Shown: positions 1 through 37,875 of the stretch, in pieces
How the letters are laid out: the number at the start of each line of letters is the position of its first letter
Position numbering within the stretch: position 1 is the stretch's first letter
Origin: Paracoccaceae bacterium
GTDB taxonomy: Bacteria; Pseudomonadota; Alphaproteobacteria; Rhodobacterales; Rhodobacteraceae
Reading direction: 5' to 3'
NCBI GenBank assembly: GCA_029248915.1
Contig: JAQWIK010000094.1
Coordinates: 1 to 37,875 of the forward strand
DNA length: 37,875 nt
Translations under genes and position numbers: made by a program
The notes under the pieces: generated by a model
Told to the model about the DNA's origin: nothing
Databases searched by the model: none
The model's input: only the letters and a program-made list of their open reading frames with translations

Positions 1-268
1 ACACCTCTTCTTCACTGTCTCGAATACGAGCCGAGGCAGCTTCCAGCCTTTTATTCATACTGTTTGTTGCATCGAATAAAAGTTCGCCTTGTTCAGTGAG
101 GATGAGACCGCGAGCATGTCTGTGAAAAAGAGTGGTATTCAAGCTTTCTTCTAGCGACCGTACCTGTCTGCTTACTGCCGATTGTGAAAGGCGAAGTGTC
201 TCTCCAGCATGCGTGAGGCTCCCCGCATCGGCAACTGCATGAAAAATTCTTAACTTATCCCAGTCCAT
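1..268 (-). CDS. LysR-family transcriptional regulator (partial, N-terminus)
   Basis: The reading frame starts at an ATG (complement of 266-268), begins MDWDKLRIFHAVADAGSL, and stays open to the window edge, giving 89 residues. This is the winged helix-turn-helix domain of a LysR-type regulator: the AVADAGSLTHAGETL and LSQSAVSRQVRSLEE segments form the recognition helix region, followed by LFHRHARGLILTEQG and the start of the linker helix. The effector-binding domain lies outside the window, so the ligand and targets are unknown. It is divergent from the indolepyruvate oxidoreductase gene; LysR regulators often control a divergent neighbour, but no operator can be shown here. The family call is firm. 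The specific role is not known. Confidence 0.9.
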   Translation of the reverse strand, partial: MDWDKLRIFHAVADAGSLTHAGETLRLSQSAVSRQVRSLEESLNTTLFHRHARGLILTEQGELLFDATNSMNKRLEAASARIRDSEEEV

Positions 269-410
269 ACCCAACCTCTATAAGCCTTATTTATTGCATG
301 ATTCTAGATTTTGTTAAATGCCATTCTGGCCGTGATGCGAAAATTTAAGATTTTTACTGGCGCAACATTAAGTAGCGCACTAATCTTATATTAAGGTTGG
401 GATTTTGGTA

Positions 411-3400
411 ATGGCGAAAACATCTATAAAGTTGGGTGATAAATTTAATCTATTGAAGTCTAATGTTCTATTAAATGGAACTCAGGGGCTTGTCCGGCTT
501 ATGCTGGGTCAAAAACAACGCGATGAAAAGCTGGGTTTAAATACCGTAGGTTTCGTGACTGGCTACCGGGGTTCTCCTTTGGGTGCTGTGGATTTTCAAA
601 TGAGACGCGCCTCTAAAGAACTGGCAGCTTCAAACATTCAATTTAAGGAGGCTTTGAATGAGGATTTAGCTGCTACCGCATTGTGGGGTTCTCAACAGGC
701 GGAGTTACGTGGTGAGGGCCTTTATGATGGTGTATTTGGTCTTTGGTACGGCAAAGGTCCTGGCGTTGACAGATCTGGTGATGCCATGCGCCATGCAAAC
801 ATGGCTGGGAGCTCATTAAATGGTGGTGTTTTAATGGCCATGGGCGATGATCACACCGGTGAGAGTTCAACTGTTTTGCACCAGTCTGACTTGGCAATGA
901 TAGACGCAGGTATGCCTATTTTAAGCCCAGCTGGCGTCCAGGAAATTCTGGATTATGGGTACTATGGATTTGCCCTATCAAGATACAGTGGGCTTTGGGT
1001 TGGTTTGAAAACCATGAAAGATACAATTGAGGTTACTTCTGTAGTCGATGGGGATCCTCTTAGAATGAAATTCAAGGTACCTAAAACAAAGTCAGGCACT
1101 GACCATTTGAATATCCGTTTGGTTGATACGCCAGCAGACCAAGAAAAGCGGCTATTTAATGATAAAAAAGCAGCTGCAGAAGAATTTGCTAGGGCAAATA
1201 AAATTGATAAAATTGTCCTACCTAATCTTAAGTCTAAAATTGGTTTAGTGGCAGCCGGCAAAAATTGGCTTGATTTGATCCATGCTTTATCGCTGTTGGG
1301 AATAAACGAAAATGAAGCTAAAGCATTAGGTATAACAAGTTATAAAATTGTTCAAACCTGGCCAATAGATCGGAAGAGTTTATTAGAATGGGCTGATCAG
1401 CTTGATCTAATTATAGTAGTTGAAGAGAAGCGCAAAATTGTTGAAACGCAAATTAAAGATGCTCTTTTCTCGATTTCTAGTAAAACACGCGTTTACGGTG
1501 GACATAAGAATGATGACAAATTGTTTTTTGATCATGGCGTACTTGATCCGCTAGATATTGCTGCAGCTTTAGGTCAGATATTTAAAGAGGAGGGGTGTAG
1601 TAATAATTCGTTAGAGCTATCTATGAAAAAGATTAGACAAGTTCAGTCTGCAGATAATGCTCCAGATTTAGCAGAACGATTGCCGTATTTTTGTGCTGGT
1701 TGCCCCCATAATAGCTCCACCGTCGTACCTGATGGTTCAAGGGCTTATGCGGGGATAGGGTGCCATTATATGGCTCAGTGGATGGATCGTGAGACACTTG
1801 GGTTTACTCATATGGGTGGAGAAGGTGCTAATTGGATTGGTGAATCATTATTTTCCAAGAGAGAGCATGTTTTTCAAAATATAGGTGATGGAACCTATAA
1901 TCATTCGGGCATTCAGGCTATTCGTGCAGCCGTTGCGGCGAATACCGATATTACCTATAAAATTTTATTTAATGATGCAGTAGCAATGACTGGAGGACAG
2001 GGCAATGACGGGCAACTATCAGCTATTCGTGTTGTCAATGAATTGTTAGCAATCGGCATAAAAAATACTGTACTAGTGTACGATGATAAAGAAGATTTAT
2101 CTTTGACGTCTTTTCCACCAGCCGTCGAAAAAGTTGACAGGTCAAAGCTTAACGATATTCAGGTAAAATTGTCTAAAATCAAGGGTGTGACCGCTATTGT
2201 TTATGTTCAAACTTGCGCAGCAGAAAAGAGGAGAAGGCGAAAGCGCGGACTGTTCCCAGATCCCGATAAAAGGCTTTTTATCAATACGGATATTTGTGAA
2301 GGTTGTGGTGATTGCGGTGTTCAATCAAATTGTGTTGCTGTAACTCCCGTTGAAACTGAGCTTGGACGAAAGCGTGAAATTGACCAATCAAATTGTAATA
2401 AGGATTTTAGCTGTTTAAACGGCTTCTGCCCTTCATTTGTTTCGCTAGAAGGTGCAGTAGTAAGGAAGTCAGAAAAAAAAGATTTCAAATTACCTGCTTT
2501 GGTGAGTCCAAAACTCCCAACAATAGACGGAACTCATAATATTGTTGTAACAGGTGTAGGGGGATCAGGCGTTGTAACAATCGGTGCATTAATCGCACAG
2601 GCAGCACAAATTGATGATTTAGGTGCGGGAATGATGGAAATGGCTGGATTAGCTCAAAAAGGTGGGGCTGTGCATATCCACTGCCGTTTATCAAAATCTC
2701 CCGATGATATTTCTGCTATACGGGTTACAATGGGTGAATGCGACGCCCTAATAGGGGGTGATTTAGTGGTTAGTTCTGGATCAAAATGCCTTAATTTAAC
2801 TGCAAACGGACGTACAAAGGCAGTCGTAAATTCGGATCAAATCGTAACTGGTGAATTTACTAGGAATACAGACTTTGAGATTCCAAACGATCAGTTAATT
2901 GTCTCAATGGAGGCGAAGTTAAAAGATGGGCTATCGCTTTTAAATTCAAGTAAATTAGCTACAAAGCTAATGGGGGACACTATTTACTCAAACATAATAA
3001 TTCTTGGTGCGTCTTGGCAAAAAGGGCTTTTGCCTTTGAGTCATGAGGCTATTTCGCATGCAATTAAATTAAATGGAGCCTTTGTCGAACAAAATTTACG
3101 GGCTTTTGAAATAGGTCGCTGGGCAGCACTTTTTCCTAATGATGCCAATAAAATAGTCATCAATTCTGTAGTACAAATGGATCCATCACTATCAGACCGA
3201 ATAGATTTTAGATCAAATCATTTGGAGGCTTTTCAGGGAAAATCATTATCAAAAAAATTTACCGATATGATTGAAACCTTTGAAAACACTGAAATCAAAG
3301 AAGCAGTTGCTGTAAATTATCATAAAGTACTGACTTATAAAGATGAGTATGAGATCGCTAGATTACATCTTGGCACTTACAAGAAAGTTGCTGATAAATT

Positions 3401-3521
3401 TGAGAATGTTAAGAAAATAAAATTTTATTTGGCGCCACCAATTTTTTCTAAGGAAGATAAAGATGGTAGGGCAAAGAAAATAGAATTTGGAAGTTATGTT
3501 ATTTACCTTTTCAAAATTTAA
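411..3521 (+). CDS. indolepyruvate ferredoxin oxidoreductase, fused subunits (interrupted by in-frame stop)
   Basis: This is a large fused IorA/IorB-type 2-oxoacid:ferredoxin oxidoreductase. Members oxidatively decarboxylate indolepyruvate and other arylpyruvates to acyl-CoA in aromatic amino acid breakdown, using thiamine diphosphate, Fe-S clusters and ferredoxin. Numbered from the ATG at 411, visible landmarks are an N-terminal pyrimidine-binding domain (GYRGSPLGAVD), CAGCPHNSST from residue 428, the TPP motif GDGTYNHSG, a ferredoxin-like CEGCGDCGVQSNC with cysteines at 629, 632, 635 and 641, and a C-terminal gamma domain (GVGGSGVVTIG, GLAQKGGAVHIH). The ATG at 411 is preferred over the TTG at 405 because MAKTSIKLGDKF suits the family N-terminus. 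The frame ends at TAA 3519-3521, about 96 codons early. Homologous sequence continues in the same frame (next entry), so the gene is either interrupted or affected by a base error. Confidence 0.9.
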   Translation: MAKTSIKLGDKFNLLKSNVLLNGTQGLVRLMLGQKQRDEKLGLNTVGFVTGYRGSPLGAVDFQMRRASKELAASNIQFKEALNEDLAATALWGSQQAELRGEGLYDGVFGLWYGKGPGVDRSGDAMRHANMAGSSLNGGVLMAMGDDHTGESSTVLHQSDLAMIDAGMPILSPAGVQEILDYGYYGFALSRYSGLWVGLKTMKDTIEVTSVVDGDPLRMKFKVPKTKSGTDHLNIRLVDTPADQEKRLFNDKKAAAEEFARANKIDKIVLPNLKSKIGLVAAGKNWLDLIHALSLLGINENEAKALGITSYKIVQTWPIDRKSLLEWADQLDLIIVVEEKRKIVETQIKDALFSISSKTRVYGGHKNDDKLFFDHGVLDPLDIAAALGQIFKEEGCSNNSLELSMKKIRQVQSADNAPDLAERLPYFCAGCPHNSSTVVPDGSRAYAGIGCHYMAQWMDRETLGFTHMGGEGANWIGESLFSKREHVFQNIGDGTYNHSGIQAIRAAVAANTDITYKILFNDAVAMTGGQGNDGQLSAIRVVNELLAIGIKNTVLVYDDKEDLSLTSFPPAVEKVDRSKLNDIQVKLSKIKGVTAIVYVQTCAAEKRRRRKRGLFPDPDKRLFINTDICEGCGDCGVQSNCVAVTPVETELGRKREIDQSNCNKDFSCLNGFCPSFVSLEGAVVRKSEKKDFKLPALVSPKLPTIDGTHNIVVTGVGGSGVVTIGALIAQAAQIDDLGAGMMEMAGLAQKGGAVHIHCRLSKSPDDISAIRVTMGECDALIGGDLVVSSGSKCLNLTANGRTKAVVNSDQIVTGEFTRNTDFEIPNDQLIVSMEAKLKDGLSLLNSSKLATKLMGDTIYSNIIILGASWQKGLLPLSHEAISHAIKLNGAFVEQNLRAFEIGRWAALFPNDANKIVINSVVQMDPSLSDRIDFRSNHLEAFQGKSLSKKFTDMIETFENTEIKEAVAVNYHKVLTYKDEYEIARLHLGTYKKVADKFENVKKIKFYLAPPIFSKEDKDGRAKKIEFGSYVIYLFKI

Positions 3522-3812
3522 GCTTGGCTCAAGTGGCTAAGAGGAACAAAATTTGATATATTTTCCTACTTTAAAGACCGGCAGTTAGAAAGAAAACTAA
3601 TTGAAGACTATCAAGATGATTTGAGATTCATAAAAACAATTGATTTCGATAAACAAAAAGAAACAATTTTAGAGCTATTAAATCTTCCATCTTCGATAAA
3701 AGGATTTGGTGTTGTAAAACGAAAAAATTTCCAGGCGGCATCAGTCCAGAGAAAAAATTTACTTATAAAATTAAAGGCTTCCGATGAAGCAGTAAATCAT
3801 GCCGCAGAGTAA
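3522..3812 (+). pseudogene. C-terminal continuation of indolepyruvate ferredoxin oxidoreductase after in-frame TAA
   Basis: Directly after the TAA at 3519-3521, the same reading frame stays open for 96 codons and reads AWLKWLRGTKFDIF, then DRQLERKLIEDY and LPSSIKGFGVVKRKN. This is the usual ending of alphaproteobacterial fused indolepyruvate oxidoreductases (a LRGT..D.F segment, an ERR/ERK-L--DY segment and an IRGFG/IKGFG-K motif). With the stop read as an amino acid, the whole gene would span 411-3812, about 1133 residues, close to the family length of roughly 1130-1150. No frameshift is needed, because a single substitution explains the break. An internal TTG at 3621 could start a 63-residue fragment, but nothing suggests it is made separately. 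Confidence 0.75.
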
Positions 3813-3883
3813 AAATTATTTAACTGTGTTAAAATATATTTCTTCGTGACTAGCTAAATTGAAATAGAAACTTACGGCCTATT

Positions 3884-4762
3884 ATGAAACAAAATCTGCA
3901 TTCTGCTAGAGAAATAAGTTATGCTTATTCTGCTCAAACTTCCGGTGGAAGAGCGTTAATCAAGTTTTTGGAAAATCTAACTGGACGAGTAAGTTTGATC
4001 AAAAGAGCCCAAGGTTACGAACATGATTTGCTAAGTGGTAAGAACTTTTGGGAGATTATGTTACAGAGATATGGCTTATCATTAGAAATTTTAGATGGCG
4101 CATTTAGATCTATTCCCAAAGATGGTCCATTAATATTTATAGCAAACCATCCTTTTGGTATTCTAGATGGACTAATTCTTGGTTATATAATGTCAAAATC
4201 GAGAAGCGATTTTAGGATTTTGGCTCACAGGGTTTTTCAAAAGTCAGAACAACTCAATAATGTTATTTTACCTATTTCATTTGATGATACTAAGGAAGCT
4301 TCAAAATTAAATATAAAAACTAGAACTTCAGCATTGGATTTTTTAAATTCTGGCGGTGCAGTTGGAATATTTCCAGGTGGTACAGTTTCGACCGCTTTAT
4401 CTCCTTTTAGTGAGCCTAAGGATCCAAGCTGGCGTAATTTTACAGCCAAAATGATAATTAAATCGGAGGCAAAGGTTATCCCTATTTTTTTCGAAGGTTA
4501 TAATAGTCGAGTTTTTCAACTTGCCAGTCATATTCACTATAATCTTCGCATGGGTCTATTAATTAGGGAATTTAAGTCTAAAGTTGGAAATCCTGTTAAG
4601 ATCAGCATAGGAAAGCCTGTGTGCGAAACAGAGATTAAAACTCGTGCTGACAATCCGCGAATTCTAATGGATTTTCTAAGAGAACAAACCTATAGATTGT
4701 CCCAAAATCCATTGAAAAATTACGATTATGGGTTCGAATTCGAAAATAGGTATAAGCTTTAG
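3884..4762 (+). CDS. lysophospholipid acyltransferase family protein (PlsC-like)
   Basis: This 292-residue protein carries the glycerolipid acyltransferase signature. FIANHPFGILDG holds the catalytic histidine (H89) and aspartate (D95) in the H-X5-D spacing seen in the hemolysin/OlsA-like branch. GIFPGGTVST near residues 162-171 is the phosphate-binding block, and PIFFEGYNSR forms a further conserved block. Such enzymes transfer acyl chains onto lysophospholipids or ornithine-lipid precursors at the inner face of the cytoplasmic membrane. The exact acceptor cannot be read from sequence. It is followed after 8 nt by murI and then argC, so it is probably the first gene of that forward operon. 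Ornithine lipid synthesis (olsA-like) is a reasonable alternative to plain phosphatidate synthesis. Confidence 0.8.
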   Translation: MKQNLHSAREISYAYSAQTSGGRALIKFLENLTGRVSLIKRAQGYEHDLLSGKNFWEIMLQRYGLSLEILDGAFRSIPKDGPLIFIANHPFGILDGLILGYIMSKSRSDFRILAHRVFQKSEQLNNVILPISFDDTKEASKLNIKTRTSALDFLNSGGAVGIFPGGTVSTALSPFSEPKDPSWRNFTAKMIIKSEAKVIPIFFEGYNSRVFQLASHIHYNLRMGLLIREFKSKVGNPVKISIGKPVCETEIKTRADNPRILMDFLREQTYRLSQNPLKNYDYGFEFENRYKL

Positions 4763-4770
4763 GTTAGTGA

Positions 4771-5586
4771 ATGGCAGTCGGTATTTTTGATAGTGGTCTA
4801 GGCGGTCTTACGGTCTTAGAAGCGTGCGCTAACAGACTACCAGGTCAATCGTTTATATATATGGGGGATAATTTGAATGCACCATATGGAGTTCGCGATA
4901 CATCGAATATTTTTGATCTTACAACAAAGTGTATTGAGAGAATGTGGGAAGAAGACTGTGATTTAGTTATACTAGCTTGTAATACAGCTTCCGCCGCTGC
5001 ACTTAAACAAATACAGGAGGAATGGCTCCCAAAAAATAAAAAAGTATTGGGTGTTTTTGTTCCATTAATTGAGAGTTTAACCAACAGAAATTGGGGAGAT
5101 AATTCACCACCAAGGGAGGTTGGTGTTAAAAATGTGGCTTTGTTCGCTACACCATCAACAGTTGCAAGCAGAGCTTTTCAGAGAGAACTTGCTTTCAGAG
5201 CCATTGGCGTGGATGTCGAGAGCCAAGCATGCGGTGGCTTAGTTGATGCTATTGAAGATGGTGATTTAATTTTAGCTGAGGCGTTAGTGCGATCGCATGT
5301 CGATGCTTTGAAAAGAAAAATGCCAACACCACAGGCTGCAATTTTGGGCTGCACACATTACCCTCTTCTAGAAAAAGTTTTTAAGGACGCCTTGGGAAAA
5401 AATGTGGAGGTTTATTCACAAGCTAACATTGTCGCTGCTAGTTTATCAGATTATTTAAAAAGGCATCCAAACATGATTGGTTCCAACAAATTAAAAAATA
5501 TATTTATAACTACTGGAGATCCGGTTATTATCTCAAGGCGAGCAACTCAATTTCTCAAAAGGTCAGTTGAATTTATATCAGCATAG
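4771..5586 (+). CDS. murI: glutamate racemase
   Basis: This 271-residue cytoplasmic enzyme interconverts L- and D-glutamate and supplies D-glutamate for peptidoglycan stem peptides. The two-cysteine catalytic pair is present: C70 in [11 protein letters not shown] and C194 in LGCTHYPLL, with D7-S8 in the [11 protein letters not shown] opening and H196 after the second cysteine. Length and motif order match the Asp/Glu racemase family. The ATG at 4771 starts immediately before the conserved N-terminal VGIFDSG strand, which fixes the start well. It lies 8 nt after the acyltransferase gene and 14 nt before argC, consistent with one transcript. Nothing is unusual in the coding sequence. Confidence 0.97.
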
Positions 5587-5600
5587 GAAAATAATTTTTA

Positions 5601-6626
5601 ATGTATAAAATCGCTATTTTGGGCGCTTCCGGTTATACTGGCGCTGAATTAATTAGAATAATTTCCAATCACCCTGAAATGGAAATCACAGTTTTGGCAG
5701 CACATTCAAAAGCCGGGCTGGGAATGGAAAAAGTTTTTCCCCATTTGAGATCGTTAAAATTACCATCCTTAATAAAAATTGAAAATGTGGATTTTTCTGA
5801 TATTGATCTTTGCTTTTGTGCATTGCCACACAAAACTTCGCAGGAAGTAATTAAAGTCATACCAAAGCATCTTAAAATAATTGATCTGAGTGCAGATTTT
5901 CGTCTTCAAAATGCCTCTGAATATGAAAAATGGTATGGTACTGTTCATGAAGCTTTGGAAATTCAGGAAGAGGCTGTTTACGGACTAACAGAATTTTACC
6001 GCGAAGAGATTAGTAAGGCACGTGTGGTGGCGGGTACAGGTTGTAACGCTGCAACCGGTCAATACATTTTGCGCCCCTTAGTTGAAAAGGGCGTTATTGA
6101 TGTTGAAAACATAATTTTAGATCTAAAGTGTGCAGTTTCTGGAGCTGGTAGGTCTCTTAAAGAAAATTTATTACATTCAGAACTGTCGGAAAGTACAAAC
6201 GCATACGCTGTTGGTGGAATTCACAGGCATATCGGTGAATTTGATCAAGAATTATCTAAATTAGCCGGAAAACCTGTGAATATTCAATTCACACCTCATT
6301 TGATACCAGCAAATAGAGGAATTTTAGCTACTGCTTATGTTGTTGGAGATCCTAATTTAGTTGTTAAGATCTTAACTCAGCGATATGAAAATGAAAGTTT
6401 TATTCATGTGTTACCCCTTGGAGAAACCCCTAGTACTCATCATGTTCGTGGATCAAATGAATGTCATATAGGAGTGGTTTCTGATAGGATTGAAAATCGG
6501 TGTATTATTATTGCAGCGTTAGATAATCTAACGAAAGGGAGCTCTGGACAAGCCGTACAGAATGCCAATCTTATGCTTGGGATCGATGAAACTGTTGGCC
6601 TCAATTTAATACCTCTTTTTCCGTAG
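5601..6626 (+). CDS. argC: N-acetyl-gamma-glutamyl-phosphate reductase
   Basis: This 341-residue enzyme performs the third step of arginine biosynthesis, the NADPH-dependent reduction of N-acetylglutamyl-phosphate to the semialdehyde. The N-terminal Rossmann motif is [10 protein letters not shown] (residues 8-17). The catalytic cysteine is C148 in AGTGCNAATG, a variant of the common NPGCYPT motif that I associate with Rhodobacterales Arg[23 protein letters not shown] and [12 protein letters not shown] are the other conserved blocks. An AGGAAAA ribosome binding site precedes the ATG. It lies between murI and ccmE with gaps of 14 and 3 nt, so it is probably co-transcribed with them. The remaining arg genes are elsewhere. 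Confidence 0.96.
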
Positions 6627-6629
6627 TTC

Positions 6630-7073
6630 ATGAAAAGTTTAAAAAAACAACGTCGAATACAAGTAATTATTATTACTTTTATCTCTCTAGCTTTATCGAC
6701 TGCCCTTATAGGTTATGCAATGCGTGACGGAATAAATTTTTTTCTCTCTCCTTCTCAAGTTTTTGAAAATCCACCGAATAAGAACGAAATTTTTCGCCTC
6801 GGCGGACTTATAGAAGAAGGCAGTCTTGTTCGTGGTGCTGGTTTGGAAATTAAGTTTATAGTTACGGATGGTAATGCTTCCGTCCCAGTTGAGCATAATG
6901 ATGTTTTACCTGCTCTTATAAATGAGGGTGAGGGAGTCATTGCGATTGGGACATATGCTGATGGAAAATTTCTTGCATCAAAAATTTTGGCAAAGCATGA
7001 CGAAAATTATATGCCAAAAGAGGTTATAGACGCTTTAAAAGAGCAGGGTGTCTATAAAGAGGTAAATGATTAA
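6630..7073 (+). CDS. ccmE: cytochrome c maturation heme chaperone CcmE
   Basis: This 147-residue protein is the periplasmic heme chaperone of System I cytochrome c maturation. It receives heme covalently and passes it to CcmF/CcmH. A single N-terminal membrane anchor spans about residues 10-31 and is followed by the OB-fold periplasmic domain (FRLGGLIEEGSLVRG). The heme-binding histidine is H123 in the KHDENYMPKEV motif, with Y127 beside it, as in canonical CcmE. It begins 3 nt after argC and is followed after about 110 nt by ccmF. The ABC exporter genes ccmA-ccmD are not in the window. Confidence 0.96.
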   Translation: MKSLKKQRRIQVIIITFISLALSTALIGYAMRDGINFFLSPSQVFENPPNKNEIFRLGGLIEEGSLVRGAGLEIKFIVTDGNASVPVEHNDVLPALINEGEGVIAIGTYADGKFLASKILAKHDENYMPKEVIDALKEQGVYKEVND

Positions 7074-7184
7074 ATTTAATTTCCATGGACTGTTAAATTA
7101 CATTAATTTTTAATCTCCTATTGCGACAATCATTCCACAATTAAGCATGGAAAGCCTTTTCATTTAGAATTATATATACGGTTG

Positions 7185-9146
7185 ATGTTAAATGAAATTG
7201 GACATTTTACCTTGTTGTTGGCGTTTTGCGTGGCACTCATTCAAGCAACGGTTCCGCTTTTAGGGGCGCACAAAGGCAGAACTGATTTAATGGCAATTGC
7301 AGAAAGTGCTGCAAACCTACAGTTTGCTCTTTTATTGGCATCGTTTGCTGCACTTACGCATGCTTTTGTAACCTCTGATTTTTCAGTAAAATTGGTTGTT
7401 TTGAATTCACACTCTTTAAAACCAATGCTTTATAAAGTCACTGGAGTGTGGGGAAACCATGAAGGATCTATGCTATTGTGGGTTCTTATATTATCCCTTT
7501 TTGGTGCCTCTGCATCCTGGTTTGGTTCTAATTTACCTATTTTACTAAGAACACGGGTACTTTCGGTTCAAGGGGCTATAGGTGTAGCTTTTCTAGCATT
7601 CATTATTCTTACTTCAAATCCTTTTGAGCGAGTGCAAATACCACCTTTTGATGGACAAGATCTTAATCCGCTTCTTCAAGATCCAGGTTTAGCTTTTCAT
7701 CCGCCATTTTTGTATTTGGGTTATGTTGGATTATCCATGGCATTTTCCTTTGCTGTTGCTGCCTTACTTGAGGGCCGAATTGATGCTGCTTGGGGCAGGT
7801 GGGTTCGTCCTTGGACATTAGCCGCTTGGGTATTTCTCACTGTTGGCATCGCGCTTGGAAGTTGGTGGGCTTATTATGAATTAGGATGGGGTGGCTTTTG
7901 GTTTTGGGATCCTGTTGAAAATGCATCTTTTATGCCTTGGCTTTTGGCGGCAGCTCTTTTGCACAGCTCTATAGTGGTAGAAAAAAGGGAAACCTTGAAA
8001 AGCTGGACTGTTCTTTTGGCTATTCTTGCTTTTGGTTTTTCTCTAATAGGAACTTTTATTGTTCGTTCGGGTGTGCTGACTTCTGTTCACGCTTTTGCTA
8101 ACGATCCTGAAAGAGGTTTGTTTATACTTATTATTTTAGGTATTTTTATGGGAGGAGCGCTTATACTTTTTAGTATCAGAGCAGGGGCAATGGAAGCTCA
8201 AGGCGTTTTTTCAATGTTTAGTAGAGAAACGGCATTGGTGACAAACAACCTATTACTTGCGGTGTCAGCCTTTGTTGTGTTTTTTGGTACTATATGGCCC
8301 TTAGTTGCTGAACTATTTTTTGATAGAAAACTTTCCGTGGGACCGCCTTTTTTTAACGCTGCATTTACGCCGTTTATGATTTTATTGGGATTAGTATTAC
8401 CTATAGGTTCGAGCTTGCCTTGGAAGAGAGCAAAAGTTTCAAGGCCTCTCAAAAAGCTTTTACCTGTATTTATTTTTTGCATTTGTTTTTCTGGTTTCGT
8501 CTGGTCAACCCAGACAGGACAAAGCTTGATTGGCCCAATAGGTGTTTTTTTAGGATCATGGATAGTGATAGGAACAAGTGTCGACCTTCTGTCAAAATTA
8601 GGTAGTTCGCCAAAAATAACAAGATTAATATTCTTGCCAAGGGCCGATTATGGTAAATTTTTCGCTCATGTTGGGCTTGGCGTAACCATGTTTGCTATTT
8701 CTGCTGTTAGTTCTTGGGAAAAAGAGGATATCAGAGTCGTGCCTGTTGGTGGCAGCTGGACAATAGGTTCTTATAACTTGAAATTGAATGAAGTGATGAA
8801 AGTCCGTGGCCCCAACTATTTTTCAACCATGGGAGTAATATCAGTTTCCAAGGAGGGTGTTGAACTTACCACGCTAAGGCCAGAAAAAAGAAACTATCCG
8901 ATTGCTCAAATGGCTACAACAGAGGCAGCTATTGATTATCGTATTTTTCGGGATCTATATGTTGTTTTGGGCGATCAACAATCCAATAAATCTTGGACTG
9001 TTAGAACTTATTTAAAACCTTTCGCCAATTGGATTTGGAGTGGTTGTGCTTTGATGGCTTTGGGAGGGTTTTTGAGTTTGACGGATCGTAGGTTGAGGAT
9101 TGCGGTTGGCGATAGTAGGAAGAAAAGCATAGGTCAAACTGTATGA
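7185..9146 (+). CDS. ccmF: heme lyase CcmF, cytochrome c-type biogenesis
   Basis: This 653-residue polytopic inner-membrane protein is the heme lyase core that ligates heme from CcmE onto apocytochrome c. The tryptophan-rich WWD domain is plain: ELGWGGFWFWDPVENASFMPW, around residues 232-252. Multiple hydrophobic helices run throughout, and VTGVWGNHEGSMLLW lies nearer the N-terminus. I chose the ATG at 7185, giving MLNEIGHFTLLLAF as in family members, over a TTG one codon earlier. The gene's stop overlaps the ccmH start by 4 nt (ATGA), so the two are translationally coupled. No strong Shine-Dalgarno sequence precedes ccmF. Confidence 0.96.
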   Translation: MLNEIGHFTLLLAFCVALIQATVPLLGAHKGRTDLMAIAESAANLQFALLLASFAALTHAFVTSDFSVKLVVLNSHSLKPMLYKVTGVWGNHEGSMLLWVLILSLFGASASWFGSNLPILLRTRVLSVQGAIGVAFLAFIILTSNPFERVQIPPFDGQDLNPLLQDPGLAFHPPFLYLGYVGLSMAFSFAVAALLEGRIDAAWGRWVRPWTLAAWVFLTVGIALGSWWAYYELGWGGFWFWDPVENASFMPWLLAAALLHSSIVVEKRETLKSWTVLLAILAFGFSLIGTFIVRSGVLTSVHAFANDPERGLFILIILGIFMGGALILFSIRAGAMEAQGVFSMFSRETALVTNNLLLAVSAFVVFFGTIWPLVAELFFDRKLSVGPPFFNAAFTPFMILLGLVLPIGSSLPWKRAKVSRPLKKLLPVFIFCICFSGFVWSTQTGQSLIGPIGVFLGSWIVIGTSVDLLSKLGSSPKITRLIFLPRADYGKFFAHVGLGVTMFAISAVSSWEKEDIRVVPVGGSWTIGSYNLKLNEVMKVRGPNYFSTMGVISVSKEGVELTTLRPEKRNYPIAQMATTEAAIDYRIFRDLYVVLGDQQSNKSWTVRTYLKPFANWIWSGCALMALGGFLSLTDRRLRIAVGDSRKKSIGQTV

Positions 9147-9604
9147 AAAACTTTCTTTTTCTTTTGTTAGTTATCTTTACACCCTTAGCTTCCTATAGCG
9201 TTGAACCAAGTGAAGTGTTAGATGATACCGTTTTGGAAGAGCTCGCGCGAGATATTTCCAAAGATCTTCGATGTCTAGTTTGCCAGAATGAGAGCATAGA
9301 TGAAAGTAGTGCGACTTTAGCAAAGGATCTGCGTATCTTAGTCAGAGAACGGCTTTTGGCTGGCGATAATAAAGATGCAGTTTTGAAATTTATAGTCGAT
9401 CGTTATGGAGAATTTGTTTTATTAAATCCAAGTTCAAATGGCTCTAATTTAATACTATGGCTGTCAGGGCCTTTGATGCTATTAATTGCGTTAATAATTT
9501 CATTTTCATTTATAAAAGCTAACCAGAAGTTAAAACGTCATACAATTATTGGGTTATCAGACGAAGAAAAGAGAGAATTGGAAAAGATTATTCGTGAAGA
9601 ATAA
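9143..9604 (+). CDS. ccmH: cytochrome c-type biogenesis protein CcmH (CcmL/CycL type)
   Basis: This 153-residue thiol oxidoreductase reduces the apocytochrome c CXXCH cysteines before heme attachment. The signature LRCLVCQNESIDES carries C44 and C47 in the LRCXXCQ motif. An N-terminal signal peptide (about residues 1-20) exports the redox domain, and a membrane segment near 103-125 (LILWLSGPLMLLIALIISF) anchors the C-terminus. It overlaps ccmF by 4 nt. The tetratricopeptide partner CcmI is not adjacent, so it must be encoded elsewhere if present. Length and architecture match the short alphaproteobacterial CcmH. Confidence 0.95.
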   Translation: MKNFLFLLLVIFTPLASYSVEPSEVLDDTVLEELARDISKDLRCLVCQNESIDESSATLAKDLRILVRERLLAGDNKDAVLKFIVDRYGEFVLLNPSSNGSNLILWLSGPLMLLIALIISFSFIKANQKLKRHTIIGLSDEEKRELEKIIREE

Positions 9605-9659
9605 CATCTGTGCGAATAACCACGAGGAAAAACCTCTATAAGATTTTAAGGAAAAAGTT

Positions 9660-10436
9660 ATGGACTACGAAACAATCGAACTTGAAATAACAGATAAAGT
9701 AGCAGTTATTCGTCTAAATCGTCCTGAGGTAAAAAATGCTCTTAATACTCAAATGAGAGCAGAAATTACACAGTGTGTTAACCAAATGGGAAAAGAGGCT
9801 AGGGTGCTCGTGATTACGGGGTCTGGCTCGGCATTTTGTTCCGGACAAGATTTGGGAGATAGGAAGTCAGTTTCTCAGATTGATCTTGAACGCACATTGC
9901 GGGATGAATATGAGCCCATGCTACGCTCGATACTGGATTGCCCAGTCCCAACCATAGCTGCAATTAATGGAGCTGCAGCTGGAGCAGGAGCTAATTTGGC
10001 TTTAGCTGCTGATGTTGTTATTGCCTGTGAATCAGCCTATTTTTTGCAGGCATTTACTAGAATTGGTTTAATACCAGATGCAGGTGGTACTTATATAATG
10101 CCAAGAACTATGGGAAAAGCCAAAGCTATGGGAGCATCTTTATTTGCTGATAAAATAACGGCAAACCAGGCAGATCGTTGGGGTTTGATTTGGGAAGCTG
10201 TACCAGATGAGGATTTTGAGAAAATTTGGCTTTCTCGTGCAAATCATCTCGCGGATGGACCGACAGTGGCTTACGGATATTTAAAGGAAGCTCTAAAAAA
10301 TTCATTTGAAAATGACCTTAATAGCCAATTATCACTTGAAGCGAAACTACAAAACGATTGTGGTAATACACGAGATTTTCAGGAAGGCGTTTTGGCCTTT
10401 TTACAGAAAAGAGAAGCCAAATTCGAAGGAAGATAA
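9660..10436 (+). CDS. enoyl-CoA hydratase/isomerase family protein (PaaG-like)
   Basis: This 258-residue crotonase-fold protein has the oxyanion-hole motifs SGSAFCSGQDLG and INGAAAGAGANLALAADVV. A catalytic-loop aspartate lies in GLIPDAGGTYIMPR, the pattern of PaaG, which isomerises ring-1,2-epoxyphenylacetyl-CoA to the oxepin in aerobic phenylacetate degradation. No other paa gene is in the window, so a general fatty-acid enoyl-CoA hydratase or isomerase role is equally open and I give no symbol. An AAGGAAAA ribosome binding site lies just before the ATG. The stop codon is only 3 nt from the end of the convergent gltA, with no visible terminator between them. An enoyl-CoA hydratase at this place, after ccmH, is what I recall of Rhodobacterales gene order. 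Confidence 0.88.
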   Translation: MDYETIELEITDKVAVIRLNRPEVKNALNTQMRAEITQCVNQMGKEARVLVITGSGSAFCSGQDLGDRKSVSQIDLERTLRDEYEPMLRSILDCPVPTIAAINGAAAGAGANLALAADVVIACESAYFLQAFTRIGLIPDAGGTYIMPRTMGKAKAMGASLFADKITANQADRWGLIWEAVPDEDFEKIWLSRANHLADGPTVAYGYLKEALKNSFENDLNSQLSLEAKLQNDCGNTRDFQEGVLAFLQKREAKFEGR

Positions 10437-10439
10437 CAT

Positions 10440-11735
10440 TTATCGGTTTTCGATGTCATTATAATTTCTTGGAACTTCCCCCAAGTACAATTGTCTAGGC
10501 CGTCCTATTTTGACTTGCGGATCTGCAATCATTTCTTTCCACTGAGAAATCCATCCCACTGTACGCGATAGGGCAAATATAGGGGTAAACATAGAAGTGG
10601 GAAAACCCATCGCTTCCAGTATAATTCCAGAATAGAAATCTACATTTGGAAATAATTTTTTATCAACAAAATATTCATCGTTTAGTGCTACGGTTTCTAG
10701 TTCTTTTGCGACTTGGAGCAGAGGGTTATTATTAACACCCAGTAAATCTAAAACTTCGTCAGCAGACCTTTTCAACACCGTAGCTCTTGGATCAGTGTTT
10801 TTATAAACTCGGTGTCCGAATCCCATAAGTCTAAATGGATCATTTTTATCCTTAGCACGCTTTATGAACTCTGGTATTCTATCTGCAGTACCAATTTCCC
10901 GTAACATTTCCAAACAAGCTTGGTTAGCTCCACCATGGGCAGGGCCCCATAAACATGCGATACCTGCCGCGATACAAGCAAATGGATTTGCTCCAGAGCT
11001 TGAGGCAAGACGAACAGTACTTGTTGAAGCGTTTTGTTCATGATCCGCGTGAAGAGTAAATATTCTGTCCATTGCTCGGCTCAAAATTGGGTTAACCTCA
11101 TAATTTTCTGCAGGTACAGCAAAACACATCCGCAAAAAGTTTGAGGCGTAATCTAAGTCGTTACGTGGATAGACAAATGGCTGACCTATTGTATATTTAT
11201 ATGCCATTGCCGCGATTGTTGGCATCTTCGCGATCATTCGTATTGAAGCAACCTCTCGCTGCCACGGATCATTAATATCTGTGCTATCATGATAAAAGGC
11301 AGACATTGCGCCAACAACTCCAGTCATGATAGCCATGGGATGAGCATCCCGTCTAAAACCACGGAACAAGTAGCCCATTTGCTCATGGATCATTGTGTGG
11401 TTTGTAACTCGATTTTCAAAATCTTCCAATTCAGCTGGCGTAGGTAAGTCTCCATATAGAAGAAGATAACAGACCTCTAAATAATGTGAATGTTCGGCAA
11501 GTTGATCAATTGGGTAACCTCTGTGAAGAAGTTCGCCCTTACCGCCATCTATAAAAGTGATGGTGCTATCGCAACTCGCAGTAGAAGTGAAACCGGGATC
11601 ATATGTAAAAACTCCAGCTTCACCATAAAGTTTGCGAATATCTATTACGTCAGGGCCCGCTGTTGGAGACATAATAGGTAAATCATACTCTTTACCATCA
11701 AGTAAAAGTTTTGCTATTTTTGAAGACTTAACCAT
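10440..11735 (-). CDS. gltA: citrate synthase
   Basis: This 431-residue hexameric-type citrate synthase condenses oxaloacetate and acetyl-CoA at the entry of the TCA cycle. Recognisable blocks are the N-terminal beta domain ([22 protein letters not shown]), [13 protein letters not shown]-like [28 protein letters not shown] with an active-site histidine, [15 protein letters not shown]-like [28 protein letters not shown], and the catalytic aspartate region VDFYSGIIL. The start [14 protein letters not shown] fits homologues. It is encoded after gltX on the same strand with a gap of about 64 nt, and is convergent to the enoyl-CoA hydratase gene. Confidence 0.98.
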
Positions 11736-11799
11736 GTCAATTTTTCTTTCTTTTTAACCACCAACCTATCGCTGTGATATTTTTATACCTAGCAAGGTC

Positions 11800-13200
11800 C
11801 TAAAAACCCTGAACACTATTTAGTCTTGCTATCGTTTCGTCACGTCCCAAAACAAGCATCATATCAAAAACGCTAGGCGTTTTAGTTTGACCGGAGAGAG
11901 CAGCCCTAATAGGTGAAGCTAACTTACCAAACTTAACTCCAGATATTTCGGAAACTCTGTTACAAATTTGCTCTAAATCGTCCCTGGTCCAAGTAGCATT
12001 GCTCAGGTGCAACGTCAATGTTCTCAACATTTTAATAGCGTCTTCGTCAAGGTTTAAACTTGCGTCATGGCTCATTTTAATTGGTATGTTAACAAAGATA
12101 AAAGCAGCTTTATCAATAAGCTCTGAAAATGTTTTAACTTTATCTTTTAGACAGTAAAGGCTTGCATTTAAAAGCTCGACTTTATCTTCTGAAATCGATC
12201 CATTCTTGTCATATTTTAGAAAATTTTTAACTTCATTTATAAGCGCCGCATCATCTGTATTTTTTATGTGTTGGCCCGATAAAAACTGTAACTTCTTTAA
12301 ATTAAATCTTGCTGGCGATTTTCCAATATTATCGAGGTTAAACCATTCCAAAGCTTGTTGATCTGTAAAATATTCTTCATCACCGTGGCTCCAACCCAGC
12401 CTCGCTAGATAATTACGCACTCCGCTAGCTGGATATCCTTCTCTTTCATATTCCTCAATGCTGGTCGCGCCAAGTCTCTTAGACATTTTCTTCCCGTCTT
12501 CGCCATGTATTAAGGGAATGTGCGCATAAACTGGAATATTCCATCCCATAGCATGGTAAATTAAATTCTGCCTAGCTGCATTATTTAAGTGATCGTCGCC
12601 CCTTATTACGTGCGTTACCCCCATATCGTGATCATCAACAACAACTGCAAGCATATAGACCGGTGAACCATCAGACCTAAGTAAAACCATATCGTCTAAT
12701 TGATTATTTTTAATGATAATATCCCCTTGGACCTCATCTTGGATATTAGTTACGCCTGTTTCAGGGCTTTTAATCCTTATCACGTAAGGACTGTCTGGGT
12801 GCTCAGAAGGGTCAACGTTCCTCCAAGGACTTTTAAAAAGTGTTGATGCCCCACTTTTTTTTGCGTTTTCTTTAAAATTTTGAATTTCCTCAGGAGAAGA
12901 ATAGCACTTATAAGCTTTTTTATTTTTTAGCAAAGCCTCAGCAATTTCAACGTGCCGTGGCGCTCTCTCGAATTGACTTATTATATCTCCATCATAATTT
13001 AAGCCTAACCAATTTAAGCCATTTATAATAACCTTATTTGCCTCTTCAGTTGATCGCTTTCTATCTGTATCTTCAATACGAATATAAAATTTACCATCTC
13101 TTCCGCGGGCATATAACCAGTTAAATAAAGCTGTTCTTGCAGTCCCAATATGCATAAAACCAGTAGGAGAAGGTGCTATCCTAGTTACAACTTGGGACAT
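11800..13200 (-). CDS. gltX: glutamate--tRNA ligase
   Basis: This 466-residue class I aminoacyl-tRNA synthetase charges tRNA-Glu, and possibly tRNA-Gln in organisms that use the amidotransferase route. The HIGH motif appears as FMHIGTART in [14 protein letters not shown], and the second signature is [11 protein letters not shown]. The anticodon-binding helical domain fills the C-terminal third. Start and length match bacterial GltX. It lies upstream of gltA on the same strand and 164 nt downstream of lexA. In Rhodobacterales relatives I recall a comEC gene between lexA and gltX; none is present here. Confidence 0.98.
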
Positions 13201-13364
13201 TGTTTAAACCTTTAAACTATTAAGTAACACGAAAATGCTTTTAACGTTATAAAAACGTGATAACAAGGCTGGCGTAAAACCAACCCTATATGTATTAATA
13301 TGGCTATTAGTCCAAATTAAATACCATATAAATATCGGTTAAAAGATTTTTTAATTTTTTTAAA

Positions 13365-14060
13365 TCAATAAGTTCTTAAGAGACCAACGAGACGACCTTG
13401 AACCTTAATTTTTTCATGTGAAAAGGTACGAGTTTCATATGCCGGGTTGGCCGCTTCTAAGGCAATTGCCTCACCTCTAACAAAAAACCTTTTCAACGTT
13501 GCTTCTTGATTTTCGATAAGTGCAACCACGATATCACCATTCATAGCACTGTTTGTTTCTTTAATAACCACAACATCGCCGTCGTTTATACCAGCGTTAA
13601 TCATTGAGTCGCCTTTAACCTCTAAGGCAAAATGGTCCCCACCACCTCTTAGAATCTGACCGGGAACAGCTACGTTATGAGATATTTCGCTTATTGCCTC
13701 TACTGGTACACCAGCTGCAATTCGGCCCATTACCGGGATTTCGTTTGCATATACGCTTTCAATTGGTGCGGATGGGTTGTTTGCGATTACAGAATTTCTA
13801 GAACCAGAAGATATTTCAGACACAGAAGAACTTTTAAATTTTGGAGCATTCGGCATTTTTACGATTTCTATCGCTCTAGCTCGATTTGCTAGTCTTTTAA
13901 TAAAACCTCTTTCCTCCAAAGCGGTAATAAGGCGGTGAATTCCTGATTTAGACCTAAGGTCCAGAGCCTCTTTCATTTCATCAAAAGATGGTGGAACACC
14001 ATTTTTTGACAAACGTTTTTGTATGAATTCCAGTAGATCTAGTTGTTTTTGTGTTAGCAT
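13365..14060 (-). CDS. lexA: LexA repressor, SOS response
   Basis: This 231-residue repressor is counted from the ATG at 14060 ([13 protein letters not shown]). An upstream in-frame ATG at 14072 is less likely because ATGAGG there supplies the Shine-Dalgarno sequence for 14060. The N-terminal winged helix ([18 protein letters not shown]) binds DNA. The C-terminal S24 domain shows the autocleavage site A116-G117 in [10 protein letters not shown], the nucleophile S152 in KGDSM and the base K190 in ATLKRF. RecA-stimulated self-cleavage relieves repression of DNA-damage genes. A GTTC-N7-GTTC operator overlaps its own promoter just upstream, so it is autoregulated. It follows moeA in the same direction. 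Confidence 0.97.
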
Positions 14061-14086
14061 ACTCAGCCTCATTTTACTAAATAAAA

Positions 14087-14122
14087 CAATTTTGTTCTAC
14101 ATTAGTTCTTGTTTTGTGTCAA
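14087..14122 (-). promoter_or_regulatory. lexA promoter with overlapping SOS box
   Basis: On the minus strand, a perfect -35 TTGACA (14122-14117) is followed by a 17-nt spacer and a -10 TAGAAC (14099-14094). The alphaproteobacterial LexA operator GTTC-N7-GTTC occupies 14094-14108 (GAAC-N7-GAAC on the coding strand). It covers the -10 element and part of the spacer, so LexA binding would block RNA polymerase. This gives lexA an SOS-controlled promoter independent of the upstream trp-moa-moe transcript. The start of transcription is predicted near 14087. Confidence 0.85.
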
Positions 14123-14132
14123 ATATTAAAAG

Positions 14133-15311
14133 TTAGTCCAACTCAAGATAACTTATGAGATCACCTTTTTTTGCTGCTTTTTCATTTGGCTGCCTAATGG
14201 CCAAAGCATTCGATTTTTGTAAAACGCTCAATAAAGAACTGTCCTGGTCAGAGGGTATTTCTAAACTATCATTTTTTAAAAAGGCTCGCATGAAATGTTT
14301 TCTTCCCGCATTCTCTGCCAGATCGTTTGCCAGATATGCTTTTTTTTCGATATTATTTAATTCAACTGTTCCAAGCATTTTTCCAATAAGAGGCTTTAAA
14401 AAAAGATGAGCGCATACCAATGCTGATACAGGATTGCCTGGAAGCCCCATAAAAATTGTATTCTTATTTTTGCCAGCCAGGATAGGCTTGCCTGGCCTCA
14501 TGGCCACTTTATAGAATGAGTGCTTAACGTTTATAGTGTTAAATACTTCATTGACATAATCATGGTCTCCGACGGACGCGCCACCTATTGTAATCACTAA
14601 ATCTGCAGGAACTGCTAGATCCAAAGCTTTTTCTAAACTAGTTTTGTTATCTCTCGCTATCGGTAGTATATGTCCAATCGCACCCCATTTGTTAATAAGA
14701 GCTTTTAACCCATATGTGTTTGAAGCAACTATTTGATTTGGTTTAGGTGAATTACCTGGAAAAATAAGCTCATCTCCAGTAGAAATTATGGAAACTATTG
14801 GCCGCCTCGTGACGTTAAGTAAGGGAAAATTCATTGAAGCCAATAAAGCAATGTCAAATGATTTAAGAATTACACCCTTTTGAAGTAAAGTTTTGCCCGC
14901 TTTATAATCGCATCCTTTTTTTCTAACAAAATCATTCTCTTCAACCTTATCTTGAATGGTTATTACATTCTCCACCTCTACTGCATCCTCTTGGATTAAA
15001 ACGCTATTAGTCCCGGTGGGCATCGGTGCTCCTGTGAAAATCCTAACAGCTTGACCTTCTAGAACAGAACCATCAAAAGAGGCGCCTGCCGCTACTTTAC
15101 CTACTACCAATAATTTTTTGCCAGGTAGTTTATCTAACTTTTTTAAAGCATATCCGTCCATTGAAGATGCATCAAAGGGTGGTTGGTCTCGAGTAGATAT
15201 TGTTTCTTCCCTAAGCACTCTACCGCAAGCCTCTTCGATTTTTACTACTTCAATATCAATTTTTTTTGCTAAAAAAAGCAGTTTTGATAAAGCTTGCTCA
15301 AATGATATCAT
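14133..15311 (-). CDS. moeA: molybdopterin molybdenumtransferase MoeA
   Basis: This 392-residue enzyme inserts molybdate into adenylylated molybdopterin, the last common step of molybdenum cofactor synthesis. Conserved blocks are PPFDASSMDGYALK near residues 42-55, GKVAAGASFDG, RIFTGAPMPTGTNSVLIQED, STGDELI, TIGGASVGDHDYV, AMRPGKPILAG and MGLPGNPVSALVC. It overlaps moaC by 4 nt (15308-15311), showing translational coupling within the trpGDC-moaC-moeA series. Molybdoenzyme targets are not in the window. Length is normal for the family. Confidence 0.97.
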   Translation of the reverse strand: MISFEQALSKLLFLAKKIDIEVVKIEEACGRVLREETISTRDQPPFDASSMDGYALKKLDKLPGKKLLVVGKVAAGASFDGSVLEGQAVRIFTGAPMPTGTNSVLIQEDAVEVENVITIQDKVEENDFVRKKGCDYKAGKTLLQKGVILKSFDIALLASMNFPLLNVTRRPIVSIISTGDELIFPGNSPKPNQIVASNTYGLKALINKWGAIGHILPIARDNKTSLEKALDLAVPADLVITIGGASVGDHDYVNEVFNTINVKHSFYKVAMRPGKPILAGKNKNTIFMGLPGNPVSALVCAHLFLKPLIGKMLGTVELNNIEKKAYLANDLAENAGRKHFMRAFLKNDSLEIPSDQDSSLLSVLQKSNALAIRQPNEKAAKKGDLISYLELD

Positions 15312-15784
15312 GAGCTTTCATAACGGCCAGACTTGCCCCCATTTTTAAATATCAGGCGTAGATCTTTTATAATTATGCTTTTGTCTACAGACTTGACCAT
15401 GTCATAGATTGTCAGTGCTGAAATACTCGCGGCTGTTAAAGCTTCCATTTCAACTCCAGTTGGTCCAGTAGTTTTGACCGTTGAGATTAATTCAATGCCT
15501 GGAAGTTTATCATTTACGTTGAAATCTAAATTAACTTTTGTAAGGCTTAAAGGATGACATAGTGGAATGAGCTCAGAGGTTTTTTTGGCGCCTTGTATTC
15601 CGGCAATTCGAGCCACGTTTAAAACGTCACCCTTCCTAGCGCGTCCGTCGGTAATAATTTTCAGAGTTTCTAAGGACATCTGGATGGAACAAGAGGCTCT
15701 GGCTATCCGAAAACTGCTTTCTTTATCAGAAATATCTACCATATGGGCGTTACCATTATCATCAAAATGCGTGAGTTTAGCCAT
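15308..15784 (-). CDS. moaC: cyclic pyranopterin monophosphate synthase MoaC
   Basis: This 158-residue enzyme acts with MoaA to convert GTP to cyclic pyranopterin monophosphate, the first stage of molybdenum cofactor synthesis. The catalytic residues of the E. coli enzyme are all at the same numbers: K51, H77 in LCHPL, E112, D128 in YDMVK, and K131. The ending KNGGKSGRYES is typical. It begins 3 nt after trpC and overlaps moeA by 4 nt. The joining of tryptophan and molybdenum cofactor genes in one series is what I recall for Rhodobacterales. Confidence 0.97.
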   Translation of the reverse strand: MAKLTHFDDNGNAHMVDISDKESSFRIARASCSIQMSLETLKIITDGRARKGDVLNVARIAGIQGAKKTSELIPLCHPLSLTKVNLDFNVNDKLPGIELISTVKTTGPTGVEMEALTAASISALTIYDMVKSVDKSIIIKDLRLIFKNGGKSGRYESS

Positions 15785-15787
15785 TAA

Positions 15788-16594
15788 TTAATACTCGCTT
15801 TCAGGTTTCGAGATTAAATTGCGAGTGGCAAATTCTATATCATTTTGTCTCATCAAACTTTCCCCAATTAAAAAAGCAGATGCACCACTTGAAGTTAAGT
15901 CCTGAAGGTCTTCAGACGAGTTAAGTCCAGATTCAGAAATTAAAAACCGATTACCTGGAACTAATTCTGCTAATTTGCGCGTTATGTTGATATCAGTTTC
16001 AAATGTCTTCAAATTTCTGTTATTTATTCCAATTAGCTTTGACTTTAGATCTAAAGCACGTTGTAGCTCTATCTCGTTATGGACCTCCAAAAGAACATCC
16101 ATCTTCCAAAAAAACGCAGCTTCTTCAAGCTCTTGCGCTTGTTGGTCAGACACAGAAGCCATAATTATAAGTATACAATCAGCATTTAAGGCTCTAGCTT
16201 CTGCAACTTGATATGTATCATACATGAAATCTTTTCTAAGTGCAGGCAACGAGGTGACATTTTTTGCCTCATCAAGGTAATGTTTAGCTCCTTGAAAACT
16301 AGGAGTATCTGTTAGAACTGATAGACATGTTGCACCGCCAGCTTGATATGCCTTGGCAATTTTACGCGGGTTGAAGTCTTTTCGTATCAGCCCTTTCGAA
16401 GGCGATGCTTTTTTTATTTCAGCTATAAGGGTGTGTAAAGAACCCTTTTTGTTAGTTAGCGCTCTCGAAAAAGAACGAACTTTGGGGGCAGCTTTTGCAA
16501 GCATTTCAATATCCGATAATGATTTAACTTTCTTATCGTTTTGTATTTCAACTAATTTATAAGCTTTGATTTTATCTAAAACAGATTTGCTCAT
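15788..16594 (-). CDS. trpC: indole-3-glycerol phosphate synthase
   Basis: This 268-residue TIM-barrel enzyme closes the indole ring in tryptophan synthesis, converting carboxyphenylamino-deoxyribulose phosphate to indole-3-glycerol phosphate. Diagnostic segments are [16 protein letters not shown] with the catalytic lysine, [48 protein letters not shown] and [13 protein letters not shown]. It overlaps trpD by 4 nt (16591-16594). It is a stand-alone TrpC with no TrpF fusion, as usual in alphaproteobacteria; trpF, trpA and trpB are outside the window. Confidence 0.97.
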
Positions 16595-17610
16595 TCTACT
16601 CTCGCAGTTACGTTAGTTAATCTCTTTAGAGCAGATTTTGCTTTTCCACTGTCTATTGCTTCCCTTGCGATCTCAACACCTGTAGTTAAATCACTAGTTT
16701 TTTCTGCGACAACTAAAGCAGCAGCTGAATTCAATAAAACCGCATCGCGATAAGCTCCCTTTTTTCCGTCTAACAAATCTAAAAAAGCTTTGCTGTTTTC
16801 ATTTGGCGTACCACCTAGAATTTTCTCTAATGGATGTACTTCTAGTTTTGCTTCTTCTGGATGAATTTCAGATTTTGAGATATCTTCATTTTCTAGTTTT
16901 ACAACTGAAGTCTGACCAGTAATGGTTATTTCATCTGTTCCATCTGATCCATGAACTAACCACGCTTTTTTACTGCCCAGAGATTTCAAAGTTTTTGCCA
17001 TAGGTTCTAATAGCTCTTTGGAAAATGCTCCTGTTAACTGATATTTTACTCCTGCGGGATTAGTTAGTGGTCCCAAGATATTAAAGATTGTTCTAGTTCC
17101 GAGTTCCTGTCTTGCTGGCATAACATGTTTTATGGCTGGGTGGTGCATTGGTGCCATCATAAAACCAATACCAGCCTCAATTAAAGCCGTCTCAACAACT
17201 TCTTTTCCAACCATCACATTAATACCACTAGCAGATAATGCATCCGCTGCTCCTGATTTTGAACTTAGATTTTTATTTCCATGCTTTGCCACTGTTACAC
17301 CTGCTCCCGCCACCACAAATGCCGTTGCAGTTGAAATATTTAATGTTCCTACTCCATCTCCTCCAGTTCCTACTATGTCCATTGCATCATCTGGTGCTTT
17401 GACTTTGACACATTTGGAGCGCATTACTGAAGCCGCTGCGGCGTATTCGGTCACACTCTCTCCTCGTGTCCGCATAGCCATCAACAGGCCTCCAATTTGA
17501 GCTAGGGTCGCTGAGCCCTCAAATAATATTTCAAAGGCCCTTATGGCTTCATCATGACTTAATGGACCGTTTGCTGCTGCCTCAATTAATGGCTTAATAT
17601 GCTCATTCAT
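16591..17610 (-). CDS. trpD: anthranilate phosphoribosyltransferase
   Basis: This 339-residue enzyme transfers phosphoribose from PRPP to anthranilate in the second step of tryptophan synthesis. The PRPP loop [17 protein letters not shown] is near residue 79, followed by [31 protein letters not shown] and the TDEITITG block. I prefer the ATG at 17610, which overlaps the trpG TGA by one base (TGATG), over a GTG one codon earlier, because [12 protein letters not shown] resembles family N-termini. It is coupled to trpG upstream and trpC downstream by very short overlaps. Confidence 0.96.
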
Positions 17611-18188
17611 CACTTAACCTTTAAAAAATTTATGAAGTTTTTGAGGATATCGTGTCCATATTGTGATGCTATTGATTCCGGGTGAAATTGCACGCCATGT
17701 ATCGGTAATTTTTTGTGGGATAATCCCATTATGATTCCGTCTTCTGTTTCAGCGGTAACCGCAAGTTCTTCGGGTAGGGTCGATCTATCCACTATAAGTG
17801 AATGGTATCGAGTTGCTTCAATCGGGCTTGGCAATCCTTTAAATAAGTAGGAATTTTGATGTTTTATTATTCCCAGCTTGCCATGAACAATTTCATGGCA
17901 TTTAATTACTTTACCACCAAAATATTGACCTATTGTTTGATGCCCCAGACATACTCCTAGAAGAGGTATTCTTAATGAACTGGCGGCACCCACGAGATCT
18001 AAACAAATCCCTGCTTTATCTGGATCGCAAGGCCCAGGCGACAATAAAATTCCAGAAGGATTCAACTCAAGTGCTTGCGTTACGGTTATTTTATCGTTTC
18101 TTTTTACAATTACTTCGGTCCCAAGTTCTGAAACGTAATGTACCAAATTGTAAGTAAAGCTATCATAGTTATCGATAAGCAATATCAT
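17610..18188 (-). CDS. trpG: anthranilate synthase component II (glutamine amidotransferase)
   Basis: This 192-residue class I glutamine amidotransferase supplies ammonia to TrpE for anthranilate synthesis. The catalytic triad is visible: C80 in [12 protein letters not shown], and the histidine and glutamate of HGVQFHPES. The N-terminal [18 protein letters not shown] and [12 protein letters not shown] blocks are typical. PabA of folate synthesis is the usual alternative, but the direct link to trpD and trpC supports TrpG. It appears to be the first gene of the reverse trpG-trpD-trpC-moaC-moeA series. Its promoter should lie in 18189-18337, where a TTGACG is seen on the minus strand without a convincing -10. 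Confidence 0.95.
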
Positions 18189-18337
18189 AGCGATTTTTCT
18201 TTCAGTTCAATAGAAGGGCTAGCCCAACGACCAATAATAGAGTTATAAATGGTCAGGGATAGTAAGCCGCGTCAAGAGTTGATATTTAAAGTAAATAAAA
18301 AAATGAATGGGTTTTATCAAAAAAAAGGTTTTGTTCT

Positions 18338-18727
18338 GTGAAGGGAATTATATCAGGATTTCTTTTTGGCTGTATTTCTTTGGCTGTTGTTTCAATAATT
18401 TTGGGAATTATTTTTCCAAAACCTCCTGAAAGCTTTAATATAATAGCCCCTGATAGTTCTCAATTTAGCAATTCGATAAATGATTATTCTTCGAAGTCAA
18501 AGCCTTTGGCTGAAGTTTATTATAGTCCTTCCGGTATTACGGAGCCCAATACTATCCGAAAATTAAATCAAAAAAGTTCTATTGAGAGCAGTTCCAAATT
18601 GGTTCCTATAATACCCAACACAGGTTTTTCTTCAATTCTCAAAATTAATCAAAAATTGCATAATAGTCCAGCTCAGCCAAAAATATCAGACAAAAATATG
18701 GATAGCCGAGTTAAATTTGATAATTAA
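18338..18727 (+). CDS. small membrane-anchored protein of unknown function
   Basis: This 129-residue reading frame starts at GTG, preceded by AAAGG at a suitable distance. It has one hydrophobic segment at about residues 4-26 (ISGFLFGCISLAVVSIILGI), then a polar, Ser/Pro/Asn/Lys-rich region without recognisable domain. It is likely a protein anchored by its N-terminus with a flexible tail in the periplasm. I do not recognise a family with confidence. The N-terminus resembles what I recall of a divergent polysaccharide deacetylase (YibQ-like) encoded between trpG and trpE in Rhodobacterales, which would make this a remnant lacking its catalytic domain. It is the only forward gene between 10437 and 23640. 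Confidence 0.55.
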   Translation: MKGIISGFLFGCISLAVVSIILGIIFPKPPESFNIIAPDSSQFSNSINDYSSKSKPLAEVYYSPSGITEPNTIRKLNQKSSIESSSKLVPIIPNTGFSSILKINQKLHNSPAQPKISDKNMDSRVKFDN

Positions 18728-18738
18728 TTTATTTATAT

Positions 18739-18780
18739 AAGTAATTGTTTTAGTTTATTAATAACTGTTAATTACTTTTA
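18739..18780. terminator. AT-rich hairpin between convergent genes (possible terminator)
   Basis: The arms AAGTAATT (18739-18746) and AATTACTT (18770-18777) pair over 8 bp, with an inner AGTT/AACT stem (18752-18755 and 18763-18766). They lie in the short gap between the forward small gene and the reverse trpE. There is no G/C clamp and only a short T stretch after it, so a terminator role is possible but weak. Confidence 0.3.
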
Positions 18781-18788
18781 TTAAAATA

Positions 18789-20273
18789 TTATTCTTCAAA
18801 CATTGCCGCATCAGCTGCAGCTTTTCTAATTGCGTTAGACTTGTGAACTGTTTCCATATATTCAGCTTCGGCGTCGCTATCAAAAACGATTCCACCTCCA
18901 GCTTGAATATATAGTGTATCGTCTTTCAAAACGGCGGTCCGCAACGCAATACACATATCCATATCACCGCCGGAACTAAAATATCCAACGCCCCCTCCAT
19001 AAACACCGCGTTTTTCTGGTTCTAACTCATCAATAATTTCCATAGCTCTCACTTTTGGCGCGCCGGATACCGTGCCTGCAGGCATTCCAGCAAAGAAAGC
19101 TGAAACAGCATCTTGGTCATTGCTTAACTCACCGACTACGTTTGAAACGATGTGCATAACGTGACTGTAACGTTCAATGATAAATTTCTCTGTAGGTTTA
19201 ACAGTTCCTACTTTAGCAACTCGTCCAACATCGTTTCTTCCCAAATCCAACAACATAAGATGCTCTGCTAACTCTTTTTTATCTGCCAATAAATCTACTT
19301 CTAACGCCTTATCTTCTTCTGGTGTTGTTCCTCTCGGACGAGTTCCAGCTATAGGTCTGACTGTTACCTCGTTTCCAAATACTCTAACTAGTATCTCAGG
19401 ACTTGCTCCAATAATTTGAAAATTACCAAAATTGAAAAAAAACATGAAAGGAGACGGGTTTGTCCTTCGTAAAGATCTATAAAGAGAAAAAGGTGAATAT
19501 GAAAATTTTTGTGTCCACCGTTGTGAAGGAACAACCTGAAATATGTCACCTTGTTTTATATAACTTTTGGCTTTTTTGACTGCTGATTTGTAATCTTCTT
19601 TAGTGAAATTTGAATGTGGCTTTCCAACCTTTCCTGATTTTCCTAAATTCCGATTTTTTATAATTTGTCTTTTCAACTCTCGCGTAGCAGTCACAATTTT
19701 ATTTTGAGCCTTTTTAAATGCCTCTTTACTAGAGGTTTTCGTATCATAAAATACTGGTGATACTAAAATTACTTCACCTTTGACGCCGTCCAATACTGCA
19801 ATTATGGATGGACGAATAAACATTGCATCGGGCAGACCAATTTTATCTGGATTAATATTAGGCAAGTTTTCGACATGCCTAACCATATCATAGCCAAAAT
19901 ATCCGAATAACCCTGCAGAGGCTTGTGGAAGATCTTCCGGTAACTTGATTTTACTCTTCTTAAGTATATTTCGAAAAACAGTCAGAGGTTCACCTTCGAT
20001 ATAGATGAATTCCTCGCCGCCAGAGCTCAGAAAACTCCGGTCGCCGTCGCATTTCCATATTAGATCGGGCTCCATTCCAATTATGGAATACCTTCCTCTT
20101 GTTTCACCCCCAGTAACGGATTCCAAAATAAAAGAGTTTGTTTTTGCTTCCCCTAATTTTAACATAATAGAAACTGGCGTTTCTAAATCTGAAGTAAGCT
20201 TAGAGTATACTACTTGATTACGTTCAGCTTCATAGTCTTTATGGAAGCTTTCAAAGTTTGGAGTTACGGCCAC
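18789..20273 (-). CDS. trpE: anthranilate synthase component I
   Basis: This 494-residue chorismate-utilising enzyme makes anthranilate from chorismate with ammonia from TrpG. Landmarks are LESVTGGETRGRYSIIG in the N-terminal regulatory half (tryptophan-binding region), then SAFLFFF-type PSPFMFFFNFGNFQIIGASPE, RPIAGTRPRG, LLDLGRNDVGRV, MPAGTVSGAPKVRAMEII and the terminal GGGIVFDSDAEAEYMET. The start is GTG at 20273, giving MAVTPNFESFHKDYEAERN as in relatives. It lies 8 nt after ppiD on the same strand and is separated from trpGDC by the small forward gene. PabB is unlikely given full length and context. Confidence 0.97.
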   Translation of the reverse strand: MAVTPNFESFHKDYEAERNQVVYSKLTSDLETPVSIMLKLGEAKTNSFILESVTGGETRGRYSIIGMEPDLIWKCDGDRSFLSSGGEEFIYIEGEPLTVFRNILKKSKIKLPEDLPQASAGLFGYFGYDMVRHVENLPNINPDKIGLPDAMFIRPSIIAVLDGVKGEVILVSPVFYDTKTSSKEAFKKAQNKIVTATRELKRQIIKNRNLGKSGKVGKPHSNFTKEDYKSAVKKAKSYIKQGDIFQVVPSQRWTQKFSYSPFSLYRSLRRTNPSPFMFFFNFGNFQIIGASPEILVRVFGNEVTVRPIAGTRPRGTTPEEDKALEVDLLADKKELAEHLMLLDLGRNDVGRVAKVGTVKPTEKFIIERYSHVMHIVSNVVGELSNDQDAVSAFFAGMPAGTVSGAPKVRAMEIIDELEPEKRGVYGGGVGYFSSGGDMDMCIALRTAVLKDDTLYIQAGGGIVFDSDAEAEYMETVHKSNAIRKAAADAAMFEE

Positions 20274-20281
20274 AATTAAAA

Positions 20282-22108
20282 CTATTGAAAGCTGGAATGA
20301 ACTGCATTTACAGCTTGCTCATTAAGATCAAGCTTGGAGTTCACTCTAGCTATGTTGGCAAAACTTTCAAATAAATCAGCGGATAGGCTATTGTTAATTT
20401 GGTTTTTTATCTGGCTAACCAGGAGTTTAGCATTGTCTTTAGATAAATCGGCACTGGAAGTGCCTTTTAGCCTTACCACGTAACTTTTTTGATCGCCACT
20501 AACTACAATACCTTTGCCAATCTCTAACTTGAAAACTTCAGTGATTAAATCTGAAGGTAAGTCGGGCAGGGTAACATCTCTTGTTTTTTTACTGAAATTT
20601 AAAATATCACCTTTGTACTGGTTTTTAGCAAGTAAGTCTTTAGCAGCTTTATCTAATTGACTTTGAGTTTCTTGTCTTTGCCATGCGATTGTTATTTCTG
20701 ACCGTACCTCTTCAATTTCCTTTTGCCTTGCATCAACTATTTGATCCACGCGAATGGCAAACAAGCCTCCATTTGGTAATTCTTTTATTTCTGGAAAATC
20801 ATTAATTTTTGTATTTTGGGCGGTATCAAAAAATATTTTATTTTCTAAAATCGGTAAGTTTTCTTCACTGTTGAACAAAATAGTTTCTATTCTGAAATCT
20901 ATTTCACTCTGCAATTCCTCTAAGGCTCCGCCTGCAGCGAGTAAATTTTGAGATTCCTCTATTCGCTCATCAATCAATTTCATACTTTCCGACAACCTGT
21001 AGTCTTTTTCCAAATCGGATCTCGCTTCTTCAAATGAAGTAGTTTTTGCGCTAATTATCTCCTTAACCCTAAATATTACAGGACCAAGGTCAGTTTTAAT
21101 TGGTCCTACAACTTCACCTTCTGCTACTTTAAAAACCTGTTCATTACCTTCGAGTAACTGGTCTTTTGTGAAAGTTCCATAAAGGACGTCGTTGTCTGAA
21201 AGGTTTCGGTCCAAAACTAGGTTATCAAAATTAGTCGTACTTGCTTTCAATTCAGACAGTATAGCAGTAGCATCTGCCATCGTTAAAAAGGATAATCTTT
21301 CGATGGTCCTTTCTTCAGGCTTATTGTATTCTTGTTTTTTCTCGTCATAAATCTTGCTTAAAATTGCATCGGTGACTTCAACCTCATCTACTAACATTTC
21401 TGGTTCCAAAATTGCATATGTAATAGCCTTACTTTCAGGAACAGTGTATGTGTCGATATTTGTTTCGAGAAACTTTTCTAAATCCTCATTGGTGGCATCT
21501 TTAATAGCAGAGCCTAAATCATCGGGTTGTAAAATTTGAATGTTAAAACTTCTTTCTTCAAGTAAAAAAGATGCCAGTAATTCTGCTTGAAGGTTATTGA
21601 TTATGTTTCCAGATAAGATGCTTTGTGAAAGAATACTGCGAGCTGTTTCTGCACGTATTTCCTCTTCAAATTCTGTTGATGTATATCCAGCATTTTCTAG
21701 GGAATAATTATAGGAAGTTTGATTAAAGCTTCCGTCTGGACCTTTAAATGCGTTGAGGGATATTATATTATCCCTTACCGTTTTATCATCAACTGACAAT
21801 AAAAGTTTAGCGGCTTCATTTTCCAGTAATTTATCAGTTACCAATCTCGCCAGCACTCTCTGCTGGATTCCAAATGCTTGGAGTTGCTGCAGCGTGAGCT
21901 GTTGTCCAAATTGCTGACTAGTATTTCGTAGCTCACTTTGCAGAGCTCGAACATATTGGTTAACCGTTATTTCAGTGTCGCCAATTTTTCCGATCGTTTT
22001 TATGTTACCGCTCAAATTTCCTGTGCCAAATCCTATCAGGCCGACAAATAGGAACCCAAGTAAAATCCAAACAAAGATCTTTGAAACTGAAGTTTTACTT
22101 TTTGTCAT
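20282..22108 (-). CDS. ppiD: peptidylprolyl isomerase with SurA N-terminal domain (PpiD-like)
   Basis: This protein of about 608 residues is counted from the ATG at 22108 (MTKSKTSVSKIFVWILLGFL). A good CAGGAAA ribosome binding site precedes that start, so the longer frame to 22165 is not needed. One N-terminal membrane segment (about residues 10-28) anchors a periplasmic chaperone. A SurA-like N domain (IGDTEITVNQYVRALQSEL and a QLTLQQLQAFGIQQRVLARLV helix) follows. A degenerate parvulin domain occupies roughly residues 235-355 (LFGTFTKDQLLEG-like YGTFTKDQLLEG, VVGPIKTDLGPVIFRV). PpiD-type proteins help newly exported envelope proteins fold near the Sec translocon. It is immediately upstream of trpE. 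Confidence 0.88.
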   Translation of the reverse strand: MTKSKTSVSKIFVWILLGFLFVGLIGFGTGNLSGNIKTIGKIGDTEITVNQYVRALQSELRNTSQQFGQQLTLQQLQAFGIQQRVLARLVTDKLLENEAAKLLLSVDDKTVRDNIISLNAFKGPDGSFNQTSYNYSLENAGYTSTEFEEEIRAETARSILSQSILSGNIINNLQAELLASFLLEERSFNIQILQPDDLGSAIKDATNEDLEKFLETNIDTYTVPESKAITYAILEPEMLVDEVEVTDAILSKIYDEKKQEYNKPEERTIERLSFLTMADATAILSELKASTTNFDNLVLDRNLSDNDVLYGTFTKDQLLEGNEQVFKVAEGEVVGPIKTDLGPVIFRVKEIISAKTTSFEEARSDLEKDYRLSESMKLIDERIEESQNLLAAGGALEELQSEIDFRIETILFNSEENLPILENKIFFDTAQNTKINDFPEIKELPNGGLFAIRVDQIVDARQKEIEEVRSEITIAWQRQETQSQLDKAAKDLLAKNQYKGDILNFSKKTRDVTLPDLPSDLITEVFKLEIGKGIVVSGDQKSYVVRLKGTSSADLSKDNAKLLVSQIKNQINNSLSADLFESFANIARVNSKLDLNEQAVNAVHSSFQ

Positions 22109-22195
22109 AATATTTTCCTGAAAAACAGATACCGCTTGTCTAAAGTCCTTATTGCTCAGTAGCAAGTAGGTAGTTTTAGAACTTTCATAATTGGC

Positions 22196-22699
22196 CTATT
22201 CATTTCCTCGATAGGGCTCGACATATTGGAGGGCCATATCCCAAGGGAAAAAGATCCAGGTATCTTGGCTTACCTCTGTGATGAAAGTTTGAACTTGATC
22301 TCGGCCCAACGGTTTAGCGTAAACTGTAGCCACGTGGGCCTTAGGCATTAGTGATCGAACAGCTTCAAGGGTTTTCCCCGTATCTACTAAGTCGTCAATG
22401 ATTAGAATACCCGTTCCATCTCCAATGAGTTCAGAATTTGGAGCCTTTATTATTTGGGGTTCGGATTGGGATTGATGGTCGTAAGATTTTACGCTTATTG
22501 TATCAACTGTTCGGATATCTAACTCTCTAGCTACTATCATAGCCGGTGCCATTCCTCCACGAGTAATTGCCACAACGGCTTTCCAGGCTCCGTTTCCTGG
22601 CCCTTTACCGTCTAACCGCCAAGCTAAAGCTCTTGCGTCTCTGTGAAGTTGATCCCAGCTTACATGGAATCCCTTTTCATGTGGTAGTCTTTCACTCAT
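22196..22699 (-). CDS. gpt: xanthine-guanine phosphoribosyltransferase
   Basis: This 167-residue type I phosphoribosyltransferase salvages xanthine, guanine and possibly hypoxanthine using PRPP. The PRPP-binding motif [16 protein letters not shown] is at about residues 97-112, and [20 protein letters not shown] forms the pyrophosphate loop region. The C-terminal [13 protein letters not shown] carries the base-stacking aromatic typical of Gpt. It overlaps fabI by 4 nt on the same strand, indicating coupling of expression. Length agrees with bacterial Gpt. Confidence 0.94.
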
Positions 22700-23520
22700 T
22701 TTTCTTTTTTTCCTGTTACTACATCTATGTCGGGAGCGTCTACGGCTTTCATGCCAACTATGTGGTACCCAGCATCAACGTGAACAGTTTCGCCAGTAAC
22801 TCCTGAACTTAAATCTGACAATAAATAAAGTCCAGATTTTCCAACATCTTCAGTTGTGACGTTTCTCCTCAGTGGTGAGTTTAGTTCATTCCATTTCATT
22901 ATGTATCTAAAATCTCCAATTCCACTTGCCGCCAACGTTTTAATTGGTCCCGCCGAAATTGCATTTACACGTATGCCGTCTTTTCCCAGGTCTTCAGCAA
23001 GATACATCACTGACGCTTCCAATGCTGCTTTAGCAACGCCCATGACGTTGTAATGGGGCATTACTTGCTCCGCTCCATAGTAAGTAAGAGTTAAAATTGA
23101 GCCACCGTCTGTCATTAGTTCCGAAGCTCTTTTCGTGACAGCGGTAAACGAATATACAGATATATCCATTGTATTCACAAAATTTTCTCTACTGGTCTCA
23201 ACATAGCGACCTCTAAGTTCTGTTTTGTCGGAAAAACCTATAGCGTGCACTACGAAATCTAGGGTGCCCCAACGTTTTTTTATTTCGGAGAATAACTCGT
23301 CGAGGCTTCCAGAGTTTCCTACGTCACATTCTATTAAAAAATCAGATCCAACGGAACTGGCCAATGGTGAAACTCGCTTTTTAAGAGCGTCGCCTTGATA
23401 AGAAAAAGCTAGATCGGCACCAGCATCAGCGCACTGCTTCGCTATACCCCACGCAATCGACTTATCATTAGCCAATCCCATTATTAGTCCGCGTTTGCCT
23501 TTCATGAGCATATTTGACAT
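22696..23520 (-). CDS. fabI: enoyl-[acyl-carrier-protein] reductase (NADH)
   Basis: This 274-residue divergent short-chain dehydrogenase reduces enoyl-ACP in the last step of each fatty acid elongation round. The nucleotide loop is [13 protein letters not shown] (residues 15-27). The catalytic Tyr-X6-Lys is Y157 to K164 in [14 protein letters not shown], with the extra tyrosine pair in LTYYGAEQV. The block [17 protein letters not shown] forms the substrate-binding loop. The start [11 protein letters not shown] fits. It is the first gene of a fabI-gpt pair and is divergent from pdxH across a 120-nt gap. Confidence 0.96.
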
Positions 23521-23640
23521 TAGTAAAACTCCAAAGATACAAGTAACTGGGCGTTTAGATTATTGTTTCATTTTCATCAAGGTAAAGCATCATAATGTAA
23601 ATGGTTTAATTTATTTTAAATTAAAAACAGGAAGAAAAAC

Positions 23641-24246
23641 ATGGTAGATAAAAGTGATATTTTTTTTGGTGACGACCCGTTTCAAATAGTCAAACGGTGG
23701 TTTAAAGAAGCTGTTAAAACTGAAATTAATGATCCTGACGCCATCGCTTTATCAACTGTTGATACGTCTGGAATGCCTAATGTGCGAATGGTGTTGCTTC
23801 GCGAAATTGAAGCAGCATCTTTCGTCTTTTACACGAACTACGGAAGTGTAAAATCCAAGGAAATATTGAGTAATCAACTCGCCGCATTTGTCTGGCATTC
23901 GAAAACATTAAGAAGGCAAATAAGGGTTAGAGGTCATATTGAGAAAGAAAATGGTCTTGCGGCTGATCAATATTATCAGAGCAGGTCACTCAAAAGTAGA
24001 ATTGGAGCATGGGCTTCAATTCAATCACAGCCCTTGAGTTCAAAATCACACTTGATGGATCAAGTGGAGTTTTTCGAAGAAAAATATGGAAATAGTCCAA
24101 GTCGCCCACCATTTTGGGGTGGTTGGCGGGTAAAGCCTTTAGAAATTGAATTTTGGGCTGATGGACAAGCTCGGTTGCATGATAGATTTAGATGGAGCAG
24201 GCAAACGTTAGAGCACACATGGGATATACAACGCTTAAATCCTTAA
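23641..24246 (+). CDS. pdxH: pyridoxamine 5'-phosphate oxidase
   Basis: This 201-residue FMN-dependent enzyme oxidises pyridoxamine or pyridoxine phosphate to pyridoxal phosphate. The family landmarks are [73 protein letters not shown] and the terminal LHDRFRW with WDIQRLNP. Length is typical. A strong AGGAAG ribosome binding site precedes the ATG. It is divergent from fabI, as I recall from Rhodobacterales gene order, and is followed after about 23 nt by the DUF192 gene. Confidence 0.97.
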
Positions 24247-24269
24247 AATAAATAATAAAATTTTTTGCA

Positions 24270-24788
24270 ATGAATTTATTTAAAAAAAACAATCACATTC
24301 GATATCTAGTTATTACATTCTTTTTTGTATCTTTTATCTTTTTATTTCTGCCAAAGAATGCTTTTGGAACTGAAAATTGTAAACACTATACCACTATCGT
24401 TTTAGAGAATAGGTTTGACGAGAGCCAAAGATTAGTCGTTCAAGCTGAAGTGGCCGACGAGCCAGATGAAAGAGCGCTAGGCCTGATGAACCGAAAAAAA
24501 ATAGCCAAAAATAAAGGTATGTTGTTTGTTTATAATAACCCAAGTGCTCCACAATTTTGGATGAAGAATACATTTATTTCGTTGGATATTCTTTTCACTG
24601 ATTATACTGGTCAAATAATTCAGATCTTTGAAAATGTACCAAAAATGAGTGAAAAAAAAATAACTGCTGGCGACGGTGTATCATTTGTTTTGGAAATTAA
24701 TAGTGGGATTGTGGAGAAATTTAAAATTGACTTAAACTGGACCTTAAATTTTTCTGATTTTTTTAAATCGTTAAAACCTTTTTGTTGA
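24270..24788 (+). CDS. DUF192 family exported protein
   Basis: This 172-residue protein has an N-terminal hydrophobic signal or anchor at about residues 10-29 (IRYLVITFFFVSFIFLFL) and a DUF192 domain after it. The domain is marked by VEVADEPDERALGLMNRK-like VADEPDERALGLMNRKKIA, GMLFVY and FWMKNTFISLDILF, with VLEINSG near the end. The family's biochemical function is not established. The signal suggests it works in the periplasm. It lies between pdxH and tRNA-Pro. The C-terminal 20 residues are less conserved in character. Confidence 0.88.
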   Translation: MNLFKKNNHIRYLVITFFFVSFIFLFLPKNAFGTENCKHYTTIVLENRFDESQRLVVQAEVADEPDERALGLMNRKKIAKNKGMLFVYNNPSAPQFWMKNTFISLDILFTDYTGQIIQIFENVPKMSEKKITAGDGVSFVLEINSGIVEKFKIDLNWTLNFSDFFKSLKPFC

Positions 24789-24862
24789 GTTTGAATATTA
24801 CAATATTTTATTTAAATAGGGTCTTTCCAAAGGCGATATGTTTGTTTAGTACATCATTTAGT

Positions 24863-24939
24863 CGGGGCGTAGCGCAGCCTGGTAGCGCACCTGTTTTGGG
24901 TACAGGGGGTCGCAAGTTCGAATCTTGCCGTCCCGACCA
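24863..24939 (+). tRNA. tRNA-Pro (anticodon TGG)
   Basis: A full cloverleaf can be drawn. The acceptor arms CGGGGCG and CGTCCCG pair with one G-T pair, and the D-stem is GCGC/GCGC. The anticodon stem CCTGT/ACAGG carries the loop TTTGGGT, hence anticodon TGG. The T-arm is GCAAG-TTCGAAT-CTTGC, and the discriminator A is followed by encoded CCA. It is 77 nt long including CCA. Confidence 0.97.
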
Positions 24940-25283
24940 TGATCAATCTAAAAACGCATATTCTTCCTTCAAAGAAATCCAAATAGATTCTTTCAAACCT
25001 TAACTCTCGAAAGATATGATTATGTTTCTTTTGGTCAAAATTGGTATCATTCGTCTAGGTTTTTTTTAAAAAAGCAAATTTATTTATTTCCTAAACTTGA
25101 CTGATTCACACAGGAGAAATTCTTGTTCTCAGAATTAATAAATTTTGCTAAGCGATCTAAATATAAAGAAAATTTATTTTATTCTGTTCACACCTTTTGA
25201 ACATAATTTTTTTCACATAGCTTAAAAAAAACAGTTGAATTCGAGGTCAAGTAAAAAACATTAAATTTTTTAAAAAAAAACAT
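24940..25283 (+). other. AT-rich intergenic region between tRNA-Pro and the nrdJ leader
   Basis: This 344-nt stretch holds no gene I can support. It contains A/T runs, a TTGACT at 25097-25102 without a matching -10, and a 25-codon frame from a TTG at 25123 to a TGA at 25198-25200, preceded by AGGAG (25112-25116). The promoter for nrdJ must lie here or just downstream, but no -35/-10 pair is convincing; TTGAAT at 25235-25240 is a candidate -35. Confidence 0.4.
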
Positions 25284-25464
25284 TGACCATCACCACAAAA
25301 ATACGCCAAGTTGTGCAAGCTAGGGGCGAAACCACAACATGTAGTGGTGGAGCGGTCATTTCTCGAAAGAACATCAAAACGATGTCAACAGCTGGTTGGG
25401 TAACCAAAACCTTTACCGGGAAGGCCACTCTTTCAAAAAAACCCCTTAAAAATTTTGTATGGGG
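25284..25464 (+). promoter_or_regulatory. candidate structured 5' leader RNA of nrdJ
   Basis: The leader can fold into a nested long stem: TGACC 25284-25288 with GGTCA 25354-25358, CACCAC 25291-25296 with GTGGTG 25344-25349, and inside it GTTGTG 25310-25315 with CACAAC 25333-25338. CGCC 25304-25307 can pair with GGCG 25325-25328 in the inner loop, forming a pseudoknot. Smaller hairpins follow: TTCT/AGAA around 25360-25371, CATC/GATG 25372-25384, and TGGTT/AACCA 25393-25406. A CCCC/GGGG hairpin (25442-25445 with 25461-25464) buries the nrdJ ribosome binding site. The conserved core of a standard cobalamin riboswitch was not recognised. Folding was done by eye. Confidence 0.55.
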
Positions 25465-25472
25465 CAAAAAAA

Positions 25473-28400
25473 ATGAAGATCAAAAGAAGTTTTACAAAAG
25501 CAGGCCAGGACGCTTACTCAGGGATAAATTTTATAACAACTACGTCCGAGATCAGAAACCCTGACGGTACGATTGTATTTAAATTAGAAAACGTTGAAGT
25601 TCCGGAAAGTTGGTCACAGGTTGCGAGTGACGTTATCGCTCAGAAGTACTTTAGAAAGGCAGGAGTGCCGACTGAAGTGAAAAAAATAAAAGAAAAAGAC
25701 GTTCCAAAATTTTTGTGGAAATCAACTAAATCCTCGGTAGATACAGCTTTCGCTGGGGAAAATTCATCGAAACAAGTTTTTGATCGCCTAGCTGGAGCAT
25801 GGGCCTATTGGGGATGGAAAGGGGGCTACTTTACGGATGTAGAAGACGCCCAGGCATATTTTGACGAAATGCGTTACATGCTAGCGTCACAAATGGCTGC
25901 CCCAAACAGTCCACAATGGTTTAACACTGGCCTACATTGGGCATACGGAATAGATGGTCCAGGGCAGGGACACCATTACGTCGATTATAAAACCAAAAAA
26001 TTGGTAAAGTCAGCATCAGCATATGAACACCCTCAACCACACGCTTGCTTTATCCAATCTGTTAGTGATGACCTGGTAAATGAAGGTGGAATAATGGATT
26101 TATGGGTGCGAGAAGCTCGTTTGTTCAAATATGGGTCAGGGACAGGGACGAATTTTAGTTCCTTGAGAGGCAATGGAGAAAGCTTGTCTGGTGGCGGCGC
26201 TTCGTCCGGTCTGATGGGTTTTTTAAAAATTGGGGATCGAGCAGCCGGTGCAATTAAATCTGGTGGGACAACCCGTCGAGCGGCAAAAATGGTTATATGC
26301 GATGCTGACCATCCCGACATTGAAGAATTTATAAATTGGAAAGTAAAGGAAGAACAGAAAGTCGCAAGCATAGTTGCTGGCTCAAAGGTTCACGAGCAGC
26401 GATTGAATGCGATTTTCACAGCTATACGGCAATGGGATGGAAGTACTGAGGATGCTGTGGATCCAGTAAAAAATATGTCCCTAAAATCGGCGATAAGAGA
26501 CGCAAAGAGGGTCTCTATTCCTGAGACCTATGTCAAAAGAGTGTTGGATTATGCAAGACAAGGGTATGCTAGTATAGAATTTCCGACATATGATACGGAT
26601 TGGGACTCGGAGGCCTATGCATCAGTGTCTGGGCAAAATTCAAATAACTCGATAAGGGTCAAAGATTCCTTCTTAAAGGCTGTAGAGAACGACGACGATT
26701 GGGAATTAATCCGACGGACAGATGGTTCAGTTGCAAAGACGATTAAAGCCCGTAAATTATGGGCGGACGTTGGACATGCCGCGTGGGCTTGTGCTGACCC
26801 TGGAATTCAATTTCATGATACTGTGAATGCCTGGCATACTTGCCCAGAAGATGGTGAAATACGAGGTTCAAACCCATGTTCTGAATATATGTTTTTAGAT
26901 GACACAGCATGCAACTTGGCGTCGATGAATTTATTGACTTTTCTTGTCGACGGGAAGTTTGATTCAGAAAACTACATACACGCTACTAAACTGTGGACGC
27001 TAACATTAGAGATTTCCGTTCTAATGGCACAATTTCCATCAAAAGAAATAGCTCAAAGATCTTATGATTTTCGGACCTTGGGACTAGGCTATGCTAATAT
27101 TGGGGGTCTTCTGATGAATATGGGATTCAGTTATGATAGTCAGGAAGGTAGAGCTTTGTGCGGTGCGTTAACTGCGATTATGACAGGAACGTCATACGCA
27201 ACGTCAGCAGAGATAGCGAGCGAGGTTGGAGCTTTTCCAGGCTATGAAAAGAATGCAAAGCATATGCAGCGCGTCATACGCAACCATCAGAACGCTGCTC
27301 ATGGTAAAACAGAAGGATATGAAGAACTTTCTGTTAAACCTGTACCCCTCGATCACAAAAGTTGTCCCGACAAAGATTTGGTTGAGCTTTCAATGAAATG
27401 CTGGGACGACGCTCGAGAGTTAGGTGAAAAATTTGGTTTTAGAAATGCCCAAGTTTCAGTGGTAGCACCAACAGGCACCATTGGTTTAGTTATGGACTGC
27501 GATACAACTGGGATTGAGCCTGACTTTGCTCTAGTAAAGTTTAAAAAACTTGCTGGTGGAGGTTACTTCAAAATTATTAATAGGTCGGTTCCCGGCGCAT
27601 TGGAAAAGCTTGGCTATGGTTCTGCCCAAATTGAGGAAATTATTTCTTACGCTGTGGGACACGGCACTATTGGCAATGCACCAGTGATAAATCATACGAG
27701 TTTAGCTGGCCACGGCTTTAGTAAGGTTGAGTTGGATAAAGTAGAGGGTGCACTCGCATCAGCTTTTGATATCCGATTTGTGTTTAACCAATGGACTCTG
27801 GGAGCAGAATTTTGCATGGACGTCCTTGGGATACCAGAGTTAAAATTAAATGATCCTACGTTTGACTTGCTTAAGCATTTAGGATTCAGCAAATCGGATA
27901 TTGACGCCGCTAATGACCACGTTTGTGGAACCATGACTTTAGAAGGTTCACCCCATTTAAAAGAAGAACACCTAAATATATTTGACTGTGCTAATCCTTG
28001 CGGAAAGAAAGGAAAACGGTACCTTTCTGTAAATAGTCATATTTACATGATGGCTGCTGCTCAGTCTTTTATCTCTGGCGCGATATCAAAAACAATAAAC
28101 ATGCCTAACGACGCTACAATCGAAGATTGTCAAAAAGCATATGAATTGAGTTGGTCCCTGGGAACTAAGGCTAATGCTCTATACAGAGACGGTTCTAAAC
28201 TTTCACAACCGCTTGCTGCGGCCTTAGTTGACGATGACGATGATGCTGCTGAGATTCTTGAAACCGGCACAAATCAAGAGAAAGCTACGGTCTTAGCTGA
28301 AAAAATTGTTGAAAAAATTGTAGTTAAAGAAGTAGCCAAAGCTCGGGAGAGAATGCCGGAGAGGCGGAAGGGCTATACTCAAAAAGCAGTAGTTGGTGGT

Positions 28401-29105
28401 CATAAAGTTTATCTCAGGACTGGTGAGTATTCTGATGGAACGCTGGGGGAAATATTCATTGATATGCACAAAGAGGGTGCTGGTTTCAGAGCTATGATGA
28501 ATAATTTTGCAATAGCTGTTTCGGTTGGTCTGCAATATGGTGTGCCATTAGAAGAATTTGTTGATGCTTTTACTTTTACGAAGTTTGAGCCTGCGGGTAT
28601 GGTTCAAGGAAATGATAGTATAAAAAATGCTACTTCAATCTTGGATTATATTTTCAGAGAACTTGCTGTCAGTTATTTAGACCGCACTGATCTGGCTCAC
28701 GTGAAGCCTGAGGGAGCAAGTTTTGATGATTTGGGACGTGGACAGGACGAAGGTGTTAGTAATTTTAAAGAATTGTCTGAAAATGGAACTTCTAAATCCC
28801 TTGAGGTTTTAAAACAGATCAGTTCCACTGGTTACTTGCGTAAGCGTTTGCCACAGGAACTTGTTGTATTGCAGGGAGGTCAGACAAATTTAGCTCTAGA
28901 TAACAATAGTGTATCTGCCGAACCTACAGTTGCTACATTAGAGCAAGAACCTGATTTGGCTGCTTCGGCGGTAGATCCGCGCACCAAAGCGAAGATGCAG
29001 GGCTATGAAGGCGATCCTTGCGGTGACTGTGGAAATTATACTCTGGTTAGAAATGGAACTTGTATGAAATGTAATACGTGTGGCGCAACCTCGGGGTGTA
29101 GCTAA
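25473..29105 (+). CDS. nrdJ: adenosylcobalamin-dependent (class II) ribonucleoside-diphosphate reductase
   Basis: This 1210-residue enzyme is counted from the ATG at 25473 ([20 protein letters not shown]), which sits 8 nt after GGGG. It reduces ribonucleotides to deoxyribonucleotides using an adenosylcobalamin radical, so no oxygen or diiron subunit is needed. The active-site set is visible: C192 in HACFIQSV, and C469, E471 and C480 in [16 protein letters not shown]. The C469-C480 spacing equals that of C322-C333 in the Thermotoga enzyme. [16 protein letters not shown] and [19 protein letters not shown] are further blocks. The C-terminus ends in a cysteine-rich zinc-ribbon (CGDCGNY...CMKCNTCG). 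It is monocistronic between the leader and a terminator at 29208-29234, and it is the only ribonucleotide reductase seen here. Confidence 0.97.
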
Positions 29106-29207
29106 CAAAGTACATGGGGAGGGTGCGCTCTCTCCTAACGTCGCTCAAGCCACAGGCAAAAAATATTTATCTCGAGCAGCAAAATTATGAGCTTGAATGG
29201 CGAAACT

Positions 29208-29234
29208 AAAAGGGGCCCCAGCCCCTTTTTTTTT
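29208..29234. terminator. Rho-independent terminator shared by convergent nrdJ and the DsbA-like gene
   Basis: AAAAGGGGC (29208-29216), a CCCA loop and GCCCC-TTTT (29221-29229) form a strong hairpin ending in nine T residues (29226-29234) on the plus strand. On the minus strand the stem is followed by TTTT, so it may also stop the convergent DsbA-like gene, whose stop codon is at 29248. Confidence 0.9.
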
Positions 29235-29247
29235 ATTAATATTATAG

Positions 29248-29883
29248 TTAAATCCCGAGATTAACTTTTACTTCACCAATAAGGTTTGACCAAAAATCAA
29301 CATTTTGTGCCCCAGTTATAACATGTTTTCCGTTCAAAATAAAAGTTGGGGCAGAATTTATGCCCATTTCCCTGGCAGCATTATCTAATTCAACAATCTG
29401 TTCATAATCATTTTTTCCTACAAGTAATCTACTGACCATTTCTTTATCAATTCCTGTGTCGTGCGAAATATCAAGTAATACTGAATTTTCACCTATATCC
29501 CTTCCTTCTACGAAATATGCCTTAAATATTGCTGATACGACTGCATTTTGCACACCTTCTTGTCCAGCCCAAAATATGAGCCTGTGAGCGGAAAGAGTGT
29601 TTGGGGTTTTTGTGATACTCTCAAGGCTTAGGTCGAGCCCAGCCAACGCTGCATGCTCTAATACTGGAGTGTAGGCCTTTACAGCTAGATCCCTATTTCC
29701 AAATTTGGTCTCTAAATATTTCTTTCTTTCCATTCCCTCTAAAGGCATTTCCGGATTTAATTGAAATGGGTGCCACTGAATATTAAATGGATGATTCCCA
29801 GATTTCTCCAGTGCTCGATCTAGATAGCTTTTCCCAATATAACACCAAGGGCATATGGGGTCGGAGAAAATATCAAGCTTAAT
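29248..29883 (-). CDS. DsbA-family (FrnE-like) oxidoreductase with apparent AUU start
   Basis: This thioredoxin-fold protein of 211 residues has the active site CPWC at positions 11-14 (IKLDIFSDPICPWCYIGK), followed by WHPFQLNPEMP, the helical insert and the NSAPTFILNG cis-proline segment. The FrnE/2-hydroxychromene isomerase branch of DsbA-like proteins usually acts in the cytoplasm, and no signal peptide is present. The frame contains no ATG, GTG or TTG before the CPWC motif: an in-frame TAA lies 5 codons upstream of the ATT at 29881-29883. An AGGAG sits 6 nt before that ATT. The first ATG (29748) would remove the active site. So the gene uses AUU, or a base error or mutation destroyed ATG. 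Substrate is unknown. Confidence 0.8.
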   Translation of the reverse strand: MKLDIFSDPICPWCYIGKSYLDRALEKSGNHPFNIQWHPFQLNPEMPLEGMERKKYLETKFGNRDLAVKAYTPVLEHAALAGLDLSLESITKTPNTLSAHRLIFWAGQEGVQNAVVSAIFKAYFVEGRDIGENSVLLDISHDTGIDKEMVSRLLVGKNDYEQIVELDNAAREMGINSAPTFILNGKHVITGAQNVDFWSNLIGEVKVNLGI

Positions 29884-29937
29884 AATATTCTCCTCTTACG
29901 TAACTTTCTTCAAGATTATTGGTAAAATGCATGTAAC

Positions 29938-31752
29938 CTAATTATCTTTCCACCAAACATCTGGAAAAAATCCTATTCGATCTCCATACAATGGAATGTA
30001 TTTCGGATATAGTAAATCTGATTTATGAGCTATCCGACTTGGCCCATTATGATAAATGGGAATAACATAACGACCCGCCATTAAGATGCGATCCATTGCT
30101 CTAGTGATTGACTGAAGCTCATTAATTGACTTGGATTTCATTATTTTATTCAGTAGTTTATCCATAACAGGTGATTTTAAACCCATTAAATTTCTAGTTC
30201 CTTCAACATCGGCGTATTCAGAAGACCAATATAAATATTGTTCGTTTCCTGGACTAAGTGACAAGTCCCTAGAATAAGGTACCATATCAAATTCTAGTTT
30301 TTTAATTCTTTCCCAATATTGGGAACTATCAACTAATTCAATTTTTACATCAATACCCAATCTACGTAGAGCTGAGGAGTACATTTCGACAATTGATAAA
30401 TATTCTTTAGCACCCTGCCGGAGTAAAATCGAAAATTGAAACTGATGGTCTTTATCATTATAAAGTTTTCCCTCAGTTACATTGAAACCCGCTTTTTCTA
30501 AATTTTTTAATGCCTTTTTCATGTTGGCTCTGTTCCGTTCTGATCCGTTTGATTTAGGCAACTTGTACCCTTCAAAGGTGCCTGGAAGATGAGAGCCATC
30601 AAAATTTTGTAGTAATTCTAAAACACGGTTCTTGGCCACACCTTCTCTCATGCCTAGTGTTGAGTTGGAAAAATAAGAGGAAATGCGCTGCTGCCGTCCA
30701 GCGTTCTGTGCTTCATTGATATATTCAAAATTGAATGCTTCAATTAAAGCTTGCCTAACCCGCCAATCAGAAAAAATTTCGCGCCTAGAGTTCATTACTA
30801 GCCCGCGCATTCCAGTAGGTCTTCCGTGAGGAATTTCAGACTTAATAACTTGCCCACTCATTGCAGCTGGAAAGTTAAATAGGTTCTCCCATTTTTCCGC
30901 ATTACCTTCTCTGTATATGTCTATATCACCGGCTTTAAATGCTTCAAAAAGAACCGTTGAGTCTCCAAAATATTCAATGGAAATTTTATCAAAATTTAAA
31001 GTTCCTCTCCTGAATGGTAAATTATTTCCCCAATAATCAGGGTTACGTTCCATAGTGATGGACTTACCTGGTTTTACCTCTGAAATTACATAAGCGGCTG
31101 TTGATACGGGAATAATTTCAATACTGGAATTTTCAAATTCACGTTCATGCCACTGCGATTTTTGTAGAATAGGTCGCATTCCGGCTAAGAGTGCTAACTC
31201 TGGATTGTTCTCATTAAAACTAATCTTAACACTTCGTGGGCCAGTTTTTTCTATACTCTTTATTTTTTTCCAAAGACCTCGATATCTCCAATGGCCTACT
31301 GTACCCAATTTTTCGTATGACCAAATAACGTCCTCTACTGTAACGGGTGAATTATCGCTGAATTTCGCTTCTTTTCTAAGCCTAAATTCAACCCATTTCC
31401 GATTCGGACCTGTTTCAATCGATTCTGCCAAAAGGCCGTATAGCGTAAATGGTTCATCCCAACTTCTTCCCATAAGAGTTTCATAGTTCCAAAACCGCAG
31501 TTGCCATGGAGAACGCCCTTTAATAATGTGTGGATTTACTGAATCAAATGAACCTACGGCTCCAATTTTTAAAATGCCTCCTTTTTTTGCGTTTGGGTTG
31601 GAATACGGAAGAGACACAAAATCGTGTGGTAATTTGGGTGAGTCATACATAGAGATTGCGTATTTGGGCTGTGAAAGTGCGCTATTAGCAAAACAGAAAA
31701 AGTAAAAAATAAGAAATAAGCTGGAAAATTTCTTAAGTTGATAATTCGCCAT
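29938..31752 (-). CDS. extracellular solute-binding protein family 5 (YejA-like peptide/oligopeptide ABC transporter)
   Basis: This 604-residue periplasmic binding protein has an N-terminal signal peptide (MANYQLKKFSSLFLIFYFFC, cleaved about residue 27 at ALSQ). The family 5 (SBP_bac_5) fold is shown by GGILKIGAVGSFDSVNPHI, GLLAESIETGP, FRLRKEAKFSDNSPVTVEDV, the ITMERNPDYWGNNLP block and GMRGLVMNSRR. The YejA-like opening KYAISMYDSPKLPHDFVSLPY places it in the branch that imports peptides such as microcin C-like compounds or murein and other oligopeptides. Permease and ATPase partners (yejB, yejE, yejF) are not adjacent. It is encoded downstream of a DUF502 gene but separated by about 220 nt containing a forward small RNA candidate. 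Confidence 0.9.
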   Translation of the reverse strand: MANYQLKKFSSLFLIFYFFCFANSALSQPKYAISMYDSPKLPHDFVSLPYSNPNAKKGGILKIGAVGSFDSVNPHIIKGRSPWQLRFWNYETLMGRSWDEPFTLYGLLAESIETGPNRKWVEFRLRKEAKFSDNSPVTVEDVIWSYEKLGTVGHWRYRGLWKKIKSIEKTGPRSVKISFNENNPELALLAGMRPILQKSQWHEREFENSSIEIIPVSTAAYVISEVKPGKSITMERNPDYWGNNLPFRRGTLNFDKISIEYFGDSTVLFEAFKAGDIDIYREGNAEKWENLFNFPAAMSGQVIKSEIPHGRPTGMRGLVMNSRREIFSDWRVRQALIEAFNFEYINEAQNAGRQQRISSYFSNSTLGMREGVAKNRVLELLQNFDGSHLPGTFEGYKLPKSNGSERNRANMKKALKNLEKAGFNVTEGKLYNDKDHQFQFSILLRQGAKEYLSIVEMYSSALRRLGIDVKIELVDSSQYWERIKKLEFDMVPYSRDLSLSPGNEQYLYWSSEYADVEGTRNLMGLKSPVMDKLLNKIMKSKSINELQSITRAMDRILMAGRYVIPIYHNGPSRIAHKSDLLYPKYIPLYGDRIGFFPDVWWKDN

Positions 31753-31832
31753 ATTAATGCCATTCCTTCGATTTTATGTAAGCCACTACCAAAAATATTA
31801 ATAGTTAAAATGCTGTTTTACAAACTTTTTAC

Positions 31833-31861
31833 TTGGCGTTAAGCCTGGAACGTTGTATAAC
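31833..31861 (+). promoter_or_regulatory. promoter of a candidate small RNA
   Basis: A -35 TTGGCG (31833-31838), a 17-nt spacer and a -10 TATAAC (31856-31861) form a good sigma-70-like promoter on the plus strand, with a predicted start near 31868. No protein-coding gene lies downstream in this direction before a strong terminator at 31916-31943. Confidence 0.7.
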
Positions 31862-31867
31862 AAATCT

Positions 31868-31943
31868 ACTGCTCGATAGGTTTCTTGCCTGTATGAAACC
31901 TGCCTCAATAACTTAGCGCCTGCATTAGCAGGCGCTTTTTTTT
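31868..31943 (+). ncRNA. candidate trans-acting small RNA, about 76 nt
   Basis: The predicted transcript begins about 7 nt after the TATAAC -10 and has two hairpins. The first is AGGTTTC/GAAACCT (31878-31884 with 31895-31901) with loop TTGCCTGTAT. The second is the Rho-independent terminator GCGCCTGC-ATTA-GCAGGCGC followed by eight T residues. A 14-nt single-stranded region (GCCTCAATAACTTA) lies between them, and GCCTG recurs in loop and stem. The T run is only on the plus side, so this ends a forward transcript although both flanking genes are on the minus strand. I recognise no known family. The start and existence of the RNA are inferred. Confidence 0.65.
31916..31943 (+). terminator. Rho-independent terminator of the candidate small RNA
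   Basis: Perfect 8-bp stem GCGCCTGC (31916-31923) with GCAGGCGC (31928-31935), loop ATTA, and T8 at 31936-31943. On the opposite strand no T run follows, so the orientation is forward. Confidence 0.92.
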
Positions 31944-31973
31944 ATAATTTAGCTATTTAGGCCGCCGAACTAA

Positions 31974-32663
31974 TTAACTTTTTTTGGTAACTCGGCTATT
32001 ACTATCGGAGCTTTTTGAATTTGTAATTTTTGTTGGTGGGTATACAAGCCCTGCAGAGATAACTAATTTTGCTGCGTCTTCGATTGACATGTCTAACTCT
32101 ACTATATCTGCTTTTGGAAAGAACAACAAAAAGCCAGATGTAGGGTTTGGGGTTGTTGGGACAAAAACTGAAACCATTGAGCCTTTTGAAGAATTTCGTT
32201 CCGCTATCTCGCCTTTCGCAGTAGTGGAAATAAAACCAATAGCCCAAATCCCTTTCCTTGGATATTCAATCATACAAGCTTTTTCAAAAGACCTTTCTTG
32301 CTGCGCAAATACAGTCTCTGCAATTTGTTTGATACCAGAATAGAAAGACCTAACTACTGGCATTCTATTTACCAAATTTTCAGCATATTTTATGAAAGAA
32401 CGTCCAATTAATCCTTTCGCCAACCAGCCTACTAATGTTGCAAAAACTAAAAATACTACAACCCCAACACCTCTTATATTTAGCTTTAAGTCATAGCCAA
32501 AAAAGGTATTGAGAATTTTTTCTGGGCGGTAGGCATCTGGCACAAAAGGCAAAACAAGTCCATCGAACCATCCAATTACGCTCCAAATTAACCATATCGT
32601 GAGAGCTACTGGGGCAATCACAACGATACCTGTTAAAAAACTTGTTCTTAAACGTGCGAGCAT
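31974..32663 (-). CDS. DUF502 domain-containing membrane protein
   Basis: This 229-residue protein has two N-terminal hydrophobic segments (about residues 9-30, TGIVVIAPVALTIWLIWSVIG, and 64-85, VGVVVFLVFATLVGWLAKG) followed by a soluble domain with the DUF502 blocks RMPVVRSFYSGIKQI, ETVF, VFVPTTPNPTSGFLLFFP and DIVELDMSIEDAAKLVISAG. The molecular function is not established for bacteria. The C-terminus is polar and serine/lysine-rich. It is downstream of psuG on the same strand with an 88-nt gap. Confidence 0.9.
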   Translation of the reverse strand: MLARLRTSFLTGIVVIAPVALTIWLIWSVIGWFDGLVLPFVPDAYRPEKILNTFFGYDLKLNIRGVGVVVFLVFATLVGWLAKGLIGRSFIKYAENLVNRMPVVRSFYSGIKQIAETVFAQQERSFEKACMIEYPRKGIWAIGFISTTAKGEIAERNSSKGSMVSVFVPTTPNPTSGFLLFFPKADIVELDMSIEDAAKLVISAGLVYPPTKITNSKSSDSNSRVTKKS

Positions 32664-32751
32664 AATTACACTACAGCCAATCGTACTTCTTAAATTTCAT
32701 CTTATACATTTAGTTGGTTAAACCAATAATTAAAACTTCGAACTTTATTCT

Positions 32752-33651
32752 TTAAAAACACAATGCAATTTTTGATGCAAGTTTTGCATTATTCTTAATT
32801 AAGGCAATATTGGCTAAAAGTGATTTACCTTTGGAAAGTTGATTAATTTTTGAGAGTATAAAAGGTGTTACTTCTTTGGCTATTATATTACTTTGATTAG
32901 CCTGTTTTACGGCCTCTATTACTATTGGCTCAATTATCTCAAAAGGAATTTGATCTTCTTTAGGTATTGGGTTTGCGATTAGTTGACCTCCAGGTATCCC
33001 AAGGTTTTCTCGGATTTTATGGGATTTAGCGATCGAGTGTGCATCATCTAATGATAGTGGGGAGGCAAAAGGGCTATCGCTTGACCAAAAGGCTGGTAAC
33101 TTAGCTTGCCCGAAAGTTATAACTGGAACACCTAGGGTTTCTAAAACCTCTAATGTTTTTGGAATGTCCAAGATTGCCTTAGGTCCAGCGCAGACTACTG
33201 ACACGCTTGTTGAAGAAAGCTCTTGTAAGTCAGCTGAGATATCAAAAGTTTGTTCAGCAAATTTGTGAACACCGCCAATTCCACCTGTGGCAAAAATTTT
33301 AATTCCAGCCAACTTTGCAATTATCATTGTTGCGGCAACCGTAGTCGCTCCTGTTTCCTTTTTTACTAAGCAATGTGCCAAATCTGCTCTAGATAATTTT
33401 CTAACGTTTCTACTTTCAGATAGCTCAGATAGTAGTTCATCTTCTAGCCCAACGTTTATTACGCCTTTGATAACAGCTATAGTAGCGGGCGTAGCACCAT
33501 ATTCTCTTACAACTGACTCAACACTTTTAGCAGTCTTCAGATTTTCCGGCCATGGCATGCCATGTGTTATTATAGTACTTTCTAAAGCAACTATTGGTTC
33601 GTCGTTTTTAATAGCTTGTTCTACAGCAGATGAATATTCAATTTTAATCAT
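32752..33651 (-). CDS. psuG: pseudouridine-5'-phosphate glycosidase
   Basis: This 299-residue enzyme breaks the C-C bond of pseudouridine 5'-phosphate to uracil and ribose 5-phosphate. Conserved residues are seen: E24 in ALESTIITHGMPWPEN, the GATTVAATM block at 101-109, FATGGIGGVHK, D141 in ISADLQEL, and the catalytic-type lysine K158 in CAGPKAILDIPKTLEVLET. FGQAKLPAFWSSDS and EVTPFIL follow. It is joined to psuK by TAATG at 33649-33653, so the two are translationally coupled and form a complete salvage route for RNA-derived pseudouridine. Confidence 0.95.
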   Translation of the reverse strand: MIKIEYSSAVEQAIKNDEPIVALESTIITHGMPWPENLKTAKSVESVVREYGATPATIAVIKGVINVGLEDELLSELSESRNVRKLSRADLAHCLVKKETGATTVAATMIIAKLAGIKIFATGGIGGVHKFAEQTFDISADLQELSSTSVSVVCAGPKAILDIPKTLEVLETLGVPVITFGQAKLPAFWSSDSPFASPLSLDDAHSIAKSHKIRENLGIPGGQLIANPIPKEDQIPFEIIEPIVIEAVKQANQSNIIAKEVTPFILSKINQLSKGKSLLANIALIKNNAKLASKIALCF

Positions 33652-34550
33652 TAGATTTCAGTTTCGACATATTTTGATGTGCTTTCTGCAGCTTTTTTTA
33701 AAGCATCTTCTTTTGTTAATTGATTAATTCCATTAATAATATGACAAGCTAAGAAATAATCTCCAGCACCTGTTACATGACCTATACTTTTAACTTTAGG
33801 CGGCAAGATTGAAATTGGTTCATAATCAATAGATGAATCGCAAATGCTTTTAGCGCCATCGGTGACAATAGCTCTCCCCAAGCCCTTTTTTAGCAAATAA
33901 GAAGAGGCCTGTTTGGTGTTTTTAAATTTCAAACCACAAAGTTTTTCAGCCTCAGTTTTATTGCAGTAAATTGTTGCGTTTGAGAGTCTTAAAAATGGTT
34001 TCAACCTAATAGCTTTAGAAGTTGAAGCAGATGCGATTCTTAAATCACAATTATTTAAATTTTTATTCTTGGCAATCTTGCTTAAGGTTGCTGGACTTAA
34101 GTTTCCATCAATTATGATTAAATCGCTATCCAATCCTTGGTTTTTTTTCACAACTCCATTTTCTAATGGTTTCAAGATCCTTTCACTAAACTTTTCAACA
34201 TTTTTAACATTCGCAATTGCAGCTTTCAGTCCCTTTTTATCCTCAATTGCTAAATAACTGTCAGTTTCTGAGTTATTACAAACATAAATATTATTTGTTA
34301 TAATTCCCAATTGGCCGCACAAATCTAAAATAGCGTGACCGTTGGTATCGTTTCCTATAGCCGTTAATAGTTCTACGTTAGGCAATCCACTCAAAGCTAA
34401 TTGTTTGCAAATATTGAATGCTACTCCTCCAATACTTGTTTTTATGGTGCCAGTGACATCATCGCCTATATTAATCTGACTTTTACTATAACCAATAGTA
34501 TCTATAAGAGCGCTACCTGCACATACTATTTGGTAATTATTGGGGATCAT
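33651..34550 (-). CDS. psuK: PfkB-family kinase, probable pseudouridine kinase
   Basis: This 299-residue ribokinase-family protein has the N-terminal sugar-binding region SIGGVAFNICKQLALSG (residues 39-55) and the anion-hole/catalytic motif VTGAGDYFLACHI, with D264 as the expected base. Its coupling to psuG (the stop overlaps the psuG start by one base) identifies pseudouridine as the likely substrate, which it would phosphorylate at the 5' hydroxyl. The family alone would not distinguish it from other nucleoside or sugar kinases. Its start overlaps the end of the DUF4198 gene by 14 nt, so the three genes are probably one transcript. Confidence 0.88.
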   Translation of the reverse strand: MIPNNYQIVCAGSALIDTIGYSKSQINIGDDVTGTIKTSIGGVAFNICKQLALSGLPNVELLTAIGNDTNGHAILDLCGQLGIITNNIYVCNNSETDSYLAIEDKKGLKAAIANVKNVEKFSERILKPLENGVVKKNQGLDSDLIIIDGNLSPATLSKIAKNKNLNNCDLRIASASTSKAIRLKPFLRLSNATIYCNKTEAEKLCGLKFKNTKQASSYLLKKGLGRAIVTDGAKSICDSSIDYEPISILPPKVKSIGHVTGAGDYFLACHIINGINQLTKEDALKKAAESTSKYVETEI

Positions 34551-35382
34551 TTGAAGCTCGGAAGGTTAGGGCCGCCCAGTAACTTTTCCAAAAAACATTA
34601 TCCTCAGAGTTGTCATTCAGTTCTAAAATTACATTATCCAATAGATAATCGTGACCCTCAGTCACTTCAAATTTACCTATCCCGTTTGAATTAGTAAGAG
34701 TGGTTCTAATATTAACTTTATTTTCGATATCCCTTTCAAAAATTGTAATCTGTCTATTTTTTTGCGGCTCATTATTAAAAAGTAATTGAACGAAAAATTT
34801 GTCTGATGACGAAATTATATATGGATTAGTTAAGGCCACCAGTTCATGCTTAAGACCAACATTTTTATCAGAACCGCTAGCGTCACCAACTCCAATTAAA
34901 ATTTTTGAAAAGCGATAATATTCTTCTTTGAAGTTATTTTTAGGGAATTTGAGTTCACCGTGTTTTTGAATAACCCAATCTTCTCCTTTTTCAGATACAA
35001 AATTAGCAAACTTATCAATAGATTTATAAGTTATAGTTGATTTTTTGCTAACATAAACTCCTGTCAACAGGCCATTTGTATTTAAAGAAATAGTTGCTGC
35101 TGGAGTGTCTCCCATCCTTGATTCTATTTCAATTTTTTGTTCATTGCTGATATAGTAAAAGTCAGAAAATCTGCTCTTGAAATAGGAAAGCCCTGCTCCT
35201 TGAAACATTTGGCCATTTTTTAAACTGATTTGAATATCTTTACCCACGGATTGTTGAAATGTAGTTGTGTCAAGCCACATTTCATGAGAAATCAAAGAGG
35301 AACCTTTCGATACGAATAGCCCGAAACTGATAAATAAAATGCTTAAATGTAAATTAAAAAGAACAAGTAATTTATTTTTCAT
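34537..35382 (-). CDS. DUF4198-like exported protein
   Basis: This protein of about 281 residues is counted from the ATG at 35382 (MKNKLLVLFNLHLSILFISF). Two further in-frame ATG codons at 35385 and 35391 are also possible. The signal peptide is followed by ISHEMWLD, which resembles the AHEFW-type mature start of DUF4198 (nickel-uptake-associated) proteins; the rest has beta-rich segments such as FFVQLLFNNEPQKNRQITIFERD and LTNSNGIGKFEVTEGHDYLLDNV. Such proteins are periplasmic and often sit beside metal transporters. Here it is head-to-head with, and overlaps by about 44 nt, a HupE/UreJ-like membrane protein gene. The family assignment is moderate and the function is inferred. Confidence 0.7.
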   Translation of the reverse strand: MKNKLLVLFNLHLSILFISFGLFVSKGSSLISHEMWLDTTTFQQSVGKDIQISLKNGQMFQGAGLSYFKSRFSDFYYISNEQKIEIESRMGDTPAATISLNTNGLLTGVYVSKKSTITYKSIDKFANFVSEKGEDWVIQKHGELKFPKNNFKEEYYRFSKILIGVGDASGSDKNVGLKHELVALTNPYIISSSDKFFVQLLFNNEPQKNRQITIFERDIENKVNIRTTLTNSNGIGKFEVTEGHDYLLDNVILELNDNSEDNVFWKSYWAALTFRASNDPQ

Positions 35383-36472
35383 CATCGCCATTTTTCTTTG
35401 TATGAAATTCGTACCTTTAACAGCTCACGAATTATCACCTTCTATTTTAGATCTTACAGTAAGTCCAAAAACTGTTCAGTTAAAGATAAGATTTTCAGTT
35501 GAGGCGATGTTGGCTGAATTAGACCTTTCTAAAATGAGCGATACAGGCTTATTAGAAAATGCGGCTAAATATGATGAGTTGCGAAATTTAAAACCTGATC
35601 AAATAAAAGAAAGGTTTTACAATAGGTGGCCAACATTTGCAAAATATATACAGCTAAATCAATCGGGCAGGGCGGTTGCTTTAAACCTTCAGAAACTCTC
35701 AGTTCCAGATGTTGGAAATATTGAGCTGACGCGGATTAGTCATTTATATGTCGAGGGAAAGATTGAAAACAATGAGCCGATTGTTTTTTCATGGAGTTCT
35801 AGCTTTGGCCCAATTGTTGTTCGGCAATTGGGTGTAGAAAATGGCTTAACCCAATTTCTTGCTAATGGCGATGTGTCAGACCCAATTTTTCCCATAGGTT
35901 CGTCTGGTAATGGAAAATTTGATACTTTTCTTGACTACATAGTAGTAGGTTTCGATCACATCATCCCAAAGGGCTGGGACCATATTATTTTTGTCTTAGG
36001 TTTGTTTTTTTTCTCAACTAAGTTAAAACCTCTAATCTGGCAAATTTCAGCTTTTACACTTGCACACACAGTTACCCTCGCTTTGGGTTCATTTGGCTAT
36101 ATAAAAATTGTTCCGGAAATAGTGGAACCTTTGATTGCTTTATCGATAATATACATTTCCATCGAAAATATTTTTATCAAAAAATTTACTAGTTGGAGGC
36201 CAATTGTTATTTTCGCCTTTGGTATGCTTCACGGTTTGGGTTTCGCCTCTGTATTAGGAGAATTTGGACTGCCTACTGGGTTTTTTGTTCCAGCCTTACT
36301 TGGCTTTAATGTAGGTGTTGAACTGGGGCAATTGAGTGTTGTTTTAATAGCGTTCTTTTCCATAGGTTACTGGCTAAACAAAAAGAATTATTACAATAAA
36401 TCAGTAGCACATCCAATATCGGCAATAATTGGTTTAATAGGAGCCTTCTGGTTTATAGAGAGAGTAATTTAA
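35339..36472 (+). CDS. HupE/UreJ-like membrane protein
   Basis: This 377-residue protein has a signal peptide (KCKLKRTSNLFFIIAIFL, cleavage near LTA-HELSPS), a periplasmic domain of about 170 residues, and then about six or seven membrane helices. The membrane part has the family motifs GFDHIIPKGWDHIIFVLGL, SAFTLAHTVTLAL, FGMLHGLGFASVLGEFGLP and FNVGVELGQLSVVL, rich in His, Asp and Glu suited to metal binding. HupE/UreJ proteins are linked with nickel or cobalt uptake. Without hydrogenase or urease genes the metal cannot be named. The ATG at 35339 is chosen because it supplies a full signal peptide; an ATG at 35402 would truncate it. Confidence 0.82.
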   Translation: MLKCKLKRTSNLFFIIAIFLCMKFVPLTAHELSPSILDLTVSPKTVQLKIRFSVEAMLAELDLSKMSDTGLLENAAKYDELRNLKPDQIKERFYNRWPTFAKYIQLNQSGRAVALNLQKLSVPDVGNIELTRISHLYVEGKIENNEPIVFSWSSSFGPIVVRQLGVENGLTQFLANGDVSDPIFPIGSSGNGKFDTFLDYIVVGFDHIIPKGWDHIIFVLGLFFFSTKLKPLIWQISAFTLAHTVTLALGSFGYIKIVPEIVEPLIALSIIYISIENIFIKKFTSWRPIVIFAFGMLHGLGFASVLGEFGLPTGFFVPALLGFNVGVELGQLSVVLIAFFSIGYWLNKKNYYNKSVAHPISAIIGLIGAFWFIERVI

Positions 36473-36539
36473 CAGAATATGCTCTTTTAAACTTGCATAT
36501 ATAAATAGTTTGCCGTAAAGCAATTTTCTATAAATCGCA

Positions 36540-36627
36540 GATGGGATTTGGGCGTCTAAGAGAGAAATTCTTAGTTGGACCACCGGTTGAAGTTTAACTT
36601 TCAAGCTCCCATCAAGGCATAAACCGG
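36540..36627 (+). promoter_or_regulatory. candidate structured leader of rpsB (ribosomal protein S2 autoregulation)
   Basis: Between 36473 and the rpsB start, GATGGGA (36540-36546) pairs with TCCCATC (36607-36613), enclosing a hairpin CTAAGA/TCTTAG (36556-36561 with 36569-36574). CCGGTT (36583-36588) inside it can pair with AACCGG (36622-36627) outside, giving a pseudoknot that ends 13 nt before the start codon. A leader that S2 binds to repress its own translation is known in other bacteria. Pairing was found by eye. Confidence 0.5.
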
Positions 36628-36640
36628 AAAGGATAATAAC

Positions 36641-37657
36641 ATGGCTCTGCCTGAGTTTTCATTACGTCAATTACTAGAAGCAGGTGTGCATTTTGGTCAC
36701 CAAACTCAAAGATGGGATCCATTAATGGAGCCCTTTATTTATGGTTCTCGAAATGGAATTCATATTTTAGATCTAACACAAACTGTTCCAATGCTTGATC
36801 AAGCCTTAAACGTCGTACGTGAAACGGTTGCAAAGGGTGGTAGCATTTTATTTGTTGGTACAAAGCGTCAAGCATCTTCGCCAATTGCAGAAGCTGCGGA
36901 GAAATGCGCACAATATTATATGAACCACCGTTGGTTGGGTGGAACTCTCACAAACTGGAAAACTGTTTCGCAGTCTATTCAAAGATTAAAATCAATCGAT
37001 GAACAGGTTGCATCGGGATCAATCGAAGGTCTTACAAAGAAGGAAAGACTAGGAGTAGAGCGTGAGCATGCCAAGTTGAAGGCTTCATTTGATGGAATTG
37101 CTGAAATGGGTGGCGTGCCTGATTTAGTTTTCGTGGTCGACGTAAAAAAAGAAGCCCTCGCTGTTGCGGAAGCTAATAAATTGGGAATTCCGGTTGTGGC
37201 AGTCGTTGATACTAATTGTTCGCCAACTGGTATTGATTACATGATCCCTGGAAATGATGACGCATCTCGTGCAATTGGGCTTTATTGTGATTTAATCAGT
37301 AGGGCAGCTCTTGATGGTATGTCTGCTCAACTTGGCGCAGCTGGCGTTGACCTGGGAGAGATGGATGAAGCACCATCTGAAGAAATTCTTTCAGAAGTCC
37401 CCGCGGAAGAAGTAAAAACTGAAACCATCAAAGAAGGTGAAACAGTTGAACCCAAAGCTGATGGTAAAGATGTTTCTGAAAAAGTTGAAGTTACAACAAA
37501 AAAATCAAAGGTAGGTGCTAAAAAACCAAAGACGGCAGCAAAAAAAGCAACTGATAGCAAGGCTAAAAAGAAGGATGACGATAAGGCGTCAGACAGCCCT
37601 TCGACTCAGGAAAATAAAGCTGACGACGATAAAAAAGAAGATAAAGACACCGCTTAA
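36641..37657 (+). CDS. rpsB: 30S ribosomal protein S2 with long charged C-terminal extension
   Basis: This 338-residue protein has a complete S2 core: [98 protein letters not shown]. The core ends near residue 235-245. The remaining 90 or so residues are low-complexity: first acidic ([12 protein letters not shown]), then lysine/alanine-rich ([14 protein letters not shown]), then mixed charge to the end. Typical bacterial S2 is about 230-260 residues. The start has AGGAT at a suitable distance. It is followed after 77 nt by tsf, the conserved rpsB-tsf pair. Confidence 0.97.
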
Positions 37658-37734
37658 TTTGTTGAAATTTAGAAAGCTAGTTCATTCGACGGAAACGCTT
37701 TAAGCAAATGTTAGAATTTAAAAAGGTTTAGTAA

Positions 37735-37875
37735 ATGTCTATTACAGCATCAATGGTAAAGGAACTAAGAGAGTCTACTGGCGCAGGTATGATGGATGCC
37801 AAAAAAGCTTTGACCGAAACATCAGGTGATTTTGAGGCGGCGGTTGATTGGCTTAGAACTAAAGGTTTGGCAAAG
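37735..37875 (+). CDS. tsf: elongation factor Ts (partial, N-terminus)
   Basis: The first 47 codons begin at the ATG at 37735 ([20 protein letters not shown]) and run off the right edge. They form the UBA-like N-terminal domain of EF-Ts ([27 protein letters not shown]), which with the rest of the protein recycles EF-Tu-GDP to EF-Tu-GTP. It follows rpsB after 77 nt with no terminator between them, so co-transcription is likely. Confidence 0.96.

Follow-up and report, generated by a model that had tools for sequence, protein, structure and literature searches.

A predicted NrdR operator and a probable structured leader upstream of the class II ribonucleotide reductase gene nrdJ in a marine Rhodobacteraceae genome

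The region upstream of nrdJ in a genome of a marine Rhodobacteraceae genus was found to hold, very probably, an NrdR-controlled nrdJ promoter and, downstream of it, a 5′ leader that is transcribed and structured. Judged from the sequence, the repeats at the 5′ end of this region are mostly the NrdR operator of nrdJ, which makes them a new instance of a known transcriptional control. What is left over after NrdR is a family-wide structured nrdJ leader without an Rfam model, testable in cultivated strains such as Ruegeria. The window, i.e., the whole stretch of DNA that was analysed, is 37,875 nt long, and the features discussed below are the following:

25270..25280, + strand: A-tract 5′ of the -35 hexamer, which may function as an UP element
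25283..25288, + strand: -35-like hexamer TTGACC, containing the outer repeat arm TGACC
25301..25316, + strand: NrdR box 1, ATACGCCAAGTTGTGC, degenerate, with the C at position 4 and the G at position 13 kept
25332..25347, + strand: NrdR box 2, CCACAACATGTAGTGG, the top PWM site of the window
25349..25431, + strand: leader stem P1 with its interior, GGAGCGGTC (25349-25357) pairing with GGCCACTCT (25423-25431)
25371..25385, + strand: hairpin P2, ACATC-AAAAC-GATGT, 5 pairs kept in 4/4 genomes
25392..25419, + strand: hairpin P3, CTGGTTGGGT...ACCGG, 9 pairs, 1/36 cells broken
25442..25464, + strand: hairpin P4, CCCC/GGGG, occupying the GGGG beside the start codon
25473..29105, + strand: nrdJ, class II adenosylcobalamin-dependent ribonucleotide reductase, 1210 aa

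Profile searches confirmed the identity of nrdJ (NCBIfam PRK07562.1, 2176.9 bits; Pfam PF02867, PF08471, and PF12637). The initial annotation had described a leader richer in G+C than its AT-rich surroundings, and this was found to be correct: 25284-25464 has a G+C content of 45%, which exceeds the 25% of 24950-25283 and the 38% of the window as a whole.

The operator evidence is concentrated in 25283-25347, which contains the -35-like TTGACC and a pair of NrdR boxes at a spacing of exactly 31 bp. The contact bases are C25304 and G25313 in box 1 and C25335 and G25344 in box 2; the C and G of each pair are 9 apart, and the contact bases of the two boxes are mutually 31 bp apart. The features by which a site is counted among the NrdR operators were all found: a pair of palindromic boxes separated by about three helical turns, C/G contacts and an nrdR gene in the same genome. 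The nrdR gene scored over cut-off (TIGR00244) in 11/16 genus genomes including the genome of the window, where it is located on contig C103 and nrdJ on contig C94. The box 2 palindrome (consensus CCACAACATGTAGTGG) was present in 134/138 nrdJ upstream regions from the genus and the family, compared to 2% of Markov sequences. For this first set, upstream regions were taken from 10 genomes of the genus and, among the 144 further nrdJ-bearing genomes of the family, from 129, one region being dropped. Training of the box 2 PWM drew on this set, and independence holds for the second set only. In that second set, obtained from 80 named loci by removal of 11 duplicates, box 2 was found in 69/69 loci. 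The exact box 2 sequence CACWAYATRTAGTG occurs only once in the 2.02-Mb genome to which the window belongs.

When scored with the model made for box 2, box 1 was weak, with -7.5 bits and a rank of 187. With a box 1 PWM built from family members, genus excluded, the window site ranked 1st of 37860 positions, and the box pair scored 43.3 bits compared to 11.5 bits for the runner-up in the window. Both box 1 contact bases were found exactly at -31 in 85/132 regions (next best offset, 32/132) and in 47/69 loci of the second set. An anchored profile of 134 upstream regions showed TTGACC at a fixed distance from box 2 (-49 to -44) and a kept A-run at -59 to -54. A simple sigma-70 scan detected no full promoter and no recognisable -10 hexamer. 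Among 394 family genomes, the sole DNA match beyond the genus spans just 25283-25346. Transcription of nrdJ would start near 25319.

Rodionov and Gelfand reportedly described paired boxes in 2005 as common to NrdR regulons in general. In Streptomyces coelicolor, NrdR contacts GC pairs 9/18 in box 1 and 40/49 in box 2, which are 31 bp apart, and its binding requires dATP and ATP (PMC9110341). In Pseudomonas aeruginosa, nrdJ is repressed by NrdR, and the boxes were confirmed to be functional by means of mutated-box plasmids (PMC4409342). The boxes of S. coelicolor nrdRJ and P. aeruginosa nrdJab resemble the present ones in being paired palindromes with C-9-G contacts and 31 bp spacing, which overlap the promoter region and have a class II reductase gene downstream (PMC9110341, PMC4409342). 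Unlike in those systems, box 1 is degenerate here and nrdR is on another contig than nrdJ. When dATP is plentiful, an NrdR tetramer would be expected to bind both boxes, which are separated by three helical turns and located 3′ of the -35 element and 5′ of the leader start, and nrdJ transcription would be blocked. The operator is called on sequence and conservation, and repression is proposed by analogy with the NrdR systems that have been studied.

The same repeats had been read in the initial annotation as arms of a multi-part RNA stem with a possible pseudoknot in a leader of about 180 nt. All four arm pairs were located: TGACC (25284-25288) with GGTCA (25354-25358), CACCAC (25291-25296) with GTGGTG (25344-25349), GTTGTG (25310-25315) with CACAAC (25333-25338), and CGCC (25304-25307) with GGCG (25325-25328). 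The 75-nt stretch holding them does form the described fold (-22.4 kcal/mol); compared to dinucleotide shuffles its z was -1.6, with 14/200 equally good, and for the whole 231-nt region z was -1.05, with 29/200 equally good. That this long stem with its CGCC/GGCG pseudoknot is a functional RNA is highly improbable. Every pair forms in the window sequence and most form in the three closest relatives, but in the other half of the genus (6 genomes) 0/5 pairs of the outer stem and only 2-3/6 pairs of the CACCAC stem are kept. Covariation over 10 genus genomes did not exceed the shuffle level either, the proposed stem being paired at 73.3% compared to 72.7% for shuffled columns. The arms were located and the RNA stem was lost in relatives, and we rejected it in favour of half-sites of two NrdR boxes plus a -35 hexamer: TGACC sits within the -35 element, box 1 has GTTGTG as its right half and box 2 has CACAAC as its left half, and GGTC fits better as an arm of P1. 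Since the -35 element at 25283-25288 puts the probable start near 25319, the 5′ arms TGACC and CACCAC fall inside the promoter and would be absent from the RNA, and the leader length of about 180 nt is probably wrong. The repeats thus belong to a known repressor system and are not worth pursuing as a pseudoknotted riboswitch.

A probable transcribed leader is located at 25348-25472, and its fold is a different one: P1 is a long-range stem, two hairpins lie inside it and a further hairpin is formed at the ribosome site. The transcript from about 25319 may fold with P1 enclosing P2 and P3, and with P4 over the ribosome-binding site, which P4 would sequester. Within the window subclade (4 genomes), 99% of 104 cells in P1-P4 were paired, with eight one-sided variable pairs and one break; every cell of P1 was paired, one pair of P2 varied from A-U to G-U, and at P3 the single-sequence MFE of the window departed from the 4-genome structure. 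The shuffle control has no power for this 4-genome structure, and single-sequence folding of the window leader alone gave z = -1.5. Among the six genomes of the sister subclade, two hairpins were 95.6% paired, three pairs had changed on both sides, and covariation was 0.244 compared to 0.193 +/- 0.029 (14/500 shuffles). The leader interiors differ between these two subclades of the genus. No intrinsic terminator or attenuator was found, and this reading was rejected. A conserved upstream reading frame was rejected, as short frames vary between genomes (judged by eye only).

Family leaders 3′ of box 2 are about 180 nt long, and the family tests were made on leaders of 100-245 nt, i.e., 119/124 boxed leaders with the genus excluded and 64/69 leaders of the second set. 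Three motifs were found at preferred relative positions in the 119 leaders: AGGGAC near 0.1 (39/119 compared to 9.0 expected), TGTCCT near 0.54 (10/119 compared to 1.0 expected), and GGGGCAG near 0.93 (47/119 compared to 7.7 expected). AGGGAC and TGTCCT belong to complementary arms, and both motifs also exceeded shuffles among the leaders of the second set (33% compared to 6%, and 41% compared to 14%). In 183 leaders, pairing between the 5′ 45 nt and the mid-leader of the same sequence exceeded that obtained with GC-matched swaps (p = 1.2e-5), and this long-range pairing occupies the position that P1 has in the window. Control sequences showed no such excess in the same swap test, whether taken from upstream (n = 166, p = 0.46) or from coding regions (n = 64, p = 0.42). 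Because own pairing exceeds that of the swaps and the controls show no such excess, selection on leader structure is supported at the level of the Rhodobacteraceae. When P1 arms were aligned by motif alone, no excess pairing was detected. The region about 8-15 nt before ATG, at the ribosome site, is unusually uniform in the family (GGGGCAG or GAGGCAG), and in many family species this motif sits between GCTG and CAGC.

Further analysis of one genus, probably Ruegeria, gave a four-way structure of 27 pairs in 53 of 54 leaders (one 43-nt leader was left out), with 89.9% pairing and a covariation of 0.201 compared to 0.165 +/- 0.006 (0/500 shuffles). The default consensus fold of the same alignment was weaker, with 14 pairs. 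With our own phylogeny-aware null, modelled after R-scape, 0/27 pairs reached E < 0.05 in the 53 leaders, a test of low power given how little their arms vary. A search with the Ruegeria covariance model (R1) of 198 other sources, in sets of 98 and 100 without L153-L163, gave no nrdJ leader at significance. Neither did a search of 42 sources with filters off, and this model was rejected as a detector of distant homologues. Therefore, the window leader is related to that of Ruegeria by its place and P1 only. On comparison with relatives, the conservation expected of a structured RNA was found as pairing at family level; the interior between genera and the per-pair test in Ruegeria gave no such support. 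The proposal of a structured nrdJ RNA outside Rfam is supported for 25348-25472 and not for the stretch and fold first described.

Whether the leader is instead an unstructured spacer with chance folds, the operator alone being of importance, was weighed against these data and considered unlikely. Such a spacer would agree with the unremarkable single-sequence folding, with the negative phylogeny-aware test in Ruegeria and with the lack of covariation between motif-aligned arms, but it does not account for own pairing above that of GC-matched swaps in 183 leaders with negative upstream and coding controls, for complementary motifs holding fixed relative positions or for the compensatory changes that the sister subclade shows. 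We consider the structured leader a genuine, if modest, lead that the family-level data support but that individual pairs do not prove.

The initial annotation had also raised a cofactor- or nucleotide-sensing riboswitch while not recognising a cobalamin core. The latter was borne out: RF00174 gave no match in 25150-25520 at E up to 10, and no Rfam family matched the leader. At the gathering threshold, Rfam 15 detected only a tRNA in the window, and in 25150-25520 three sub-threshold matches at E up to 10 were all on the opposite strand. A search of relatives' loci (20 and 12) gave a tmRNA end at the edge of locus L104 and one chance match, both below the gathering score. The RF00174 model does work in the genus, as cobalamin riboswitches were detected over cut-off in 9/16 genus genomes; in 6/6 of those nine genomes where nrdJ was also found, the riboswitch and nrdJ were on different contigs. 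Over cut-off examples were present in sister genomes (L169-L172), and none was found in the genome of the window. The nrdJ leader thus resembles a cobalamin riboswitch in preceding a gene for an adenosylcobalamin-using product and differs in lacking a match to RF00174. The SAM/SAH riboswitch RF01727, a leader RNA restricted to Rhodobacterales, is a comparable case of an order-restricted leader in the same group (PMC2864571), although it precedes another gene and the nrdJ leader has no Rfam match.

The use of adenosylcobalamin by the target enzyme, the structured leader outside Rfam, the multi-hairpin fold closed by P1 both in the window lineage and in Ruegeria, and the hairpin over GGGG near the start codon would fit an undescribed riboswitch that acts through P4 on the translation of nrdJ, with adenosylcobalamin, dATP or another nucleotide as its ligand. 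We nevertheless regard such a switch as quite improbable: no sequence core common to genera was found (Ruegeria model, 198 sources, and 42 with filters off), interiors differ even among subclades of one genus, and a switching scheme that replaces P1 by pairing between mid-leader and ribosome site was rejected, both in the family (own-versus-swapped sharing, p = 0.92; pairing, p = 0.76) and in Ruegeria (p = 0.36 and p = 0.87, respectively). The ligand-sensing idea was accordingly not supported for want of a deeply conserved core between genera, and a ligand-sensing riboswitch at nrdJ is unlikely because the interior is unconserved between genera and no pair was significant in the one-genus phylogeny-aware test.

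The structured leader most likely acts as a stability or translation element: its structure may tune the stability or translation of nrdJ mRNA rather than sense a ligand. A more specific proposal can be made tentatively, and we hold it to be possible rather than probable, namely an undescribed, fast-evolving Rhodobacteraceae nrdJ leader with P1 (GGCAGGGACAGA / UGUCUUUGCC), inner hairpins and a GGGGCAG ribosome site, forming a post-transcriptional layer below NrdR that sets the amount of reductase and possibly responds to a cofactor or nucleotide. In literature searched by title and opening abstract, in which subscription papers are thinly covered, no such nrdJ leader was described. If the leader is regulatory, an RNA layer would be added to the control of ribonucleotide reductase in abundant marine bacteria.

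Besides nrdJ, a second class II reductase gene (about 754 aa; TIGR02504, 596.6 bits) was found in the same genome on contig C96 (433-2727); this contig showed no NrdR box at up to 1 mismatch. Upstream of the nrdJ region, the window contains a tRNA gene at 24863-24936 (Rfam RF00005) with the anticodon TGG (Pro), as judged by eye, and a gene for a DUF192 protein at 24270-24788, which is flanked by pdxH and the tRNA gene.

Follow-up and report, generated by a model that had tools for sequence, protein, structure and literature searches.

The stretch of DNA analysed here (the window; 37,875 nucleotides, contig JAQWIK010000094.1 of a Paracoccaceae bacterium) carries a short plus-strand gene between two minus-strand protein genes, one for a YejA-like solute-binding protein (SBP_bac_5) and the other for a DUF502 protein. 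The initial annotation had postulated a hidden small RNA gene at this place, with a TTGGCG-N17-TATAAC promoter, a hairpin, a linker and a terminator followed by T8, both neighbours on the opposite strand and an RNA of about 76 nt laid out like Hfq-type trans-acting sRNAs. These elements were all found where it had placed them (31833-31943, plus strand), the orientation of the neighbours and the layout of the RNA were confirmed, and the gene proved real, being conserved in relatives and folding far better than shuffled sequences. Only the two stems had been counted one pair short: hairpin 1 has 8 pairs instead of 7, the outermost being U-G, and the terminator has 9 instead of 8, the outermost being A-U. 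This is a free-standing trans-acting sRNA gene of Hfq-type layout.

The RNA folds at a predicted -26.7 kcal/mol, against -15.2 ± 2.5 kcal/mol for dinucleotide shuffles (z = -4.61), and 0 of 200 shuffles were as good. Its terminator is the strongest among five terminator-like sites in 30000-34000. The parts of the gene are collected in Table 1, where the start at 31868 was deduced from the first base that is conserved and its spacing to the -10 element.

Table 1. Features of the sRNA gene and its promoter (window positions).
Feature	Position	Strand	Remarks
sRNA gene	31868..31943	+	about 76 nt; very probable StsR ortholog, by agreement of properties
conserved upstream box AAACTTTT	31822..31829	+	about -47 to -40; column conservation in 159 distinct upstream 60-mers
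-35 element TTGGCG	31833..31838	+	from sequence; family consensus CTTGGa
-10 element TATAAC	31856..31861	+	17-nt spacer; family consensus TATAaag
5' single-stranded element ACUGCUCG	31868..31875	+	complement of CGAGCAG(U) in the mraZ leader, the second pairing site
hairpin 1	31877..31902	+	stem 31877-31884 with 31895-31902; 10-nt loop UUGCCUGUAU; RNAfold
main pairing region GCCUGUAUGAAACCUG	31887..31902	+	antisense to CAGGTTTCATACAGGC of the mraZ leader over 16 nt, no mismatch
linker CCUCAAUAACUU	31903..31914	+	CCUCA invariant, remainder variable (alignment A1)
intrinsic terminator	31915..31943	+	9-bp stem 31915-31923 with 31928-31936; ATTA loop; T8 31936-31943

We examined the promoter in relatives. 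Common to 159 distinct upstream sequences are cttttCAAAcTTTtagCTTGGa, a 17-nt spacer and TATAaag, which ends 6-7 nt upstream of the first invariant base, an A taken as the start. The TTGG of the -35 element is 86-100% conserved per column, and the spacer measures 17 nt in 123 of the 148 relatives scored. The promoter (31833-31861) was absent from the output of a generic sigma-70 scan; taken alone it is thus unremarkable, and it is its conservation in relatives that stands out. The hallmarks of RpoHI/RpoHII promoters are a TTG at -35 and a TAT near -12 (PMC10673084). The conserved CTTGGa-N17-TATAaag fits this motif, which is also compatible with a housekeeping sigma factor. Just 5' of the -35 element, a box with the family consensus cttttCAAAcTTTtag (31820-31829 in the window) is strongly conserved in nearly all copies (loci L001-L148); it may serve as an UP element or as a binding site for an activator. 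In Neomegalonema MAGs (L042, L093 and L101) the sRNA core is identical and the -35 and -10 sequences are clearly different, so the promoter type may differ there.

The conservation of promoter and hairpins in close relatives, on which the initial annotation had staked its reading, is extensive. By BLAST with a 126-nt query, the element was detected once per genome in 56 of the 61 family genomes, and in 0 of 40 genomes that belong to other families of this class; the five family genomes lacking a match have incomplete assemblies (completeness 53-77%). At least 118 contigs, which represent different species-level genomes, contain the exact 40-mer CTGCTCGATAGGTTTCTTGCCTGTATGAAACCTGCCTCAA. Among the matches listed, nearly all contig titles are Rhodobacterales and the others unplaced alphaproteobacterial, and the carriers include Cereibacter flavus, Ruegeria pomeroyi, Roseobacter, Sulfitobacter, Jannaschia and Neomegalonema. 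The C. flavus ortholog (L106), from the genus of R. sphaeroides, has an identical 40-nt core.

In 100 of the 106 loci that could be tested, the gene upstream of the sRNA is YejA, encoded on the opposite strand. On the downstream side most loci (81 of 103) have a 3-hydroxybutyrate dehydrogenase gene, and in the window DUF502 follows directly. In Ruegeria pomeroyi, 3-hydroxybutyrate dehydrogenase, patatin-like and acetyltransferase genes stand between the sRNA and DUF502 (L049, 2783-6144), a block absent from the same place in the window (31944-31973). Four loci with an identical core, from Neomegalonema MAGs (L042, L101) and marine single cells (L052, L062), showed no detectable YejA homolog upstream. 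The sRNA keeps its own promoter and terminator whatever its neighbours, as expected for an independent gene.

Paired substitutions, which the initial annotation had proposed to look for in both stems, were analysed on an alignment (A1) of 61 distinct sequences under the two-helix structure. The structure left 97.6% of cells paired (88.7 ± 0.5 in shuffled alignments), with 87 double-change cells (22.4 ± 3.5 shuffled) and a covariation score of 0.261 compared with 0.086; structures slid along the alignment dropped to 30-49% paired. Covariation is confined to the terminator stem, where 8 of 9 pairs are changed on both sides in relatives. The stem of hairpin 1 is almost invariant (99.6% of cells paired) and thus yields no covariation evidence; it barely varies because its loop and 3' arm are both pairing sequence for the mraZ leader.

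Indeed, over 16 nt the loop and 3' arm of hairpin 1 are perfectly antisense to the mraZ leader of the window's own genome (contig C63, 22961-22976), at the head of the dcw (division and cell wall) cluster. We searched 101 genomes for the complementary CAGGTTTCATACAGG. In the genome of the window it occurs in two places only, antisense to the sRNA gene and in the mraZ leader; most family genomes have it once or twice, antisense to the sRNA gene and in a second place. No occurrence was found outside the family, and a reversed control pattern gave 0 matches in the 101 genomes. When 33 of the sites outside the sRNA gene were fetched, 31 lay in mraZ leaders and two elsewhere, as unrelated chance sites. 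Of the 61 family genomes, 37 have a perfect 15-nt complement in the leader, and the count rises to 44 when one substitution is allowed. Two of the five incomplete family genomes that gave no sRNA match (G002 and G014) have the target site.

A second leader site, GCGAGCAG, is found about 50 nt downstream in most leaders and is the complement of the RNA 5' end CUGCUCG; in the window's genome the complementary stretch is 8 nt long. That leader thus has both complementary sites together with the conserved surrounding region. The order of the sites lets one sRNA molecule bind both, as does the duplex predicted for the window's genome. For its 249-nt leader the predicted pairing energy is -21.1 kcal/mol, versus -7.4 ± 2.6 kcal/mol for shuffled leaders. 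With 190-nt leaders from ten genomes, predicted pairing was stronger than the shuffled-leader mean in all ten (z from -2.3 to -5.2), the 190-nt leader of the window giving a predicted z of only -2.7. Members of the MED-G08 branch within the window's genus (G003, G006 and G011 among them) have an altered second site, GGAGCGCAGAC or GGAGTGCAGAC, and a perfect main site; the latter thus appears, from these sequences, to be the essential one.

Two genomes depart from this picture. In G044, the most divergent family member, the sRNA (L277) is changed to CCTATGTGAAACC and the mraZ leader (L254) to GGTTTCGTACTAGG; further upstream than usual, this leader also contains TTTCGAGCAT, which is complementary over 10 nt to the 5' end of the G044 sRNA. 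In a swap test its own RNA-leader pair scored no better than swapped pairs, which lends no support to co-variation of target and RNA. In G023 the sRNA core (L291) is perfect and no recognisable pairing site was seen upstream of mraZ (L271). The dcw leader is thus probably not the sole target, and the sequences point to further conserved targets beside it.

The claim of the initial annotation that the RNA matches no family holds for Rfam, of which no family reached its gathering score with the window RNA or with four relatives; at E-value level the matches stayed below threshold and were due to the terminator. The ACUGCUCGAUAGGUUUCUUGCCUGUAUGAAACCUGCCUCAA RNA nevertheless very probably has a counterpart among studied sRNAs, which we take, by agreement of properties, to be StsR (RSs0827) of R. 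sphaeroides 2.4.1. StsR, formerly RSs0827, is a 72-nt, Hfq-associated sRNA of R. sphaeroides under the control of RpoHI/RpoHII (PMC8307010; PMC8625941). By pairing with UpsM and with the dcw 5' UTR it makes an RNase E site accessible and reduces dcw expression; it also destabilises rpoE mRNA (PMC8307010; PMC8625941; PMC11354728). UpsM is a 206-nt sRNA that arises in R. sphaeroides by partial termination in the long mraZ leader and starts 268 nt upstream of mraZ; RNase E shortens it from 206 nt to a 130-nt piece, a cleavage that depends on Hfq and RpoHI/RpoHII, and both the long leader and UpsM are described as exclusive to Rhodobacteraceae (PMC5089854). The RNA behind this cleavage is StsR, for which induction by stress and in stationary phase has been reported in R. 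sphaeroides.

The gene described here shares with StsR a trans-encoded orphan position, a length of about 72-76 nt, a promoter motif that fits the RpoH type, its own terminator, the bacterial family and complementarity to UpsM and the mraZ/dcw leader. The C. flavus RNA measures 74-75 nt to its last T, or about 72-73 nt with a shorter U tail. In the same species the pairing site in the leader starts about 194 nt before mraZ, which corresponds to about nt 75 if the leader is 268 nt long as in R. sphaeroides, and adjoins the cut expected from the 206- and 130-nt sizes, coordinates that were measured in R. sphaeroides. Since the two agree in length, promoter motif, target, position of the target site and taxonomic distribution, we hold with high confidence, on a comparison with the published description of StsR, that the gene is an StsR ortholog. 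A literal search of papers for pieces of the RNA returned unrelated papers only, and the accessible part of a paper on Ruegeria pomeroyi sRNAs lists trans-sRNAs without positions usable for matching.

There are also differences from the model organism. The sRNA of the window comes from an uncultured marine lineage, of the same genus as MED-G08, whose genome is close to 2 Mb, and is known from sequence, whereas expression, Hfq binding and effect were reported in R. sphaeroides. The reported StsR-rpoE pairing was not recognisable in the three genomes tried: no complement of the sRNA of at least 9 nt was found in three rpoE-chrR loci, a weak test in which duplexes were computed without shuffle controls. 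The putative UpsM counterpart (RSs0682 in R. sphaeroides) lies outside the window, on contig C63, where termination within the leader would be as in R. sphaeroides.

Could the RNA be an RpoH-type sRNA other than StsR, as yet undescribed, with the same UpsM/dcw leader target? The comparison by description would allow it, and a core kept in a genome with no clear dcw site indicates that the RNA has other work too. We consider this improbable: size, promoter motif, target and family range correspond to StsR, the site lies next to the known RNase E cut, and in the genomes searched the 15-nt antisense is limited to the sRNA gene and the leader, apart from the two chance sites. Membership of the alphaproteobacterial mmgR/suhB (alpha-r8) or BjrC1505 families, which are likewise short sRNAs ending in an intrinsic terminator, is very unlikely. 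Covariance models gave weak scores of 22.1 bits for suhB/mmgR (RF00519) and 25.5 bits for BjrC1505 (RF02356), far below the gathering thresholds of 41 and 50 bits, and unrelated families such as the Streptococcus SpF41 sRNA scored as high, because all of them end in a terminator hairpin. Moreover, BLAST found no relative in the 40 genomes outside the family, none of the four relatives gave a gathering-level match, and no shared pairing element was shown.

A chance arrangement of promoter, hairpin and terminator, or the terminator of a neighbouring gene, has a negligible probability. The generic sigma-70 scan did miss the promoter; against this, the neighbouring genes are on the other strand, and chance is refuted by 40 identical nt in at least 118 contigs and the conserved promoter, together with the fold (z -4.6) and the double changes in the terminator (87 cells versus 22 ± 3.5 shuffled). 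Equally negligible is a small peptide gene reading ATGAAACCUGCCUCAAUAACUUAG (MKPASIT), whose ATG is kept in nearly all copies but lies inside the pairing region, lacks a Shine-Dalgarno sequence at the usual distance and opens a frame that is not kept (it has 7 codons in 38 distinct RNAs, runs on beyond the terminator in 42 and takes assorted other lengths in the rest).

With the gene, its promoter, its terminator, their conservation and perfect target complementarity established, StsR action in this lineage may be pictured as follows. RpoH-type stress or stationary-phase sigma factors, as shown in R. sphaeroides, would start transcription at about 31868, and the transcript would end at the terminator. 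Probably on Hfq, the sRNA would find CATACAGGC in the mraZ/dcw leader with its exposed loop GCCUGUAU as seed; hairpin 1 would then open, its 3' arm extending the duplex to about 16 bp, and the 5' end of the sRNA would clamp the second leader site about 50 nt further on. UpsM, the terminated form of the leader, and the dcw leader itself would refold and expose an RNase E site for cleavage, as in R. sphaeroides, so that dcw expression would fall and division slow. The sequences presented here support the pairing steps, and analogy with R. sphaeroides suggests the sigma-factor step, expression, Hfq, RNase E cleavage and the effect on division.

The RNA is thus a known sRNA in a new, unannotated ortholog, from a lineage in which, to our knowledge, StsR had not been pointed out. 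StsR has been described in a single model organism, and automatic annotation overlooks it elsewhere, since nothing in Rfam scores above threshold with it; an Rfam family could be built on the alignment, promoter and target site assembled here. What makes the finding useful is the family-wide pairing of sRNA and target, which, with the hint of further targets, should be of moderate interest to specialists, and the invariant 40 nt give precise, testable pairing predictions. The data would suggest that, as a general rule in a major marine order, uncultured plankton included, a stress sRNA directly controls the division cluster. On balance we lean slightly towards StsR and the dcw leader being an old two-RNA stress brake on division across Rhodobacterales, including small-genome open-ocean lineages, with at least one further conserved StsR target, since the 40-nt core is letter-perfect in G023, whose dcw leader has no recognisable site.
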